The notes under the pieces were generated by a model. The model saw only the letters and a program-made list of their open reading frames with translations. It was not told the origin of the DNA and did no database searches. The position numbers and the translations under genes are program-made. Of a stretch of DNA of 64,000 nt, positions 1 through 64,000 are shown one piece after another (position 1 is the first letter of the stretch; each line of letters starts with the position of its first letter). This DNA comes from Pseudoxanthomonas sangjuensis (GTDB taxonomy: Bacteria > Pseudomonadota > Gammaproteobacteria > Xanthomonadales > Xanthomonadaceae): the NCBI RefSeq assembly GCF_010211755.1, contig NZ_PDWR01000004.1, positions 62,001-126,000 of the forward strand. The letters are read 5' to 3'.

Positions 1-648
1 GTGTTCCTGGTGCGCAAGGGCAACCCGAAGAACATCCGCGACTGGAACGACCTGATCCATCGCGGCGTCTCGGTGATCACGCCGAACCCGAAGACCTCCG
101 GCGGCGCGCGCTGGAACTACCTGGCGGCGTGGGCCTACGGGCTGAAGATCTTCAAGGGCGACGAAGCCAAGACCCGGATGTACGTCGAGGCGCTGTTCAA
201 GCACGTGCCGGTGCTCGACACCGGCGCGCGCGGCGCCACCACCACCTTCGTCCAGCGCGGCATCGGCGACGTGCTGCTGGCGTGGGAGAACGAAGCCTTC
301 CTGTCGATCGAGGAACTGGGCCCGGACAAGTTCGACATCGTGGTGCCGTCGCTGTCCATCCTGGCCGAGCCGCCGGTGGCGCTGGTCGACAGGAACGTCG
401 ACCGGCACGACAGCCGCGAGGTCGCGCAGGCCTACCTGCAGTACCTGTATTCGCCGGAAGGGCAGCGCATCGCGGCGAAGCACTATTACCGCCCGCGCAA
501 GCCGGAATACGCCGACCCGAAGGACGTCGCGCGCTTCCCGAAGCTGGAGCTGGTGACCATCGAGGGCACCTTCGGTTCGTGGGAGCAGGCGCAGAAGAAG
601 CACTTCGCCGATGGCGGCGTGTTCGACCAGATCCAGTCCGGACGCTGA
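1..648 (+). CDS. Sulfate/thiosulfate ABC transporter substrate-binding protein, 5'-truncated by window edge
   Basis: This is the periplasmic sulfate-binding protein of an ABC importer (Sbp/CysP family), which delivers sulfate or thiosulfate to the CysTW permease. Only the last 215 residues are present; the frame is open from base 1, so the true start and signal peptide lie upstream of the window. The visible part has the family stretch [21 protein letters not shown] followed by ENEAF, and the C-terminal [16 protein letters not shown]. It ends one base before cysT, so it is almost certainly the first or an early gene of the same operon. Sbp and CysP cannot be separated from this fragment. Confidence 0.9.
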
Positions 649-649
649 G

Positions 650-1504
650 ATGGCGGTCGTGCGCCTGCCAACGCCGCGCCGGCGCCGGGTGATCCCCGGC
701 TTCGGCCTGAGCCTGGGCTACACCCTGTTCTGGCTCGGCCTGATCGTGCTGATCCCGCTGGCCGGCGTGTTCCTCAAGAGCGCCGGGCTGGGTTGGCACG
801 GGATCTGGCGGATCTGGAGCGAGCCGCGCGTGCTGTCAGCGCTGTCGGTCAGCTTCGGCACCGCGTTGGCCGCCGCGGCGTTCAACGCGGCGCTGGGCAC
901 GCTGGTGGCGTGGGTGCTGGTGCGCTATCGCTTCCCCGGCAAGCGCCTGTTCGACGCGATGATCGACCTGCCGTTTGCGTTGCCGACCGCCGTGGCCGGC
1001 ATCGCGCTGGCCGCGCTGTACGGACCGAACGGCTGGCTCGGGCGCTGGCTCGAAACGGCGGGCATCAAGGTCGCGTACACGCCGCTCGGCATCGTCGTCG
1101 CCCTGGTGTTCATCGGCCTGCCGTTCGTGGTGCGGGTGGTGCAGCCGGTGCTGGCCGACATCGAGGGCGAATTCGAGGAGGCCGCGGCCACGCTGGGCGC
1201 GAGTCGCTGGCAGACGGTGTGGCGGGTGGTGCTGCCGTCGCTGTGGCCGGCGGTGCTGGCCGGCTTCGCGCTGGCGTTCGCCCGCGGCGTCGGCGAATAC
1301 GGCTCGGTGATCTTCATCGCCGGCAACCTGCCGAACGTGTCGGAGATCGCGCCGCTGCTGATCGTGATCAAGCTGGAAGAGTTCGACTATGCTGGCGCCA
1401 CCGCGATCGCGGCGGCGATGCTGCTGTTGTCGTTCGCGCTGCTGTTCGCCGTCAACACCCTGCAGTCGCGGTTGCTGCGTTCCGAACGCAGGGGCCGCAG
1501 ATGA
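650..1504 (+). CDS. cysT: Sulfate/thiosulfate ABC transporter permease CysT (CysU)
   Basis: Inner-membrane permease subunit of the sulfate/thiosulfate importer, 284 residues, with about six hydrophobic segments. It carries the binding-protein-dependent transport loop typical of the family ([20 protein letters not shown], about residues 180-199), which couples to the CysA ATPase. The ATG at 650 begins [11 protein letters not shown] one base after the binding-protein stop; an in-frame ATG at 611 lies inside the upstream gene and is rejected. The stop overlaps the cysW start as ATGA, a sign of translational coupling. The usual partner is CysW. Confidence 0.93.
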
Positions 1505-2502
1505 GCGAAGCCGCTTCCACCATGGCTCCCGGCCTGCCGCGGCATGCGGCACCGGGGCCGGCGTCACCGGAGCGCACACTGGAACCCAACCGCGTGGATC
1601 GAGCCGACCGCAAGCCGCACCCTGCTTCCGCCGTCACCGAGCCGCGCTGGGTGCGCGCGCTGCTGGTCGCGGCCGCGCTCGGTTTCCTGCTCGCGTTCCT
1701 GCTGCTGCCGCTGCTGCTGGTGTTCGTCGAGGCCTTGCGCGGCGGCGTGCAGGGCTTCGTCGCCGCGATCGGCGAGGCCGACGCGCTGGCGGCGATCCGC
1801 CTGACCGTGCTGGTCACCGCGATCGTGCTGCCGCTGAACCTGCTGTTCGGCGTCGCCGCGGCGTGGGCGGTCAGCAAGCACGAATTCCCCGGCAAGCGCG
1901 TGCTGGTCAGTCTGATCGACCTGCCGTTCGCGGTGTCGCCGGTGGTCGCCGGCCTGATCTACGTGCTGGTGTTCGGCGCGCAGGGCTGGGCGTACGCGCT
2001 GGTCGACGAGGGTTGGCACGCGACGTTGCCGCTGCTCGGCGAGTTCACGCTGAAGCTGCCGAGGATCATCTTCGCCCTGCCGGGCATCGTGTTGGCGACG
2101 GTGTTCGTCACCTTCCCGTTCATCGCCCGCGAACTGATGCCGCTGATGGAGCAGCAGGGCAACGACGAGGAGCTGGCCGCGCTCAGTCTGGGCGCCAACG
2201 GCTGGCAGACGTTCTGGCGGGGGACGCTGCCGAACATCCGTTGGGCGCTGCTGTATGGCGTGCTGCTGTGCGGCGCGCGCGCGATGGGCGAGTTCGGCGC
2301 GGTGTCGGTGGTGTCCGGGCACATCCGCGGGCGCACCAACACGCTGCCGCTGCACGTGGAAATCCTCTACAACGAATACGCCTACAGCGCCGCGTTCGCC
2401 TGCGCCGCGCTGCTGGCGTTGAGCGCGCTGGCCACGCTGGCGCTGAAGGCGTGGCTGGAGCGACACCACGGCGAGGCGCTGTCGGCCACGCACCGGCACT
2501 GA
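1501..2502 (+). CDS. cysW: Sulfate/thiosulfate ABC transporter permease CysW
   Basis: Second permease subunit of the sulfate importer, 333 residues. The first 45 or so residues are a polar extension rich in Pro, Arg and Ala, longer than the usual CysW N-terminus. Six hydrophobic segments follow, with the permease coupling loop [20 protein letters not shown] near residues 222-241. The conserved end region [19 protein letters not shown] is characteristic of CysW. The gene starts inside the stop codon of cysT. A later start near the first membrane segment is possible, but the ATGA overlap favours 1501. Confidence 0.93.
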
Positions 2503-2523
2503 ATTTCTTCCGGAAACGACCAC

Positions 2524-3579
2524 ATGGGCATCAAGATCGAGAACCTGGCCAAGCGCTTCGGCGATTTCGTTGCGCTGGACGACGTCGACCTCGAAATCCG
2601 CCAGGGCGAACTGCTCGCCCTGCTCGGGCCGTCCGGCTCGGGCAAGACCACGCTGCTGCGGATCATCGCCGGGCTGGAACATGCCGACGGCGGGCGCGTG
2701 CTGCTCGACGGGCAGGACGCGACGCGGCTGAGCGTGCAGGCGCGTCGCGCCGGTTTCGTGTTCCAGCACTACGCGCTGTTCCGCCACCTCAACGTGCGCG
2801 AGAACGTCGCCTTCGGCCTGCGCGTGCGCCGCGGGCGCGAGCGCTGGCCCGACGCGCGCATCCGCGAACGCGTGCGCGAACTGCTGCAACTGGTGCAACT
2901 GGAAGGGCTGGAGGAACGCTATCCGGCGCAGCTTTCCGGCGGCCAGCGCCAGCGCGTGGCGCTGGCGCGCGCGTTGGCGATCGAGCCGCGCGTGCTGCTG
3001 CTGGACGAACCGTTCGGCGCGCTCGACGCGCAGGTGCGCCGCGACCTGCGCCGCTGGCTGCGCGAGTTGCACGACCGCACCGGGCTGACCACGGTGTTCG
3101 TCACCCACGACCAGGAAGAGGCGCTGGAACTGGCCGATCGCGTCGCCATTCTCAACCGCGGCCGCATCGAGCAGCTGTGCAGTCCGGCCGAGGCCTACGA
3201 CCGGCCGCGTACGCCGTTCGTGTATTCCTTCGTCGGCGAGGTCAACCGCCTGCCGGGCCGGGCGCAACAGGGCAGGGTGCAGGTGGCCGGGCTGGACTTC
3301 GCCGCCGATGCCGGCGACGGCCCGGTCGAGCTGTACGTGCGCCCGGAAGACCTGTGCGTGGGGGGCGACGGCCCCGGCTGGGCGGCGACGGTGTTGTCCA
3401 GCCTGCGCAGCGGTCCGCGCCTGCGCCTGCGCGCGAGGCTGGACGAGGGTACGCAGGACGAGGTCGAGATCGACTTGCCGCCGGCGGACGCGCATGCGCC
3501 CGGCGTCCCGCGCCCGGGCGATCGGGTGCGCCTGGCGCCGCGGCGCTACGGGGTGTTCCCGGCATCTCCAACCCCTTGA
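2524..3579 (+). CDS. cysA: Sulfate/thiosulfate ABC transporter ATP-binding protein CysA
   Basis: ATPase of the sulfate importer, 351 residues. Visible motifs are Walker [10 protein letters not shown] (about residues 36-44), the Q-loop VFQHYALF, the ABC signature [15 protein letters not shown] and Walker [14 protein letters not shown], followed by the H-loop [10 protein letters not shown]. The last 110 residues form the TOBE-like regulatory domain usual in CysA. It follows cysW by 21 bases and closes the visible operon. Sulfate uptake operons of this type are normally under CysB control, but the promoter would lie outside the window. Confidence 0.95.
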
Positions 3580-3621
3580 TTCCGTTTCAAAAGAAACAAA
3601 GAAAACTAAGGTTTTGCGGGC

Positions 3622-3650
3622 TTGACGGCCTGCATGTTGCGTCGCACTAT
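3622..3650 (+). promoter_or_regulatory. Sigma-70 type promoter upstream of the TorF-like gene
   Basis: TTGACG at 3622-3627 and CACTAT at 3645-3650 are separated by exactly 17 bases. The predicted start is near 3657, giving a leader of about 90 bases before the ATG at 3749. An AGGAGA ribosome-binding site lies just before that ATG. The promoter separates this gene from the upstream sulfate operon. Confidence 0.55.
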
Positions 3651-3748
3651 CGGTTTGGTTAAAAAAACGTGAGCCTGCGATTGCGGTCTCGTTACGTCGC
3701 CGGCTTCGTCCTTCCCCACCGTCGCAGCACGCAACAGGAGACCCCGGA

Positions 3749-4462
3749 ATGAAGCCCGTCAAACTCAGTCTTGCAGTAGCTCTCATGCTGGCGGCGATGC
3801 CGCTGGCTGCTTTTGCGCAGGAAGCGACCGAAGAAGAAGCATCCTCGCCGTGGAGTTGGAGCGCGGCGGCGACCAGCGACTACGTCTGGCGCGGCGTGAG
3901 CCAGACCGACGAGGACCCGGCTTTCCAGACCGGCCTGACCTACACCTCGCCGGTCGGTGTGTACGCCGGCGTGTGGGCCTCGAACGTGGATTTCGGCGCG
4001 GGCGATCCGGATTTCGAGGTCGATGGCTATATCGGCTACAACGTCGATTTCGGCGACAACGTCAACTTCGACATCATGTACAACGAGTACAGCTATCCGG
4101 GTGCGAGCGAGCTGAATTTCGGCGAGCTGATCACCAAGACCACGTTCTTCGAGGACTACAGCTTCACCCTGGCGTACACCAACGACTTCGGCGGCACCGA
4201 CGATACCGGCATCTACTATGCGCTGGGCGGCAGCTGGAGCTTGCCCGCCGATTTCGGCCTGGACGTCAGCGTCGGCCGCAGTACCTTCGGCGACGATGTC
4301 GGCCTCGAGGACTACACCGATTACTCGGTCAGCCTGAGCAGGAGCTTCGGCCCCGCTTCGGTAAGCCTGGGTTACTACGACACCAACAGCGCCGGCTTCG
4401 AGAATTTCGACTACCTGGCCGACAGCCGCGTGGTGCTCACGATTTCGGTGGAAGCGCCGTAA
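3749..4462 (+). CDS. TorF family putative outer-membrane porin
   Basis: A 237-residue secreted protein with a clear signal peptide (MKPVKLSLAVALMLAAMPLA, cleavage after AFA near residue 23). The mature part starts with an acidic stretch and then SAAATSDYVWRGVSQTDEDP, the hallmark of the TorF/Gcw_chp family (TIGR02001). It continues with alternating aromatic and polar residues expected of an outer-membrane beta-barrel. Family members are of uncertain function; some sit in TonB- or torulene-linked contexts. It has its own promoter and terminator, so it is probably monocistronic. Confidence 0.85.
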   Translation: MKPVKLSLAVALMLAAMPLAAFAQEATEEEASSPWSWSAAATSDYVWRGVSQTDEDPAFQTGLTYTSPVGVYAGVWASNVDFGAGDPDFEVDGYIGYNVDFGDNVNFDIMYNEYSYPGASELNFGELITKTTFFEDYSFTLAYTNDFGGTDDTGIYYALGGSWSLPADFGLDVSVGRSTFGDDVGLEDYTDYSVSLSRSFGPASVSLGYYDTNSAGFENFDYLADSRVVLTISVEAP

Positions 4463-4491
4463 CCACCCGGCCGGTACCCACCCTGCAACGG

Positions 4492-4519
4492 AAAGGGCGC
4501 CGCAAGGCGCCCTTTTTTT
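4492..4519 (+). terminator. Rho-independent terminator after the TorF-like gene
   Basis: AAAGGGCGCC at 4492-4501 pairs with GGCGCCCTTT at 4506-4515 around a GCAA tetraloop, and a run of T follows to 4519. It lies between two converging genes and has the T-run only on the plus strand. The same hairpin core recurs after infC. Confidence 0.85.
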
Positions 4520-4538
4520 CCGCCTTGCCGAAGCGGGC

Positions 4539-5561
4539 TCACGGCCAGCTCAGCACCACCTTGCCGGCCTTGCCGCTTTCCATCAGGTCGAAGCCCTTCT
4601 GGAATTCGTCGGCCGGCAGCTGGTGGGTCAGCACCTTGCCCAGCGGAAAGCCGCCCAGCACCAGCTGGGTCATCTTGTACCAGGTCTCGTACATCTTGCG
4701 GCCGTAGATGCCCTGCACGGTCAGGCCCTTGAAGATGATCTTGTCCCAGTCGATGCCGGCGCCCTTGGGCAGGATGCCGAGCAGCGCGATCTTGCCGCCG
4801 TGGTACATGCAGTCGAGCATGCCGTTGAACGCCTGCGGGTTGCCGCTCATCTCCAGGCCCACGTCGAAGCCTTCCATGTGCAGGTCGGCCATCACGTCCT
4901 TCAGCGAGGTGTTGGCGACGTTGACCACGCGCGTGGCGCCCATGTCGGCGGCCAGCTTCAGCCGGTAGTCGTTGACGTCGGTGACCACGACGTTGCGCGC
5001 GCCGATGTGCTTGCAGATGCCGGCGGCGATCACGCCGATCGGGCCGGCGCCGGTGATCAGCACGTCCTCGCCGACCACGTCGAATTCCAGCGCGCAGTGC
5101 GCGGCGTTGCCGTAGGGATCGAAGAACGCGGCCAGTTCCGACGGGATCGGGTCGGGGATCGGCCACAGGTTGCTGGCCGGCATCACGATGTATTCGGCGA
5201 AGGCGCCGTTGCGGTTGACGCCGATGCCGACCGTGTACGGGCACAGGTGGGTGCGGCCGCCGCGGCAGTTGCGGCAGTGGCCGCAGGTGATGTGGCCTTC
5301 GGCGGAGACGCGCTGGCCGACCGTGTAGCCGCTGACGCCGGGGCCGAGTTCGGCGATGCGGCCGACGAACTCGTGGCCGATGGTCAGGCCGGGCTTGATC
5401 GTGCGCTGGCTCCATTCGTCCCACAGGTAGATGTGCAGGTCGGTGCCGCAGATGGCGGCCTTCTCGACCTTGATCAGCACCTCGTTCGGGCCGGGCGCCG
5501 GCACCGGCACCTGTTCCATCCAGATGCCCTTGCCGGCCTCGCGCTTGACCAGCGCCTTCAT
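4539..5561 (-). CDS. tdh: L-threonine 3-dehydrogenase
   Basis: NAD-dependent zinc dehydrogenase that oxidises L-threonine to 2-amino-3-ketobutyrate, the first step of threonine conversion to glycine and acetyl-CoA. It has 340 residues, normal for the family. Visible features are the catalytic zinc region [19 protein letters not shown], the structural zinc cysteines in [15 protein letters not shown], the nucleotide-binding GAGPIGV and the end [13 protein letters not shown]. The chosen start gives [15 protein letters not shown], which matches the family N-terminus; an in-frame ATG at 5573 adds MTQT and cannot be excluded. The usual partner, kbl, is not adjacent. Confidence 0.93.
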
Positions 5562-5733
5562 CGTTTGCGTCATGGGAACGGCCACGCCTGTGCGGAAAAG
5601 AGGGCGCGGATTATACGCCGCCGGCCTGCCGCCCCCGGTTGTGGGGAGCCGGGGCCGGGCCCATGTATCATGCCGCTCCCGTTTCGCCCGTTCGTCGGGC
5701 GCAGGCGGCCCCCACCCAAGGAAACACCGCTGC

Positions 5734-6378
5734 ATGCGCATCCTGCTTGCCCGCCACGGCGAAACGCCGTGGAACGCCGAAGGCCGCTACCAGGGCCAGA
5801 TCGACATCCCGCTTTCGCCGGTCGGCGAGGCCCAGGCCCGGGCCCTCGGCAGCCGCCTGAACGACCTGCGCATCGACCGCGCGGTGGCCTCGCCGCTGGC
5901 GCGCGCGCGCCGCACCGCCGAACTGGCGCTGGGCGAGGCGCGCGTGGACATGCTCGGCCTCGACGCCGACCTGCAGGAGATCGCGCACGGCGAATGGGAA
6001 GGCCTGCTGGCCAGCGAGATCGACGAAAAGGACCCCGCGCGCCTGCGCGCGTGGCGCGAGGAACCGGAAACCGTGCTGATGCCCGGCGGCGAGTCGCTGC
6101 GCCAGGTGCTGGACCGATCCTGGCGCGGACTGGCGCGCGCCGTCGACGGGCTCGGCGACGACGACACCCTGCTGCTGGTCGCGCACGATGCGGTCAACCG
6201 CGTGCTGCTGTGCCGGATCATGGGCCTGCCGATCTCGCGCGTCTGGTCGTTCCGGCAGGCGCCGACCACGATCAACCTGCTGGAGGGCCCGACGGTCGAA
6301 CAACTGGAAGTCGTGCGCCTGAACGACTGCGCGCACCACACGCCGTTCTTCGGCGAGGCCAAGCACCGCGCGTTGTAA
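5734..6378 (+). CDS. Histidine phosphatase family protein (phosphoglycerate-mutase-like)
   Basis: A 214-residue member of the histidine phosphatase superfamily. The N-terminal motif [18 protein letters not shown] carries the catalytic histidine (residue 8) that becomes phosphorylated. The second arginine region [12 protein letters not shown] and the later VAHDAVNR histidine complete the active site. Substrates in this family range from phosphoglycerate to alpha-ribazole phosphate and cannot be told from sequence. It lies 18 bases before folC, so the two are probably co-transcribed. The ATG at 5734 is chosen because the RHG motif should lie close to the N-terminus. Confidence 0.85.
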
Positions 6379-6396
6379 TCCCGCGGCGTGTAGTCC

Positions 6397-7800
6397 ATGG
6401 CCATGAAGCGCGATCTCGCCGACTGGCTCGACTTCATCGAGCGCCAGCACCCGAAGTCCATCGACATGGGTCTGGACCGCGTGCGCGAGGTCGCCGCGCG
6501 GATGGGCCTCGGCCAGCCGGCGAAACAGGTCGTCACCGTCGCCGGCACCAACGGCAAGGGCTCGACGGTCGCCTTCGTCGAATCGATCGCGCGCGCCGCC
6601 GGCTGGAAGGTCGGCACCTACACCTCGCCGCACCTGTTGCGCTACAACGAGCGGGTGCGCATCGACGGCGTGGAAGTGAGTGACGAAGTGCTGATCGAAG
6701 CGTTCGAGACGGTCGAGCACGCGCGCTTGAGCCCCTCTCCCGGCGGGAGAGGGGTTGGGGTGAGGGTACGGCGAAGCGACGATGGTTCAGGCATTGCTGG
6801 CTCCGCCGTACCCTCATCTGCCCCTTCGGGGCACCTTCTCCCGGAGGGAGAAGGAGACAGCGTCCCGCTGACTTATTTCGAATTCGGCACGCTGGCCGCG
6901 TTGCGGCTGTTCCAGCAGGCCGGCCTCGACCTCGCCGTGCTCGAGGTCGGGCTCGGCGGCCGCCTCGATGCGGTCAACATCGTCGACCCCGACGTCGCGG
7001 TGATCACCACGGTCGACATCGACCACGCCGACTGGCTGGGCGAAGACCGCGAAAGCATCGGCGCGGAGAAGGCGGGCATCGCCCGCGCGTGGAAGCCGCT
7101 GGTACTGGGCGAGATCGACTCGCCGTCCAGCGTGCTGCGCCGCGCCTACGCGATCGGCGCCAACGCGCTGCGCCTGGGCAGCGACTTCTTCGCCGAACCC
7201 GCCGGCGACGGGCACTGGCGCTGGCGCGAGGTCGGCGCCGAACTGGAACTGCCGGACCCGCCGCTGCCCGCGCCGGCGCAACGCCACAACGCCGCCGCCG
7301 CGATCGCGGCGCTGCGGGCGTTGCCGGTTCCGCCGCCCGATTCCGCCTTCGCGCCGGGCATCGCCAACGTGCGCCTGCCGGGGCGGCTGCAGCACTTCGA
7401 ACGCAACGGCGTCGACGTCTTCGTCGACGTCGGCCACAACCCGCAGGCGGCGCGCGAACTCGCCGCGTGGCTCGACTTGCAGCCGCGTGGCGCGCACACG
7501 TTCGCGGTGTACGCGGCGCTGGCCGACAAGGACGCGGCGCAGGTCGTCGCCGCGTTCGACGACGCGGTCGCGCGCTGGTTCCTCGCCGGCATCGACGACG
7601 CCGGTCCGCGTTCGCAGACCGCCGATGCGCTGGCGGCGAAGCTCGCCGGTACCGCGGCCGGCGGCGGCGAACGCCACGCCGGCGTCGCGCAGGCGCTGGA
7701 TGCGGCGCTGGCGCGGGCACGGCCGGGCGACCGCGTGCTGGCGTTCGGTTCGTTCCATACCGCCGCCGCGGCGCTGGCGCATCTGGATTCAGGCCGGTGA
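6397..7800 (+). CDS. folC: Bifunctional folylpolyglutamate synthase/dihydrofolate synthase, with in-frame insert
   Basis: Adds glutamate to dihydropteroate and folates in folate biosynthesis. The protein has 467 residues. The ATP-binding loop VAGTNGKGST is at residues 48-57, followed by TYTSPHLLRYNERVRIDG and VLEVGLGGRLDAVN. About 45 residues (112-156), between ETVEHARL and PLTYFEFGTLAAL, match no FolC core. They are the translation of a palindromic repeat carried in frame, and removing them leaves about 422 residues, a normal FolC length. In related genomes folC precedes dedD, cvpA and purF, as here. Activity is likely kept because the insert falls in a surface loop region, but that is inference. 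Confidence 0.92.
   Translation: MAMKRDLADWLDFIERQHPKSIDMGLDRVREVAARMGLGQPAKQVVTVAGTNGKGSTVAFVESIARAAGWKVGTYTSPHLLRYNERVRIDGVEVSDEVLIEAFETVEHARLSPSPGGRGVGVRVRRSDDGSGIAGSAVPSSAPSGHLLPEGEGDSVPLTYFEFGTLAALRLFQQAGLDLAVLEVGLGGRLDAVNIVDPDVAVITTVDIDHADWLGEDRESIGAEKAGIARAWKPLVLGEIDSPSSVLRRAYAIGANALRLGSDFFAEPAGDGHWRWREVGAELELPDPPLPAPAQRHNAAAAIAALRALPVPPPDSAFAPGIANVRLPGRLQHFERNGVDVFVDVGHNPQAARELAAWLDLQPRGAHTFAVYAALADKDAAQVVAAFDDAVARWFLAGIDDAGPRSQTADALAAKLAGTAAGGGERHAGVAQALDAALARARPGDRVLAFGSFHTAAAALAHLDSGR
6732..6854 (+). repeat. Composite palindromic repeat inside folC
   Basis: Nested inverted repeats: a 10-bp hairpin (6732-6741 with 6745-6754), a 13-bp pair TGAGGGTACGGCG (6761-6773) with its complement at 6804-6816, a CCCC/TTC/GGGG hairpin (6821-6831), and a 9-bp hairpin CCTTCTCCC (6834-6842) with GGGAGAAGG (6846-6854). 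This is the look of a REP/MITE-like element, normally intergenic, here read through in frame by folC. The likely inserted segment is about 6730-6864, near 135 bases or 45 codons. Confidence 0.85.
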
Positions 7801-7866
7801 TGGGGAAGGGCGCCGGCCCGTGCCTATAATCGCCCCGGCATCCCCCGCCGCGCTTCCGGGAAATCG

Positions 7867-8805
7867 ATGGATACACCCCTGAAACAACGCCTGATCGGCG
7901 CCGTCGTGCTGGTGGCGCTGGCCGTGATCTTCCTGCCGATGCTGATCAAGGGCCCCGCGCCCGACAGCGGCGTCTCCGACGTGCCGCTGAAGGTGCCGGA
8001 AGAGCCGGCGGGGCAATTCGTCGAAATCCCGTTGAACGCGCCCGGCAACGCGCCGGAGGGCGGCGCGGTCGGCCTGCAGGCGCCGGTGGACGATGCGGCG
8101 CCTGCCACGCCCGCGGAAAACCCCGGCGCGATGCTGCCGGCCGCCGTCGCCGGCGGCGATTACGCGGTCAGCTTCGGCGCCTATGCCAGCCAGGCCGATG
8201 CCGATGCGGTGATCGCCCGGCTGAAGCAGTCGCGGCTGCCGGGCTACAGCGTCGCCGACCTGGTCAACGGCCAGCCGGCGTGGCGGGTGCGCATCGGCCC
8301 CTACGCCGACCGCGCCCAGGCCGAGATCGTACGGCTGGAAGCGGTGAAGGTGCGCGACGACGTCAAGGCGCAGGTGGTCGTGCTCGATGCCGATGCGGAA
8401 TCCGCATCCGCGCCCCGGCCCGCGGTCGCGGCGCAGCCGGTGCGGACCGAGGCACTGCCTCCCGAACCCGCCAGGCCCGCGCCGGCGAAGGCCGAGCCGG
8501 CCAAGCCCGTCGCCGCCGCGCCGCAACCGCCGGCACCCAGGCCGGAACCGGCCAAGCCGGCCGCCTCGGGCACCGGCTTCGCCGTGCAACTGGGCGCCTT
8601 CAGCAGCAGCGCCGACGCCATCGCGTTGCGCGACAAGGCCCGCGCCAGCGGGTTCAGCGCCTTCGTCGAGCAGGTCCGCACCGACAAGGGCACGCTCAGC
8701 CGCGTGCGCGTGGGTCCGGTGGCCAGCCGCGACGACGCCGACAAGCTGAAGGCGCAGGTCGCGGCCAAGCTCGGCGTCAATGGCATGGTGCGCCCGCACC
8801 CTTGA
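7867..8805 (+). CDS. dedD: SPOR domain-containing protein (DedD-like)
   Basis: A 312-residue inner-membrane protein with one N-terminal membrane segment (RLIGAVVLVALAVIFLPML, residues 8-26) and a long periplasmic part. Two SPOR-type peptidoglycan-binding repeats are visible: about residues 98-180 (DYAVSFGAYASQADADAVIA) and about 239-310 (FAVQLGAFSSSADAIALRDK). A Pro/Ala/Glu-rich linker of about 50 residues joins them. DedD proteins localise to the septum and aid cell division. The order folC-dedD-cvpA-purF supports the name. Having two SPOR repeats rather than one is a small departure from E. coli DedD. Confidence 0.85.
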   Translation: MDTPLKQRLIGAVVLVALAVIFLPMLIKGPAPDSGVSDVPLKVPEEPAGQFVEIPLNAPGNAPEGGAVGLQAPVDDAAPATPAENPGAMLPAAVAGGDYAVSFGAYASQADADAVIARLKQSRLPGYSVADLVNGQPAWRVRIGPYADRAQAEIVRLEAVKVRDDVKAQVVVLDADAESASAPRPAVAAQPVRTEALPPEPARPAPAKAEPAKPVAAAPQPPAPRPEPAKPAASGTGFAVQLGAFSSSADAIALRDKARASGFSAFVEQVRTDKGTLSRVRVGPVASRDDADKLKAQVAAKLGVNGMVRPHP

Positions 8806-8868
8806 AGACGGGGAGCCGGAAACCGGTAGCTGGCCGCCTTCGCCCGGTGCAACCGGATACGGGTTCGC

Positions 8869-9501
8869 ATGCCGCTGCTTGATGTCACCCTGCTGGCGCT
8901 GGTCGGCGTTTCGGCCGTGCTCGGCCTGCTGCGCGGCTTCGTCGGCGTGGTTGCGTCGATCCTGGCCTGGGTGCTGGCGAGCTGGGTGGCGTTCCGTTAC
9001 GGCGGCGAGGTCGCCTTCATGCTCTCGGACGACGGCCAGCCGGCGCTGACGGAGCTGTTCGGCGGCTACGCGCTGTGCTTCGTTGCGGTGATGGTCTTCG
9101 TCGGCCTGGCCGGCTGGGTGGTCGGCAAGCTGGTCAAGGGCGTCGGCCTGTCCGGGCTGGATCGCGTGCTGGGGCTCGGCCTGGGGCTGGTCCGCGGCGT
9201 CTTCGTCGCCTGCGCGCTGTTGCTGCTGCTGGGTTTCACCCGGATGCCGCAGGAATCGTCCTGGCAGCGCTCACGGGTCGTTCCGGCCCTGTTGCCGGGC
9301 GCGCTGTGGCTGCGCGGCTGGCTGCCGGACTGGGTGGCTGAACGGATCGTCTTTGGCAATGCCGCGCCGGCAGGCGATAATGACGGCCACGCGAACCTGC
9401 CGTTGCCCGTGCCGCTGGACGAAGGCGTCCAGCAACCGCCAGAACGAACGCAACCGTCCGCCCCGGAACCGTTGGATCCGGGGTCATCCGCCCCCAACTG
9501 A
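8869..9501 (+). CDS. cvpA: CvpA family protein
   Basis: A 210-residue inner-membrane protein with four hydrophobic segments in the first 130 residues (starting PLLDVTLLALVGVSAVLGLL) and a polar, Pro-rich tail of about 60 residues. The family was named for colicin V production in E. coli and affects envelope homeostasis; its biochemical role is not settled. It is placed directly before purF, as in many gammaproteobacteria, 36 bases upstream. The pattern GLDRVLGLGLGLVRGVFVA is a typical CvpA signature. Confidence 0.9.
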   Translation: MPLLDVTLLALVGVSAVLGLLRGFVGVVASILAWVLASWVAFRYGGEVAFMLSDDGQPALTELFGGYALCFVAVMVFVGLAGWVVGKLVKGVGLSGLDRVLGLGLGLVRGVFVACALLLLLGFTRMPQESSWQRSRVVPALLPGALWLRGWLPDWVAERIVFGNAAPAGDNDGHANLPLPVPLDEGVQQPPERTQPSAPEPLDPGSSAPN

Positions 9502-9537
9502 GCGGGCGAACAGAACCAGCCGGAGAATCCCCAGACC

Positions 9538-11007
9538 ATGTGCGGCATTGTCGGTATCGTCGGCGCGCAGAACGTCGCCGGGCAGTTGTACGACGGCCTG
9601 ACGGTGCTGCAGCACCGCGGCCAGGACGCGGCCGGCATCGCCACCGCCGACGGCAGCCGCCTGCGCGTGCACAAGGGCACCGGCCTGGTCCGCGACGTGT
9701 TCAACGCGCAGTCGATGAGCGTGCTCGAAGGCCGGGTCGGCATCGCCCACTGCCGCTACCCGACCGCCGGTTCCGAGGGGCTGGACGAGGCGCAGCCGTT
9801 CTACGTCAATTCGCCGTACGGCATCGCGCTGGCGCACAACGGCAACCTGATCAACACCGACGCGCTGCGCCAGGAAGTGTTCGCCACCGACCGCCGCAAC
9901 ATCAACACCGAATCCGACAGCGAAGTGCTGCTGAACGTGTTCGCGCACGAACTGGACAAGCAGCGCACGCTGTCGCCGGACGCGGCGATCCGCGCGGTCG
10001 CCGGCGTGCACAAGCGGGTGAAGGGCGGCTATGCGGTGGTCAGCACCGTGCTCGGCCTGGGCCTCGTCGCCTTCCGCGACCCGCACGGCATTCGTCCGCT
10101 GGTGCTGGGCAAGCGCGAGCACAACGAAGGCGCCGAATACATGGTCGCGTCGGAGTCCGCGGCGCTCGACATCCTCGGCTTCCAGCGCGTGCGCGACGTG
10201 ATGCCGGGCGAGGCGCTGGTGATCACCGCGCGCGGCGAACTGTTCAGCGAAGTCTGCGCCGGGCCGCAGCAGCACGCGCCGTGCATCTTCGAATACGTGT
10301 ACTTCGCCCGTCCCGACTCGATGATCGACAACGTCTCGGTGCACAAGGCGCGCATGCGCATGGGCGTCAAGCTGGGCGAGAAGATCCTGCGCCTGCGCCC
10401 GGACCACGACATCGACACGATCATCCCGATCCCGGACACCTCGCGCGACGCGGCGCTGGAAATCAGCAACGTGCTCGGCGTGAAATACCGCGAAGGCTTC
10501 ATCAAGAACCGCTACGTCGGCCGCACCTTCATCATGCCGGGGCAGGGCGAGCGCGTTAAGTCGGTGCGCCGCAAGCTGAACCCGATCAACCTGGAGTTCC
10601 GCAACCGCGTGGTGCTGCTGGTCGACGATTCGATCGTGCGCGGCACCACGTCGCAGCAGATCGTGCAGATGGCCCGCGACGCCGGCGCGCGCAAGGTCTA
10701 CCTCGCCTCCGCCGCGCCGCCGGTGCGCTACCCGAACATCTACGGCATCGACATGCCGGCCGCCGACGAGCTGGTCGCCAACGGCCGCAGCATCGAGGAA
10801 ATCGAGAAGCTGCTCGGCGTCGACTGGCTGATCTACCAGGACCTCGAGGACTTGGAGGCCGCGGTGCGCGAGGGCAACCGCGAGCTGGCCCGGTTCGACT
10901 CGTCGTGCTTCAACGGCGAATACGTCACCGGCATCGAGGACGGCTATTTCGACCGCATCCAGCAGCTGCGCAGCGACGAAGCCAAGCACAAGCGCCGCGT
11001 CGGTTGA
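9538..11007 (+). CDS. purF: Amidophosphoribosyltransferase
   Basis: First committed enzyme of purine synthesis, transferring the glutamine amide to PRPP to give 5-phosphoribosylamine. It has 489 residues. Cys2 of MCGIVGIVG is the glutaminase nucleophile exposed after Met removal. The PRPP-binding motif [19 protein letters not shown] lies near residues 358-376, and the loop CRYPTAGS and NGNLIN are conserved. It closes the folC-dedD-cvpA-purF block. PurR-type control is common in relatives, but no operator was recognised here. Confidence 0.97.
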
Positions 11008-11039
11008 TGGGGGGGCGGCGCGCCGTGCCCTGCGGAAAC

Positions 11040-11837
11040 ATGCAATCCCTTTTCGACGCCGCCGCCCTCTGTCTCGCCACCGCCGATCCCGGCGAAAAGG
11101 CCGCGCTGACGCAGCGCTGCGCGGCGGCGTTCGCGTGCGGCGAACTGGCCATTCCCGAAGACGCCCCCGTGCCCGAACCGATCCGCATGCCGGGTCGGCC
11201 GTCGAAGCCCAGGCTGGTGCATCCGCGCGACCTGCCGCGGCGCGGCTTCGGCACGGTCGAGGGCCGCGCCGCCTTCATCCACGCGGTCTGCCACATCGAA
11301 CTCAACGCGATCGATCTGGGCTGGGATGCGGCGTATCGGTTCCGCGGGTTGCCGCGGGAGTTTTACGCCGACTGGGTTTCGGTGGCCAACGACGAATCGC
11401 GCCACTTCGCCATGCTGCGCAAGCGGTTGCAGGAACTCGGCTACGACTACGGCGACTTCGACGCGCACAACGGCCTGTGGGAAATGTGCGAGAAGACCGC
11501 GCACGACGGCCTGGCGCGGATGGCGCTGGTGCCGCGCGTGCTGGAGGCGCGCGGCCTGGACGTGACGCCGGGGATGATTGCCAAGCTGCGTTCACTCGGC
11601 GATGACGCCACCGCCGACATCCTCGTCGTCATCCTGCGCGAAGAGGTTGGCCACGTCGCCGCCGGTTCGCGCTGGTACCGCTGGTATTGCGGGCAGCGCG
11701 GTATCGACCCGCGTTCAAGATTCCGCGAATTGCTTCGCGAGTATGCAGGTGGTTACCTGCACGGGCCGTTCAATCTCGAGGCGCGGTTGTCGGCGGGGTT
11801 CGACGAAGACGAGTTGGCGGCGCTGGAAGCCCCGTAG
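11040..11837 (+). CDS. Ferritin-like domain-containing protein (DUF455)
   Basis: A 265-residue protein of the DUF455 family, which has a ferritin-like four-helix bundle. Probable metal ligands are visible: HAVCHIELNAIDL (His, Glu), NDESRHF (Glu, His) and ILREEVGHVAAG (Glu, Glu, His). The substrate and exact metal are unknown. It begins 33 bases after purF; an in-frame ATG at 11007 overlapping the purF stop would add 11 residues and imply translational coupling. The shorter start is preferred because MQSLFDAAALCL resembles family N-termini. The TAG stop is followed at once by a short palindromic repeat. Confidence 0.85.
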   Translation: MQSLFDAAALCLATADPGEKAALTQRCAAAFACGELAIPEDAPVPEPIRMPGRPSKPRLVHPRDLPRRGFGTVEGRAAFIHAVCHIELNAIDLGWDAAYRFRGLPREFYADWVSVANDESRHFAMLRKRLQELGYDYGDFDAHNGLWEMCEKTAHDGLARMALVPRVLEARGLDVTPGMIAKLRSLGDDATADILVVILREEVGHVAAGSRWYRWYCGQRGIDPRSRFRELLREYAGGYLHGPFNLEARLSAGFDEDELAALEAP

Positions 11838-11846
11838 CGTTCGTTC

Positions 11847-11872
11847 GTCATTCCCGCTTTCGCGGGGATGAC
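11847..11872. repeat. Short palindromic repeat (GTCATTCCCGC type)
   Basis: GTCATTCCCGC (11847-11857) and GCGGGGATGAC (11862-11872) form an 11-bp stem with one G-T pair around TTTC. It lies between two converging genes. A related copy is at 43903-43934. Confidence 0.7.
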
Positions 11873-11891
11873 GGTCCAAGAAAGCGCCGGC

Positions 11892-12629
11892 CTACAGCTT
11901 TTCCAGCTTCATTCCGCCCGCATCCGCCCGCAACACCGACCCCTGCTCGTACCAGTCGCCCAGCACCACGCGCTTGCATGCGTGGCCAGCAACGTCGAGT
12001 CCGTGGATCGCCGGACGATGCGTATGGCCGTGGATCAGCATGTCGATGCCGTAGCGCGCGAAGGTCGCTTCGACCGTCGCCGGGGTCACGTCGGTGACCG
12101 TCTCGAACTGCGCCTTGTCGCTGCCCAGCATCTCCTTCTGCCGCGCCATGCTCGCCTCGCGCGCCTTCGCGGCGAAGGCCAGCCGCGCCGCCAGCGGTTG
12201 CGACAGGAATTGCGCCTGCCACGCCGGATTGCGGGTCTGCGCGCGGAACTGCTGGTAGGGCACGTCGTCGGTGCACAGCAGGTCGCCGTGCATCAGCAGG
12301 GTCGGCTTGCCGTACAGCGCGACCACGGCCGGGTCGGGCAGGATGCGGAACCCGGCGCGGCGCGCGTAATCGGTCCCCACGAGGAAATCGCGGTTACCGC
12401 GGATGAAGAACACCGGCACGCCGGCGTCCGCCACTTCGCGCAGGCGGGCAGCAGTGTAGGCGCCGACCTCGGAGGTGTCGTCGTCGCCGACCCAGGCCTC
12501 GAACAGGTCGCCGAGGATGTACAGCGCGTCGGCGCGGCGGGCCTCCTCGCGCAGGAAGCGGCCGAACAGTTCGGTGACCGCAGGCCGGGCGGGGTCGAGG
12601 TGCAGGTCGGAGATGAAAAGGGTGGTCAT
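11892..12629 (-). CDS. lpxH: UDP-2,3-diacylglucosamine diphosphatase
   Basis: Hydrolyses UDP-2,3-diacylglucosamine to lipid X in lipid A synthesis, at the inner membrane surface. It has 245 residues with the full calcineurin-type metallophosphatase set: FISDLHLDP (residues 5-13), [31 protein letters not shown] and IHGHTHRPA. The conserved SDLHL and GNRDF order identifies LpxH rather than LpxI or LpxG. It is transcribed divergently from gltX, with a long palindrome between the two. Confidence 0.95.
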
Positions 12630-12637
12630 GGCCCTAT

Positions 12638-12707
12638 TGTAGGAGCGGCGTGAGCCGCGATGGAGCGTTCATGGGAAAGCCCCATCGCGGCTCACGCCGC
12701 TCCTACA
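12638..12707. repeat. Long perfect inverted repeat between lpxH and gltX
   Basis: Positions 12638-12663 and 12682-12707 are perfect 26-bp complements around an 18-base loop. The arm core is TAGGAGCGGCGTGAGCCGCG, a repeat type frequent between genes in Xanthomonadaceae and pseudomonads. It starts 9 bases upstream of the lpxH ATG and ends about 37 bases before gltX, so it may lie in both leaders. Confidence 0.85.
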
Positions 12708-12743
12708 GGGTAAAATCAGCGGATTCCGCAATCCGAGTCCCCC

Positions 12744-14150
12744 ATGACCTGCCGCACCCGTTTCGCCCCCAGTCCCACCGGCTACCTGCACATCGGCGGC
12801 GCGCGCACCGCGCTGTATTGCTGGCTGGAGGCGCGCCATCGCGGCGGCCAGTTCATCCTGCGCATCGAGGACACCGACCGCGAGCGCAGCACGCAGGCGG
12901 CGATCGACGCGATCCTCGAGGCGATGGACTGGCTGGGCTTGGACTACGACGAAGGCCCGATCTACCAGACCGATCGCGTCGCCCGCTACAGGGAAGTCGC
13001 CGAGCAGCTGGTCGCCGAGGGCAAGGCCTACTACGCCTACGAGTCGAAGGAAGAGCTCGACGCGATGCGCGAGGCGGCGATGGCCAGGCAGGAGAAGCCG
13101 CGCTACAACGGCGCCGCGCGCGCCCTGAACCTGCCGTACCGCGACGATCCCAACCGCGTCATCCGCTTCAAGAATCCGCTCGACGGCGTGGTCGCGTTCG
13201 ACGACCTGATCAAGGGCCGCATCGAGATCGCCAACAGCGAGCTCGACGACATGGTGATCTTCCGCCCGGACGGCTACCCGACCTACAACTTCGCGGTGGT
13301 GGTCGACGACTGGGACATGGGCATCACCGAAGTCATCCGCGGCGACGACCACATCAACAACACGCCGCGCCAGATCAACCTGTACGAAGCGCTCGGCGCG
13401 CCGGTGCCGAAGTTCGCGCACATGCCGATGATCCTGGACGAGCAGGGCGCCAAGCTGTCCAAGCGCACCGGCGCGGCCGACGTAATGCAGTACAAGGACG
13501 CCGGCTACCTGCCGCACGCGCTGATCAACTACCTGGCGCGGCTTGGCTGGTCGCACGGCGACCAGGAATTGTTCACGCGGCAGGAACTGATCGACCTGTT
13601 CGACGTGAAGGACGTGAACAGCAAGGCCGCGCGCCTGGACATGGCCAAGCTGGGCTGGGTCAACCAGCACTACCTGAAGACCGACGCGCCGGAGAGCATC
13701 GCACCGCAGCTCGAATACCAGCTGCGGAAGCTGGGCCTCGACCCGTCGAAGGGGCCGAAGGCCGCCGACATCGTCGTTGCCCTGCGCGAGCGCGTGCAGA
13801 CCCTGAAGGAAATGGCGGAGAAGTCGGCGGTGTGGTTCGTGCCGCTGGAAACCTACGACGAGGCCGCGGTGGCCAAGCACCTGAAGCCGGAAGCCGCGGT
13901 GTCCTTGTCCAAGGCGCGCGAGCTGCTCGCCGTGTTGCCCGAATGGACTGTCGAAGCGGTTTCCGTCGCGCTGCACGACGTGGCGGCGCAACTCGGCGTG
14001 GGCATGGGCAAGGTCGCGCAGCCGCTGCGCGTGGCGATCACCGGCACCCAGGTCAGCCCGGACATTTCGCAGACGGTGTACCTGGCCGGCCGGGACGAGG
14101 CGCTGAAGCGCATTGCCGCCGCGGTTGAAATCGCGGGGAAAAGCGCCTAA
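12744..14150 (+). CDS. gltX: Glutamate--tRNA ligase
   Basis: Class I aminoacyl-tRNA synthetase charging tRNA-Glu, 468 residues. The HIGH motif appears as [12 protein letters not shown] (residues 13-24) right after RFAPSPTG, and the KMSKS motif as KLSKRTGA near residue 237. The C-terminal anticodon-binding half ends in the conserved TQVSPDI region. Length and motifs are normal. A possible -10 (TAAAAT, 12711-12716) sits just after the palindrome. It is followed by zur 10 bases later. Confidence 0.97.
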
Positions 14151-14160
14151 ATACCCGAAC

Positions 14161-14658
14161 ATGGCCCGCAAGCACGCCCATCACGAAGCCTGCACCGACC
14201 CGTCGCACCACGTCGACGACGCGGGCGGCTTCGTGCGCGCGGTCGAGGCGGCCTGCCTTGAGCGCGGGCTGCGGCTGACGCCGATCCGTTCGCGGGTACT
14301 GGAACTGATCGCGGAAGCCGGCAAGCCGGTGAAGGCCTACGAACTGCTGGAGCTGGTGCGCGAAAGCAAGGGCGTCGGCGCCGACGCCCCGCCGACGGTG
14401 TATCGCGCGCTCGACTTCCTGATGGCCAACGGCTTCGTGCACAAGCTGGAATCGGTCAATGCCTTCGTCGCCTGCCACCATCCCAACAGCGCGCAGCACT
14501 CGGTGCCGTTCCTGATCTGCGACCGCTGCCACAGCGCCGTCGAACTCGAAGACGTCGAAGTCGTCTCGCAGCTGGAAGACCGCGCCAAGGCGCTCGGCTT
14601 CAGGCCGCAGGCGCAGACGCTGGAAGTGCACGGGCTTTGTGCGCGGTGTGCTGCGTAG
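14161..14658 (+). CDS. zur: Zinc uptake regulator, Fur family (Zur)
   Basis: Zinc-sensing repressor of the Fur family, 165 residues. The DNA-binding part has GLRLTPIRSRVLELI and PPTVYRALDFLMANGFVHKL, the latter typical of Zur. Metal ligands are visible in VACHHP and in the two CxxC pairs CDRC and CARC near the C-terminus. A His-rich start (MARKHAHHEACTDPSHH) may add a zinc site and fits a zinc sensor. It follows gltX by 10 bases and is likely co-transcribed. Its TAG stop lies inside the left arm of a palindromic repeat. Confidence 0.9.
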   Translation: MARKHAHHEACTDPSHHVDDAGGFVRAVEAACLERGLRLTPIRSRVLELIAEAGKPVKAYELLELVRESKGVGADAPPTVYRALDFLMANGFVHKLESVNAFVACHHPNSAQHSVPFLICDRCHSAVELEDVEVVSQLEDRAKALGFRPQAQTLEVHGLCARCAA

Positions 14659-14730
14659 GGTCGGGTTCGCTCGACCGCTTTTCGTTCCCCGTGCGATAAA
14701 CCCGGAACGGTCGAGCAAGCTCGACTCTAC
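14655..14730. repeat. Imperfect palindromic element carrying the zur stop codon
   Basis: The left arm at 14655-14677 and right arm at 14708-14730 are 23-bp complements with about four mismatches, ending GTAG...CTAC. The TAG at 14656-14658 is the zur stop. A related left half is at 44926-44970 and a short fragment GTAGGGTCGGG at 32729-32739. Confidence 0.7.
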
Positions 14731-14743
14731 AAAAGCATTGCGC

Positions 14744-15091
14744 CTAATGCGTCGCCTTGTTGCGCTTCCACCCGCGGTGCCTGATGTCCAGGTACAGGCT
14801 GTACAGCGCGGTGAATGCCGGGAACAGGTTCTGCAGCACGCCGACCGAGTCCTGCTTGGCGGAGAACAGGAAGTAGCTCAGCGTCATCAGGCTGCCGACC
14901 ACGCTCATGTACCAGAACAGCCGCGGGATCACCGGCTTGCGCGCGCGCTTCGAGGCGATGAACTGCACCAGCCAGCGCCCGCCGAACATGAAGGCACCGG
15001 TGTAGCCGATCAGCTTCCAGCCGGTGACGTGCAGGCCGGTCCAGCCCAGCCACACGATTTCCTGGTTCAGCCAGTGGACGTCCGCGCTCAC
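14744..15091 (-). CDS. Lipid-A-disaccharide synthase N-terminal domain (LAB_N) membrane protein
   Basis: A small membrane protein of 115 residues with three or four hydrophobic segments, of the LAB_N family. That domain is found at the N-terminus of some LpxB proteins and as a stand-alone protein beside glycosyltransferases. Visible conserved text includes WKLIGYTGAFMFGGRWLVQF and GSLMTLSYF. It uses a GTG start that overlaps the stop of the upstream glycosyltransferase (GTGA), so the two are translationally coupled. Family context suggests a role in making or moving a polyprenyl-linked sugar; no catalytic residues can be assigned. Confidence 0.85.
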   Translation of the reverse strand: MSADVHWLNQEIVWLGWTGLHVTGWKLIGYTGAFMFGGRWLVQFIASKRARKPVIPRLFWYMSVVGSLMTLSYFLFSAKQDSVGVLQNLFPAFTALYSLYLDIRHRGWKRNKATH

Positions 15092-15855
15092 AGTTCTTCC
15101 ACCGGCGTGCGCTTGCTGCGCGCGATCAGCCACGCCACGCCGCGCAGGTCGCGGATGCCGACCAGCGCGCGGTTGAGGTTGTTGTACTTCGACACGCCGC
15201 TGCCGCGCGGGCGGTGGTTGACCGGCACGCTGACCGTCTTCCAGCCCGCGCGCTGCATCAGCGCCGGCAGGAAGCGGTGCATGTGGTCGAAGTAGGGCAG
15301 GTCGAGGAAGGCGGCGCGTTCGAACAGCTTGAGCCCGCAACCGGTATCCGGCGTGTCGTCCTGCAGCAGGCGCGAGCGGATCGCGTTGGCCCATTTCGAC
15401 GCCCAGCGCTTGCTGCCGCTGTCCTGGCGGTTGACGCGCCAGCCGGCGAACATCCGCGTGCCGGTCGTGTCCGCGTCGCGCGCGGCCAGCAGTTTCGGGA
15501 TGTCGGCCGGATCGTTCTGGCCGTCGCCGTCGAGCGTGGCGATCCACTCGCCGCGCGCGGCCTTGATGCCGGTGCGGATGGCGGTGCTCTGGCCGCTGTT
15601 CTTCACGTGGTGCAGCACGCGCAGTTCCGGCGTCGTCGACTTCAGCGACTGCAGCACCTGCAGGCTGTCGTCGGTCGAATGGTCGTCGACGTAGACGATT
15701 TCGAAGCCGCCGCCATTCAGCAGCGCGTTGCCGCGCAATGCCGCGACGATCTCGTTCACCAGCGGCGCGACGTTGTCGCGTTCGTTGTAGACCGGGACGA
15801 CGACGGAAAGGGGAAGCTGGCTCATGCTCGGATCGGGCGAGGCGTCAGTCGTCAT
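15088..15855 (-). CDS. Glycosyltransferase family 2, dolichol-phosphate-mannose-synthase-like
   Basis: A 255-residue GT2 enzyme. It has LSVVVPVYNERDNVAPLV (about residues 16-33), VYVDDHSTDDS with the first Asp pair, and TLDGDGQNDPADIP with the metal-binding DGD. It lacks the C-terminal membrane segments seen in ArnC-like enzymes. It probably loads a sugar onto undecaprenyl phosphate, which the adjacent GT39 protein can then transfer. The start at 15855 overlaps the upstream gene by 11 bases; an internal ATG at 15825 is an alternative. It is the middle gene of a three-gene minus-strand unit. Confidence 0.88.
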   Translation of the reverse strand: MTTDASPDPSMSQLPLSVVVPVYNERDNVAPLVNEIVAALRGNALLNGGGFEIVYVDDHSTDDSLQVLQSLKSTTPELRVLHHVKNSGQSTAIRTGIKAARGEWIATLDGDGQNDPADIPKLLAARDADTTGTRMFAGWRVNRQDSGSKRWASKWANAIRSRLLQDDTPDTGCGLKLFERAAFLDLPYFDHMHRFLPALMQRAGWKTVSVPVNHRPRGSGVSKYNNLNRALVGIRDLRGVAWLIARSKRTPVEEL

Positions 15856-17584
15856 TATCGTCGATCTCGTAAGCGGCCTGCCCCGCCAGTTCCGGCGTCC
15901 GGCAACCCGGCTTCCACGCCGTGCCCGGCACCAGCAGCCAGTTGCGCCGGTTCGACTGGCCGATCGCCACCACCTGCCCCGGGTCGGCGCAGGGACTCAT
16001 CGCCTCGTCGAGCACGAACACCCAGCGTTTTTCGGGCTTTTCCGCCAGCCACGCCTCGGCGCCGGCCCATTGCTGCTGCCACGATTTCTTGAAGCCGAAA
16101 TCGCGCGCCGGGCGGTCGGCCTGCAGCAGGTTCTGTTCCTTCCAGCCGACCATGCCCAGCTCGGCACCGGGGCCGATGCGCCGGCCGACTTTCTCCATCA
16201 ATGCCCGCGCCGAACTGTCGGCGGTCAGCGTCGGGGTCAGGCCGATGCCGAAGATGATCCACAGCACCGCGGTCGCCGCGACCACGGCCGGCCAGGTCTT
16301 GCGGCGCCAGCCGTACAGCGCCGCGGCCAGCCAGGCGATACCCAGCGCCAGCAGCCACAGCAGCATCGCGCGCACGGTCGAAGCGTCCATGCCGCGCATC
16401 GACGCCTGCTTGTCGGCCCAGTGGCCGTGCCCGGTCAGCGCGGCCAACGAGCCCAGCAGGAACACCGCGGCGAACGCGAACAGGTAGCCGAGCAGCAGCC
16501 GGCGCACGCCCTTGCGCTGCAGCAGTCCCGGCAGCAGCGGCGCGGCGGCCAGCGCGAACGCGGGCAACGCCGGCAGGATGTAGACCTCGCGCTTGCCCGG
16601 GCTGGCGCTGAAGAACAGCAGCACCAGCAGCGCCCAGCCCAGCAGCAGCACGTAGCGCGCGTCGAAACGCTTCAGCTCGCGCCACCACGCCGGCGCCAGC
16701 CACGGCAGCAGCCACGACAGCGGCAACCACAGGGTCAGGATCACCTGGCCGAAGTACCACCACGGCTTCACGTGGTGCCAGGCGTTGGCGTAGCGCGTGG
16801 CGGTCTGCCGGAACAGGATTTCGTTGGCGTAGCGCTGCAGCGCCGGGTCGCTGCCGGCGTAGGCCGCGTACGCCATCGGGAACACCCAGACCCCGGCGCC
16901 GAGCGCGAAGAACAGCACCCCCAGCGCACTGCGTCCGAGGTTCGCGCCGCTCCATTCCGGTTTCGGGCCATGCGCCAGCCTCAGCACCAGCCACGGCACC
17001 AGCACCAGCAGCGGCAGGAAGCCGACGCCCTTGGTCACGGTGCCCAGTCCCGCGGCGAAGCAGCCCAGCCACAGTGCGCGCCAGTCGGGGCCGAGCAGCA
17101 GGTGGCGCAGCAGGCCCCACAGCGACAGTGTCATCATCCCGACCACGGTGATGTCGATCTGCGCGCGCTTGGCCATCAGCCCGAACTGCAGCGCCACGAA
17201 CACCGCCAGCGCGGCGTAGCGGCCGGTCTGCTCGTTCCACAGGCGCTTGCCGAGGTCGTGGACCAGCCACAGCACCAGCAGCGCCGACAGCAGCGACGGC
17301 AGCAGGAAGGCGATGCGCCAGTTGCGCACGACTTCGTACGAAGCCGCCTGCAACCACATGAAGGTCGGCGGCTTCTCCGCGTACAACTCGCTGCCGCGGT
17401 GCGGGAACAGCCACTGCCCGGATTCGACCATGTGTTTCGCGGCCAGCACGAAGCGCGGTTCGTCCGGCGGGGTGGGTTCGCGCAGGCCGATGCCGGCGGC
17501 GATGCTCAGCACGGCCAGTGCGAGCAGGATCCAGAAGGTACGGCGGGAAAGTCCTTCGGGTGCGGCGCTGGCGGGAGTCGGCAT
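15845..17584 (-). CDS. Glycosyltransferase family 39 (ArnT-like) membrane protein
   Basis: A 579-residue integral membrane protein with about a dozen hydrophobic segments. Near the N-terminus it has LREPTPPDEPRFVLAAKHMV, the acidic DE(P) loop typical of ArnT/PMT glycosyltransferases that use lipid-linked sugars. A soluble C-terminal part of about 130 residues follows. By family it would transfer a sugar from a polyprenyl carrier to lipid A or another envelope acceptor in the periplasm. Downstream GT2 and LAB_N genes overlap and probably supply the carrier-linked donor. The start at 17584 (MPTPASAAPEG) is chosen; 17620 (MQNSP) is an alternative. Confidence 0.85.
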   Translation of the reverse strand: MPTPASAAPEGLSRRTFWILLALAVLSIAAGIGLREPTPPDEPRFVLAAKHMVESGQWLFPHRGSELYAEKPPTFMWLQAASYEVVRNWRIAFLLPSLLSALLVLWLVHDLGKRLWNEQTGRYAALAVFVALQFGLMAKRAQIDITVVGMMTLSLWGLLRHLLLGPDWRALWLGCFAAGLGTVTKGVGFLPLLVLVPWLVLRLAHGPKPEWSGANLGRSALGVLFFALGAGVWVFPMAYAAYAGSDPALQRYANEILFRQTATRYANAWHHVKPWWYFGQVILTLWLPLSWLLPWLAPAWWRELKRFDARYVLLLGWALLVLLFFSASPGKREVYILPALPAFALAAAPLLPGLLQRKGVRRLLLGYLFAFAAVFLLGSLAALTGHGHWADKQASMRGMDASTVRAMLLWLLALGIAWLAAALYGWRRKTWPAVVAATAVLWIIFGIGLTPTLTADSSARALMEKVGRRIGPGAELGMVGWKEQNLLQADRPARDFGFKKSWQQQWAGAEAWLAEKPEKRWVFVLDEAMSPCADPGQVVAIGQSNRRNWLLVPGTAWKPGCRTPELAGQAAYEIDDNDD

Positions 17585-17719
17585 ATCGGGTTCTGGTGGG
17601 AGGGCCGGGCTATTCTGCATCCGTTCCGTTAGCGGTCCGTCGGAGCGCTTGCCCCGCCCGCGAAGAGGAGAGGGCGGGCACGGCATCCCCGCGTGATGCG
17701 CCCGTTTCCTGCGCCGGCA

Positions 17720-19405
17720 TTACATGCCGGCGTAGTTGGGCCCGCCCCCGCCCTGCGGCGCGACCCAGACGATGTTCTGGGTCGGGTCCTTGATGTCGCA
17801 GGTCTTGCAGTGCACGCAGTTCTGCGCGTTGACCTGCAGCCGCGGATTGCCTTCGTCGACGCCGACGAATTCGTACACGCCGGCCGGGCAGTAGCGCGCC
17901 TCGGGGCCGGCGTATTCCTTCAGGTTGACGTTCACCGGTACCGCTGCGTCCTTCAGCGTCAGGTGGCTGGGCTGGTCCTCGTCGTGGTTGGTGCTGGACA
18001 GGAACACCGAACTCAGGCGGTCGAAGCTGAGCACGCCATCGGGTTTCGGATACGCGATCTTCTCGCACTGCGCGGCTGGCAGCAGCGTCGCATGGTCCGG
18101 CGTGTGGTGGCGGATCGTCCACGGCGGATTGCGGATGCCAAGCTTCGGCAGCAGCCACTGCTCGATGCCGGTCATCAGCGTCGCCAGCGAACGGCCCTTC
18201 TTGAACCACTGCTTGAAGTTCTTCGACTGCCGCAGTTCCGCGAACAGCCAGCTCTTCTCGAACGCGGCCGGATACGCGCTCAGCTCATCCTGCGCGCGGC
18301 CTTCGCCCAGCGCCGCGAAGGCGGCCTCGGCGGCCAGCATGCCGGTCTTGATCGCGGCATGGCTGCCCTTGATGCGGCTGGCGTTGAGGTAGCCGGCCTC
18401 GCAGCCGACCAGCGCGCCGCCGGGGAACACGGTCTTCGGCAGCGACAGGATGCCGCCGGCGGTGATCGCGCGCGCGCCGTAGCCGATGCGCTTGCCGCCT
18501 TCCAGGTGCTTGCGGATCGCCGGGTGGGTCTTGAAGCGCTGGAATTCCTCGAACGGGCTCAGCCACGGGTTCTTGTAATCGAGGCCGACGACGAAGCCGA
18601 TCGCGATCCTGCCGTCTTCGGCGTGGTACAGGAACGAACCGCCGTAGGTGTCGGCATCCAGCGGCCAGCCGGCGGTGTGCACCACCAGGCCGGGCTGGTG
18701 CTTGGCCGGATCGGCCTGCCACAGTTCCTTGATGCCGATGCCGTAGCTCTGCGGATCCTTGCCTTCGTCGAGCTTGAACTTGTCGATCAGCTGCCGGCCG
18801 AGCTGGCCGCGCGCGCCTTCGGCGAAGATCGTGTACTTCGCGTGCAGCTCCATGCCCAGTTGGAACTGGTCGGTCGGCTCGCCGTCCTTGCCGATGCCCA
18901 TGTTGCCGGTGGCGACGCCCTTCACCGCGCCGTCGTCGGCATGGAGGATTTCCGCGGCGGCGAAGCCGGGGAAGATTTCCACGCCCAGGCTCTCGGCCTG
19001 CTGCGCCAGCCAGCGCACCACCGCACCCAGGCTGACGATGTAGTTGCCTTCGTTGTGGAAGCATTCCGGCAGCAGCCAGTTCGGCGTGGCCCGGGCGGAG
19101 GTTTCGTCGAGGAACAGGAATTCGTCCCTGGTCACCGCCTGCTTGAGCGGGGCGCCCAGTTCCTTCCAGTTCGGGAACAGTTCGGCCAGCGCCTTCGGGT
19201 CCATGATCGCGCCGGACAGGATGTGCGCGCCGGGTTCGGAGCCTTTCTCCAGCACGCAGACCGAGACTTCGCGGCCGGCCTCGGCGGCCAGCTGCTTCAG
19301 TCGAATTGCGGTCGCCAGGCCGCCGGGACCTGCGCCGACCACGACCACGTCGTATTCCATCGATTCGCGCGGGCCATAGGTGGATAGCAGTTGTTCCGGG
19401 GTCAT
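17720..19405 (-). CDS. Electron transfer flavoprotein-ubiquinone oxidoreductase
   Basis: Membrane-associated flavoprotein that passes electrons from ETF to ubiquinone, linking fatty-acid and amino-acid oxidation to respiration. It has 561 residues. The FAD-binding motif VVVVGAGPGGLATAIRLKQL lies near residues 20-39. Four cysteines for the 4Fe-4S cluster are seen near the C-terminus (CPAGVYEF and NCVHCKTCDIKDP). The start MTPEQLLSTYGPRESMEYD is chosen because the upstream in-frame part is low-complexity and has no RBS. It is divergent from acnD across a 250-base regulatory region. Confidence 0.95.
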   Translation of the reverse strand: MTPEQLLSTYGPRESMEYDVVVVGAGPGGLATAIRLKQLAAEAGREVSVCVLEKGSEPGAHILSGAIMDPKALAELFPNWKELGAPLKQAVTRDEFLFLDETSARATPNWLLPECFHNEGNYIVSLGAVVRWLAQQAESLGVEIFPGFAAAEILHADDGAVKGVATGNMGIGKDGEPTDQFQLGMELHAKYTIFAEGARGQLGRQLIDKFKLDEGKDPQSYGIGIKELWQADPAKHQPGLVVHTAGWPLDADTYGGSFLYHAEDGRIAIGFVVGLDYKNPWLSPFEEFQRFKTHPAIRKHLEGGKRIGYGARAITAGGILSLPKTVFPGGALVGCEAGYLNASRIKGSHAAIKTGMLAAEAAFAALGEGRAQDELSAYPAAFEKSWLFAELRQSKNFKQWFKKGRSLATLMTGIEQWLLPKLGIRNPPWTIRHHTPDHATLLPAAQCEKIAYPKPDGVLSFDRLSSVFLSSTNHDEDQPSHLTLKDAAVPVNVNLKEYAGPEARYCPAGVYEFVGVDEGNPRLQVNAQNCVHCKTCDIKDPTQNIVWVAPQGGGGPNYAGM

Positions 19406-19510
19406 GGCGTGGCTCGTGGCTGGGCAAGGCCGACATGATACCAACGGCCCCGTATGGTCGGCCCGGGGCCGGTCGCGACAGGGGCGTGAACGGCCGTGCT
19501 GCACCATCGT

Positions 19511-19538
19511 ATTGATTGATTTGATCAAGATTGATCAA
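19511..19538. promoter_or_regulatory. Phased TTGAT repeats between etfQO and acnD, candidate operator
   Basis: ATTGATTGAT (19511-19520) is followed by TTGATCAAGA (19521-19530) and TTGATCAATG (19531-19540). The two TTGATCAA palindromes start exactly 10 bases apart, so they face the same side of the helix. The run is AT-rich in a GC-rich genome. Which gene it controls is unknown. Confidence 0.45.
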
Positions 19539-19655
19539 TGGTTTCGTTGGTGCCAGATTGTGCGCAACGACCGCGGGAGGATTTCCGTTCCCGTAATCGC
19601 GGCGGGAGCAACATGTTCCCACCGCGCATGCCAGCCCAGATTCCGGATGCCCGCC

Positions 19656-22286
19656 ATGAACACGAAATACCGCAAGCCGCTTGCCGGTTCGTCCCTCGAC
19701 TGGTTCGACGCCCGGGCGGCCGTCGAGGACATCGTCCCCGGTGCCTGGGACAAGCTGCCGTACACCGCGCGCGTCCACGCCGAGAACATCGTGCGCAGGG
19801 CCGAGCCGGGGAAGATCGCCGCCTACCTGGGCCAGTTGATCGGCCGCAAGCGCGACCTCGACTTCCCGTGGTTCCCGGCGCGCGTGGTGTGCCACGACAT
19901 CCTCGGCCAGACCGCACTGGTCGACCTCGCCGGCCTGCGCGACGCCATCGCCGACCGCGGCGGCGATCCGGCCCAGGTCAACCCGGTGGTGCCGGTGCAG
20001 CTGATCGTCGACCACTCGCTGGCGGTGGAAGCGCCGGGCTTCGACAAGGACGCGTTCGCCAAGAACCGCGCCATCGAGGACCGCCGCAACGAGGACCGCT
20101 TCCACTTCATCGACTGGACCAAGAAGGCGTTCCGCAACGTCGACGTGATCCCGCCGGGCAACGGCATCATGCACCAGATCAACCTGGAGAAGATGTCGCC
20201 GGTGGTCTACGTGCAACAAACTGATAACGGCCGGGGCATCGCCTTCCCCGATACCTGCGTCGGCACCGACAGCCACACGCCGCACGTCGACGCGCTGGGC
20301 GTGAGCGCGGTCGGCGTCGGCGGCCTGGAAGCCGAGAACGGGATGCTGGGCCGCGCCTCGTGGATGCGCCTGCCGGACATCGTCGGCGTCGAACTGTCGG
20401 GCAAGCCGCAGCCGGGCATCACCGCGACCGACGTCGTCCTTGCGCTGACCGAATTCCTGCGCAAGGAAAAGGTCGTCGGCGCCTACCTCGAATTCCGCGG
20501 CGAAGGCGCGGCGGCGCTGACCGTGGGCGACCGCGCGACGATCTCGAACATGGCGCCGGAATACGGTGCGACCGCGGCGATGTTCTTCATCGACCAGCAG
20601 ACGCTGGACTACCTGCGCCTGACCGGCCGCGACGAGGCGCAGGTCGGGCGGGTCGAAACCTACGCGAAGACCGCCGGCCTGTGGGCCGATGCGCTGAAGA
20701 CCGCCGAATACGAACGCACGCTGCGTTTCGACCTGTCCAGCGTCGTGCGCAACATGGCCGGCCCGTCGAACCCGCACAAGCGCCTGCCGACGTCGGCGCT
20801 GCACGAGCGCGGTATCGCCGACGAGGCCAAGCTGGAGGCCGCCAGGGCCGAAGAGGCGCAGGGCCGGCTGCCGGACGGCGCGGTGATCATCGCCGCGATC
20901 ACGTCGTGCACGAACACGTCGAACCCGCGCAACGTCATCGCCGCCGGCCTGCTTGCACGGAATGCGAACGCGAAGGGCCTGGTGCGCAAGCCGTGGGTGA
21001 AGACTTCGCTCGCGCCGGGTTCGAAGGCGGTGCAGCTGTACCTGGAAGAAGCGAAGCTGCTGCCGGAACTGGAGAAACTCGGCTTCGGCGTGGTCGCCTT
21101 CGCCTGCACCACCTGCAACGGCATGAGCGGCGCGCTGGACCCGAAGATCCAGCAGGAAATCGTCGATCGCGACCTGTATTCGGTCGCGGTGCTGTCGGGC
21201 AACCGCAACTTCGACGGCCGCATCCATCCCTACGCCAAGCAGGCCTTCCTCGCCTCGCCGCCGCTGGTGATCGCCTACGCGATCGCCGGCACGGTGCGCT
21301 TCGACATCGAGAAGGATACGCTCGGTTTCGATGCCGACGGCAAGCCGGTCACGCTGAAGGACATCTGGCCCAGCGACGAGGAAATCGACGCGATCGTGAA
21401 GAGCAGCGTCAAGCCGGAACATTTCCGCCAGGTCTACGAGCCGATGTTCAGGTTCGCGGTCGAGACCGGCGCGAAGACCGATCCGCTGTACGCGTGGCGC
21501 CCGATGTCGACCTACATCCGCCGCCCGCCGTACTGGGAAGGCGCGCTGGCCGGCGAACGCACGCTGCGCGCCATGCGCCCGCTCGCCGTGCTCGGCGACA
21601 ACATCACCACCGACCACCTGTCGCCGTCGAATGCGATCCTCGCCGACAGCGCCGCCGGCGAATACCTGGCGAAGATGGGCCTGCCGGAAGAAGACTTCAA
21701 TTCCTACGCCACGCACCGCGGCGACCACCTCACCGCGCAGCGCGCCACCTTCGCCAACCCGAAGCTGGTCAACGAAATGGCGGTGGTCGATGGACAGGTC
21801 AAGCAGGGCTCGCTGGCGCGCGTCGAACCGGAAGGCGAGGTCGTGCGCATGTGGGAAGCGATCGAAACCTACATGCAGCGCAAGCAGCCGCTGATCGTCG
21901 TCGCCGGCGCCGACTACGGCCAGGGTTCGTCGCGCGACTGGGCGGCGAAGGGCGTGCGCCTGGCCGGCGTCGAGGCCATCGTCGCCGAGGGTTTCGAGCG
22001 CATCCATCGCACCAACCTGATCGGCATGGGCGTGCTGCCGCTGGAGTTCAAGCCGGGGCAGAACCGCAAGACCTTCGGCATCGACGGCACCGAGACCTTC
22101 GACGTCGTTGGCCAGCGCAAGCCGCGCGCCGACCTGACGCTCGTCATCCATCGCGGCAACGGCGAAACGGTCGAAGTGCCGGTGACCTGCCGGCTCGACT
22201 CGGACGAAGAGGTTTCGATCTACGAAGCCGGCGGCGTGCTGCAGCGCTTCGCGCAGGATTTCCTCGAGTCGTCGAAGGCGGCATGA
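19656..22286 (+). CDS. acnD: Fe/S-dependent 2-methylisocitrate dehydratase AcnD
   Basis: Aconitase-family enzyme of the 2-methylcitrate cycle for propionate; it dehydrates 2-methylcitrate to 2-methyl-trans-aconitate. It has 876 residues. Substrate and cluster motifs include DTCVGTDSHTPHVDALGV, ITSCTNTSNPRNVIAAGLL (cluster Cys) and FACTTCNGMSGALD (two cluster Cys), and late YGQGSSRDWAAKG. The call of AcnD rather than AcnA rests on the 876-residue AcnD-like text and on prpF downstream. The genes prpB and prpC are not next to it. The start at 19656 gives MNTKYRKPLAGSSLDWF, which matches the family. Confidence 0.92.
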   Translation: MNTKYRKPLAGSSLDWFDARAAVEDIVPGAWDKLPYTARVHAENIVRRAEPGKIAAYLGQLIGRKRDLDFPWFPARVVCHDILGQTALVDLAGLRDAIADRGGDPAQVNPVVPVQLIVDHSLAVEAPGFDKDAFAKNRAIEDRRNEDRFHFIDWTKKAFRNVDVIPPGNGIMHQINLEKMSPVVYVQQTDNGRGIAFPDTCVGTDSHTPHVDALGVSAVGVGGLEAENGMLGRASWMRLPDIVGVELSGKPQPGITATDVVLALTEFLRKEKVVGAYLEFRGEGAAALTVGDRATISNMAPEYGATAAMFFIDQQTLDYLRLTGRDEAQVGRVETYAKTAGLWADALKTAEYERTLRFDLSSVVRNMAGPSNPHKRLPTSALHERGIADEAKLEAARAEEAQGRLPDGAVIIAAITSCTNTSNPRNVIAAGLLARNANAKGLVRKPWVKTSLAPGSKAVQLYLEEAKLLPELEKLGFGVVAFACTTCNGMSGALDPKIQQEIVDRDLYSVAVLSGNRNFDGRIHPYAKQAFLASPPLVIAYAIAGTVRFDIEKDTLGFDADGKPVTLKDIWPSDEEIDAIVKSSVKPEHFRQVYEPMFRFAVETGAKTDPLYAWRPMSTYIRRPPYWEGALAGERTLRAMRPLAVLGDNITTDHLSPSNAILADSAAGEYLAKMGLPEEDFNSYATHRGDHLTAQRATFANPKLVNEMAVVDGQVKQGSLARVEPEGEVVRMWEAIETYMQRKQPLIVVAGADYGQGSSRDWAAKGVRLAGVEAIVAEGFERIHRTNLIGMGVLPLEFKPGQNRKTFGIDGTETFDVVGQRKPRADLTLVIHRGNGETVEVPVTCRLDSDEEVSIYEAGGVLQRFAQDFLESSKAA

Positions 22287-22289
22287 CGG

Positions 22290-22874
22290 ATGTCCAAGGC
22301 GCGGTTGCTGTTCCTGGCGTTGCCCCCGTTGCAGGTGGTCGAGGCGATCCGCTCGGCCATGGCAAGGGATCGGCTGGAACAGCGATTGGGCGGGCGCCTG
22401 TTCGCGCCATCGAACTGGCACCAGTCGTTGTCCGAACGGATCTATTCGCCGACCGCGCAGGAGTGCGATGCGATGTTGCCGGTCGGCGCGGCGATCGCGG
22501 CTTCCGCACACGCCTGCACGCTGGCGTTCAACCGGATCAACAGCCAGGTGGACCCGGAGGGACGGATCCACTGGACCTTGCAGGGGCATGGCCTGCCGAA
22601 GTCGTTCGAAGCGCTGCGCACGCATGTACGCAAGCGGATCGAAATCGCCGGCGAAACGCGCATGCTGCACAACCCATCGCCACACATCACGCTCAGCTAC
22701 GACGCCACCGAACCGCTGGGGCAAACGATCCGGGTCGATCCGTGGGTCCGCTGGACCATCGACGAGTTGTTGCTGGTCATCGGCGGCGGCAAACCCTACG
22801 CTTACGAAATCGTCGGGCGCTGGCCGTTGTTGCCGGAAGTCGATCCGCCCGCCACGCAGATGGGCCTGTTCTAG
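22290..22874 (+). CDS. thpR: RNA 2',3'-cyclic phosphodiesterase, 2H family (LigT/ThpR)
   Basis: A 194-residue 2H phosphoesterase related to LigT/ThpR, which opens 2',3'-cyclic phosphates on RNA ends. The two H-x-(T/S)-x motifs are HQSL (near residue 46) and HITL (near residue 132); the first has Ser in place of the more usual Thr, which the family allows. It starts 3 bases after the acnD stop and ends 22 bases before prpF, so it is inserted inside a metabolic operon. No link to propionate metabolism is known; it may simply travel with the promoter. Confidence 0.82.
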   Translation: MSKARLLFLALPPLQVVEAIRSAMARDRLEQRLGGRLFAPSNWHQSLSERIYSPTAQECDAMLPVGAAIAASAHACTLAFNRINSQVDPEGRIHWTLQGHGLPKSFEALRTHVRKRIEIAGETRMLHNPSPHITLSYDATEPLGQTIRVDPWVRWTIDELLLVIGGGKPYAYEIVGRWPLLPEVDPPATQMGLF

Positions 22875-22896
22875 TCGTTTGACCCGGGAGTCCGCC

Positions 22897-24093
22897 ATGC
22901 CCTTCGTACCGCAAATCAAGATTCCCGCCGCCTACATCCGCGGCGGCACCAGCAAGGGCGTGTTCTTCCGCCAGCGCGACCTGCCGCAGTCCGCGCAGAA
23001 GGCCGGCGCCGCGCGCGACAAGCTGCTGCTGCGGGTGATCGGTTCGCCCGATCCCTACGGCAAGCAGGTCGACGGCATGGGCGGCGCGACCTCGAGCACC
23101 AGCAAGGTGGTGATCCTGTCGAAGAGCAAGCGCCCGGACCACGACGTCGACTACCTGTTCGGCCAGGTGTCGATCGACAAGCCCTTCATCGACTGGAGCG
23201 GCAACTGCGGCAACCTGTCCGCCGCGGTCGGGCCGTTCGCGGTCGCCGACGGACTGGTCGATCCCGGCCGCATCCCCGACAACGGCACGGTCGCCGTGCG
23301 CATCTGGCAGGCCAACATCGGCAAGACCATCGTCGCGCACGTGCCGATCGGCAACGGCCAGGTGCAGGAAACCGGCGATTTCGAGCTCGACGGCGTGACT
23401 TTCCCGGCGGCCGAGGTGCAGCTGGAGTTCCTCGATCCCGCCGACGAGGGCGAAGGCGAGGGCGAGGGCGGTGCCATGTTCCCGACCGGCAACCTGGTCG
23501 ACGATCTCGAGGTGCCTGGCGTCGGCACCCTCAAGGCGACGCTGATCAACGCCGGCATCCCGACGATCTTCGTCAATGCCGCCGACATCGGCTACGCCGG
23601 CACCGAACTGCAGGGCGACATCAACGAAGACAAGGCCGCGCTGGCCAAATTCGAAACCATCCGCGCCCACGGTGCACTGAAGATGGGATTGATAAAGGAC
23701 CTCTCCGAAGCCTCGACCCGCCAGCACACGCCGAAGGTCGCCTTCGTCGCCCCGCCGAAGGACTACGTTTCCTCCAGCGGCCGGCCCGTCGCTGCCGGCG
23801 ACATCGACCTGCTGGTCCGCGCGCTGTCGATGGGCAAGCTGCACCACGCGATGATGGGCACGGCCGCTGTCGCTATCGGCACCGCGGCGGCGATTCCCGG
23901 GACCCTGGTCGACCTCGCGGCGGGCGGCGGCGGGCGCAATGCGGTGCGTTTCGGCCACCCCTCCGGCACCCTGCGGGTCGGGGCCGAGGCCAGGCAGGTC
24001 GACGGCCAGTGGACCGTGGCCAAGGCGATCATGAGCCGCAGCGCCCGCGTGCTGATGGAAGGCTGGGTCCGGGTCCCGGCGGACGCCTTTTGA
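22897..24093 (+). CDS. prpF: 2-methylaconitate cis-trans isomerase PrpF
   Basis: Isomerises the product of AcnD (2-methyl-trans-aconitate) to the cis form used to make 2-methylisocitrate. It has 398 residues and a diaminopimelate-epimerase-like fold. Conserved text includes AYIRGGTSKGVFF, IDWSGNCGNLSAAVGPFAV (active-site Cys in NCGN) and GMGGATSSTSKVVI. Normal length. AcnD needs PrpF in organisms that lack PrpD, so the pairing supports both calls. Confidence 0.95.
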   Translation: MPFVPQIKIPAAYIRGGTSKGVFFRQRDLPQSAQKAGAARDKLLLRVIGSPDPYGKQVDGMGGATSSTSKVVILSKSKRPDHDVDYLFGQVSIDKPFIDWSGNCGNLSAAVGPFAVADGLVDPGRIPDNGTVAVRIWQANIGKTIVAHVPIGNGQVQETGDFELDGVTFPAAEVQLEFLDPADEGEGEGEGGAMFPTGNLVDDLEVPGVGTLKATLINAGIPTIFVNAADIGYAGTELQGDINEDKAALAKFETIRAHGALKMGLIKDLSEASTRQHTPKVAFVAPPKDYVSSSGRPVAAGDIDLLVRALSMGKLHHAMMGTAAVAIGTAAAIPGTLVDLAAGGGGRNAVRFGHPSGTLRVGAEARQVDGQWTVAKAIMSRSARVLMEGWVRVPADAF

Positions 24094-24202
24094 TGTGCCG
24101 GGCGGTCCCCGCCCCCGGGAACGCTGGCCCGGATTTGGCTTAGAATGGCGCCAACCGACGCAGACCAAGGTGGCCCGCGGAAACGCTGGCCGAGCGTGCG
24201 AC

Positions 24203-24229
24203 ATGAGCACTACCACCGCCCACTGCTGA
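24203..24229 (+). CDS. Putative thrS leader peptide (MSTTTAHC)
   Basis: An eight-codon open frame, ATG AGC ACT ACC ACC GCC CAC TGC TGA, has three Thr codons in a row. It lies 19 bases before a rho-independent hairpin and 88 bases before threonyl-tRNA synthetase. This is the layout of a translation-coupled attenuator, where stalling on Thr codons would prevent terminator formation when charged tRNA-Thr is low. A candidate -10, TAGAAT, is at 24141-24146. No strong ribosome-binding site is visible, which is the main weakness. Confidence 0.6.
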
Positions 24230-24248
24230 TTCGACCCGAGGACACCGG

Positions 24249-24272
24249 AAAGGCGCCCTCGCGGCGCCTTTT
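24249..24272 (+). terminator. Terminator hairpin in the thrS leader
   Basis: AAAGGCGCC (24249-24257) pairs with GGCGCCTTT (24263-24271) around CTCGC and is followed by TTGCATTTT. It lies upstream of thrS, in the right place for an attenuator and also as a stop for prpF transcripts. Confidence 0.75.
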
Positions 24273-24317
24273 GCATTTTGGGCGGCCATGCGCCGCGCCC
24301 ATCGAACCAAGAAACCC

Positions 24318-26216
24318 ATGATCACGATCACGCTCCCGGACGGCAGCCGCCGCGAATTCGAAAACCCCGTTTCCGTCATGCAGGTCGCGCAGTCGATCGG
24401 CGCCGGCCTGGCCAAGGCCACCCTCGCCGGCGCGGTCGACGGCAAGCTGGTCGATGCCAGCGACGTCATCGACCACGACGCGTCCCTCCGCATCATCACT
24501 CCGAAGGACGCCGAAGGCGTCGAGATCATCCGCCACTCCTGCGCGCACCTGGTCGGCCATGCGGTCAAGCAGCTGTATCCGGACGTGAAGATGGTGATCG
24601 GCCCGGTGATCGAGGAAGGCTTCTATTACGACATCTACTCCGAGCGCCCGTTCACGCCGGAAGACCTCGTCGCGATCGAGCAGCGCATGAAGGAGCTGAT
24701 CGACCGGGACTACGACGTGGTCAAGAAGATGACCCCGCGCGCCGAGGTCATCGAGGTGTTCAGGTCGCGCGGCGAGGACTACAAGCTGCGCCTGATCGAC
24801 GACATGCCCGACGAGAAGGCGATGGGCCTGTACTACCACCAGGAATACGTCGACATGTGCCGCGGCCCGCACGTGCCGAACACGCGCTTCCTGAAGGCGT
24901 TCAAGCTGACCCGCATCTCCGGCGCGTACTGGCGCGGCGATTCGAAGAACGAGCAGCTGCAGCGCATCTACGGCACCGCCTGGGCCGACAAGAAGCAGCT
25001 CGACGCCTACATCCAGCGCATCGAGGAAGCCGAAAAGCGCGATCACCGCAAGATCGGCAGGCAGCAGGACCTGTTCCACCTGCAGGAAGAGGCGCCGGGC
25101 CTGGTGTTCTGGCACCCGAAGGGCTGGGCGATCTGGCAGGTGGTCGAGCAGTACATGCGCAAGGTCTACCGCGAGACCGGCTACGGCGAGGTGCGCTGCC
25201 CGCAGATCCTCGACGTGTCGCTGTGGCAGAAGTCCGGCCACTGGGACAACTACAAGGACAACATGTTCTTCACCGAGTCGGAGAAGCGCACCTACGCGGT
25301 CAAGCCGATGAACTGCCCGGGCCACGTGCAGGTGTTCAACCAGGGCCTGCACAGCTACCGCGACCTGCCGATCCGCTACGGCGAGTTCGGTTCCTGCCAT
25401 CGCAACGAGCCGTCCGGCGCGCTGCACGGCATCCTGCGCGTGCGCGGCTTCACCCAGGACGACGGCCACATCTTCTGCACCGAGGAACAGATCGAGTCGG
25501 AAGTGACCGCGTTCCACGAGCAGGCGCTGAAGGTCTACTCGGACTTCGGCTTTTCCGACATCCAGATCAAGATCGCGCTGCGCCCGGAGCCGCGCCTCGG
25601 CGACGACGCCACTTGGGACAAGGCCGAGGATGCGCTGCGCTCGGCGCTGCGCAACGCCGGCGTCGAATGGCAGGAACTGCCGGGCGAGGGCGCGTTCTAC
25701 GGCCCGAAGATCGAGTACCACCTCAAGGACGCCATCGGCCGCACCTGGCAACTGGGCACGATGCAGGTCGATTTCATGATGCCGGGGCGCCTGGGCGCCG
25801 AGTACGTCGACGAAAACAGCCAGAAGCGGCATCCGGTGATGCTGCACCGGGCCATCGTCGGCTCGATGGAGCGCTTCATCGGCATCCTGATCGAGCACCA
25901 TGCCGGCGCTTTCCCGGCCTGGCTGGCCCCGGTGCAGGCGGTGGTCGCCAACATCACCGACGCCCAGGCCGACTGGGTCGAGGAAGTCCGGAAAACCCTT
26001 GTGAATCAAGGGTTCCGGGTCGTTTCCGATTTGCGCAACGAAAAGATCGGCTATAAAATCCGCGAACACACGCTGCAACGGGTGCCGTACCTGCTGGTGG
26101 TTGGAGACCGCGAGAAGGAAAATGGCGCCGTTGCCGTTCGTACGCGTTCGGGAGAAGATCTGGGCACGATGAGCCTGGCCGCCTTCGCCGAGCGGTTGCG
26201 TAACGAACGGGCGTAA
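24318..26216 (+). CDS. thrS: Threonine--tRNA ligase
   Basis: Class II synthetase charging tRNA-Thr, 632 residues, the usual length. An N-terminal TGS domain ([20 protein letters not shown]) is followed by the editing domain with [10 protein letters not shown] and then the catalytic core. Zinc ligand Cys333 sits in MNCPGH; motif 2 [19 protein letters not shown] follows. The C-terminal anticodon-binding domain ends near residue 632. The ATG at 24318 is preferred over one at 24288 because the TGS domain normally starts right at the N-terminus. It sits behind an attenuator-like leader and heads the thrS-infC-rpmI-rplT-pheST block. Confidence 0.97.
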
Positions 26217-26313
26217 GCCGGCGGAAGCTCGGCCAGTCCCGGCCGGGGCGACGATCGCGCCCTGGCCGGCATCCGCCCGCCCGACCAGCGGGACGACCCT
26301 TGGAGACCCTCAC

Positions 26314-26838
26314 ATCAGTACCCCCGACAATAAGCAGAACCGCAAGAACCATGAAATCCGCGTGCCGCGCGTGCGCGTGATCGGCAGCGACGGCGAGATG
26401 ATCGGCGTGCTTTCGCGCGACGAAGCCTTGGCGATGGCCGAGGAGGAAGGCCTCGACCTGGTCGAGATCCAGCCCAATGCCGAGCCGCCGGTCTGCAAGA
26501 TCATGGACTTCGGCAAATTCCGCTTCGAGCAGCAGAAGAAGGCCAACGAGGCCAAGAAGAAGCAGAAGCAGGTCGAGATCAAGGAACTGAAGTTCCGCCC
26601 GGTCACCGACGAGGGCGACTACCAGATCAAGATGCGCAACATCCGCCGCTTCCTCGAGGAAGGCGACAAGGTCAAGGTCAACATCCGCTTCCGCGGCCGC
26701 GAGATGAGCCACCAGGAGCTGGGCCGGCAGATGGCCGCGCGCATCGAGGCCGAACTGGGCGACGAGATCGTCGTCGAGTCGCGCCCGCGCCTGGAAGGCC
26801 GGCAGATGGTCATGATGATCGCGCCGAAGAAGAAGTAA
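26314..26838 (+). CDS. infC: Translation initiation factor IF-3 (non-canonical ATC start)
   Basis: IF-3 binds the 30S subunit and checks start-codon and initiator-tRNA pairing. The frame gives 174 residues if it begins at ATC (26314-26316), with GGAG eight bases upstream (26302-26305). The protein then starts (M)[19 protein letters not shown] and ends [10 protein letters not shown], matching relatives. The first in-frame ATG (26362) would delete 16 conserved residues. Rare AUU/AUC starts on infC are well known and let IF-3 repress its own translation. It lies about 100 bases after thrS. Confidence 0.93.
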
Positions 26839-26863
26839 CCGGCCGGGTTCATCCGAATGCAGG

Positions 26864-26883
26864 AGGGCGCCGCAAGGCGCCCT
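26864..26883 (+). terminator. Hairpin after infC, weak terminator
   Basis: AGGGCGCC (26864-26871) and GGCGCCCT (26876-26883) form a stem around GCAA, as in the hairpin at 4492. There is no T-run, so it may be a partial terminator or RNA 3'-end stabiliser rather than a full stop. Confidence 0.45.
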
Positions 26884-26921
26884 TCGCCGTTGCGGCGCTC
26901 CCTCCCGCAGAACCCCCTGAT

Positions 26922-26950
26922 TTGCAAAGGATTCGGCCCACCGGCATAAT
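26922..26950 (+). promoter_or_regulatory. Promoter for rpmI-rplT
   Basis: TTGCAA (26922-26927) and CATAAT (26945-26950) are separated by 17 bases. It lies after infC and gives a leader of about 160 bases before rpmI. That leader holds a TTGATT/AATCAA hairpin (27011-27030), which could take part in L20 autoregulation. Confidence 0.6.
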
Positions 26951-27117
26951 GTGCGGCCCGGTTCGCCGGGAGTCGTCGCCGGAAACGGTCGCGACAGCAG
27001 GGAACCCGTCTTGATTTCTTTTTGAATCAACGACTTAAAAACCGGTTTGGGCAGGATGGAAAGTGCGCCCCGTGCGTCGCCCGGCCAGTAATCGACAATC
27101 CAAGCAAGGATTCCACA

Positions 27118-27315
27118 ATGCCCAAGATCAAGACCCACCGGGCCGCGGCCAAGCGTTTCCGCAAGACCGCTTCCGGCAAGTACAAGGCTGGCTCGGCCAA
27201 CCGCAGCCACATCCTCACCAAGAAAGCGACCAAGACCAAGCGCGAAGCCCGCGCCGGCCAGATCGTCCGCAAGGAAGATTCCGGCCGCCTGGATCGCATG
27301 CTGCCGTATCTCTGA
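27118..27315 (+). CDS. rpmI: 50S ribosomal protein L35
   Basis: Large-subunit ribosomal protein, 65 residues, highly basic. The text MPKIKTHRAAAKRFRKTASG and the end DSGRLDRMLPYL are typical of L35. It is followed by rplT 13 bases later, the universal order. A GC-poor leader with its own promoter precedes it. Confidence 0.97.
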   Translation: MPKIKTHRAAAKRFRKTASGKYKAGSANRSHILTKKATKTKREARAGQIVRKEDSGRLDRMLPYL

Positions 27316-27328
27316 GGAGGACTGAACC

Positions 27329-28820
<1,492 letters not shown>

Positions 28821-28857
28821 GCAAGGCGGGCCTGGCCCGTCTCGAAAGGGGCAGAAA

Positions 28858-31233
28858 GTGAAATTCTCCGAAAACTGGCTGCGCAGCCACGTGCCGACCG
28901 GCGCTTCGCGCGAGGAGCTCGCGGCGACGCTGACCGCGATCGGCCTCGAGGTCGAGGACGTGGTGCCGCTGGGCGAGTCGCTGGACAAGGTCGTCGTCGC
29001 GCGCATCGTCTCCGCCGAAAGGCATCCGCAAGCCGACCGCCTGCAGGTGTGCAAGGTCGACGCCGGCAACGGCGAGTTGCTGCAGATCGTCTGCGGCGCG
29101 CCGAACGCACGCGCCGGGCTGGTCGCGCCGCTGGCGCTGGTCGGGGCCCGGTTCGGCGATTTCTCGATCAAGGCGGCGAAGCTGCGCGGCGTCGAGTCCA
29201 ACGGCATGCTGTGCTCGGCGAAGGAACTGGGCATCGACGCCGATGCGTCGGGCCTGCTCGAACTGCCGGACGACGCGCCGGTCGGGACGGCGATAGCCGA
29301 CTACCTCGGCCTGCCCGACGCCAGCATCGAGATCAAGCTGACCCCGAACCGCGCCGACTGCTTCAGCGTGCGCGGCATCGCCTACGACGTCGCCGCCGCC
29401 ACCGGCAGCGCGGTCGTCGCTTTCGACGCGACGCCGATGCCGGCGCTGACCGGCCGGGTCTTGCCGATCGAACTGAACGCAGGCGCCGATGCGCCGCGTT
29501 TCTGCGGCCGCGTCATCGAGGGCGTCGACGCCGCGGCGAAGACGCCGGTGTGGATGGCCGAGCGCCTGCGCCGCAGCGGCGTGCGCCCGGTGTCGCTGCT
29601 GGTCGACGTCACCCAGTACGTGATGCTGGAGCTCGGCCAGCCGATGCACGCCTACGACCGCGACCTGCTGGAGGGGCCGGTCGGCGTGCGCAAGGCGCGC
29701 GACGGCGAAACCCTGAAACTGTTGAACGGCGACGACGCCAGGCTCGATCCGGAATTCCTCGTCATCGCCGACGCCGACCGCGCGGTCGGCCTGGCCGGGA
29801 TCATGGGCGGCGACGACACCAAGGTCGGCGCGGCCACCCGCAACGTGTTCCTCGAGGCCGCGCACTTCGCGCCGTCGGCGATCATCGGCCGCGGCCGCAA
29901 GCTGGGCCTGCACACCGATGCCTCGCACCGTTTCGAGCGCGGGGTCGATCCGGAACTGCCGCGGCAGGCGATCGAGGTGGCCACGCGCCTGGTCGTCGAG
30001 CTGGCCGGCGGCGCGCCGGGCCCGGTGATCGAAGCGGTGCTGCCGCAGCACCTGCCGCAGCCACGGCCGATCGTCCTTCGCCGCTCGCGCATCGCCCGCG
30101 TGCTCGGCGTCGGGATCGCCGATGCCGAGGTCGAGCGCATCCTGCGCGCGCTGGGCATGGCGGTCGAGGCGGCCGGCGAAGGCTGGAAGGACGTCGCGCC
30201 GAGCCGCCGCTTCGACATCGCCATCGAGGAAGACCTGGTCGAGGAACTGGCGCGCCTCCCCGGCCACGAGCGCATCCCGACCACGCTGCCGGGTGCGGCG
30301 GTCCGCATCGCGGCGCCGAGCGAGGCCCGCCTCGACGAAGCCGACCTGCGCCGCCAGCTGGTCGCGCGCGACATGCTGGAAACGGTCAACTTCGCCTTCG
30401 TCGATGCGCAGTGGCTGAAGCCGTGGGGCCTCGACGCCGGCACCGTGCCGCTGGCCAACCCGCTCAGCGCCGAACTGGCGGTGATGCGCCCGTCGCTGCT
30501 GCCGGGGCTGGTCGCCGCGGTGCAGCGCAACCTGGCGCGCCAGGCCGGGCGCGTGCGCCTGTTCGAGATCGGCAACACGTTCGCCACGGGCGCCGATGGC
30601 GGCGCACCGGCCGAGACCTTGCGCATTGCCGCGGCGGTTTGCGGCGACGCGCAGGCCGAGCAATGGGGCGAAAAGGCGCGCCAGGTCGATTTCCACGACC
30701 TGAAGGGCGATCTCGAATCGCTGGCCGCCGCGTCCGGCGCGGCGCTCGAGTTCCGCCCCCCGACGGCCGCTTTCGCCCATCCGGGCCGTTCCGCCGACAT
30801 CTGCCGCGACGGCGCAAGGATCGGCTGGATCGGCCAGTTGCATCCGCGTCTGCAGCGCGCGCTGGACCTGGACGGCGATGTGTACGCGTTCGAACTGGAG
30901 CTGGCGCCGCTGGCCGCGCGCGCATTGCCGCGCGCCGCGGAGCAGTCGCGCTTCCCGTCGGTGCGCCGCGACCTGGCGTTCACCGTCGCCGAGACTGTGA
31001 GCTGGGCCGCAATTTCGCGCACCATCCGGGCGGCGGCCGGTCCGCTGCTGCGCGATTTGTTACCGTTCGACCGGTACGTCGGGCCGGGTGTCGAAACTGG
31101 GCAGAAAAGTCTGGCTACAGGCTTGATTTTGCAGGACAACTCGCGCACTCTGACCGACCACGACGTGGATGCGGTAGTGGCTGCGGTGGTGGCCGCGCTG
31201 GGGAACGACCACGGCGCCCGCATCCGCGGTTGA
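28858..31233 (+). CDS. pheT: Phenylalanine--tRNA ligase beta subunit
   Basis: Beta subunit of PheRS, 791 residues, with tRNA-binding and editing roles. The N-terminal [15 protein letters not shown] is typical, and a GTG start is used. An OB-fold tRNA-binding domain ([15 protein letters not shown]) lies near residues 60-74, B3/B4 editing domains follow, and a C-terminal anticodon-binding domain ends with [13 protein letters not shown]. Length is normal for the family. Confidence 0.96.
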
Positions 31234-31271
31234 GTGGGAAGGCATGGAAAGCGGAGGCACAGGGGAAATCG

Positions 31272-31577
31272 ATGGCACTGACTAAAGCGGAAATGGCCGA
31301 ACGCCTGTTCGACGAGGTCGGCCTGAACAAGCGCGAGGCCAAGGAATTCGTCGACGCCTATTTCGACGTGCTGCGCGAGGCGCTGGAGCAGGGCCGGCAG
31401 GTCAAGCTGTCGGGCTTCGGCAACTTCGACCTGCGCCGCAAGAACCAGCGTCCCGGCCGCAATCCGAAGACCGGCGAGGAGATCCCGATCTCCGCGCGCA
31501 CCGTGGTCACTTTCCGCCCCGGGCAGAAGCTGAAGGAGCGCGTCGAGGCCTACGCCGGAGGCGCCGCCCATGCTTGA
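31272..31577 (+). CDS. ihfA: Integration host factor alpha subunit
   Basis: DNA-bending protein of the HU/IHF family, 101 residues. The text [20 protein letters not shown] is the IHF-alpha signature, and the beta arm has [14 protein letters not shown], in which the conserved Pro intercalates into the minor groove. It follows pheT, as in most gammaproteobacteria. Its last codons overlap the start of the MerR gene by 8 bases. Confidence 0.96.
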
Positions 31578-31926
31578 TCCCGGCAGCAACCGCGAATTGC
31601 CGCCGATCCCGGCCAAGCGCTATTTCACCATCGGCGAGGTCAGCGAGCTGTGCGACGTCAAGCCGCATGTGCTGCGCTACTGGGAAACCGAGTTCCCCAG
31701 CCTCGAACCGGTCAAGCGCCGCGGCAACCGCCGTTATTACCAGCGCCACGACGTGTTGATGGTGCGGCAGATCCGCAGCCTGCTGTACGAACAGGGCTAC
31801 ACCATCGGCGGCGCGCGGCTGCGCCTGGAAGGCGAGGGCGCGAAGCAGGAATCGGCGCTCAGCAACCAGATCGTGAAGCAGGTGCGGATGGAGCTCGAGG
31901 AAATCCTGCACCTGTTGCGGCGCTGA
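31570..31926 (+). CDS. MerR family transcriptional regulator
   Basis: A 118-residue regulator with an N-terminal MerR winged helix: [22 protein letters not shown], about residues 18-39, then the wing RRGNRRYY. A short C-terminal coiled-coil ([17 protein letters not shown]) likely forms the dimer. It has no effector domain or Cys metal site, so the signal is unknown. This small MerR protein is widely conserved directly after ihfA and before tRNA-Pro. Confidence 0.9.
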
Positions 31927-31958
31927 ACCGACCGGAAGCCGCCGGACGGCAAACCGGC

Positions 31959-31964
31959 TATAAT
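31959..31964 (+). promoter_or_regulatory. -10 element for tRNA-Pro
   Basis: A consensus TATAAT at 31959-31964 is followed by a GC-rich discriminator (CCGGCCCCGCC), as expected for a stringently controlled tRNA promoter. The -35 region is weak. The predicted start is about 30 bases before the mature tRNA. Confidence 0.55.
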
Positions 31965-32003
31965 TCCGGCCCCGCCAACGCGGGGCTGTTTGTTTTACCG
32001 CTT

Positions 32004-32080
32004 CGGGGTATAGCGCAGCCTGGTAGCGCACCAGTCTGGGGGACTGGTGGTCGTCGGTTCGAATCCGGCTACCCCGACCA
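32004..32080 (+). tRNA. tRNA-Pro (anticodon GGG)
   Basis: A 77-base cloverleaf. The acceptor CGGGGTA pairs with TACCCCG before the encoded A-CCA. The anticodon stem CCAGT/ACTGG encloses the loop CTGGGGG with anticodon GGG, and the T-arm is GTCGG-TTCGAAT-CCGGC. The CCA end is encoded. It reads CCC and CCU proline codons. Confidence 0.97.
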
Positions 32081-32095
32081 ATTCGCAGTATCGGA

Positions 32096-32119
32096 AGGCC
32101 CGCTCCGCGCGGGCTTTTT
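32096..32119 (+). terminator. Terminator after tRNA-Pro
   Basis: GCCCGC (32098-32103) pairs with GCGGGC (32109-32114) around TCCGC, followed by TTTTT (32115-32119). It ends the tRNA transcript 15 bases after CCA. Confidence 0.8.
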
Positions 32120-32261
32120 CGTTTCCGCCCGGCTCTACGCCGGCCCGCGTCGCGGCGATGGCCCTTTTCCGCGGCGGGAGGATCGCAAGGCGACCGCCGC
32201 CGGGACTGCCGGCGCCGCAGCGCCCCGGCTGCGCGGCCGTCGCGGCGGGTAACATCGGCGC
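32120..32261. other. Spacer between tRNA-Pro terminator and cupin gene
   Basis: This very GC-rich spacer completes the protein-gene-free stretch 31927-32261 that holds tRNA-Pro. No open frame with a ribosome-binding site, no clear promoter and no repeat were seen in it. Confidence 0.5.
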
Positions 32262-32732
32262 ATGCATCCGCGCGCCGAAGAACTGATCCGTGTCCTCGAA
32301 CTGGAGCCGCATCCCGAAGGCGGGCACTTCCGCCGCGTCTACGCATCGACGACGCAGCTGGTCGCGAACGGCCGCAGGCGCCCCGCGCTGACCGCGATCC
32401 GCTACCTGCTCGCGCGCGGCGAATGCAGCCGCTGGCACCGCGTCGATGCCGACGAAGGCTGGCACTGGCAGGAAGGCGACGCGCTGGCGCTGCTGCAGTT
32501 CGATCCGGCGTCGAACCGGCTGCAGGCGACGACGCTCGGCGATTCCGCACGCGGCCTGCAGCCGATGCAGGTCGTTCCTGCCGGCAGCTGGCAGGCGGCG
32601 CGCCCGCTGGGCGATTACGCGCTGGTCGCTTGCACGGTGGCGCCGGGATTCGCCTGGGAAGGCTTCGAACTGCTCGACGCAGGCAGCGACATCGCCGCGC
32701 GCCTGCATGCGCTGGGCGCGCCGTTGCCGTAG
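32262..32732 (+). CDS. Cupin domain-containing protein (DUF985)
   Basis: A 156-residue protein of the DUF985 cupin family. Visible conserved text includes LEPHPEGGHFRRVYAS near the start, TAIRYLLARGECSRWHRVDADEGWHW (read as two adjacent parts), and VAPGFAWEGFELLD near the end. Cupins of this family may bind a metal through the His residues; the substrate is unknown. The TAG stop falls in a fragment of the GTAGGGTCGGG repeat. It converges on dxs. Confidence 0.82.
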   Translation: MHPRAEELIRVLELEPHPEGGHFRRVYASTTQLVANGRRRPALTAIRYLLARGECSRWHRVDADEGWHWQEGDALALLQFDPASNRLQATTLGDSARGLQPMQVVPAGSWQAARPLGDYALVACTVAPGFAWEGFELLDAGSDIAARLHALGAPLP

Positions 32733-32805
32733 GGTCGGGCCCGATGGACTGCCCCGGCGAGGCAGGATCGAAAAGCGGCGGAGCGGGCCCCGCCCTGCAA
32801 AGGCC

Positions 32806-34746
32806 TCAAACCGCGGCGATGCGCGGCGGGGCGGAATCCGCCAGTTCCGGCCAGCGCTTCAGCAGCGACGCGCGGATGCCGGCGGCATCGATGCCGGCTT
32901 CGGCCAGCAGGTCTTCGCGGCTGGCGTGGTGCTGGAAGGCGTCGGGCAGGCCCAGGTGCAGCACCGGCAACGCGAGGCCGGCGTCGCTGAGCAATTCGGC
33001 CACGCCGGAACCGGCGCCGCCGGCGACGACGTTGTCTTCGATGGTGGCGAAGCCTGCGTGCGACTGCGCCAGTTCCAGCAGCAGGGCGCGGTCCAGCGGC
33101 TTCACGAAGCGCATGTTGACCACGGTCAGGCCGAGTTCGCGGCCGGCCTGTTCGGCAGCGGCCACGGTCGCGCCGAAGGCGAGCAGGGCGATGCGCGAAC
33201 CGCGCTGGCGGACTTCCGCCTTGCCGATCGGCAGCGTATCGGTGATCGCCGCATCGATCGCCACGCCGGGGCCGGTGCCGCGCGGATAGCGTACCGCCGC
33301 CGGGCCTTCGTGCCGGAAACCGGTCGAAAGCATCTGCCGGCACTCGTTCTCGTCCGCCGGCGCCATCACCACCATGTTCGGCACGCAGCGCAGGTAGCTC
33401 AGGTCGAGGTTGCCGGCATGGGTGGCGCCGTCCGGGCCGACCACGCCGCCGCGGTCGATCGCGAACAGCACGTCGAGCTTCTGGATCGCCACATCGTGCA
33501 CCAACTGGTCGTAGCCGCGCTGCAGGAAGGTCGAATAGATCGCGACGACGGGCTTCGCGCCTTCGCAGGCCATGCCCGCGGCCAGCGTTACCGCGTGCTG
33601 CTCGGCGATGGCGACGTCGAAGTAGCGCTGCGGGTATTCCCTGCTGAAGCGGACCAGGCCGGAGCCCTCGCGCATCGCCGGGGTGATGCCGAGCAGCTTC
33701 GGCTCGGCCGCGGCCATGTCGCACAGCCAGTCGCCGAACACGTCGGTATAGGTCGGCTTCTTCGCGCCGGCCTTGCCGACCACGCCCTTCTCGGGATCGA
33801 ACGGGCCGACCGCGTGGTAGCCGATCTGGTCGCCTTCGGCGAGTTCGTAGCCCTTGCCCTTGGTGGTGACGATGTGCAGCAGCTGCGGGCCCTTGAGGTT
33901 CTTCAGCGTCTTCAACGCGCCGAGCAGGGCGGGGATGTCGTGGCCGTCGATCGGGCCGGTGTAGTGGAAGCCCATTTCCTCGAACAGCGTGGATGGCACG
34001 AACATGCCTTTCCAGTGTTCTTCCCAGCGCTTGACGAAGCGCGCCGGCGCGTTGTGCTTGTCGCCGAGCAGCTTCTTGCCGCCCTCGCGGATCGCGTTGA
34101 GCGTGCGGCTGCCGGACAGGCGGCCGAGCATCTTGGTCAGGCCGCCGACGTTCTCGCTGATCGACATGCGGTTGTCGTTGAGCACGACCAGCAGGTCGGG
34201 TTCCTGGTCCATGCCGCCGGCGTGGTTCAGCGCCTCGTAGGCCATGCCCGCGGTCATCGCGCCGTCGCCGATCACCGCGACAACCTTCCGCGAAGCCGCC
34301 TTGTCGCCGTCGCCGGCCTGCCCGGCAGCGAGGAGCCCGTTCGCGATCGCCATGCCCAGCGCGGCCGAGATCGAGGTCGACGAATGGCCGACGCCGAAGG
34401 TGTCGTACTCGCTTTCCTCGCGTTTCGGGAATGGCGCCACGCCGTCCTTCTGCTTGACCGTGTGGATGCGGTCGCGGCGGCCGGTCAGGATCTTGTGCGG
34501 GTAGGTCTGGTGGCCGACGTCCCAGACGATGCGGTCGTCGGGCGTGTCGTACAGCCAGTGCAGGGCCACGGTCAGCTCGATCACGCCGAGCCCGGCGCCG
34601 AAGTGGCCGCCGCTCTTGCCGACCGACTCGATCAGGAACGCACGCAGCTCCTCGGCGATGGCGGGAAGCTCGGCTTCGTCGAATCCGCGCAGGTCGGCGG
34701 GCGAGTCGATGCGGGAAAGACGCGGATAGCGGTCGGGATCGATCAT
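32806..34746 (-). CDS. dxs: 1-deoxy-D-xylulose-5-phosphate synthase
   Basis: Thiamine-diphosphate enzyme joining pyruvate and glyceraldehyde-3-phosphate, the first step of the MEP isoprenoid pathway. It has 646 residues, close to the usual 620-640. Motifs are [17 protein letters not shown] (residues 74-90), [17 protein letters not shown], the ThDP motif [19 protein letters not shown] and the transketolase pyrimidine part [15 protein letters not shown]. The ATG start [16 protein letters not shown] fits relatives. Confidence 0.97.
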
Positions 34747-34862
34747 CTTGGCGGCAACTGGCCCGTTGTCCGGGCTTGGCCGACCATTTTCCTACCAGCG
34801 GGGGGGTGGGGCAAGGCCGGGAGCCGGGCAGGGGCACGACACGGCGCGCCGTGCGCCCCGCA

Positions 34863-35531
34863 TCAGGCCGACAGCTTCGACCGCTTCGGCAACTGCGCCT
34901 TCAGGAAGGCCATCTGGTCGGCCAGGATGTTGCGGTTGGACAGGATCAGGTGTTCGATCCAGCTCGGCCGGTACGGCACCGCCAGCAGCGGCATGTTGGC
35001 CTGCTGCGGGGTGCGGTTGCTCTTGCGCGAATTGCAGTGGAAGCACGCCGTCACCACGTTCTCCCACACGTCGCGGCCGCCCTTGGACAGCGGCAGCACG
35101 TGGTCGCGGGTCAGGTGCGGGCGCGAGAATTCGCTGCCGCAATACATGCAGATGTGCGCATCGCGGGCGAACAGCGCGGTGTTGGTCAGCGTCGGCGTCG
35201 GCGACAGCGCGTGCGAGCGCGCGTGGCCGCGCGAGGCGACGATCGGGTGCAGGTCGATGACGCTCTGTTCGCCGCTGAAGCGGTTGGTGCCGCCGTGCAC
35301 GCGCAGGCAGGGTTCGCCCAGGGTCCATGCCACCGCGCCGCGCGCGTACAGGCAGGTCGCGTCCTGCCAGTTGATCCAGTCGAGCACGCGGCCCTGCGCG
35401 TCGAGCGACAGCAGCCGCACCGCGGCGCGGCCACGCGAGGAATGAAGAGGGGTGACCGAGGACGGGAAATCGGCCGGGAAGGAACTGTCCCCGGGTCCGA
35501 TCGGGCGAAGCTGAGCTAGGTCTGCTTCCAT
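34863..35531 (-). CDS. HNH endonuclease family protein
   Basis: A 222-residue protein with a C-terminal HNH nuclease domain: CMYCGSEFSRPHLTRDHVLPLSKGG (read in two parts) holds the first CxxC and the catalytic DH pair, then WENVVTACFHCNSRKSNRTP holds the Asn and second CxxC. This is the common free-standing 'HNH domain-containing' protein found in many proteobacteria, of unknown target. The N-terminal 100 residues contain a PseI/RNA-binding-like beta region that cannot be assigned. No toxin, immunity or restriction partner is adjacent. The gene has a near-consensus promoter almost touching the ATG. Confidence 0.8.
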   Translation of the reverse strand: MEADLAQLRPIGPGDSSFPADFPSSVTPLHSSRGRAAVRLLSLDAQGRVLDWINWQDATCLYARGAVAWTLGEPCLRVHGGTNRFSGEQSVIDLHPIVASRGHARSHALSPTPTLTNTALFARDAHICMYCGSEFSRPHLTRDHVLPLSKGGRDVWENVVTACFHCNSRKSNRTPQQANMPLLAVPYRPSWIEHLILSNRNILADQMAFLKAQLPKRSKLSA

Positions 35532-35542
35532 CGGGGAAACAG

Positions 35543-35571
35543 GTTATACCCGAATGCTTGCATTTTGTGAA
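35543..35571 (-). promoter_or_regulatory. Promoter giving a nearly leaderless HNH mRNA
   Basis: On the minus strand, TTCACA (35571-35566) and TATAAC (35548-35543) are 17 bases apart. The expected start is near 35536, about five bases before the ATG at 35531, and no ribosome-binding site is visible. Confidence 0.55.
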
Positions 35572-35620
35572 TCGCTTGGAACGAAGGCGTTCGGAGCGAG
35601 GCCGCGCCAGCGCATCGGTT

Positions 35621-36493
35621 TCAGGCCCGCGCCGCCCGTTGCGGCCGGTCGCCCATTGCGGCGGCGTTCCCGAGCAGGTATTGCAACGCCTCGGCGCCGG
35701 GCGATTCGATCTTCAGCGACAGCAGGCCGTCGGCGCGGGTGCGGCCCAGGTTGACCGCCGCGATCGGCAGGCCGGCCTTCGACGCCGCATGCACGAAGCG
35801 GAAACCCGAATACACCATCAGCGACGAGCCGACGACCAGCACGGCATCGGCCAGCGCCAGGTGGCGGCTGGCGTCGGCCACGCGCTCGCGCGGCACGTTC
35901 TCGCCGAAGAACACCACGTCCGGCTTCAGCATGCCGCCGCAGGTTGCGCAGTCGGGCACGTCGAAGCGCGAGAAATCGTGGCCGTCGAGGTCGGCGTCGC
36001 CGTCCGGGGCGATGCCGGCGTCGAACTTGGCCCATTGCGGGTTGCGTGCGAGCAGTTCGCGCTGCAGGGCTTCGCGCGGCGTGCGCGCTTCGCAGCGCAG
36101 GCAGCGCACGGTGTCGAGGCGGCCGTGCAGGTCGACGACGTGCCGGCTGCCGGCGTGCTGGTGCAGGCCGTCGACGTTCTGGGTCAGCAGCAGTTCGACC
36201 TTGCCGCGCGCTTCGAGGGCCGCGAGCGCACGGTGCACGGTGTTCGGACGCGCGCGACGGAAGTGCGACCAGCCGACCAGGCTGCGCGCCCAATAGCGGC
36301 GGCGCGTCGCATCGTCGCCGATGAAAGCCTGGAAGCTTACCGGCGGCGTGCGCTTCCACTCGCCGTTGCGGTCGCGGTAGTCGGGGATGCCGGAATCCGT
36401 GCTGACCCCGGCGCCGGTGATCACGAACAGGCGCGAGTGGCCTTCGATGAAGGCGTGCAGGGCATCGAGGTTGGCGGCGGCCACGTGGTGCAT
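35621..36493 (-). CDS. NAD-dependent protein deacetylase, SIR2 family
   Basis: A 290-residue sirtuin that removes acetyl (or other acyl) groups from lysines using NAD. It has FVITGAGVSTDSGIPDYRDR near residues 23-42, LLTQNVDGLHQHAGS, the catalytic His in VVDLHGRLDTVRC, the zinc ribbon CLRC and CATCGG, and the NAD loop VVGSSLMVYSGF. The length is longer than E. coli CobB because of a loop of about 20 residues between the zinc halves. It probably acts in the cytoplasm on metabolic enzymes; targets cannot be named. Confidence 0.92.
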   Translation of the reverse strand: MHHVAAANLDALHAFIEGHSRLFVITGAGVSTDSGIPDYRDRNGEWKRTPPVSFQAFIGDDATRRRYWARSLVGWSHFRRARPNTVHRALAALEARGKVELLLTQNVDGLHQHAGSRHVVDLHGRLDTVRCLRCEARTPREALQRELLARNPQWAKFDAGIAPDGDADLDGHDFSRFDVPDCATCGGMLKPDVVFFGENVPRERVADASRHLALADAVLVVGSSLMVYSGFRFVHAASKAGLPIAAVNLGRTRADGLLSLKIESPGAEALQYLLGNAAAMGDRPQRAARA

Positions 36494-36562
36494 GCGCCGC
36501 CATTCTGCCGCGAACCGGTGCGATGCGCCTGCATCGCCGCCGCACCGGTCATTCGGTCCGGC

Positions 36563-37342
36563 TCATCGTGCCTGTGGCGTGCCATGCAAGCCCCGCGCCG
36601 AACGGTTGCGCTTCGGCAGCGGCAGGATCATCGGTACGTTGCGCTGGTATTCGCGGTAGGTATCGCCGTATGTCGCGACCAGGTCGCGTTCCTCGAGGAA
36701 CTTCACCGCGATCAGGATGTAGCCGGTGGTCGCCAGCGCGAACAGCAGGTGGCCAAGGGTCATCGTCGGCGTGGACCAGAACGCGATCAGGAAACCCAGC
36801 ATCAGCGGGTGGCGGACGATGCGGTAGCAGGCGCGGGTGACGAATGGCGGGATGCTGCCGTCTTCGTGCCGGCCCCGGCTGTAGCGCCAGACCTGCCGAA
36901 GGCCGAACAGGTCGAAATGGTTGATCATGAAGGTGCCGCTCAGCACCAGCAGCCAGCCGATGGCCGACAGCCCGTACAGCGCCAGCCGGACGGTTTCGTC
37001 GTTGAAGCGCCAGATTGCCTGCGGCAGCGCCCGCCATTGCCAGAACAACAGGATCAGCGCCAGGCTCGACAGCAACACGTAGGTGCTGCGTTCGATCGGC
37101 CCGGGTACCAGCCGCGTCCACCAACGCTTGAAGCCGGGACGGGCCATGCCGCTGTGCTGCAGCGCGAACGTGCCGAGCAGGGCGACATCGACCAGCAGCG
37201 CGGTGGCGAAATCGCCGGTGGCGATGCTGTCGACGTGCTTGGGCACGCCCAGGCCAGCGACGAAACCGATCGCGTAGAGAAAGGTGAGGAAGAACACCGC
37301 ATAGCAGGCGGCACCGTAGAGCAGGGCGAAGAAGCGGGACAT
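36563..37342 (-). CDS. mddA: Isoprenylcysteine-methyltransferase-like membrane protein, probable methanethiol S-methyltransferase
   Basis: A 259-residue integral membrane protein with about five hydrophobic segments. The C-terminal half carries CYRIVRHPLMLGFLIAFW and KFLEERDLVATYGDTYREY, the SAM-binding signature of the isoprenylcysteine methyltransferase/NnrU fold. The N-terminal half (ALLYGAACYAVFFLTFLYAI) and overall length match MddA, which methylates methanethiol to dimethyl sulfide. Specificity is inferred from overall resemblance, not from a decisive residue. The gene follows the hydrolase-LuxR gene, with a GGGACAAATGTCCC dyad between them. Confidence 0.72.
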   Translation of the reverse strand: MSRFFALLYGAACYAVFFLTFLYAIGFVAGLGVPKHVDSIATGDFATALLVDVALLGTFALQHSGMARPGFKRWWTRLVPGPIERSTYVLLSSLALILLFWQWRALPQAIWRFNDETVRLALYGLSAIGWLLVLSGTFMINHFDLFGLRQVWRYSRGRHEDGSIPPFVTRACYRIVRHPLMLGFLIAFWSTPTMTLGHLLFALATTGYILIAVKFLEERDLVATYGDTYREYQRNVPMILPLPKRNRSARGLHGTPQAR

Positions 37343-37447
37343 CGGAACGGTCTCGGGATCGGAAACGGACCCGGCCAGCCTGGGCGCCGAACGAATGCGC
37401 GCCAAGATGAAATTTGTCCCGTTCCCGGCATCCGTGCCCGCCAGCGC

Positions 37448-37461
37448 GGGACAAATGTCCC
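37448..37461. promoter_or_regulatory. GGGACA dyad upstream of the methyltransferase gene
   Basis: GGGACAAATGTCCC is a perfect dyad 106 bases upstream of the mddA-like ATG and 3 bases after the stop of the LuxR-hydrolase gene. A half site TTGTCCC lies at 37414-37420, about four helix turns away. A matching dyad sits before the regulator's own start. Confidence 0.5.
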
Positions 37462-37464
37462 GGT

Positions 37465-38526
37465 TCAGGCCGGAAGGCCGTGGCGGTGGCTGCGGACGAT
37501 GGCTTCGCTGCGGCTGCGCACCCCGATCTTCGCGTACAGGTGCGACACGTGGTTGCGCACGGTCTTCTCGGAAATGCCCAGCTTCCAGCCGATCTGCGCG
37601 TTGCTGGCGCCTTCGCACAGCAGTGCGAGGATTTCGCGTTCGCGGCGGCTCAGCGCCGACGACTCCTGATCCGCCGTTGCGGCAAGACCGGTGAATTCGA
37701 GCACGGCGCGGCGGAATTCGGCCCATGCCGGCTCGTTCTCCAGCAGGACGTGGTTGCCCGAGTCGAGCTCGACGAATCCGGCGCCGGGGATATTGCCGGC
37801 GAGGTAGCGCCCCTGGCTGAACGGCACGACGGCGTCCCTCGGGGCGTGCAGCACCAGGGTCGGCACGCGCACCTGCGGCACCAACCCGTGGACGTCGACA
37901 TCGCCGCGTGCGTCCATCAGCGCGCAGGCATTGCCGGGCGGCACCGTGCGCCGGCACAGTTCGTTGAACCAGTCCAGTTGCGCCTGGGTGCCGTCCGGAA
38001 GGAAGCGCGAAGTGAACAACTGGCGGAAAGCCGGGTTGTTGCTGCCCCAGCCCACGCGCATCGCCTCGCGCACGGCGCGGAACGTGTCGCGCGCGTTCGG
38101 CGGATCGTCCAGCAGGTTGCAGCCCAGCGCGTAGCCGCCGTACAGGATCAGGTGGGAAACGCGATGCGGATGCTTCACCGCGTAGCGGATCGCGGTGGCG
38201 GCGCCCTGGCTGATGCCGAGCAGCGCGAACGGCCGGTCGATGCCGGCCGCGTCGACCACCGCCTCGAGGTCGTCGAGCCAGTGTGTCGACGAAGCGAGGT
38301 CGGGCACCTGCCAATCGGACATGCCGCAGCCGCGTTCGTCGTAGCGGATGTAGCGGAAGTGCTCGCCGAGGAAACCGGTCCAGTGCGACCAGACCGGGCT
38401 TTCCAGGTCGTATTGCAGGTGGGTCAGCCAGGTTGCCGCCTTGACCAGCGGCATGCCGCGGCCCAGCTCGGCCCAGGCCACGTTGACGCCGTCGGAGGAA
38501 GTGACATAGCGGACATGCTGCTTCAT
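37465..38526 (-). CDS. Alpha/beta-hydrolase fused to a LuxR-type DNA-binding domain
   Basis: A 353-residue fusion. Residues 1-280 are an alpha/beta hydrolase with the nucleophile elbow LLGISQGAA (Ser106), the acid in LHAPRDAVVP and the histidine in DSGNHVLLEN. From residue 289 a LuxR/GerE helix-turn-helix follows: LSRREREILALLCEGASNAQ and KTVRNHVSHLYAKIGV. All three catalytic residues look intact, so the sensor part may bind or cleave its ligand. The ligand is unknown. The ATG at 38526 has a GAGGA site; a TTG at 38541 is rejected. It probably controls itself and the mddA-like gene. Confidence 0.85.
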   Translation of the reverse strand: MKQHVRYVTSSDGVNVAWAELGRGMPLVKAATWLTHLQYDLESPVWSHWTGFLGEHFRYIRYDERGCGMSDWQVPDLASSTHWLDDLEAVVDAAGIDRPFALLGISQGAATAIRYAVKHPHRVSHLILYGGYALGCNLLDDPPNARDTFRAVREAMRVGWGSNNPAFRQLFTSRFLPDGTQAQLDWFNELCRRTVPPGNACALMDARGDVDVHGLVPQVRVPTLVLHAPRDAVVPFSQGRYLAGNIPGAGFVELDSGNHVLLENEPAWAEFRRAVLEFTGLAATADQESSALSRREREILALLCEGASNAQIGWKLGISEKTVRNHVSHLYAKIGVRSRSEAIVRSHRHGLPA

Positions 38527-38860
38527 CGCCGATCCTCGCAAAGTCCCTGCCCGGACAGTATGTCCCTAATGATCAACGAAGGTTGCGGTCTCGGACGGTC
38601 TTGGTGGAGACGGGGAGGTGCGGATCGCCGCAGGCAATCATGAACAGGTGCGCGAGACGATCGATGAAGCCGTGGAGTACGTTCGGCTCGCGCGGTTCAG
38701 GCATCCGGGCCGCGGGTCGTGGAGGCGGCGGCTGAAACAACCGGCCACGGCCAATTACCCGGCTTCGGCATTGCCGAAGCGGGCCGGCAGGCAAGAAAGC
38801 CGCCGCTGCAAGCCGGCGGTGCTCCGGGGTCCGTTGGATGCGGATCGTTGCCCGTGCGAT
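38527..38860. other. Gene-free stretch upstream of the LuxR-hydrolase gene
   Basis: A 334-base region between two minus-strand genes. It holds the GGACA dyad at 38553-38565, a GCTTCGGCA/TGCCGAAGC palindrome at 38762-38780, and a GC-rich hairpin at about 38799-38822. On the minus strand that hairpin is followed by CTTTCTTG, a possible weak terminator for the acyl-CoA dehydrogenase. No convincing small gene was found. Confidence 0.6.
38553..38565. promoter_or_regulatory. GGACA-GTA-TGTCC dyad before the LuxR-hydrolase gene
   Basis: GGACAGTATGTCC lies 27 bases upstream of the ATG at 38526. It shares the half site with the dyad at 37448-37461. The position, at the expected promoter, fits an autoregulatory operator. 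Confidence 0.5.
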
Positions 38861-40651
38861 TCAATCGCCGAACCGCTCCGCTGCCATCGCCATCAACGGC
38901 TCGGCGCCGGCTTCGATCGCGGCCTTGTGCGCCAGCGTGCGCGGCAGCATGCGGGCGAAGTAGAAGCGCGCGGTTTCCAGCTTGGCCTGCCTGAACGCCT
39001 CGGGTTGCGACGACGCCTGCGCCGCGGCGACGCTGCGCGCCCACCAGTAGGCGAGCACGACGTAGCCGGAATAGAACAGGTAGTCGGTGCTGGCTGCGCC
39101 GATTTCCTCGGGATTCTGCGCCGCGCGCTGCAGGATGCCGGTGGTCAGTTGCGCCCACTCGGCGGCCTTGGCGTGCAGCGGGCCGATGAACTCGGCCAGT
39201 TCCGCGTCGCCTTCGTGCGCCTTGGCGAATTCCTCGACCATGCCGAGGAAGATCTTCAGTCCCGCGCCCTGCGTGGCCGCGGTCTTGCGGCCCATCAGGT
39301 CCAGCGACTGGATGCCGGTGGTGCCTTCGTACAGCGTGGTGATGCGCGCGTCGCGCGCCAGCTGCTCCATGCCGTGCTCGCGGATGTAGCCGTGGCCGCC
39401 GAAGCACTGGATCGCGTTGTAGGTGTTCTCGATGCTCCACTCGGTCTGGCAGGCCTTCGAGATCGGGGTGAGGAAGCTGACCAGCGTCTCGGCCTTCTCC
39501 CGCTGTGCGGCGTCGCTCGCGTGCTCGGCCTCGTCGAGCAGCGAGTACGCGTGCAGCGACAGCAGGCGGCCGCCTTCGACCAGCGACTTCTGCGCCAGCA
39601 GCATGCGCCGCACGTCCGGGTGCACGATGATCGGATCGGCCGGCTTGTCGGGGAACTTCGCGCCCGACAGCGACCGCGTCTGCAGGCGTTCGCGGGCGTA
39701 ACGCAACGCGTTCTGGTAGGCGCGTTCGCTCAGGCCCAGGCCCTGCACGCCGACGCCCAGGCGCGCCGAGTTCATCATCACGAACATCGCCTGCAGGCCC
39801 TTGTTCGCCTCGCCGACCAGCCAGCCCTGCGCGCCGTCGAAGTTCATCACGCAGGTCACCGAGCCGTGGATGCCCATCTTGTGTTCGATCGAACCGCAGC
39901 GCAGCGCGTTGCGTTCGCCGACCGCGCCGTCCTGGCCGACCTTGAACTTCGGCGTGACGAACAGCGAGATGCCCTTCGGCCCGGGCGGCGCGTCCGGCAG
40001 CCGCGCCAGCACCAGGTGCACGATGTTCGGCGCCAGGTCGTGCTCGCCGCAGGTGATGAAGATCTTGGTGCCGGTGATCGAATACGAACCGTCGGCATTC
40101 GGCTCGGCGCGGGTCTTCAGCAGGCCCAGGTCGGTGCCGGCGTGCGGCTCGGTCAGGCACATCGTGCCGGTCCAGCGGCCGTCGACCAGCGGCTTCAGGA
40201 AGAACTCCTTCTGCCAGTCCTGGCCGTAGCGCTTCAGCGCCTCGACCGCGCCGTGCGACAGCATCGGGAAGTTGCCCCAGGCCAGGTTGGCCGCGTCGAC
40301 CATCTCGGTCAGCACGCCGCCGAGGACCTTCGGCATGCCCATGCCGCCGTATTCGGGCGAATCGGTCAGGCCGGTCCAGCCGCCTTCGACGAACTGCGCG
40401 AAGGCCTGCTTGAAGCCCGGCGCCGCGGTCACGTCGCCGGTCGCCTTGTCGAACTTGCTGCCGGCTTCGTCGCCGACCGCGTTGAGCGGGGCGAGCACGG
40501 TTTCGGCGAAGCGCGCGGCTTCGTCCAGCACCGCGTCGACGACGTCGCGGCTGGCTTCCTCGTAGCCGAGTTCGGCGAACTGCCGCTCGACGCCGAGCAC
40601 GTCGTACAGGGCGAAACGGAGGTCGGTCAGCGGTGCTTTGTAGGTGCTCAT
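38861..40651 (-). CDS. Acyl-CoA dehydrogenase with C-terminal extension domain
   Basis: FAD-dependent acyl-CoA dehydrogenase of 596 residues, the long type with an extra C-terminal domain. The FAD/substrate region TGTMCLTEPHAGTDLGLLKT and the core CFGGHGYIREHGMEQLARDARITTLYEGTTGIQ (read in parts) are clear; the Glu in YEGTTG is the likely catalytic base. The same long family includes DmdC (methylmercaptopropionyl-CoA dehydrogenase) and FadE-like enzymes, and the substrate cannot be settled here. Electrons would pass to ETF and on to the EtfQO encoded at 17720. The start MSTYKAPLTDLRFALYDVLG matches relatives. Confidence 0.88.
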   Translation of the reverse strand: MSTYKAPLTDLRFALYDVLGVERQFAELGYEEASRDVVDAVLDEAARFAETVLAPLNAVGDEAGSKFDKATGDVTAAPGFKQAFAQFVEGGWTGLTDSPEYGGMGMPKVLGGVLTEMVDAANLAWGNFPMLSHGAVEALKRYGQDWQKEFFLKPLVDGRWTGTMCLTEPHAGTDLGLLKTRAEPNADGSYSITGTKIFITCGEHDLAPNIVHLVLARLPDAPPGPKGISLFVTPKFKVGQDGAVGERNALRCGSIEHKMGIHGSVTCVMNFDGAQGWLVGEANKGLQAMFVMMNSARLGVGVQGLGLSERAYQNALRYARERLQTRSLSGAKFPDKPADPIIVHPDVRRMLLAQKSLVEGGRLLSLHAYSLLDEAEHASDAAQREKAETLVSFLTPISKACQTEWSIENTYNAIQCFGGHGYIREHGMEQLARDARITTLYEGTTGIQSLDLMGRKTAATQGAGLKIFLGMVEEFAKAHEGDAELAEFIGPLHAKAAEWAQLTTGILQRAAQNPEEIGAASTDYLFYSGYVVLAYWWARSVAAAQASSQPEAFRQAKLETARFYFARMLPRTLAHKAAIEAGAEPLMAMAAERFGD

Positions 40652-40757
40652 GTCGTGCGGAGTGAGGAGTGAGTGGAGGGGAGTGGGAAGTGAGGGAGCG
40701 GAAGGCAGGGTAGGGACGGTTCTCTCGTTCCTCACGCCTCTCCACGCATTTCCGTCT

Positions 40758-41234
40758 TTACCGCAACACGCCGTCCAGGCCCGGCGCCGGGTTGAGGCTG
40801 TTGTGCGAATCGACGTCGAAGGTCCTGGCCTTGCGCTCTTCCGGCGTCGCGGTGACGCTGCCCTTCAGCGCGTAGTTCAGGGTGCGGCGCGCGGCCAGCG
40901 CGTCGGCCACGACGATCTTCGCCATCGCCGACGGCGCCAGCGTGGCGTCGACCACGTCGGCGGACTCGGGGCCGATCGAGATCGCGGGCGCGACGCGCAG
41001 CCGGCCGGCGTCCTGTTCGCCGACGCTGACGGCCAGGTCCACGCTGTCGAAGCGCATCGGGATGCTGCTGTAGTTCTGCAGGCGCAGCGCGACCTTCCAG
41101 CTGCCATCGGCGTTGACGGTCAGTTGCTGGATGCTGGCCGCGGGCTCGGAGACGCGCCGCACCGGGCCGCCGCTACAGGCGGCGAGCGCAAGCAACAGGA
41201 CGGACGGGATTGCCAGGCGCCAGAGGTTCGACAT
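40758..41234 (-). CDS. Lipoprotein, LEA type 2 family
   Basis: A 158-residue predicted lipoprotein. The signal peptide ends in LALAAC with the lipidated Cys at residue 20. The mature part has an LEA14/WHy-like pattern: VALRLQNYSSIPMRFDSVDL, then short beta strands. LEA type 2 proteins are periplasmic beta-sandwich domains of unclear function, often linked to stress. It is upstream of, and on the same strand as, the acyl-CoA dehydrogenase, 106 bases away. Confidence 0.8.
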   Translation of the reverse strand: MSNLWRLAIPSVLLLALAACSGGPVRRVSEPAASIQQLTVNADGSWKVALRLQNYSSIPMRFDSVDLAVSVGEQDAGRLRVAPAISIGPESADVVDATLAPSAMAKIVVADALAARRTLNYALKGSVTATPEERKARTFDVDSHNSLNPAPGLDGVLR

Positions 41235-41395
41235 GCCGCGATTCCATGACCGGGGAGGCCAAAGGATACTACGGCGTATGGCGGAGGCGGCCCGACGCTG
41301 CCGGCGGCGCGATGGTGTGCTGCAGCATGGCCCGCGCGGCCGCCGCGGGTCCTGGCTGGACGCAGGCTGCTTAGCCGGTGCCGGCCGGCGCGGCC

Positions 41396-41602
41396 TCAGT
41401 ACTTCGCCAGCACTTCGACCTTGCCGTTGTGCACGCTCTGGACGATGGTGCTGATGCCGCCGAACAGGTTGCGCGCGTCGGCCATGATGTGGGCGATTTC
41501 CAGCGCTTTTTCGCGCTCGGGGAACCACAGCGACGGCTTGCCGTCGTCGATCAGGCTCCAGCCGCCCCAGGATTCGACGATCTGCAGTACGGACACGGAC
41601 AT
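41396..41602 (-). CDS. Small conserved hypothetical protein (DUF2188-like)
   Basis: A 68-residue protein, MSVSVLQIVESWGGWSLIDD and on to VEVLAKY. It starts as a beta strand with Trp pairs, then has an EKALEIAHIMADARNLFG helix. The pattern (strand, GGW, helix, strand) resembles DUF2188 proteins, but the match is by eye only. It has a plausible RBS (GGAGCATG context) and reads as a real gene by codon use. Function unknown. Confidence 0.6.
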   Translation of the reverse strand: MSVSVLQIVESWGGWSLIDDGKPSLWFPEREKALEIAHIMADARNLFGGISTIVQSVHNGKVEVLAKY

Positions 41603-41784
41603 GCTCCACCCGGACGGAAGAAGGAAGCGCCCCGGCCAGCCGTGGAAGGGTTTTCCACCGAATCCCTGTTGCTGGACGTCCGTGCCGGTAAAGGCGGCGG
41701 GGCGTGGCGAAGCATCGCCGCGCCGCCGCCGCCGGGGTATCGGAAAAAGCTGCCGGCTCGTGTAGGAAAAATCCGAATGCGCAG

Positions 41785-41808
41785 GCCCCGGCCGTGCGCG
41801 GCCGGGGC
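41785..41808. repeat. GC-rich hairpin upstream of the helicase gene
   Basis: GCCCCGGCC (41785-41793) pairs with GGCCGGGGC (41800-41808). It lies in the 264-base spacer between the small protein gene and the helicase, in which no other feature was identified. Confidence 0.5.
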
Positions 41809-41866
41809 GCGGCCGGGGCGGAAGCGATAAGCTTCCGGGGTTTTCCGTTTCCGGTTCCCCCGCAAC

Positions 41867-43882
41867 ATGTCCCGTCTCGCCGCCGCCAGCCGCGAAGCGC
41901 TCAGCGCCGGTGGCGCACTCGCCAGCCAACTCGACGGCTTCGCCCCGCGCGAGGCACAGCTGCGCCTGACCGAGGCCATCGCCGACGCCTTCGATGCGCG
42001 CGACACCCTGCTGGCCGAGGCCGGCACCGGCACCGGCAAGACCTTCGCCTACCTGGTGCCGACCCTGCTGTCGGGGATGAAGACGATCATCTCGACCGGC
42101 ACCCGCGCGCTGCAGGACCAGCTCTACCACCGCGACCTGCCGCGCGTGCGCAAGGCGCTGGGCGTGGGCCACAAGTCGGCCCTGCTGAAGGGGCGCGCGA
42201 ATTACCTTTGCAAGTACCGGCTGGAAAAGACCCGGGGCGAGCCGCGCTTCACCACGCGCGAGCAGATCGGCCAGTTCCAGCGCATCGTCGCCTGGGCCGG
42301 GCGCACCCAGTTCGGCGACATGGCCGAACTCGACAGCCTGGCCGACGATTCGCCGCTGTTGCCGATGGTCACCTCGACCACCGACAACTGCCTGGGCAGC
42401 GAGTGCCCGTTCTGGGAGGAGTGCTTCGTGGTGCAGGCGCGGCAGCGCGCGCAGGCCGCCGACGTGGTCGTGGTCAACCACCACCTGCTGCTCGCCGACC
42501 TGGCGCTGAAGCAGGAGGGCTTCGGCGAGATCCTGCCCGGCGCGCAGGCCTTCGTCATCGACGAGGCGCACCAGCTGCCGGAACTGGCGGCGAACTTCTT
42601 CGGCGAAAGCTTCGGCATGCGCCCGCTGCAGGAACTGCTGCGCGACTGCCTCGGCGAATGCAGGGACGTGCCCGGCGCGCTCGCAAGCATGCAGCCGGCC
42701 GTGCGCGCGGTCGAACAGGCGCTGCGCGAGCTGCGCGCGGCGATGGAAGGCCTGCCGGTGCGCGGGACGCGTGGGCGCGCGCTCGGGAAGCGCGAAGTCG
42801 AGGCCGGTTTCGACAACCTGTTCGAGGCGCTGGTCGAGTTGCGCGACGTGCTGGAATCCCTGAAGGAAGCGTCCCCGGGGTTCGATTCCTGCCTTGCGCG
42901 GAACGTCGACGTCGTGTCGCGCCTCGAGCGCTGGATGGAGGGCGGGCAGCGCGTCTTCGAGATCGGCGAGGACGAGGAGTTCGACGAGCGCAGGACCGAG
43001 CCGAAGGACAGCGACGTCTACTGGTACGAATTGAGCCAGCGCGGCTTCCGCTGCCAGCGCACGCCGCTGGACGTGTCGGGGCCGCTGCGCGAGCACCGCG
43101 AGAAATCGCGCGCGGCGTGGGTGTTCACGTCGGCGACGCTGGCGGTCGGCGAAAGCTTCGACCATCTGTCGCTGCGCCTGGGCCTGGACGATCCGCATAC
43201 GCTGCTGCAGCCGAGCCCGTTCGACTGGGCGCACCAGGCGTTGTGCTATTTCCCGGCGGACCTGCCGGAGCCGAATTCGCGCGGCTACGGCACCGCGCTG
43301 GTCGCGGCGCTGCTGCCGGTGCTGCATGCGTCGGAAGGCCGTGCCTTCGTCCTGTTCGCTTCGCACCGCGCGCTGCGCGAGGCGGCGGAGTCGCTGCGCG
43401 ACGCGCCATGGCCGCTGTTCGTGCAGGGCGAGGCGCCGCGCGCGACGCTGCTGCAGCGCTTCCGCGAATCCGGCAACGGCGTGCTGCTGGGCACCGCGAG
43501 TTTCCGCGAGGGCGTCGACGTGGTCGGCGATGCGCTCAGCGTGGTCGCGATCGACAAGCTACCGTTCGCGGCGCCCGACGATCCGGTGTTCGAGGCGCGC
43601 CTGGACGCGATCCGCCGCAGCGGCGGCAACCCGTTCCGCGACGAGCAGCTGCCGCAGGCGGTGATCGCGCTGAAGCAGGGCGTGGGCCGGCTGATCCGCA
43701 GCGAAACCGACCGCGGCGTGCTGGTGCTGGCCGACCCGCGGCTGAGCGGCAAGTCCTACGGCAAGGTGTTCCTCGACTCGCTGCCGCCGTTCGCGCGGAC
43801 GCGGGACGTGCGCGACGTGGAGGCGTTCTTCGCAATGGCAGGCGAGGATGCGAGAGAGGAACCGGTAGCCGGCGGCCGGTAG
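41867..43882 (+). CDS. ATP-dependent DNA helicase, YoaA/DinG family
   Basis: A 671-residue superfamily 2 iron-sulfur helicase (XPD-like). Walker A is AEAGTGTGKTFAYLVP near residues 48-63 and the DEAH box is VIDEAHQL. Cluster cysteines are seen in NYLCKYRL and in NCLGSECPFWEEC. The last motifs GTASFREGVDVVGD and QGVGRLIRSETDRGVL are motifs V and VI. YoaA helps repair replication-blocking damage; DinG resolves RNA-DNA hybrids. Length and the C-terminal Arg finger favour YoaA. It is followed by tsaB. Confidence 0.9.
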   Translation: MSRLAAASREALSAGGALASQLDGFAPREAQLRLTEAIADAFDARDTLLAEAGTGTGKTFAYLVPTLLSGMKTIISTGTRALQDQLYHRDLPRVRKALGVGHKSALLKGRANYLCKYRLEKTRGEPRFTTREQIGQFQRIVAWAGRTQFGDMAELDSLADDSPLLPMVTSTTDNCLGSECPFWEECFVVQARQRAQAADVVVVNHHLLLADLALKQEGFGEILPGAQAFVIDEAHQLPELAANFFGESFGMRPLQELLRDCLGECRDVPGALASMQPAVRAVEQALRELRAAMEGLPVRGTRGRALGKREVEAGFDNLFEALVELRDVLESLKEASPGFDSCLARNVDVVSRLERWMEGGQRVFEIGEDEEFDERRTEPKDSDVYWYELSQRGFRCQRTPLDVSGPLREHREKSRAAWVFTSATLAVGESFDHLSLRLGLDDPHTLLQPSPFDWAHQALCYFPADLPEPNSRGYGTALVAALLPVLHASEGRAFVLFASHRALREAAESLRDAPWPLFVQGEAPRATLLQRFRESGNGVLLGTASFREGVDVVGDALSVVAIDKLPFAAPDDPVFEARLDAIRRSGGNPFRDEQLPQAVIALKQGVGRLIRSETDRGVLVLADPRLSGKSYGKVFLDSLPPFARTRDVRDVEAFFAMAGEDAREEPVAGGR

Positions 43883-43902
43883 CGGCGGCCTGCGATCTCC
43901 GG

Positions 43903-43934
43903 CCCGTCATACCCGCGAAAGCGGGAACGACGGG
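43903..43934. repeat. Palindromic repeat between helicase and tsaB
   Basis: CCCGTCATACCCGC (43903-43916) and GCGGGAACGACGGG (43921-43934) form a 14-bp imperfect stem around GAAA. It is related to the repeat at 11847-11872. Confidence 0.65.
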
Positions 43935-43976
43935 CAAAAGCGATAATCTCCCGAATCGATAACGATCCTCTGGCCA

Positions 43977-44669
43977 ATGAAACTCCTCGCCTTCGAAACC
44001 GCCACCGAAGCCTGTTCGGTCGCTCTCTACCTGGATGGCGAAGTCGTCGAGCGTTTCGAGGTCGCGCCGCGCCGGCACGCGGAACTGTCGCTGCCGTGGG
44101 CGGAGCAATTGCTGGCCGGGGCGGGCGTGAAGAAGTCGCAGCTCGACGCCATCGCGGTCGGCCGCGGCCCCGGCGCGTTCACCGGCGTGCGCCTGGCGAT
44201 CGCGTTGGCGCAGGGCATCGCGCTGGCGCTGGACCGGCCGGTGGTGCCGGTGTCGACGCTGCGTGCGCTGGCCGCGCAGGGGCAGGGCGGGCGCATCCTC
44301 GCCGCGATCGACGCGCGCATGGGCGAGGTCTATGCCGCCACCTTCCGCCGCGATGGCGACGACGTGCTGGCGACCGGCGACGAAGTGGTGGTCGCACCGG
44401 CGGATTGCGCGCTGCCGGGGCAGGACGACGACTGGATCGGTGTCGGCACCGGTTTCGCCGCCGAATCCGCTGCGCTGCAGTCGCGCCTGCACGACCGTTT
44501 CAGTCGCATCGACGCCTCTTCGCTGCCGCATGCCGCCGACGTGGCGAAGCTGGCGGCACTGGCTTACGCGCGCGGCGAAGCGGTTGCGGCGGAGCTGATC
44601 GAACCGGCGTACCTTCGCAACAACGTGGCGTTGACGCTGGAAGAGCAGAAGGCATTGCGCGCCAGGTGA
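43977..44669 (+). CDS. tsaB: tRNA threonylcarbamoyladenosine biosynthesis protein TsaB
   Basis: Partner of TsaD in making t6A37 on ANN-decoding tRNAs, 230 residues. It starts MKLLAFETATEACSVALYLD, followed by HAELSLPWAEQLL and VGRGPGAFTGVRLAIALAQG, which are typical of TsaB. It lacks the metal-binding residues of TsaD, as expected. Length is normal. A REP-like palindrome lies 43 bases upstream. Confidence 0.93.
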   Translation: MKLLAFETATEACSVALYLDGEVVERFEVAPRRHAELSLPWAEQLLAGAGVKKSQLDAIAVGRGPGAFTGVRLAIALAQGIALALDRPVVPVSTLRALAAQGQGGRILAAIDARMGEVYAATFRRDGDDVLATGDEVVVAPADCALPGQDDDWIGVGTGFAAESAALQSRLHDRFSRIDASSLPHAADVAKLAALAYARGEAVAAELIEPAYLRNNVALTLEEQKALRAR

Positions 44670-44978
44670 ACGAAGCGCCGGCAAGGACGCCGCGTCGCCG
44701 TACGCATCGCATGGCCGCGCAGCCGTCTGCGCGTGGCAAAGGAAGAGGCCGCTGGCGAGGCAGCCGGAACTGCAGTGCCACGTCGATGAGCTGCGCACGG
44801 TGGGCGAGTCGGAGCGTGGCTGAATTGGGTCCAAGTGAATTCTTGGATGGAAACGAATATTTGCTCTGGCTCCGTTGTTGGGATGGAGGACGCCAGAATC
44901 CGCTATCACCTTCACTGGCTTCTTTGTAGAGCCGGACTTGCTCGGTTGCTTTCCGTTCCGCGTGCGATGACGCTCTTG
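44670..44978. other. Gene-free junction region after tsaB
   Basis: A 309-base stretch, distinctly richer in A and T than its surroundings in its right half, without a believable gene. It contains a degenerate copy of the zur-type repeat at 44926-44970 (GTAGAGCCGGACTTGCTCGG and following). It borders the AT-richer GIY-YIG-like gene and looks like an insertion or deletion scar. Confidence 0.6.
44926..44970. repeat. Half copy of the zur-downstream palindromic element
   Basis: This 45-base stretch aligns by eye with the left half of the element at 14655-14700, sharing GTAG-G--GG-TT-GCTCG and CGTTCC-CGTGCGAT. The right arm is missing or degraded. Confidence 0.6.
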
Positions 44979-45746
44979 CTACTCGACAAGATCAAAGTCA
45001 GTAATTGCCCTAATTTCTAGCTTGAGACTCGCGGCGATCCGGTCAAGAAATTTAAGGGATGTGACAAACCACTCTGTGCCAGTCCGATTGCCGCGCGCAC
45101 CAGAATGGTCGGCTGAACGCAGCCATGTGTGGAATTCTTTCTCTGCTGCGGATGACTCTGATGTTGGATAGATGCGAAGCAAGATCGGGTCTTCGGGTAA
45201 AGCCGTGAGGCGATTTGCAGAGCCGGCACGGTAATAGGCGTCCTTGGTCGAATGCCCAACCTTAAGAAGCGTTTTTCCAGTGTCTGGATCGATAGGGTGC
45301 CGTAGATAGTGCGGCAAGGTATAGACGTAAATTCCAGGTGTGCCTGCGGCCTCCGCAGACTCGGAAGCCTTTACCGCAGCTACGGTCTCTTCGGTCTGGG
45401 CCTGACGATCTTCCGCGCGGGAAGAAAGCAATTTTTCCTGGTCTTCGAGCTGAAGTCGTAGCTGATTGCTAAGGCTGTTGTTCTTTAGCCAAGCTCTTAC
45501 TTTGCGGGCTGCTTGTTGTGCGACTGCCGGGGCAGTTGGAACCTCGCCGTCACGGAGGACTCGGACTAGGCGCCTGCAGTTATATACCCAACCGAAAGTC
45601 GCGGTTTCTTCTTGCTCCGCCATTTCCTGCGGGGTCAGGCCGAGCTTTTCGTACTGCCAAAACCTTCCGAGCATGGTTTCGTCTGAATCCAGCAAGCGTT
45701 CGACCTCAGCGGCTCGATCGTGCGGGGCGCTCGTATCATTCGCCAT
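44979..45746 (-). CDS. GIY-YIG-like (T5orf172/MUG113-type) nuclease domain protein
   Basis: A 255-residue protein. The N-terminal 130 residues are charged, partly helical (QLRLQLEDQEKLLSSRAEDR looks coiled-coil). From residue 138 comes a T5orf172/GIY-YIG-like domain: GIYVYTLPHYLRHP, LLKVGHSTKDAYYRAGSANR and AEKEFHTWL. The Tyr, Lys-x-Gly and Arg positions fit the nuclease core, but catalysis is not certain. Codon use is clearly more AT-rich than the neighbours, suggesting transfer. ATG 45746 has AGGGGG upstream. It starts 12 bases after tonB and may be read from that operon. Confidence 0.75.
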   Translation of the reverse strand: MANDTSAPHDRAAEVERLLDSDETMLGRFWQYEKLGLTPQEMAEQEETATFGWVYNCRRLVRVLRDGEVPTAPAVAQQAARKVRAWLKNNSLSNQLRLQLEDQEKLLSSRAEDRQAQTEETVAAVKASESAEAAGTPGIYVYTLPHYLRHPIDPDTGKTLLKVGHSTKDAYYRAGSANRLTALPEDPILLRIYPTSESSAAEKEFHTWLRSADHSGARGNRTGTEWFVTSLKFLDRIAASLKLEIRAITDFDLVE

Positions 45747-45758
45747 AAGCAAATCCCC

Positions 45759-46637
45759 CTACTCGTCCCGCACTTCGCCGCCCGGCAGGAACTGCCAGGT
45801 GCGGGTGACGTGCAGGATGTCGACGTTTTCGCTGGTTTCCGGCAATGGCGGGAATGGTGCGGCCAGCTTGACGATGCGCAGCGCGGTCGAGTCGAGCAGC
45901 GGGATGCCGCTGGACTGGATGATGTGGGTCTGTTCCACCGAGCCGTCGCGGCGCACCGCCACGGTGATGACCAGTTGCCCGGCCAGGCGCTTGCGCCGCG
46001 CCTCGTCCGGATAGTTCAGGTTGCCCACGCGCTCGGCGCGGTCGACCCACGCGCGCAGGTAGTTCGCGTACACGTATTCCCGGGTGCTGGCCGACACGAA
46101 CTTGCGCTTCGGCCGCTTCGCGTACAGTTCGCTGCGCAGGTGGATCTCCGCCGCCAGCCGCGCCATCTCCGCATCGTGCTCGATCTTCGCCTCGCCCTTC
46201 GGCAGGTCCGGCGTGTCCGGCTGCGGCTTTGTCTGCTGCGGCGGCACCTTCAGCTCGCTGTCCTTCGTCGTCAGCACCCGCGCTTCCGGCGGCGGCACCG
46301 CGTCCGGCGACTGCGCGCGCAGCGGCTGCGGCGCCAGCCCGGTCTGCGCCTGCGGCACCCAGCCGGCCTGGCTGTCGCGCGGGCGCTTGGCGATGTCGCT
46401 GTCGCCGCCGCCCTGCTGGTTGGCCGCGGCGAGGAAGTCCGCTTCCTTCGGCGTCAGCGGGGTCTGCGTCTGGCTGAGGATCACGTCCAGCGTCGGCAGC
46501 ACCGGCGCGGCCTCGCCCAGCGCGAAGCCCGTGCCCAGCACCAGGATGCCGTGCACGACCAGCGACAGCGCCAGGGTGGCGCTGAAGCGCTCGTTCTCGC
46601 CGATCTTGGGCGGGGCGACGGGGGCGGTGGCGGACAT
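45759..46637 (-). CDS. Energy transducer TonB family protein
   Basis: A 292-residue protein with one N-terminal membrane segment (FSATLALSLVVHGILVLGTG, residues 18-37) bearing the conserved Ser-His pair used for proton-motive-force coupling. A Pro/Gln-rich periplasmic spacer follows, then a C-terminal TonB fold: LNYPDEARRKRLAGQLVITV and VEQTHIIQSSGIPLLD. This TonB-like gene next to gshB is conserved in pseudomonads and Xanthomonadaceae. No exbB or exbD is adjacent, so its motor partner must be elsewhere. Confidence 0.87.
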   Translation of the reverse strand: MSATAPVAPPKIGENERFSATLALSLVVHGILVLGTGFALGEAAPVLPTLDVILSQTQTPLTPKEADFLAAANQQGGGDSDIAKRPRDSQAGWVPQAQTGLAPQPLRAQSPDAVPPPEARVLTTKDSELKVPPQQTKPQPDTPDLPKGEAKIEHDAEMARLAAEIHLRSELYAKRPKRKFVSASTREYVYANYLRAWVDRAERVGNLNYPDEARRKRLAGQLVITVAVRRDGSVEQTHIIQSSGIPLLDSTALRIVKLAAPFPPLPETSENVDILHVTRTWQFLPGGEVRDE

Positions 46638-46695
46638 TGCGGCTACGGGTTCGTTCGGGCCAGTCCCTTCCGCAAGCGGGAAGGGCGGTCGACGC

Positions 46696-47643
46696 TCATC
46701 CTACCTTCGCCTCGATCGCGTCGAACAGTTTCGCGCAGATGTTCAGGCCGAACTGTGCGTCCAGTTCGCGCACGCAGGTCGGGCTGGTGACGTTGACCTC
46801 GGTCAGGTAGTCGCCGATCACGTCCAGGCCGACGAACAGCATGCCGTTGCGCTTCATTTCCGGGCCGACCTGTGCGGCGATCCAGCGGTCGCGCTCGCCG
46901 AGCGGGCGGCCTTCGCCGCGGCCGCCTGCGGCCAGGTTGCCGCGGAACTCGTCGCCCTGCGGGATGCGCGCCAGCGCGTAGTCGACCGGCTCGCCGTCGA
47001 TCAGCAGGATGCGCTTGTCGCCCTCGCTGATCTGCGGGATGTAGCGCTGCGCCAGCGCCAGGCTGCGGCCGCCGTGGGTCAGCGTTTCCAGGATCACGTT
47101 GAGGTTGGGGTCGCCGGTGCGGGCGCGGAAGATCGACTGCCCGCCCATCAGGTCCAGGGTCTTCAGCACCGCATCGCCATGCTCGTGCACGAACGCCTTC
47201 AGCTCGCCGGCGTGGCGGCTGACCAGGCTCGGCGGGCAGCACTGCGGGAACAGCAGCGCCGCCAGCTTCTCGTTGTAGTCGCGCAGGCCGCGCGGGTCGT
47301 TGAGCACCAGCGCGCCGGCGTGCCGGGCCAGGTCGAGGATGTGGGTGTCGTGCAGGTATTCGGCGTCGACCGGCGGGTCCTTGCGCATCAGCACGACCTG
47401 GCCGGGGCCGAAGGCCAGCTCGCGCCAGTCGCCCAGGCTGAACCAGCCGGCCTTGTCGTCCTTGACCGCCAGCGGCGCGACCGTGGCCAGCGGCGTGCCG
47501 CCGCGCACCGCCAGCCCGCCCGGCCGCACGTACCACAGGCGGTGGCCGCGGCGCTGCGCTTCCAGCAGCATGGCGAAGGTGGTGTCCTTGGCGATCTTGA
47601 TGGAGCCGATCGGGTCCATCACGACGACGACGTCGAGGGTCAT
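46696..47643 (-). CDS. gshB: Glutathione synthetase
   Basis: ATP-grasp ligase joining gamma-glutamylcysteine and glycine, the last step of glutathione synthesis. It has 315 residues. The start MTLDVVVVMDPIGSIKIAKD is the GshB signature; other conserved parts are LNDPRGLRDYNEKLAALLFP, LMGGQSIFRA, EGDKRILLIDGEPVDYALAR and EVNVTSPTCVRELD. Length is normal. It is divergent from pilG across a 204-base region with a perfect palindrome. Confidence 0.97.
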   Translation of the reverse strand: MTLDVVVVMDPIGSIKIAKDTTFAMLLEAQRRGHRLWYVRPGGLAVRGGTPLATVAPLAVKDDKAGWFSLGDWRELAFGPGQVVLMRKDPPVDAEYLHDTHILDLARHAGALVLNDPRGLRDYNEKLAALLFPQCCPPSLVSRHAGELKAFVHEHGDAVLKTLDLMGGQSIFRARTGDPNLNVILETLTHGGRSLALAQRYIPQISEGDKRILLIDGEPVDYALARIPQGDEFRGNLAAGGRGEGRPLGERDRWIAAQVGPEMKRNGMLFVGLDVIGDYLTEVNVTSPTCVRELDAQFGLNICAKLFDAIEAKVG

Positions 47644-47698
47644 GGCTGGTTTCGCCTTATTCCGGCAACGAAAACGGGCGAAAATGGTAGCAGGCGGC

Positions 47699-47713
47699 AA
47701 CTGCGACGCAGTT
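47699..47713. promoter_or_regulatory. Perfect palindrome between gshB and pilG
   Basis: AACTGCGACGCAGTT is a 15-bp perfect palindrome with a central A. It lies 56 bases upstream of gshB and 45 bases before the pilG -35 element, a reasonable operator place for either gene. Confidence 0.4.
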
Positions 47714-47757
47714 CTCGTTTTCCCGGCGGCCGGCCCGGCGGCCCCGGAACGCGTGTC

Positions 47758-47788
47758 TTGACAGTATGTGCCAAGACTGGAATATAAA
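47758..47788 (+). promoter_or_regulatory. Sigma-70 promoter of the pilG-chpC operon
   Basis: A consensus TTGACA (47758-47763) is followed by AATATA (47781-47786, 17-base spacer) or TATAAA (47783-47788, 19-base spacer). The start would be near 47793-47795, about 55 bases before the pilG ATG. Confidence 0.65.
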
Positions 47789-47847
47789 GCCTTGTCGCAA
47801 TGGCGCCGGGGATGCACGGCGCCATGCATGGGGAACAGAGAAGGCTA

Positions 47848-48249
47848 ATGACCGAGAAAGACAGCCCGGCCGGCGCGTTCAGCGGCCTCAGGGTGATGGT
47901 GATCGACGATTCCAAGACCATCCGTCGCACCGCGGAAACCCTGCTCAAGCGCGAGGGCTGCGAGGTAGTCACTGCCACCGACGGCTTCGAGGCCCTGGCC
48001 AAGATCGCCGACCAGCAGCCGCAGATCATCTTCGTCGACATCATGATGCCGCGCCTGGACGGCTACCAGACCTGCGCGCTGATCAAGAACAACCAGGTCT
48101 TCAAGTCGACGCCGGTGATCATGCTGTCGTCGAAGGACGGCCTGTTCGACAAGGCGCGCGGGCGCATCGTCGGCTCCGAGCAGTACCTCACCAAGCCGTT
48201 CACGCGCGAGGAACTGCTCGACGCGATCCGCACCCACGTAAGCCACTGA
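47848..48249 (+). CDS. pilG: Twitching motility response regulator PilG
   Basis: A stand-alone receiver protein of 133 residues that takes phosphate from the ChpA kinase and promotes pilus extension and cAMP signalling. The acidic pair is in VMVIDDSKTIRRTAETLL, the phospho-acceptor Asp64 in IIFVDIMMPRLDGYQ and the Lys in QYLTKPFTREEL. The ATG at 47848 follows an AGAGAAGG site; an upstream ATG at 47800 lacks one. First gene of the chemosensory pili operon. Confidence 0.93.
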   Translation: MTEKDSPAGAFSGLRVMVIDDSKTIRRTAETLLKREGCEVVTATDGFEALAKIADQQPQIIFVDIMMPRLDGYQTCALIKNNQVFKSTPVIMLSSKDGLFDKARGRIVGSEQYLTKPFTREELLDAIRTHVSH

Positions 48250-48269
48250 GCGCCGCAGGGGGCAGCGCC

Positions 48270-48803
48270 ATGAACCGATCGCCGTTCGACATCCTCGAGG
48301 ACTTCGAACGCCGCAGCCTGGCCCACGCCGTGGCCCAGCCGGCGCGCGAGGCCGCGCGCGAGCAGTGGCGCGGGGTCGGCTACCGCATCGGCCGCCGCCG
48401 CCTGGTTTCCGGCTTCGACGAAGTGGTCGAAATCGTGCGCCTGCCGCCGACCACGCCGGTGCCGGGGGCGCAGCCGTGGCTGCTGGGCATCGGCAACCTG
48501 CGCGGCAACCTGTTCCCGGTGATCGACCTGAAGCAGTTCCTCGAGGGCGAGCGCACCGTGCTGCACGAGGGCCAGCGCGTGCTGGTGATGCGCCAGCCCG
48601 GCGGCGACGTGGCGCTGACCATCGACGAACTGTACGGCCAGCGCGGCTTCGATCCCGAGCAGGCGGTCGAGCCGGGCGAACTGGCCGGCGGCCGCTACGC
48701 CAACTTCGTCAAGCAGGCGTACCGCAGCGAGGACCACGACTGGGGCGTGTTCGCGCTGTCGCTGCTGGCGCGCACGCCCGAATTCCGCCAGGCCGCGTTG
48801 TGA
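48270..48803 (+). CDS. pilI: Chemosensory pili CheW-like adaptor PilI
   Basis: A 177-residue CheW-domain adaptor that links the PilJ receptor to the ChpA kinase. The CheW core has YRIGRRRLVSGFDEVVEIVR and LLGIGNLRGNLFPVIDLKQF, the usual beta-barrel signature. The N-terminus (MNRSPFDILEDFERRSLAH) is typical of PilI. It lies between pilG and pilJ. Confidence 0.92.
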   Translation: MNRSPFDILEDFERRSLAHAVAQPAREAAREQWRGVGYRIGRRRLVSGFDEVVEIVRLPPTTPVPGAQPWLLGIGNLRGNLFPVIDLKQFLEGERTVLHEGQRVLVMRQPGGDVALTIDELYGQRGFDPEQAVEPGELAGGRYANFVKQAYRSEDHDWGVFALSLLARTPEFRQAAL

Positions 48804-48862
48804 CGCGGCGGGCGCACTGACCGACATTCGTTCAATTTCGTAGTACTGGGGAAGCGAAAAAA

Positions 48863-50899
48863 ATGAGCACTGCACCGGATACCGCCAACGCCAGGAAAAC
48901 CGGCGGCCTCGGCACCAGTTTCTGGCTGGTCCTGCTGGCGATCTCGGTGATCCTGTTCGGCGCCAACACCGCGGTGTCGGCGTGGATGGGCAGCCGCCTG
49001 TCCGGCGCCAGCGCCGGCGCGTCCGACTTGCGCGTGCTGTCGCAGCAGCTGGCCAACCAGGGCCGCGAGGCGGTGGACGGCCGGATCGAGGCGTTCGCCT
49101 CCTTCAAGGAAACCCGCGACGGCATCGAAAAGGCCATCACCACGCTGAACAGCCGCTACGGCAGCGAGCCGACCGTATCCGGGCCGATCAAGCGCCTGGT
49201 CGATACCTGGGCGCCGCTGCGCACCAGCGCCGACCGCGTGCTGGCCAGCCGCGAGGCGGTGTCGAAGGTGTCGGCCGCCGCCGACCAGTTCGCCGGGCGC
49301 ATGCCGATGCTGCAGTCGCAGCTGAGCGAAATGCTGCGCGCGATGAGCGAGGGCGGCGCGACCTCGGCGCAGTTGTACACCGCGCTGCAGCAGGTGGGCG
49401 TGGCCAGCACCATGGCGCGCCGGGTGACCGAAATCCGCGCGGGCGGCGCCGGCGCGGCCGGCGCCGGCGAGTCGCTGGCGCGCGACTCGGTGCTGTTCGG
49501 GCGCGTGCTCGACGGCCTCGGCAAGGGCAACCCGCAGTTGGGCATCGCGCCGTTGCGCAGCCCCGCGGCGCAGGCCGCGGTGCGCGCGGCGCAGGCGCAG
49601 TGGACGACGATCGCCGTCGACCTGAAGAACATCCAGGACAACTCCAAGCCGCTGTTCGCCGCGCAGGAAGCGGCGGCCGCGCTGGTCGCCGGCTCGGACG
49701 GCATGCTCGCCGACAGCGGCCGCGTGTTCGATGCGTTCTCCGCGTTCGGCTCGACCCGCGACACGCGCATCTTCCCGAACTTCTGGTGGTCGGTGGTCGG
49801 CGGCGTCATGCTGCTGATCTCGATCGGCGGCTTCCTGTACAGCTTCTACCGCAGCCGCCAGCGCGAGCAGGAAGCGCGCTACCAGGCGCAGGTGGAATTC
49901 AACAGCCGCAACCAGCAGGCGATCATGCGGTTGCTGGACGAAATCTCCTCGCTCGGCGAAGGCGACCTGACCGTGAAGGCGTCGGTGACCGAGGACATGA
50001 CCGGCGCGATCGCGGACGCCATCAACTACGCCGTCGACGAGCTGCGCAACCTGGTGACCACGATCAACGACGCCACCGTGCAGGTGGCCGCATCGACCCA
50101 GGAAACCCAGGCCACCGCGCTGCAGCTGGCCGAGGCCGCCGGCCACCAGGCCGACCAGATCAACAACGCCTCCGAGCGCATCACCGAAATCGCGGCGTCC
50201 ATCGGCCAGGTGTCGAGGAACTCGACCGAATCGGCCGACGTGGCGCAGCGCTCGGTGCAGATCGCGACCGAGGGCGCCGGCGTGGTGCGCGAGACGATCC
50301 GCGGCATGGACCAGATCCGCGACCAGATCCAGGAGACCTCGAAGCGCATCAAGCGCCTGGGCGAGTCGTCGCAGGAAATCGGCTCGGTGGTGGAACTGAT
50401 CAACGACATTTCCGAACAGACCAACATCCTCGCGTTGAACGCGGCGGTGCAGGCGGCTTCGGCCGGCGAAGCGGGCCGCGGTTTCGCGGTCGTGGCCGAC
50501 GAAGTGCAGCGCCTCGCCGAACGCACCTCGAACGCGACCCGGCGCATCGAATCGCTGGTCCAGGCCATTCAGTCCGACACCAACGAGGCGGTCAGCTCGA
50601 TGGAGCAGACCACCGCGGAAGTGGTGTCGGGCGCGCGCCTGGCCGAGGACGCCGGCACCGCGCTGGGCGAGATCGAACGCGTGTCGAGCGACCTGAACCA
50701 GCTCATCCAGAACATCTCCGGCGCGGCGCAGCAGCAGTCCGCCGCGGCGTCGGACATCACCCAGACCATGGGCGTGATCCGCCAGATCACCTCGCAGACG
50801 TCGCTCGGCGCCAACCAGACCGCCGAGTCGATCGGACACCTCGCGCAACTGGCCGCGGACCTGCGCCGCTCGGTCGCCGACTTCAAGCTGCCGGGCTGA
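48863..50899 (+). CDS. pilJ: Methyl-accepting chemotaxis protein PilJ
   Basis: Receptor of the Chp system, 678 residues. It has two membrane segments (about residues 17-36, [20 protein letters not shown], and about 310-330, [20 protein letters not shown]), a periplasmic sensor of about 270 residues of PilJ type, a HAMP-like stretch, and the cytoplasmic signalling tip [20 protein letters not shown] with [18 protein letters not shown]. In pseudomonads PilJ senses contact through pilin. It lies 59 bases after pilI. Confidence 0.95.
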
Positions 50900-50987
50900 G
50901 GACGAGGGCCAAGCAAGGAATGAACAGCGGACGTGACAACATGATCCACAGCGCGGGCCGGTTCGCGGCCGCGGCGGGGGTGCGCCG

Positions 50988-53900
50988 GTGAACGCGCTGC
51001 GCGACGCGATGAGCCAGGCGGCGCTCGGCTGGGTCAAGCCGGAGCTCGACGAGACCCTGCGCCTGGCGCGGGCCGAGGTCGAATTCTTCGCCGAGGATCC
51101 GAACGACACCGCGCGCATGCACCTGTGCGCCGGCTACCTGCACCAGGTGCAGGGCACGCTGCAGATGGTCGAGTTGTACGCGCCGGCGATGGTTGCCGAG
51201 GAACTGGAGCTGCTGGCGCAGTCGCTGCACGACGGCAAGGCGGCCGACCGCGACGAGGCCTGCGCCACGCTGATGCGCGGCACCGTGCTGCTGCCGGACT
51301 ACCTGGAGCGCCTGCAGGGCGGGCACCGCGACATCCCGATCGTGCTGCTGCCGCTGCTCAACGACATCCGCGCGGCGCGCGGCGCGCCCGGGCTCAGCGA
51401 AAGCGTGCTGTTCGCCCCCGACCTGGACCGTCCGCTGCCGACCAGCGTGCCGCTGCCGGAGCCGATGCCGTGGCAGGCGCGGCGCGGTCGCATCGATGCG
51501 GCGCGGCAAAGCTTCGAACAGGCGCTGGCGGGCTGGCCGGAGGGCGGCGCGCCGCGCGACCCGGTCGGGCTGGCCGCCGCGCTGAAGGAATTGTCGGGCA
51601 GCGTCGAGAAGACCGTGGCGCGGCGCTCGCTGTGGGTCGCCGCCTCGGTCGCCGAAGCCCTGCGCGACGGCGCGCTGGCGGCGTCGGATGCGTTGCGCCA
51701 GGGCTTCGCCGGCCTCGGCCGCGCGCTGCAGCATTGGCAGCAGGACGGCGCCGACGTCGACCTGCCGCCGGGCCAGGAACCCACCCGCCAGCTGTTGTAC
51801 GCGGTGGCGCAATCGTCGTCGCGACACCCGGCGCTGGACGAGCTGCGCGCCACCTTCCAGCTCGACGCGGCCGCGCCCAGCGAGGCCGAGGTCGACCACG
51901 CCCGCAGCAGCATCAGCGGCCGCAACCGCGCGCTGTTCGACACCGTCGGCGGCGTGGTCAAGGAAGAGCTGATGCGGGTCAAGGACGCGCTCGACCTGCA
52001 CATGCGCACCGGCGCCGACATCGCCGCGCTGCAGCCGCAGGTCGGCGAATTGTCCAGCGTCGCCGACACCCTCGGCATGCTCGGCCTCGGCGCCGCACGC
52101 GACGTGGTGCTGCAGCAGCGCGACGCGCTGTCCGCGCTGGTCGCGGGCCAGCGCCGGGCCGACGAAGGCGCGCTGCTCAACATCGCCGGCGCATTGCTCT
52201 ACGTCGACGCCTCGCTCGACAGCCAGGTCGCCAACCTCGGTGCCGCCGGCAGCCACGAGGAAGGCGCGCACGCCACCGACGCGCAGCACACGATCGGCGC
52301 GCTGGCGCAGGAGGCGATCGCCAACTTCGCCGCCGCGCGCGAAGGCTTCGTCGCCTTCATCGAAACCGGCTGGGACCATGCCGAACTGGCCGAAGTGCCG
52401 CGCCTGCTGGCCGAAGTCGCCGGCGCGTTGCGCATCCTCGACCTGGCGCAGGCGGCCGACTACGTCGAAGGCGTGCGCCGCTACGTCGGCAACGAACTGA
52501 TCGGCAGGCGCCGCGTGCCCGGCGGCCAGCAGCTGGACACGCTGGCCGACGCGATGGCCAGCCTCGAGTACTACCTGGAGGCGCTGCGCGACAAGCGCCC
52601 GAACCAGGGCGACATCCTCGACATCACCCGCAGCAGCCTCGAAGCCCTGCGCTACTGGCCGCTGCCGCCCGAGCTGGCGGTCGAGGAAACCGTCGCCGCG
52701 GAAGAAGAACCGGAACCGGCGGCAGCGGAAGAAGCGCCGGCGCCGGTGCCCGCGGCGGCCATGGAGCCGCCGGCGGTCGCGGCCGGGCTGATCGAGCCGA
52801 GCACCGCCGCGCTGGTCGATGCGGTGGTCGCCAGGGCCGCGCCCGCGCCCACCCTGGTCACGCAACCGCCGGAAACGGCGGATGCGGTGCCGGCGACCGC
52901 GATCGGTCCCGAGCAGGGCGGTTTCGACACCCGCAGCGGCGACATCGACGACGAGATCCGCGAGGTCTTCCTCGAGGAATTCGACGAGGAAATCGCCAAC
53001 CTCGAGCGTCTGCTGCCGACATGGCGCGCCGCGCCGGACGACCTGGAGAAGCTGCGGCCGATCCGCCGCGTCTTCCACACGCTGAAGGGCAGCGGCCGCC
53101 TGGTCGGCGCCGGCATGCTCGGCGAGTTCAGCTGGAAGATCGAGAACATGCTCAACCGCGTGCTCGACGGCTCGCGGCCGCCGTCGGAAGCGGTGCTCGC
53201 GCTGCTCGGGCAGGCCAGCGACACGTTGCCGCAGCTCAACGCCGCGCTGCACGGGCGCAAGGCGGTGTGGGCCGACATCGAAGGCATCAAGGAAGTCGCC
53301 GACCGCATCGCCGCCGGCGAGGACGCGTTCTATACCGCGCCGGTCGGCCTGCCGCGCTTCGACGAACCCGCGCCGGCGCCAGCCGCGGCCCCGGTGGCCG
53401 CCGCGCCGCCGCTGGACGGCACCCCGGCGCAGGTCGACGGCGTGCTGCGCGAGATCCTCGAGACCGAGGTCGCCAACCATCTGGAAACCGTGCACGACTG
53501 GCTGGCGCGCGCCGAATCCGCGCCGCAGCCGGCCAGCGAGGCGCTGCTGCGCGCGTTCCACACCATGAACGGCGCGTTCGCGATGGCCGACGTGCCGGAA
53601 ATCCCCGAGGTCACCGGCGCGGCCGAGCAATACCTCAAGCGCCTGCTGCCGGCCAACGTGCCGGTGTCCGACGCCGGCGTGGTCGCGCTGGCCGAAAGCG
53701 CGCAGGCGATCAGCGGCACGATGGCCGCGCTGCGCACGCCGGCGCCGCGCGTGCCGGTGTTCGCCGAGCTTGCCGCGCGCCTGTCCGCGCTGCGCGACAG
53801 CCTGCCGCCGGCGCCGGTCGCGGCGGAACCGCCGGCGGGCGCCTACGTGGAGGCGCTGCCGCCGATCGCGCCGCCGCTGGCGCCGGATGCGCTGGAACTC

Positions 53901-56900
53901 GCGGAACTGGTCGACAACGATCTGTCGGCCTACCTCGCCGCGCCGGAACCCGGCGCTCCGGCCGGCGCAGCCGCGCCGACGCAGGACCGGCAGCCGGAAG
54001 CGGTCGAGCCGTTCAGCGACGAAGCGGCCGGAATCGCCGACATCGGCTACGACGCCGCTTCGTTCGAAGTCGAGGAGATCAGCCTCGAAGACGCGGACGG
54101 CCAACCGGGCGTGGGGATCGAGGAAATCGCGCTCGAACCGGCCGGGGCGGAACTGCAGATCGAGGAGATCTCGCTGGCGTCGGCCGAACCGGTCGCGGAA
54201 GCGGAACCGTCCCCGGAAGCGCACGACGTCGTGCCGCCGCTGGCGCCGGACGACCTGCAGGTCGAGGAGGTCGTGCTGGAAGACGCCGCGACGCCGGAGC
54301 CGGCTGTCGAAACCGGAATCGTCGAGGCGGAAGCTGTCGAAGCGGAAGCCATCGAAGCCGGGGCGACGGAAGAAACGGCGATCCAGGAACCGGTTTCCGA
54401 ACAAGCCGCGGCCGAAGAAGCGGCTGCTGAAGAAGCGGCTGCCGAAGAAGCGGCTACCGAAGAAGCGGCTACCGAAGAAGCGGCTACCGAAGAAGCGGCC
54501 ACCGAAGGAATGGCCGTCGAGGAAGCTGCAGCCGAAGCGGAGCCCGTCGCCGCGGAACCGGCGGTCGAGCTGCCGCCGCTGAAGGCGCCGGTGCTGGCGC
54601 CCGAGCCGGCGCCGCAGCCGGCGGTGATGGCCGACATCGATGCCGGCGAACTCGACGCCGCCGAACTCGATCTCGACCTCGTCGACATCTTCGCCGAGGA
54701 AGGCGCCGACCTGCTCGACCATTCCGACGGCGTGCTCGCCAAGCTGCGCGAGGCCCCGGACGACCGCAACCTGGTCCTCGAACTGCAGCGCGACCTGCAC
54801 ACGCTCAAGGGCGGCGCGCGCATGGCCGGCATCAACGCCATCGGCGACCTCGGCCACTCGATCGAGTCGCTGCTCGAGCAGGTGGCCGCGCAGCGCGTCG
54901 ACCTGGGGCTGGACGGCGTCCGCGCGCTGGAACGCGGCTTCGACCGCCTGCACGCGCTGCTGGCCAAGACCAGCGCGCACCGCGCGGTGAAGATACCGGC
55001 CGAGCTGATCGCCGAATTCAACGCGCGTTCCGAAGGCCGGTCGCTGCCGGTTCCCGGTGCCGCCGACGCCGGACCGGCGCACGCGCCGGAACTGGCGCCG
55101 CTGTCGGCGCCGGTGGAGATCGGCGAAGCGGTCGCCGAACCCGTCGCCACGGAGCAGGCCGCCACGCCGGCCGTCGCGGCCGACACCGAGTTCTTCCCGC
55201 AGGCCTCGCAGGAGCAGGTGCGCATCCGCGCCGACCTGCTCGACCGCCTGGTCAACTACGCCGGCGAAGTCGCGATCTACCGCGCGCGCCTCGAGCAGCA
55301 GCTGGGCGCGTTCCGCGGCGCGATGGCCGAACTCGACCGCACCAACACCCGCCTGCACGACCAGCTGCGCCGCCTCGACCTCGAGACCGAAGCGCAGATC
55401 GTCGCGCGCTACCAGCGCGAGCAGGACCGTGGCGACCCCGCGTTCGACCCGCTGGAACTGGACCGCTTCTCCACGCTGCAGCAGCTCAGCCGCGCGCTGG
55501 CCGAATCCGCGGCCGACTTGACCGGCCTGCAGGGCGTGCTCGACGACCTGTCGCGCCAGTACGACAGCCTGTTGCAACAGCAGTCGCGCGTGAGCTCGGA
55601 ACTGCAGGACGGCCTGATGCGCGCGCGCATGGTGCCGTTCGACGGCCTGGTGCCGCGCCTGCGCCGCGTGCTGCGCCAGGCCGCCGCGGAAACCGGCAAG
55701 CAGGTGCGCATGGAGCTGGACGGCGCGCACGGCGAACTCGACCGCAACGTGCTCGAACACATGACCGCGCCGCTGGAACACCTGATGCGCAACGCGGTCG
55801 CCCACGGCCTGGAAACGCCCGACGTGCGCCGCAAGGCGGGCAAGGACGCCGAGGGCACGGTGCGCATCAGGCTGCGCCGCGAAGGCTCGGAAATGGTGCT
55901 GCAGATTTCCGACGACGGCGCCGGCATCAACCACGAGGCGATCCGCAAGCGCGCCGAGGCGCGCGGCCTGATCGCGCCGGGCGCGACCCCGAGCCCCGCC
56001 GAGCTGGAGCGCCTGATCCTCGAATCCGGCTTCAGCACCGCCGAAAGCGTCAGCCAGCTGGCCGGCCGCGGCGTCGGCATGGACGTGGTCTACAGCGAAG
56101 TGCGCCAGCTCGGCGGTTCGCTGGACATCGGTTCGGAAGCGGGCCGGGGCACCACCTTCACCCTGCGCCTGCCGCAGACCCTGGCGGTCACCCAGGCCGT
56201 GTTCGTGCGGATCGGCGAAACCCAGTTCGCGGTGCCGGTCGCCGCGGTCGGCGGCATCGGCCGCATCGCCCGCGAGCGCTACGACGTCGCCGGCGGCAAG
56301 TACCTGTACGGCGGCCAGGAATACGCGTTGCACGACCTCGGCGCCTTGACCGGCCACGACCCGGCCAAGGCCGAGGGCGAGGCGCAGATCCCGCTGTTGC
56401 TGGTCAACGCCGGCGACCTGCACGCCGCGGTGGCGGTCGACGAAGTGCTCGGCAACCGCGAAATCGTGGTCAAGCCGGTCGGCCCGCAGCTGGCCTCGAT
56501 CCCCGGCATCTACGGCGCCACGATCACCGGCGACGGCAGCATCGTGGTGATCCTCGACGCCGCGCCGCTGGTGCGCCGCCACCTGTCGCAGCCGGCGCTC
56601 GCGCACGCTTCCGCCGCGCAGTTGCCGGAACAGCGGCGCGTGCCGCTGGTGATGGTGGTCGACGACTCGCTGACCATGCGCAAGGTCACCGGCCGCGTGC
56701 TGGAACGCCACAACTTCGAGGTCGTCGCCGCGCGCGACGGCGTCGAGGCGCTGGAGCGGCTCGAGGAACGCATCCCCGACCTGATGCTGCTGGACATCGA
56801 AATGCCGCGCATGGACGGCTACGAGCTGGCCACCGCGATGCGCGCCGACCAGCGCTTCCGCAACGTGCCCATCGTCATGATCACCTCGCGTACCGGCGAC

Positions 56901-57020
56901 AAGCACCGCCAGCGCGCGTTCGAGATCGGCGTGCAGCGCTACATGGGCAAGCCGTACCAGGAGCTGGACCTGATGCGCAACGTCTACGACCTGCTGGGAA
57001 TCGCCCGTGTCCGCGAATGA
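50988..57020 (+). CDS. chpA: Chemosensory pili hybrid histidine kinase ChpA
   Basis: A 2010-residue hybrid kinase of the CheA class, controlling twitching. The N-terminal 600 residues are FimL/ChpA-like helical. HPt-type histidines are seen at about 697 (HTLKGSGRL), 858 (HTMNG, probably degenerate) and 1271 (HTLKGGAR). Then come the dimerisation part (near 1410), the ATPase (HLMRNAVAHGLETPDVR, DDGAGIN, GRGVGMDVVYSEV), a CheW domain and a C-terminal receiver with Asp1936 in MLLDIEMPRMDG. It starts at GTG. Fewer HPt motifs are recognised than in Pseudomonas ChpA. A 15-bp tandem repeat lies in the linker at residues 1142-1171. Confidence 0.93.
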   Translation: MNALRDAMSQAALGWVKPELDETLRLARAEVEFFAEDPNDTARMHLCAGYLHQVQGTLQMVELYAPAMVAEELELLAQSLHDGKAADRDEACATLMRGTVLLPDYLERLQGGHRDIPIVLLPLLNDIRAARGAPGLSESVLFAPDLDRPLPTSVPLPEPMPWQARRGRIDAARQSFEQALAGWPEGGAPRDPVGLAAALKELSGSVEKTVARRSLWVAASVAEALRDGALAASDALRQGFAGLGRALQHWQQDGADVDLPPGQEPTRQLLYAVAQSSSRHPALDELRATFQLDAAAPSEAEVDHARSSISGRNRALFDTVGGVVKEELMRVKDALDLHMRTGADIAALQPQVGELSSVADTLGMLGLGAARDVVLQQRDALSALVAGQRRADEGALLNIAGALLYVDASLDSQVANLGAAGSHEEGAHATDAQHTIGALAQEAIANFAAAREGFVAFIETGWDHAELAEVPRLLAEVAGALRILDLAQAADYVEGVRRYVGNELIGRRRVPGGQQLDTLADAMASLEYYLEALRDKRPNQGDILDITRSSLEALRYWPLPPELAVEETVAAEEEPEPAAAEEAPAPVPAAAMEPPAVAAGLIEPSTAALVDAVVARAAPAPTLVTQPPETADAVPATAIGPEQGGFDTRSGDIDDEIREVFLEEFDEEIANLERLLPTWRAAPDDLEKLRPIRRVFHTLKGSGRLVGAGMLGEFSWKIENMLNRVLDGSRPPSEAVLALLGQASDTLPQLNAALHGRKAVWADIEGIKEVADRIAAGEDAFYTAPVGLPRFDEPAPAPAAAPVAAAPPLDGTPAQVDGVLREILETEVANHLETVHDWLARAESAPQPASEALLRAFHTMNGAFAMADVPEIPEVTGAAEQYLKRLLPANVPVSDAGVVALAESAQAISGTMAALRTPAPRVPVFAELAARLSALRDSLPPAPVAAEPPAGAYVEALPPIAPPLAPDALELAELVDNDLSAYLAAPEPGAPAGAAAPTQDRQPEAVEPFSDEAAGIADIGYDAASFEVEEISLEDADGQPGVGIEEIALEPAGAELQIEEISLASAEPVAEAEPSPEAHDVVPPLAPDDLQVEEVVLEDAATPEPAVETGIVEAEAVEAEAIEAGATEETAIQEPVSEQAAAEEAAAEEAAAEEAATEEAATEEAATEEAATEGMAVEEAAAEAEPVAAEPAVELPPLKAPVLAPEPAPQPAVMADIDAGELDAAELDLDLVDIFAEEGADLLDHSDGVLAKLREAPDDRNLVLELQRDLHTLKGGARMAGINAIGDLGHSIESLLEQVAAQRVDLGLDGVRALERGFDRLHALLAKTSAHRAVKIPAELIAEFNARSEGRSLPVPGAADAGPAHAPELAPLSAPVEIGEAVAEPVATEQAATPAVAADTEFFPQASQEQVRIRADLLDRLVNYAGEVAIYRARLEQQLGAFRGAMAELDRTNTRLHDQLRRLDLETEAQIVARYQREQDRGDPAFDPLELDRFSTLQQLSRALAESAADLTGLQGVLDDLSRQYDSLLQQQSRVSSELQDGLMRARMVPFDGLVPRLRRVLRQAAAETGKQVRMELDGAHGELDRNVLEHMTAPLEHLMRNAVAHGLETPDVRRKAGKDAEGTVRIRLRREGSEMVLQISDDGAGINHEAIRKRAEARGLIAPGATPSPAELERLILESGFSTAESVSQLAGRGVGMDVVYSEVRQLGGSLDIGSEAGRGTTFTLRLPQTLAVTQAVFVRIGETQFAVPVAAVGGIGRIARERYDVAGGKYLYGGQEYALHDLGALTGHDPAKAEGEAQIPLLLVNAGDLHAAVAVDEVLGNREIVVKPVGPQLASIPGIYGATITGDGSIVVILDAAPLVRRHLSQPALAHASAAQLPEQRRVPLVMVVDDSLTMRKVTGRVLERHNFEVVAARDGVEALERLEERIPDLMLLDIEMPRMDGYELATAMRADQRFRNVPIVMITSRTGDKHRQRAFEIGVQRYMGKPYQELDLMRNVYDLLGIARVRE
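54411..54500 (+). repeat. 15-bp tandem repeat within chpA
   Basis: Six units of 15 bases (consensus RCCGAAGAAGCGGCT) run from 54411 to 54500, with few changes between units, and encode repeated (A/T)EEAA. Being a multiple of three, unit gain or loss keeps the frame. Confidence 0.85.
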
Positions 57021-58479
57021 ATCCAGGCGCGTAGCCCTGCTGGCGCGCGAGGGCGCGGCGCGCGAAAAGCTGCGCCAGACCCTGCGCGAAGTCGGCGCCG
57101 ACGTCGTGATCGAGGCCGACCCGGCCGGCGTCGACGCCGTCGCGCTGAGGGCGGCCGCACCGCAGGTGCTGCTGGTCGCGCTGGAGCCGGTGATCGAGGA
57201 CAGCCTGCAACGGCTGGGCGAAGTGCTGCACGACCCGGAGATCAGCGTGATCTTCGACGACGCCGAACTGGCCGCGCAGCGCGAAGGCTGGAGCGCGCAG
57301 CGCTGGGCGCGGCACCTGGCGGCCAAGCTGCACGGCCACCAGGACGTGCTGCCGCCCGGGCACGAGGAAGACGAAGCCGACAAGGTCGCGCAACTGCGTC
57401 CCGGCCGCCCGGCGACGCCGGCGCAGCTGCACGCCGGCGACACCTTCGATCCGCATGTGCGCGAAGCGCGCGATACCGCGCCGGCGCTGCCGCAGGACGG
57501 CCTGTTGCCCGGCGAAGGCGATGGCGATGGCCCGGATGCGGACAGCGGTCTCCTGTCGCTGTCGGACGAGCCGTTGTCGCTGAGCGACGAACCCGAGGCC
57601 TGGCAGCCGCCGACGCGCACGCTGGACAACGAACTGGTCGATGGCTTCGGCGGACCGCGCCTCGACCCCGAACCCGACCCCGACCCCGTGCCGGAACCGC
57701 CGCGCAGGGCCGAACCGCCGCCGTTGCCGCCCGAGCTTCCGCCCGTCGCGTCCAAGCCGCTGCCCAGCGGCCTGAAGCTGGAACTGGAGGAACTGGATGC
57801 TGCACCGGCCACGCCGGCACGGCCGCAACCGGCGGAGCCGGCCGCAGTGCCGCCGCCGTTCGGCGGCCTGTCGCTGGAGCTGGAATCGCTGGACGGCGCG
57901 CCTGCCGCGTCGGCGCCTTCGCCGCCGCCGCCGGTGCAACCGCAAGCGGAGCCGCCGGCGCAGGGCGCAGTGGTGCTGTTCGCCGGGATCGGCGGTCCGG
58001 ACGCGGGGCGTCGCGTGCTGGCCGAACTGCCGGCGGGTTTCCCGCGCCCGGTGCTGGTGCACCTGCGCCTCGACGGCGGCCGCTACGACAACTTGGTCAA
58101 GCAGCTCGAGCGCGTCTCGCCGATGCCGGTGGTGTTGGCCGGCGCCGGCGACATGGCCAAGCGCGCGCAGGTCCACGTGCTGCCGAACGACGTCACCGCC
58201 GGCGTCGAGGAGGGCAGCGTCCGTTTCGTGGCCGGCGCGACCGTCGCCAGGGACCTGATCGCGGCGCTGCCGGCGGCACAGAGCTCGGTGCTGCTGCTCA
58301 GCGGCAGCGATCCGGCCTGCGTCGACGCGGCGGTGGCGCTGGCGGCGCAGGGCGCCTACGTCGCCGGCCAGTCGCTGCAGGGCTGCTACGACCCGGCGGC
58401 GTCGAAGGCGCTGCAAATCCGCGGCGGCAGCGTCGGTACGCCATCCGAACTGGCCGCCGGCGTGGCCAGGCACGGCTGA
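57007..58479 (+). CDS. chpB: CheB-like protein ChpB, likely catalytically impaired
   Basis: A 490-residue protein in the ChpB position. Residues 1-115 are a receiver-like region without a clear phospho-acceptor. A Pro/Glu-rich linker runs to about 315. Residues 319-490 resemble a CheB methylesterase: AVVLFAGIGGPDAG, then VLVHLRLDG and VLLLSGSDPACVD. The nucleophile Ser of the CheB GASTGG motif aligns with Gly327, so demethylation of PilJ by the usual mechanism is unlikely. It overlaps the end of chpA by 14 bases. A scaffold or phosphate-sink role is possible but unproven. Confidence 0.75.
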   Translation: MSANESRRVALLAREGAAREKLRQTLREVGADVVIEADPAGVDAVALRAAAPQVLLVALEPVIEDSLQRLGEVLHDPEISVIFDDAELAAQREGWSAQRWARHLAAKLHGHQDVLPPGHEEDEADKVAQLRPGRPATPAQLHAGDTFDPHVREARDTAPALPQDGLLPGEGDGDGPDADSGLLSLSDEPLSLSDEPEAWQPPTRTLDNELVDGFGGPRLDPEPDPDPVPEPPRRAEPPPLPPELPPVASKPLPSGLKLELEELDAAPATPARPQPAEPAAVPPPFGGLSLELESLDGAPAASAPSPPPPVQPQAEPPAQGAVVLFAGIGGPDAGRRVLAELPAGFPRPVLVHLRLDGGRYDNLVKQLERVSPMPVVLAGAGDMAKRAQVHVLPNDVTAGVEEGSVRFVAGATVARDLIAALPAAQSSVLLLSGSDPACVDAAVALAAQGAYVAGQSLQGCYDPAASKALQIRGGSVGTPSELAAGVARHG

Positions 58480-58499
58480 AACGATTCCCGGAGTAGAGC

Positions 58500-58970
58500 A
58501 TGGCCCATTCCAACGACGAAATCCGCGGCGTACTGGTGCAGGTCGCCGGCGAGCGCGTGCTGCTGCCGAACGCGACGATCGGCGAAGTGCTGGCGAAGGT
58601 GCCGGTGGAACCGATCGCCAACGCGCCGCAGTGGCTGGCGGGACGGATCCACTGGCACGGCTGGCAGGTGCCGCTGGTGTCGTTCGCGCGCCTGGCCAAC
58701 CTGAGCGACGAAGGCCTGACCGCGAACAGCAAGATCGTGGTGCTGAAGGCGCTGGGCGGCGACGCGGACATGCCGTACGTGGCGCTGTTGACGCCGTCGT
58801 TCCCGCGCCTGGTGTCGGTGCCGCGCGACGGCCTGCTGGCCGACGCCAGCGAGGAGTCGTTGCCGGAAGGCGTGCTGGTGCGCGTGCTGATCGGCGACGA
58901 AGTGGCGCTGCTGCCCGACCTGGACAAGGTCGAATCGATGGTCGGCGAGGCGTTGAAGCAGGCGGCGTGA
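58500..58970 (+). CDS. chpC: Chemosensory pili CheW-like protein ChpC
   Basis: A 156-residue CheW-domain protein closing the operon. Visible are VLVQVAGERVLLPNATIGEV and WLAGRIHWHGWQVPLVSFAR, the CheW beta-barrel pattern. ChpC is an auxiliary adaptor for some inputs to the Chp pathway in pseudomonads. It starts 20 bases after chpB and converges on rsmE. Confidence 0.85.
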   Translation: MAHSNDEIRGVLVQVAGERVLLPNATIGEVLAKVPVEPIANAPQWLAGRIHWHGWQVPLVSFARLANLSDEGLTANSKIVVLKALGGDADMPYVALLTPSFPRLVSVPRDGLLADASEESLPEGVLVRVLIGDEVALLPDLDKVESMVGEALKQAA

Positions 58971-58985
58971 GGCCTGGCGCCGCCC

Positions 58986-59717
58986 CTACAAGTCGCCAAA
59001 TCTGGATTGCAGCGCCGCGATCGCGGCCAGCCCCGCGGTTTCCGTGCGCAGGATCCGCGGGCCCAGGCGCAGGCCGCCGAAACCGGCCGACTTCAATGTT
59101 TCGCGGTCGCGCGGCGACCAGCCGCCTTCGGGGCCGATGGCGACGGCGACCGACGGAGGCGACGGCGCCGGCAGCGACGACAGCGCGTGTTCGCCTTCCG
59201 GGTCCAGCGTGAGTTTCAGCGTCGCCTGCACCGAGCGCGCGGCGTCGGCCAGCGAAGCCGGCGCGGACAGTTCCGGGATCGTCGCGCGGCCGCTCTGTTC
59301 GCAGGCGGCGACGATCACGTTGCGCCAGTGCTCGACACGCCTGGCCGCGCGCTCGGCGTCGAGCTTCACTTCGCTGCGCTCGGAATTCACCGGCACGACC
59401 GCGGCGACGCCGAGCTCGGTCGCCTTCTGCAGGATCAGGTCCATCTTCTCGCCGCGGGCGATGCCCTGCAGCAGCACGATGCGCAGCGGCGATTCGTTGC
59501 GGGCCTCCGACTTCGAGGCGACCGCGGCGCGGACCTCGCGCTTGCCCGCCGCGACGATGCGCGCGGCGTAGTCGTGGCCATCGCCGTTGAACAGCACGCA
59601 CTCGTCGCCTTCGCGCAGGCGCAGCACGCGCACCAGGTGCGCGGCGGCCGAGTCGGGCAGGGCGATTTCCGCGCCGGTCGACAGCGGCGTCGCGACGAAG
59701 CAGCGGGTCAGGCGCAT
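58986..59717 (-). CDS. rsmE: 16S rRNA (uracil(1498)-N(3))-methyltransferase
   Basis: SPOUT-class methyltransferase that makes m3U1498 on 16S rRNA, 243 residues. An N-terminal PUA-like part (HLVRVLRLREGDECVLFNGD) is followed by GEKMDLILQKATELGV, the SAM-binding knot AIGPEGGWSPRDRE and LGPRILRTETAGLAAIAAL, the classic RsmE end. Its start overlaps the bioA stop by 10 bases. Confidence 0.95.
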   Translation of the reverse strand: MRLTRCFVATPLSTGAEIALPDSAAAHLVRVLRLREGDECVLFNGDGHDYAARIVAAGKREVRAAVASKSEARNESPLRIVLLQGIARGEKMDLILQKATELGVAAVVPVNSERSEVKLDAERAARRVEHWRNVIVAACEQSGRATIPELSAPASLADAARSVQATLKLTLDPEGEHALSSLPAPSPPSVAVAIGPEGGWSPRDRETLKSAGFGGLRLGPRILRTETAGLAAIAALQSRFGDL

Positions 59718-61111
59718 GCGGTGGCCTCGTCGATCGCCGCGCGCGTGGTTTCCGCGAGCAGCGCGAGTTGCGCGTCGTCGATGCAATACGGCGGCATCCA
59801 GTACAGGACGTCGCCGAGCGGGCGCAGCACCACGCCGCGGGCCAGCGCGGCGCGGTAGGCGCGCAAGCCGACGCGCGCTTCGGCCGGGAAGGGCGTGGCC
59901 CGGTTCCCGTCGCGGGTCAGTTCGAAGGCGACGATCATCCCGGTCTGGCGCACGTCGGCGACATGCGGGTGGCCGCGGAACGCGTCCGCCAGCCGCGCCA
60001 TCTTCGCCGCGGTGGCGCGGTTGCGTTCGAGGATGCCGTCGCTTTCGAAGATGCGCAGCGACGCCAGCGCCGCCGCGCAGGCCAGCGGGTTGCCGGTGTA
60101 GCTGTGCGAATGCAGGAAGGCGCGTTCGCGCGAATCGTCGAGGAAGGCGTCGTAGACCTGCTGCGTGGCCAGCACCGCCGCCAGCGGCAGGAAGCCGCCG
60201 GTCAGGCCCTTGGACACGCACATCAGGTCGGGCATCGCGCCGGCCTGCTCGAACGCGAACATCGTGCCGGTGCGGCCGAAGCCGGTGGCGATCTCGTCGG
60301 CGATCAGGAACGCGCCGTTGGCGTCGCACAGCTGGCGCGCGCGGCGCAGGTAGGCGGGGTGGTGCATGCGCATGCCGCCGGCGCACTGCACCAGCGGTTC
60401 GACGATCAGCGCGCAGATCTCGCCGGGATGGCGATCGAACAGCGCCGCCAGCGCGTCGGCGGCGCGCCCGGCGCACTGCTCGGCCGATTCGCCGCCGCGC
60501 GCCGCGTAGGCGTCCGGCGACGGCGCGAACAGCGCTTCGGCCAGCAGCGGCGCGTAGGTGCGGCGGTACAGCGGGATGTCGCCGACCGACAGCGCGCCGA
60601 TGGTCTCGCCGTGGTAGCCGTTTTCCAGCGCAACGAATTTGCTCCGCCGTTCCTCGCCGAGGTTGCGGAAGAAGTGGAAGGCCATCTTCAACGCCACTTC
60701 GACGCCGGCCGAGCCGTTGTCGGCGTAGAACACCTTGGCCGGCGGCTCGCGCCCCGCCTGCTTCGGCGCGATGGCCAGCAGCTTCTCCGCCAGTTCGATC
60801 GCCGGTTCGTGGCCGAAGCCGGCCAGCAGCACCTGCTCCAGCGTGCCCGCCTGTTTCGCGATGGCGGCGGCGATGCGCGGCTCGGCGTGGCCGAACAGGT
60901 TGGTCCACCAGCTGCCGACCGCGTCCAGGTAGCGGCGGCCGTCGTGGCCGACCAGCCATGCGCCTTCGCCGCGCGCGATCGGCACCAGCGGCAACGCGTG
61001 CGGATGCTCGCGCATCTGCGTGCAGGGATGCCACAACACGGCCAGGTCGCGCTCGCGCCAGCGCGCCGCCTCCGGATTCCCACCGTCAATAGTCGCCGGC
61101 TCTGCTACCAT
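59708..61111 (-). CDS. bioA: Adenosylmethionine-8-amino-7-oxononanoate aminotransferase
   Basis: PLP enzyme of biotin synthesis that makes 7,8-diaminopelargonate using SAM as amino donor, 467 residues. It has LWHPCTQMREHPHALPLVPI near the start, AVGSWWTNLFGHAEP, NGYHGETIGALSVGD and the PLP lysine in MCVSKGLTGGFLPLAAVL. The SAM-using type is shown by the WHPCTQM motif. The start at 61111 (MVAEPATIDGG) is chosen because family members begin shortly before RWRERDL; 61129 and 61138 are alternatives. It is divergent from nudE. Confidence 0.94.
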   Translation of the reverse strand: MVAEPATIDGGNPEAARWRERDLAVLWHPCTQMREHPHALPLVPIARGEGAWLVGHDGRRYLDAVGSWWTNLFGHAEPRIAAAIAKQAGTLEQVLLAGFGHEPAIELAEKLLAIAPKQAGREPPAKVFYADNGSAGVEVALKMAFHFFRNLGEERRSKFVALENGYHGETIGALSVGDIPLYRRTYAPLLAEALFAPSPDAYAARGGESAEQCAGRAADALAALFDRHPGEICALIVEPLVQCAGGMRMHHPAYLRRARQLCDANGAFLIADEIATGFGRTGTMFAFEQAGAMPDLMCVSKGLTGGFLPLAAVLATQQVYDAFLDDSRERAFLHSHSYTGNPLACAAALASLRIFESDGILERNRATAAKMARLADAFRGHPHVADVRQTGMIVAFELTRDGNRATPFPAEARVGLRAYRAALARGVVLRPLGDVLYWMPPYCIDDAQLALLAETTRAAIDEATACA

Positions 61112-61188
61112 TCGCGGGACATGTTCCATCGACTGCATCCCGCCATCATATCGGCCGCGACCAGACCGTGCATGGCTGGGCACGCGCC

Positions 61189-61737
61189 ATGAGCCGCCGG
61201 CTCCCCACGATCCATGGCGTGACCGAGCAGGAAGCCGGACCCTACCGGATGGAGCGGCTGGACCTGGAATTCGCCAACGGCGAGCGCCGCCGTTTCGACC
61301 GCCTGGTCACGCGCGGCCACGGCGCGGTGGTGGTGGTGCCGATGCTCGACGACGAAACCGTGCTGCTGGTGCGCGAATACGCCGCCGGCGTGCACCGCTA
61401 CGAACTGGGCCTGGTCAAGGGCCGCATCGATGCCGGCGAAACGCCGGAGCAGGCGGCCGACCGCGAATTGAAGGAGGAAGCCGGCTACGGCGCGCACCGC
61501 ATCGACGTGCTGCGGCCGCTGAGCCTGGCGCCGACCTACATGAGCCACCAGTCGTGGCTGGTGCTGGCGCGCGACCTGTACCCGGAAAAGCTGCCCGGCG
61601 ACGAGCCGGAGGAGCTGGAAGTGGTGCCGTGGAAGCTGGAGCGGCTCGACGAGCTGATGCTGCGCGAAGATTTTTCCGAAGGCCGCTCGCTGGCGGCCCT
61701 GTTCATTGCCAGGGAATGGCTGCAACGGTTGTCCTGA
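61189..61737 (+). CDS. nudE: ADP compounds hydrolase NudE, Nudix family
   Basis: Nudix hydrolase of 182 residues acting on ADP-ribose, NADH and diadenosine polyphosphates by family. The full Nudix box is GRIDAGETPEQAADRELKEE followed by AGY, with the expected Gly, Glu, Arg and Glu positions. The N-terminal MSRRLPTIHGVTEQEAGPYR is NudE-like. The stop is directly followed by the cysQ ATG, so the two are coupled. Confidence 0.88.
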   Translation: MSRRLPTIHGVTEQEAGPYRMERLDLEFANGERRRFDRLVTRGHGAVVVVPMLDDETVLLVREYAAGVHRYELGLVKGRIDAGETPEQAADRELKEEAGYGAHRIDVLRPLSLAPTYMSHQSWLVLARDLYPEKLPGDEPEELEVVPWKLERLDELMLREDFSEGRSLAALFIAREWLQRLS

Positions 61738-62544
61738 ATGCGAATCTCCCCCGACCATTACGAAGCGGTGATCGCCATCGCGCACGAGGCCGCCGCCGCG
61801 ATCATGGCGGTGTACGCGCAGACGTTCGAAGTCGAGAGCAAGGCCGACGACACGCCGCTGACCCGCGCCGACATGGCTGCGCACCACATCATCGCCGAAG
61901 GCCTGCAGCGTTTGACGCCGGACTGGCCGGTGCTGTCGGAGGAGGCCTCCGACATCCCGTGGTCGGTGCGCGCGGAGTGGCCGACCTACTGGCTGGTCGA
62001 TCCGCTCGACGGCACCCGCGAGTTCGTCAAGCGCAATGGCGAGTTCACCGTCAACATCGCGCTGGTCGAAGAGAACCAGCCGGTGTTCGGCGTGGTGGTG
62101 GCGCCGGTCACCGGCACCGCGTGGCATGCGATGCAGGGCCGTGACGCGTTCCGCCGCGACGGCGACAGCGACACGCTGCTGCGCACGCGGCGCCCGGCGC
62201 GGCCGCCGTTGCGCGTGGCCGCGAGCCGCTCGCACCGCGATGCGCGCACCGATGCGCTGCTGGAGCGGATCGCGGCGTGGAGCGGCGATGCGGCGGAGAC
62301 GCTGGCGCTGGGTTCCTCGCTGAAATTCTGCCGCATCGCCGAGGGCGCGCTGGACGTGTACCCGCGTTTCGGGCCGACCTCGGAGTGGGACACGGCGGCG
62401 GCGCAGTGCATCCTGGAATCGGCCGGCGGGGCGTTGCTGGCGCCGGACGGGCGGTCGTTCCGCTACAACCGGCGCGAGTCGCTGTTGAACGGCGACTTCA
62501 TCGCGCTGGGCGATCCGACCCTGCCTTGGCAGGATTGGCTGTAA
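61738..62544 (+). CDS. cysQ: 3'(2'),5'-bisphosphate nucleotidase CysQ
   Basis: Mg-dependent, lithium-sensitive phosphatase that clears PAP (adenosine 3',5'-bisphosphate) formed in sulfate assimilation, 268 residues. The inositol monophosphatase motifs are visible: SEEAS, YWLVDPLDGTREFVKRNGEF (metal site DPLDGT) and the late FGPTSEWDTAAAQCILESAG. Immediately follows nudE with no spacer; both remove toxic nucleotides, and mazG comes next. Confidence 0.93.
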   Translation: MRISPDHYEAVIAIAHEAAAAIMAVYAQTFEVESKADDTPLTRADMAAHHIIAEGLQRLTPDWPVLSEEASDIPWSVRAEWPTYWLVDPLDGTREFVKRNGEFTVNIALVEENQPVFGVVVAPVTGTAWHAMQGRDAFRRDGDSDTLLRTRRPARPPLRVAASRSHRDARTDALLERIAAWSGDAAETLALGSSLKFCRIAEGALDVYPRFGPTSEWDTAAAQCILESAGGALLAPDGRSFRYNRRESLLNGDFIALGDPTLPWQDWL

Positions 62545-62549
62545 ACGGC

Positions 62550-63368
62550 ATGGACAGGCCGAAAGCCCCCATCGACGAACTCCTCGAAATCATGGCCCGG
62601 CTGCGCGATCCGCAAGGCGGTTGCCCGTGGGACCTGCAGCAGGATTTCTCGACCATCGCGCCGTACACGATCGAGGAGGCCTACGAAGTCGCCGATGCGA
62701 TCGACCGCAACGACCTGGACGACCTGAAGGGCGAACTCGGCGACCTGCTGCTGCAGGTGGTGTTCCACGCGCAGATGGCGAAGGAGCGGGGCGCGTTCGG
62801 CTTCGACGACGTGGTGCGTTCGATCAGCGACAAGATGCTGCGGCGGCATCCGCACGTGTTCGGCGAGGCCTCGCGCGACGACGCGGCGGCGGTCGAGGAG
62901 AGCTGGCATGCGATCAAGCGGGCCGAACGCGCCGCGGCCGGCGACGAGGATGCATCCGCGCTGGCCGGCATCGCCCGCGGCCTGCCGGAATGGCAGCGCG
63001 CGGTGAAGCTGCAGGCGCGCGCGGCGAAGACCGGCTTCGACTGGCCCGGTCCGGAGCCGGTGATCGCCAAGCTGCACGAGGAAATCGACGAAGTGCGCGC
63101 CGAATTCGCCCGGGGCGACGTGGAGGCGAACCGCGCGCGGCTGGAGGACGAGATCGGCGACGTGCTGTTCGTCTGCGCCAACCTGGCGCGGCACGCGAAG
63201 GTCGACGTCGGCGCGGCGCTGCGCCACGCCAACGCGAAGTTCGAGCGGCGCTTCCGCGCGATGGAAAGGCTCGCCGAAGCCGACGGCAGGCCGCTTGCCG
63301 GACAACCGCTGGAAGCGCAGGAGGCCTACTGGACGCGGGCCAAGCGCATCGAGCGCGGGGAAGGCTGA
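62550..63368 (+). CDS. mazG: Nucleoside triphosphate pyrophosphohydrolase MazG
   Basis: House-cleaning enzyme that hydrolyses non-canonical NTPs, 272 residues with two MazG domains. The first has CPWDLQQDFSTIAPYTIEEA and the EExxE/ExxD metal helices (ELGDLLLQVVFHAQ); the second has EEIDEVRAEF and EDEIGDVLFVCANLARH. Length is typical. The ATG at 62550 lies 5 bases after cysQ. Third gene of a nucleotide-maintenance group. Confidence 0.95.
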   Translation: MDRPKAPIDELLEIMARLRDPQGGCPWDLQQDFSTIAPYTIEEAYEVADAIDRNDLDDLKGELGDLLLQVVFHAQMAKERGAFGFDDVVRSISDKMLRRHPHVFGEASRDDAAAVEESWHAIKRAERAAAGDEDASALAGIARGLPEWQRAVKLQARAAKTGFDWPGPEPVIAKLHEEIDEVRAEFARGDVEANRARLEDEIGDVLFVCANLARHAKVDVGAALRHANAKFERRFRAMERLAEADGRPLAGQPLEAQEAYWTRAKRIERGEG

Positions 63369-63439
63369 GCGGCGGCGTTGTCTCCGCATCGCGCCCGGCG
63401 CATCATGGCGCCGTCGCGACGCCGCTTCCGGGAGGGGAA

Positions 63440-63742
63440 ATGAGCCGCTTCGCCAGTTTCCGCGAGTTCTATCCGTTCTACCTCAGCGAACACCGGAACC
63501 GCACTTCGCGCCGGCTGCATTTCGCCGGCAGCTGCGGCGCATTGGGCTTCGTCGCCGGCGCGATCTTCAGCGGCAACGCGTGGTGGCTGCTGGCCGCGCT
63601 GTTCTGCGGCTACGGCTTCGCCTGGGTGGGGCATTTCTTCTTCGAGAAGAACCGGCCGGCGACGTTCAGGCACCCGTTCTATTCCTTCGCCGGCGACTGG
63701 GTGATGTTCAAGGACATCCTGGCCGGGAAGATCAAGTTCTGA
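63440..63742 (+). CDS. DUF962 (Mpo1-like) membrane protein
   Basis: A 100-residue membrane protein with two central hydrophobic segments. The conserved HRNRTSRRLHFAGS and WVGHFFFEKNRPATFRHPF carry the His residues that in the yeast homologue Mpo1 serve as an iron-dependent dioxygenase for 2-hydroxy fatty acids. Whether the bacterial protein does this is not known. It has a very strong RBS (GGAGGGG) and is 71 bases after mazG. Confidence 0.85.
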   Translation: MSRFASFREFYPFYLSEHRNRTSRRLHFAGSCGALGFVAGAIFSGNAWWLLAALFCGYGFAWVGHFFFEKNRPATFRHPFYSFAGDWVMFKDILAGKIKF

Positions 63743-63766
63743 GAAAGCGCTGCGCCGGCGGTTCGG

Positions 63767-64000
63767 TCACTCCTTGAACATCAGGAACGCCGCGCCGACG
63801 ATCAGCGCGAACGCGGCGTAGTGGTTCCACTTCAGCGGCTGGCCGAGGAACCACGCCGAGAAGCCGGCGAACACGACCAGGGTGAGGATTTCCTGGATCG
63901 TCTTCAGCTGCACCACCGAGTACGCCGCGTTGCCGATGCGGTTGGCCGGCACCATCAGCGTGTATTCGAAGAAGGCGATGCTCCAGCTGGCCAGGATCGC
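63767..64000 (-). CDS. DMT family / DUF486 membrane protein, cut by window edge
   Basis: The C-terminal 77 residues of a small multidrug-resistance-like membrane protein of DUF486. The frame is open to base 64000 and reads ILASWSIAFFEYTLMVPANR, then AAYSVVQLKTIQEILTLVVF. An internal Met at 63955 is not the start, because the conserved text continues upstream. The transport substrate is unknown. Confidence 0.85.
   Translation of the reverse strand, partial: AILASWSIAFFEYTLMVPANRIGNAAYSVVQLKTIQEILTLVVFAGFSAWFLGQPLKWNHYAAFALIVGAAFLMFKE

Follow-up and report, generated by a model that had tools for sequence, protein, structure and literature searches.

Escherichia coli controls thrS by the textbook form of translational feedback, in which threonyl-tRNA synthetase (ThrRS) attaches to tRNA-like hairpins that cover the ribosome site of thrS. 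Leader-peptide attenuation is known there from pheST, with the leader peptide PheM, and from thrABC, whose leader ThrL is a longer peptide than the one described below, also senses isoleucine, and controls biosynthesis genes. In Firmicutes, synthetase genes (thrS included) are subject to transcription attenuation by the T-box, which binds uncharged tRNA directly and without translation. Attenuator surveys of proteobacteria have been made earlier. Leader attenuators have been predicted for leuS and trpS of Streptomyces (PMC1262725), and a His leader precedes a hisS paralogue in bacilli (PMC2965389); the word thrS is absent from both main texts, and PMC2965389 names threonyl-tRNA synthetase of E. 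coli a single time, as a self-regulating protein. A full-text literature search, with subscription papers mostly outside its scope, returned no recognised description of a thrS leader peptide for the order Xanthomonadales, and an earlier prediction is possible.

Here, we describe an element in front of thrS of Pseudoxanthomonas sangjuensis, located at positions 24141 to 24280 of a 64,000-nucleotide stretch of contig NZ_PDWR01000004.1 (the window), which is very probably a ribosome-mediated attenuator of thrS transcription with charged tRNA-Thr as its signal. Like E. coli pheST, it would be a case of leader-peptide attenuation of a synthetase gene, within the same thrS-infC-rpmI-rplT-pheST neighbourhood, but the amino acid and the gene differ, and the leader here has eight codons, of which the Thr codons 3 and 4 are conserved. 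With ThrL it shares Thr codons in a leader peptide, a terminator, and a putative threonine signal, whereas ThrL governs biosynthesis genes and the target here would be the synthetase gene thrS. The likeness to the E. coli thrS operator lies in feedback control of the same gene; there was no sign of anticodon-arm-like hairpins over the thrS ribosome site, a region that looks unalignable by eye within the genus. A T-box would likewise place a synthetase gene under transcription attenuation, which here would act via a translated leader, and Rfam gave no T-box match upstream of thrS in the window. The leaders of Streptomyces leuS and trpS and of the hisS paralogue in bacilli also belong to synthetase genes, but of other amino acids and lineages.

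The thrS gene (24318..26216, plus strand; NCBIfam TIGR00418, 726.9 bits) starts with ATG at 24318 and follows prpF after a short gap; infC, rpmI, rplT, pheS, and pheT come next. We named prpF and thrS by family model and the other five genes by reading their translations. The features of the element are collected in Table 1. An eight-codon frame, MSTTTAHC, followed by a terminator and then thrS, had been proposed in the initial annotation of the window, and all three are found, at 24203 to 24229, 24249 to 24271, and 24318, respectively, and are conserved in relatives. Two further parts of that proposal hold in part only. The hexamer TAGAAT, named as the -10 box, is present, and by eye hexamers resembling TA(C/A/G)(C/A)AT stand in roughly that position in several relatives with no tRNA-Val upstream, but a consensus scan of 23900 to 24500 found neither a -35 box matching TAGAAT nor a sigma-70 pair. 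The hairpin described as a T-rich terminator shows compensatory changes in relatives, but its tail, TTTTGCATTTT, which ends at 24279 and reads TTTT GCA TTTT, has a T run of only four bases, and the same scan did not list it. At a z score of -0.91, folding of 24150 to 24330 as a single sequence is ordinary, and Rfam gave nothing at gathering thresholds over the element; its matches below threshold seem to be due to chance. The window sequence alone is thus insufficient as proof, and we take the element to be real because it is conserved in relatives. That a short ORF stands by chance before an unrelated terminator would fit these ordinary folding statistics and the commonness of short ORFs, but it is refuted by the conservation results given below, and we give it practically no credence. 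Between rplT and pheS (27744 to 27777 of the window), a separate hairpin, GGGGAAGG/CCTTCCCC, resembles a terminator and has a T-rich tail; no Phe-rich leader was obvious beside it by eye.

Table 1. Features of the element upstream of thrS, in window coordinates.
Feature	Position	Strand	Basis
Candidate -10 box of the leader promoter, TAGAAT	24141..24146	+	read from sequence
AGGTGG, near-invariant, possible upstream ribosome contact	24168..24173	+	comparison of relatives
Hairpin P1, GGCC-c-GCG-GAAA-CGC-t-GGCC, with GAAA loop	24172..24191	+	covariation
Near-invariant block GAGCGTGCGACATG, ending in the leader start codon	24192..24205	+	comparison of relatives
Leader MSTTTAHC*, ATG AGC ACT ACC ACC GCC CAC TGC TGA	24203..24229	+	stop-codon pattern
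Conserved Thr codons 3 and 4 (ACT ACC)	24209..24214	+	codon counts in relatives
CGAGG in the spacer, putative antiterminator strand	24237..24241	+	complementary to 24257-24261; covariation
CCTCG, last base of terminator 5' arm plus loop, antiterminator partner	24257..24261	+	complementarity, covariation
Intrinsic terminator hairpin AAAGGCGCC-CTCGC-GGCGCCTTT	24249..24271	+	6/6 core pairs with compensatory changes

The element is present in all 37 Pseudoxanthomonas genomes that have a thrS match, out of 38, and these provide 36 distinct sequences. The remaining genome, G013, gave only a 33-base match; its sole ThrRS match is distant, so the absence of the element there is probably a matter of the assembly. 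The block GAGCGTGCGACATGAGCACTACC is nearly invariant in the genus, and thrS starts 107 to 232 bases past the start of the GAGCG block. Between the terminator and thrS, the Pseudoxanthomonas loci L013, L019, L026, and L027 contain a repeat-like gggattcgggattggggattcg and variants of it. A covariance model built from the 37 sequences matches 243 of the 398 genomes of the order (family f1, 126 of 129; f12, 114; f3, f9, and f11, one each); the f9 match was not reproduced when the model search was repeated, and its thrS (L299) has no Thr leader. Among the matches listed, each genome has one match, save for a weak second match in two genomes, and a readable thrS start lies downstream in 195 of 200 distinct elements, the other five having none. 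Of the model matches whose surroundings were read, almost every one is located in front of thrS. Loci L132 to L250 are among the matches listed for a search pattern with ACTAC as codons 3 and 4. They were left out of the Thr-codon counts, save for a pooled table of the 200 distinct elements; the tests on terminators, folding, and covariation, which do not depend on those codons, did take them in. The contig of one of them, L206, is labelled as coming from a metagenome bin of Rhizobium and is probably mis-binned. The sequences share kinship, and the P values and permutation counts below are not to be read as independent trials.

Comparison among relatives argues that the leader frame is translated. 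In three leader sets not chosen by a pattern for Thr (36 from Pseudoxanthomonas, 74 derived with the model from other genera, and 10 f12 leaders anchored on thrS), a stop codon falls within codons 4 to 9 of the leader frame in 36/36, 72/74, and 9/10 cases, 117 of 120 in total, against none in the +1 frame and 0, 1, and 0 in the +2 frame. It is this frame specificity that points to translation; TGA, TAA, and TAG all serve as leader stops in relatives, and leader length ranges from 5 to 14 codons in the 200 distinct elements among the matches listed. Codon 3 encodes Thr in all 120 leaders (ACT in 114, ACG in 6) and codon 4 in 106 (ACC in 92, ACG in 12, ACA in 2), with ACC at codon 4 in 34 of the 36 distinct Pseudoxanthomonas leaders. 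Seven leaders have CGA at codon 4, and every one of them has a Thr codon 5 (MSTRT-like). Fewer than two Thr within residues 2 to 6 were counted in just 6 of the 120, each with a single Thr codon, a pattern that sequence comparison attributes to selection for Thr codons and that bears out the expected conservation of Thr codons in relatives. The triple threonine of the initial annotation shrinks to a pair: 19 of the 36 distinct Pseudoxanthomonas leaders have Thr at codon 5, the rest having Ile, Asn, Gln, Gly, or Arg, and we rejected the third Thr codon as a part of the sensor. Across 36 ORFs of the window, ACT accounts for 25 of 611 Thr codons, so the triplet fixed at codon 3 is a rare one there; that it sharpens the sensor is a guess.

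A tRNA-Val(GAC) gene lies directly upstream of the leader in many relatives (L003 to L005, L033 to L035, L284 to L286, L289, and L305) and may be cotranscribed with it. Together with the long and variable gap to thrS, this would suit a small RNA, or the terminator of a tRNA-Val(GAC) unit, that merely adjoins thrS. Such a unit would not account for the frame-specific stops and the Thr codons, nor for the Thr-rich leaders across families described below; no tRNA-Val precedes the leader in the window, where the sole tRNA is a tRNA-Pro at 32004. We therefore consider an unrelated neighbour of this kind highly improbable, and we return to the leader as part of an attenuator.

Upstream of the leader codons, relatives share AGGTGG, presumably complementary to the anti-Shine-Dalgarno core CACCU of 16S rRNA; the hairpin P1; and the near-invariant GAG(C/T)GTG(C/T)GACATG, which spans the leader start region (24192 to 24205 of the window). 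The near-invariance of GAGNGTGYGACATG exceeds what a ribosome-binding site needs. The weak ribosome-binding site, raised as a caution against the leader frame, weighs less in view of the GAG(C/T)GTG(C/T)GACATG block and the stop-codon pattern. In an alignment of 94 sequences that was fitted to the model and hence is biased towards it, P1 shows both-side changes in 7 of 7 pairs, with 97.7% of cells paired, and all 6 pairs of the terminator stem have compensatory changes; shuffled and slid versions score far lower. On a further alignment (A1), which is poor past the ORF, RNAalifold gave 14 pairs, none of them changed on both sides. A conserved 5' block with P1, and a possible GUGC/GCAC hairpin at the start codon, could also mean that ThrRS binds its own leader RNA via tRNA-Thr-like hairpins, as in the E. 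coli operator. The start-codon hairpin, however, was rejected as a conserved structure: compensatory changes are absent from it, two of the four pairs are broken in 12 and 23 of the 94 sequences, and its loop GACAUGA carries, as we take it, no Thr anticodon. Moreover, the stretch by the thrS start, with its gap of 107 to 232 bases, looks unalignable by eye in the genus, and other families are without the block yet have Thr codons. Binding by ThrRS is, in our estimation, very unlikely.

Attenuation requires a terminator and a strand that competes with it. Of 200 related leaders among the matches listed, 183 have a hairpin followed by at least 5 T in 7 bases, against 44 of 600 shuffled ones; the window hairpin fails this rule and passes with 4 T. 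By the lax rule of 4 T, which had no shuffle control, a terminator is found in 203 of the 210 leaders among the matches listed. The seven leaders without one (L032, L096, L102, L103, L139, L147, and L195) keep the ORF and possibly have another mode of control; L195 is from Xanthomonas codiaei and L139 from Lysobacter terrigena. Past the ORF, the spacer often contains a strand complementary to the end of the terminator 5' arm plus the loop. In the window this is CGAGG/CCTCG, found by eye, which is the best helix in 38 of the 203 leaders among the matches listed; other leaders have ACATGG/CCATGT, CGAAG/CTTCG, or CAAGG/CCTTG. For 80 distinct apices, among the matches listed, the own spacer scores 14.11 against 12.55 (standard deviation, 0.29) for permuted spacers, and none of 500 permutations reaches 14.11. 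Spacer and apex thus coevolve, which argues for an antiterminator strand that is mutually exclusive with the terminator and answers the call for an alternative antiterminator stem. A classical 1:2 helix between the 5' GGTGGC and the spacer was rejected as a general feature (13.42 versus 12.77 for shuffled spacers, and above the own shuffle mean in 109 of 203), and this pairing reaches 8 to 9 bp in single relatives.

In the mechanism that we infer from this arrangement, RNA polymerase would start about 20 bases 5' of P1, from the promoter in Table 1, and a ribosome would initiate on the eight-codon leader. When Thr-tRNA is ample, the ribosome would reach the stop codon, where its 3' edge would hide a large part of the spacer strand; this would let the terminator hairpin form, and transcription would end before thrS. 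When Thr-tRNA is scarce, at low threonine or low ThrRS, the ribosome would pause at codons 3 and 4, leaving the spacer strand free to pair with the end of the terminator 5' arm and the loop, which would disfavour the terminator and allow transcription of thrS. The footprint positions, the response to threonine, and the direction of the switch in P. sangjuensis are predictions of this scheme.

We computed the switch with thermodynamic folding, which ignores kinetics, and with the 3' edge of the ribosome assumed to lie 15 bases from the P site. For 198 sequences among the matches listed, equilibrium folding gives the terminator a mean probability of 0.39 when the ribosome sits at Thr codon 3 and of 0.73 when it is at the stop codon, compared to 0.66 and 0.75, respectively, with dinucleotide-shuffled spacers; with no ribosome it is 0.50 (203 sequences, among the matches listed). 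This difference between real and shuffled spacers implies that the real ones hold a competitor that is hidden by a ribosome at the stop codon. Before the 3' arm exists, upstream pairing of the 5' arm shows no effect of the ribosome, with means of 0.66 (codon 3) and 0.64 (stop codon), and among the 203 sequences of the matches listed, the difference between the two states exceeds 0.1 in 34 and falls below -0.1 in 9. The equilibrium step is small in Pseudoxanthomonas (0.36 to 0.50; 33 sequences) and likewise small in the window (0.88 to 0.97), where the predicted switch is weak. In a clade with its stop at codon 7, which makes up 18 of the 36 distinct Pseudoxanthomonas sequences, no switch is predicted because a ribosome at the stop falls short of the strand, and in one member, L003, folding predicts that the terminator stays unformed in every state. 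The modelled dependence on ribosome position is therefore an average effect seen at equilibrium alone, and some clades lack it. Results of this kind would also suit a translated upstream ORF that acts by another route, such as Rho-dependent termination, RNA stability, or ribosome delivery, with the intrinsic terminator being secondary: the seven leaders without a terminator by the lax rule retain the ORF, and the predicted switch is absent in L003 and, on average, before completion of the terminator. We judge this unlikely in view of the terminator in 203 of 210 leaders, the compensatory changes, and the coevolving spacer strand, and we favour attenuation; at the level of sequence, the element has the features of leader-peptide attenuators.

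Searches anchored on thrS, made without the covariance model, covered f12 loci, other families of the order, families f7, f4, and f8, and other orders. Among 30 f12 thrS loci, 26 have the element, as does L275 by inspection; L252, L253, and L256 differ from these in their 5' block and have the leaders MTRVNTAS, MTRTSTLH, and MTRIFDILD, the last of these (L256) with one Thr only. Elsewhere in the order, the leaders read MTRTDSPA, MTRTAFNA, MTRTGTPD, MTRVTLSNH, MTRTGYP, MNVSFRTTT, MASTLTTVD, MCQQATTTTTP, MIIATRTFTG, MMLSTRTFID, MRYTRTTSDAPS, MRTTTMAIH, MRTTRI, and MKTTTKN, each with a terminator 3' of it (by eye for MRTTRI). A second conserved leader block, approximately GTAGTTCGAACGAACACGATCACCATGACGCGAAC, stands in place of GAGNGTGYGACATG in L252, L253, L256, L283 to L286, and L288, which represent other families and some f12 and f1 genomes. 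A Thr leader was not seen before thrS of L282 (f1), L298 and L299 (f9), and L301 (f8), and the leader of L281 (f1), MRTRSRH, contains a single Thr and is followed by no terminator under the rule.

We then applied a fixed rule (an ATG ORF of 4 to 15 residues with two identical residues within three positions and a terminator 5 to 60 bases on) to the regions upstream of thrS. Outside f12, 24 genomes were searched, 21 of them chosen as model negative and the others being G088, G091, and G175; 19 were used, and G013, G042, G046, G054, and G088 were set aside with a thrS start unresolved or a thrS split, partial, or missing. Of the 103 matches in other orders of the class, 88 thrS regions were fetched and 86 used. 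Thr passes the rule in 13 of the 19 usable thrS genes of the order and in none of the 86 from other orders; the next-ranking amino acid in the order is Ser, with 2 of 19. A terminator precedes thrS in 17 of 19 cases in the order and in 29 of 86 outside it, and among the thrS genes with a terminator, a Thr leader is present in 13 of 17 versus 0 of 29.

In some families, the RNA seems to begin at the start codon of the leader itself. A Thr ORF with a terminator precedes a resolved thrS in 20 of 24 cases in f7, 4 of 4 in f4, and 4 of 6 in f8; one f7 case (L429) looks spurious, the f8 positives all belong to genus g39, and loci with an unresolved thrS start (5 of 29 in f7 and 24 of 30 in f8) were dropped. 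A TANNNT hexamer, mostly TACAAT, TAAAAT, or TATAAT, ends 6 to 8 bases 5' of the leader start codon in 26 of 28 cases, a count that leans upward because ORFs with a nearby -10-like hexamer were preferred where several qualified. This spacing predicts that the first base of the RNA lies at or adjoining the leader start codon. Whether a single order-wide trait underlies these forms is, in our view, evenly balanced: Thr attenuation of thrS would then operate in most families, with at least two Thr codons and a terminator as its only fixed content; the sensors in f7, f4, and one f8 genus would be leaderless, with a ribosome that has no 5' untranslated region deciding within the first codons; and the families of the window would carry a conserved platform (AGGTGG, P1, and GAGNGTGYGACATG) in front, its tight conservation reflecting some function in addition to the usual start of translation.

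The initial annotation had suggested that this lineage may control thrS by transcription attenuation. Thr-rich leaders of other sequence in other families lend support to that suggestion, which holds on the comparative evidence and probably reaches much wider than was supposed. Unlike E. coli, many families of the order, including those of Xanthomonas, Stenotrophomonas, Lysobacter, and Rhodanobacter, apparently rely on leader-peptide attenuation of thrS. The leaders are very short and occur in apparently leadered and leaderless forms, which would make them an example of sensor evolution in which almost only the codons stay fixed.
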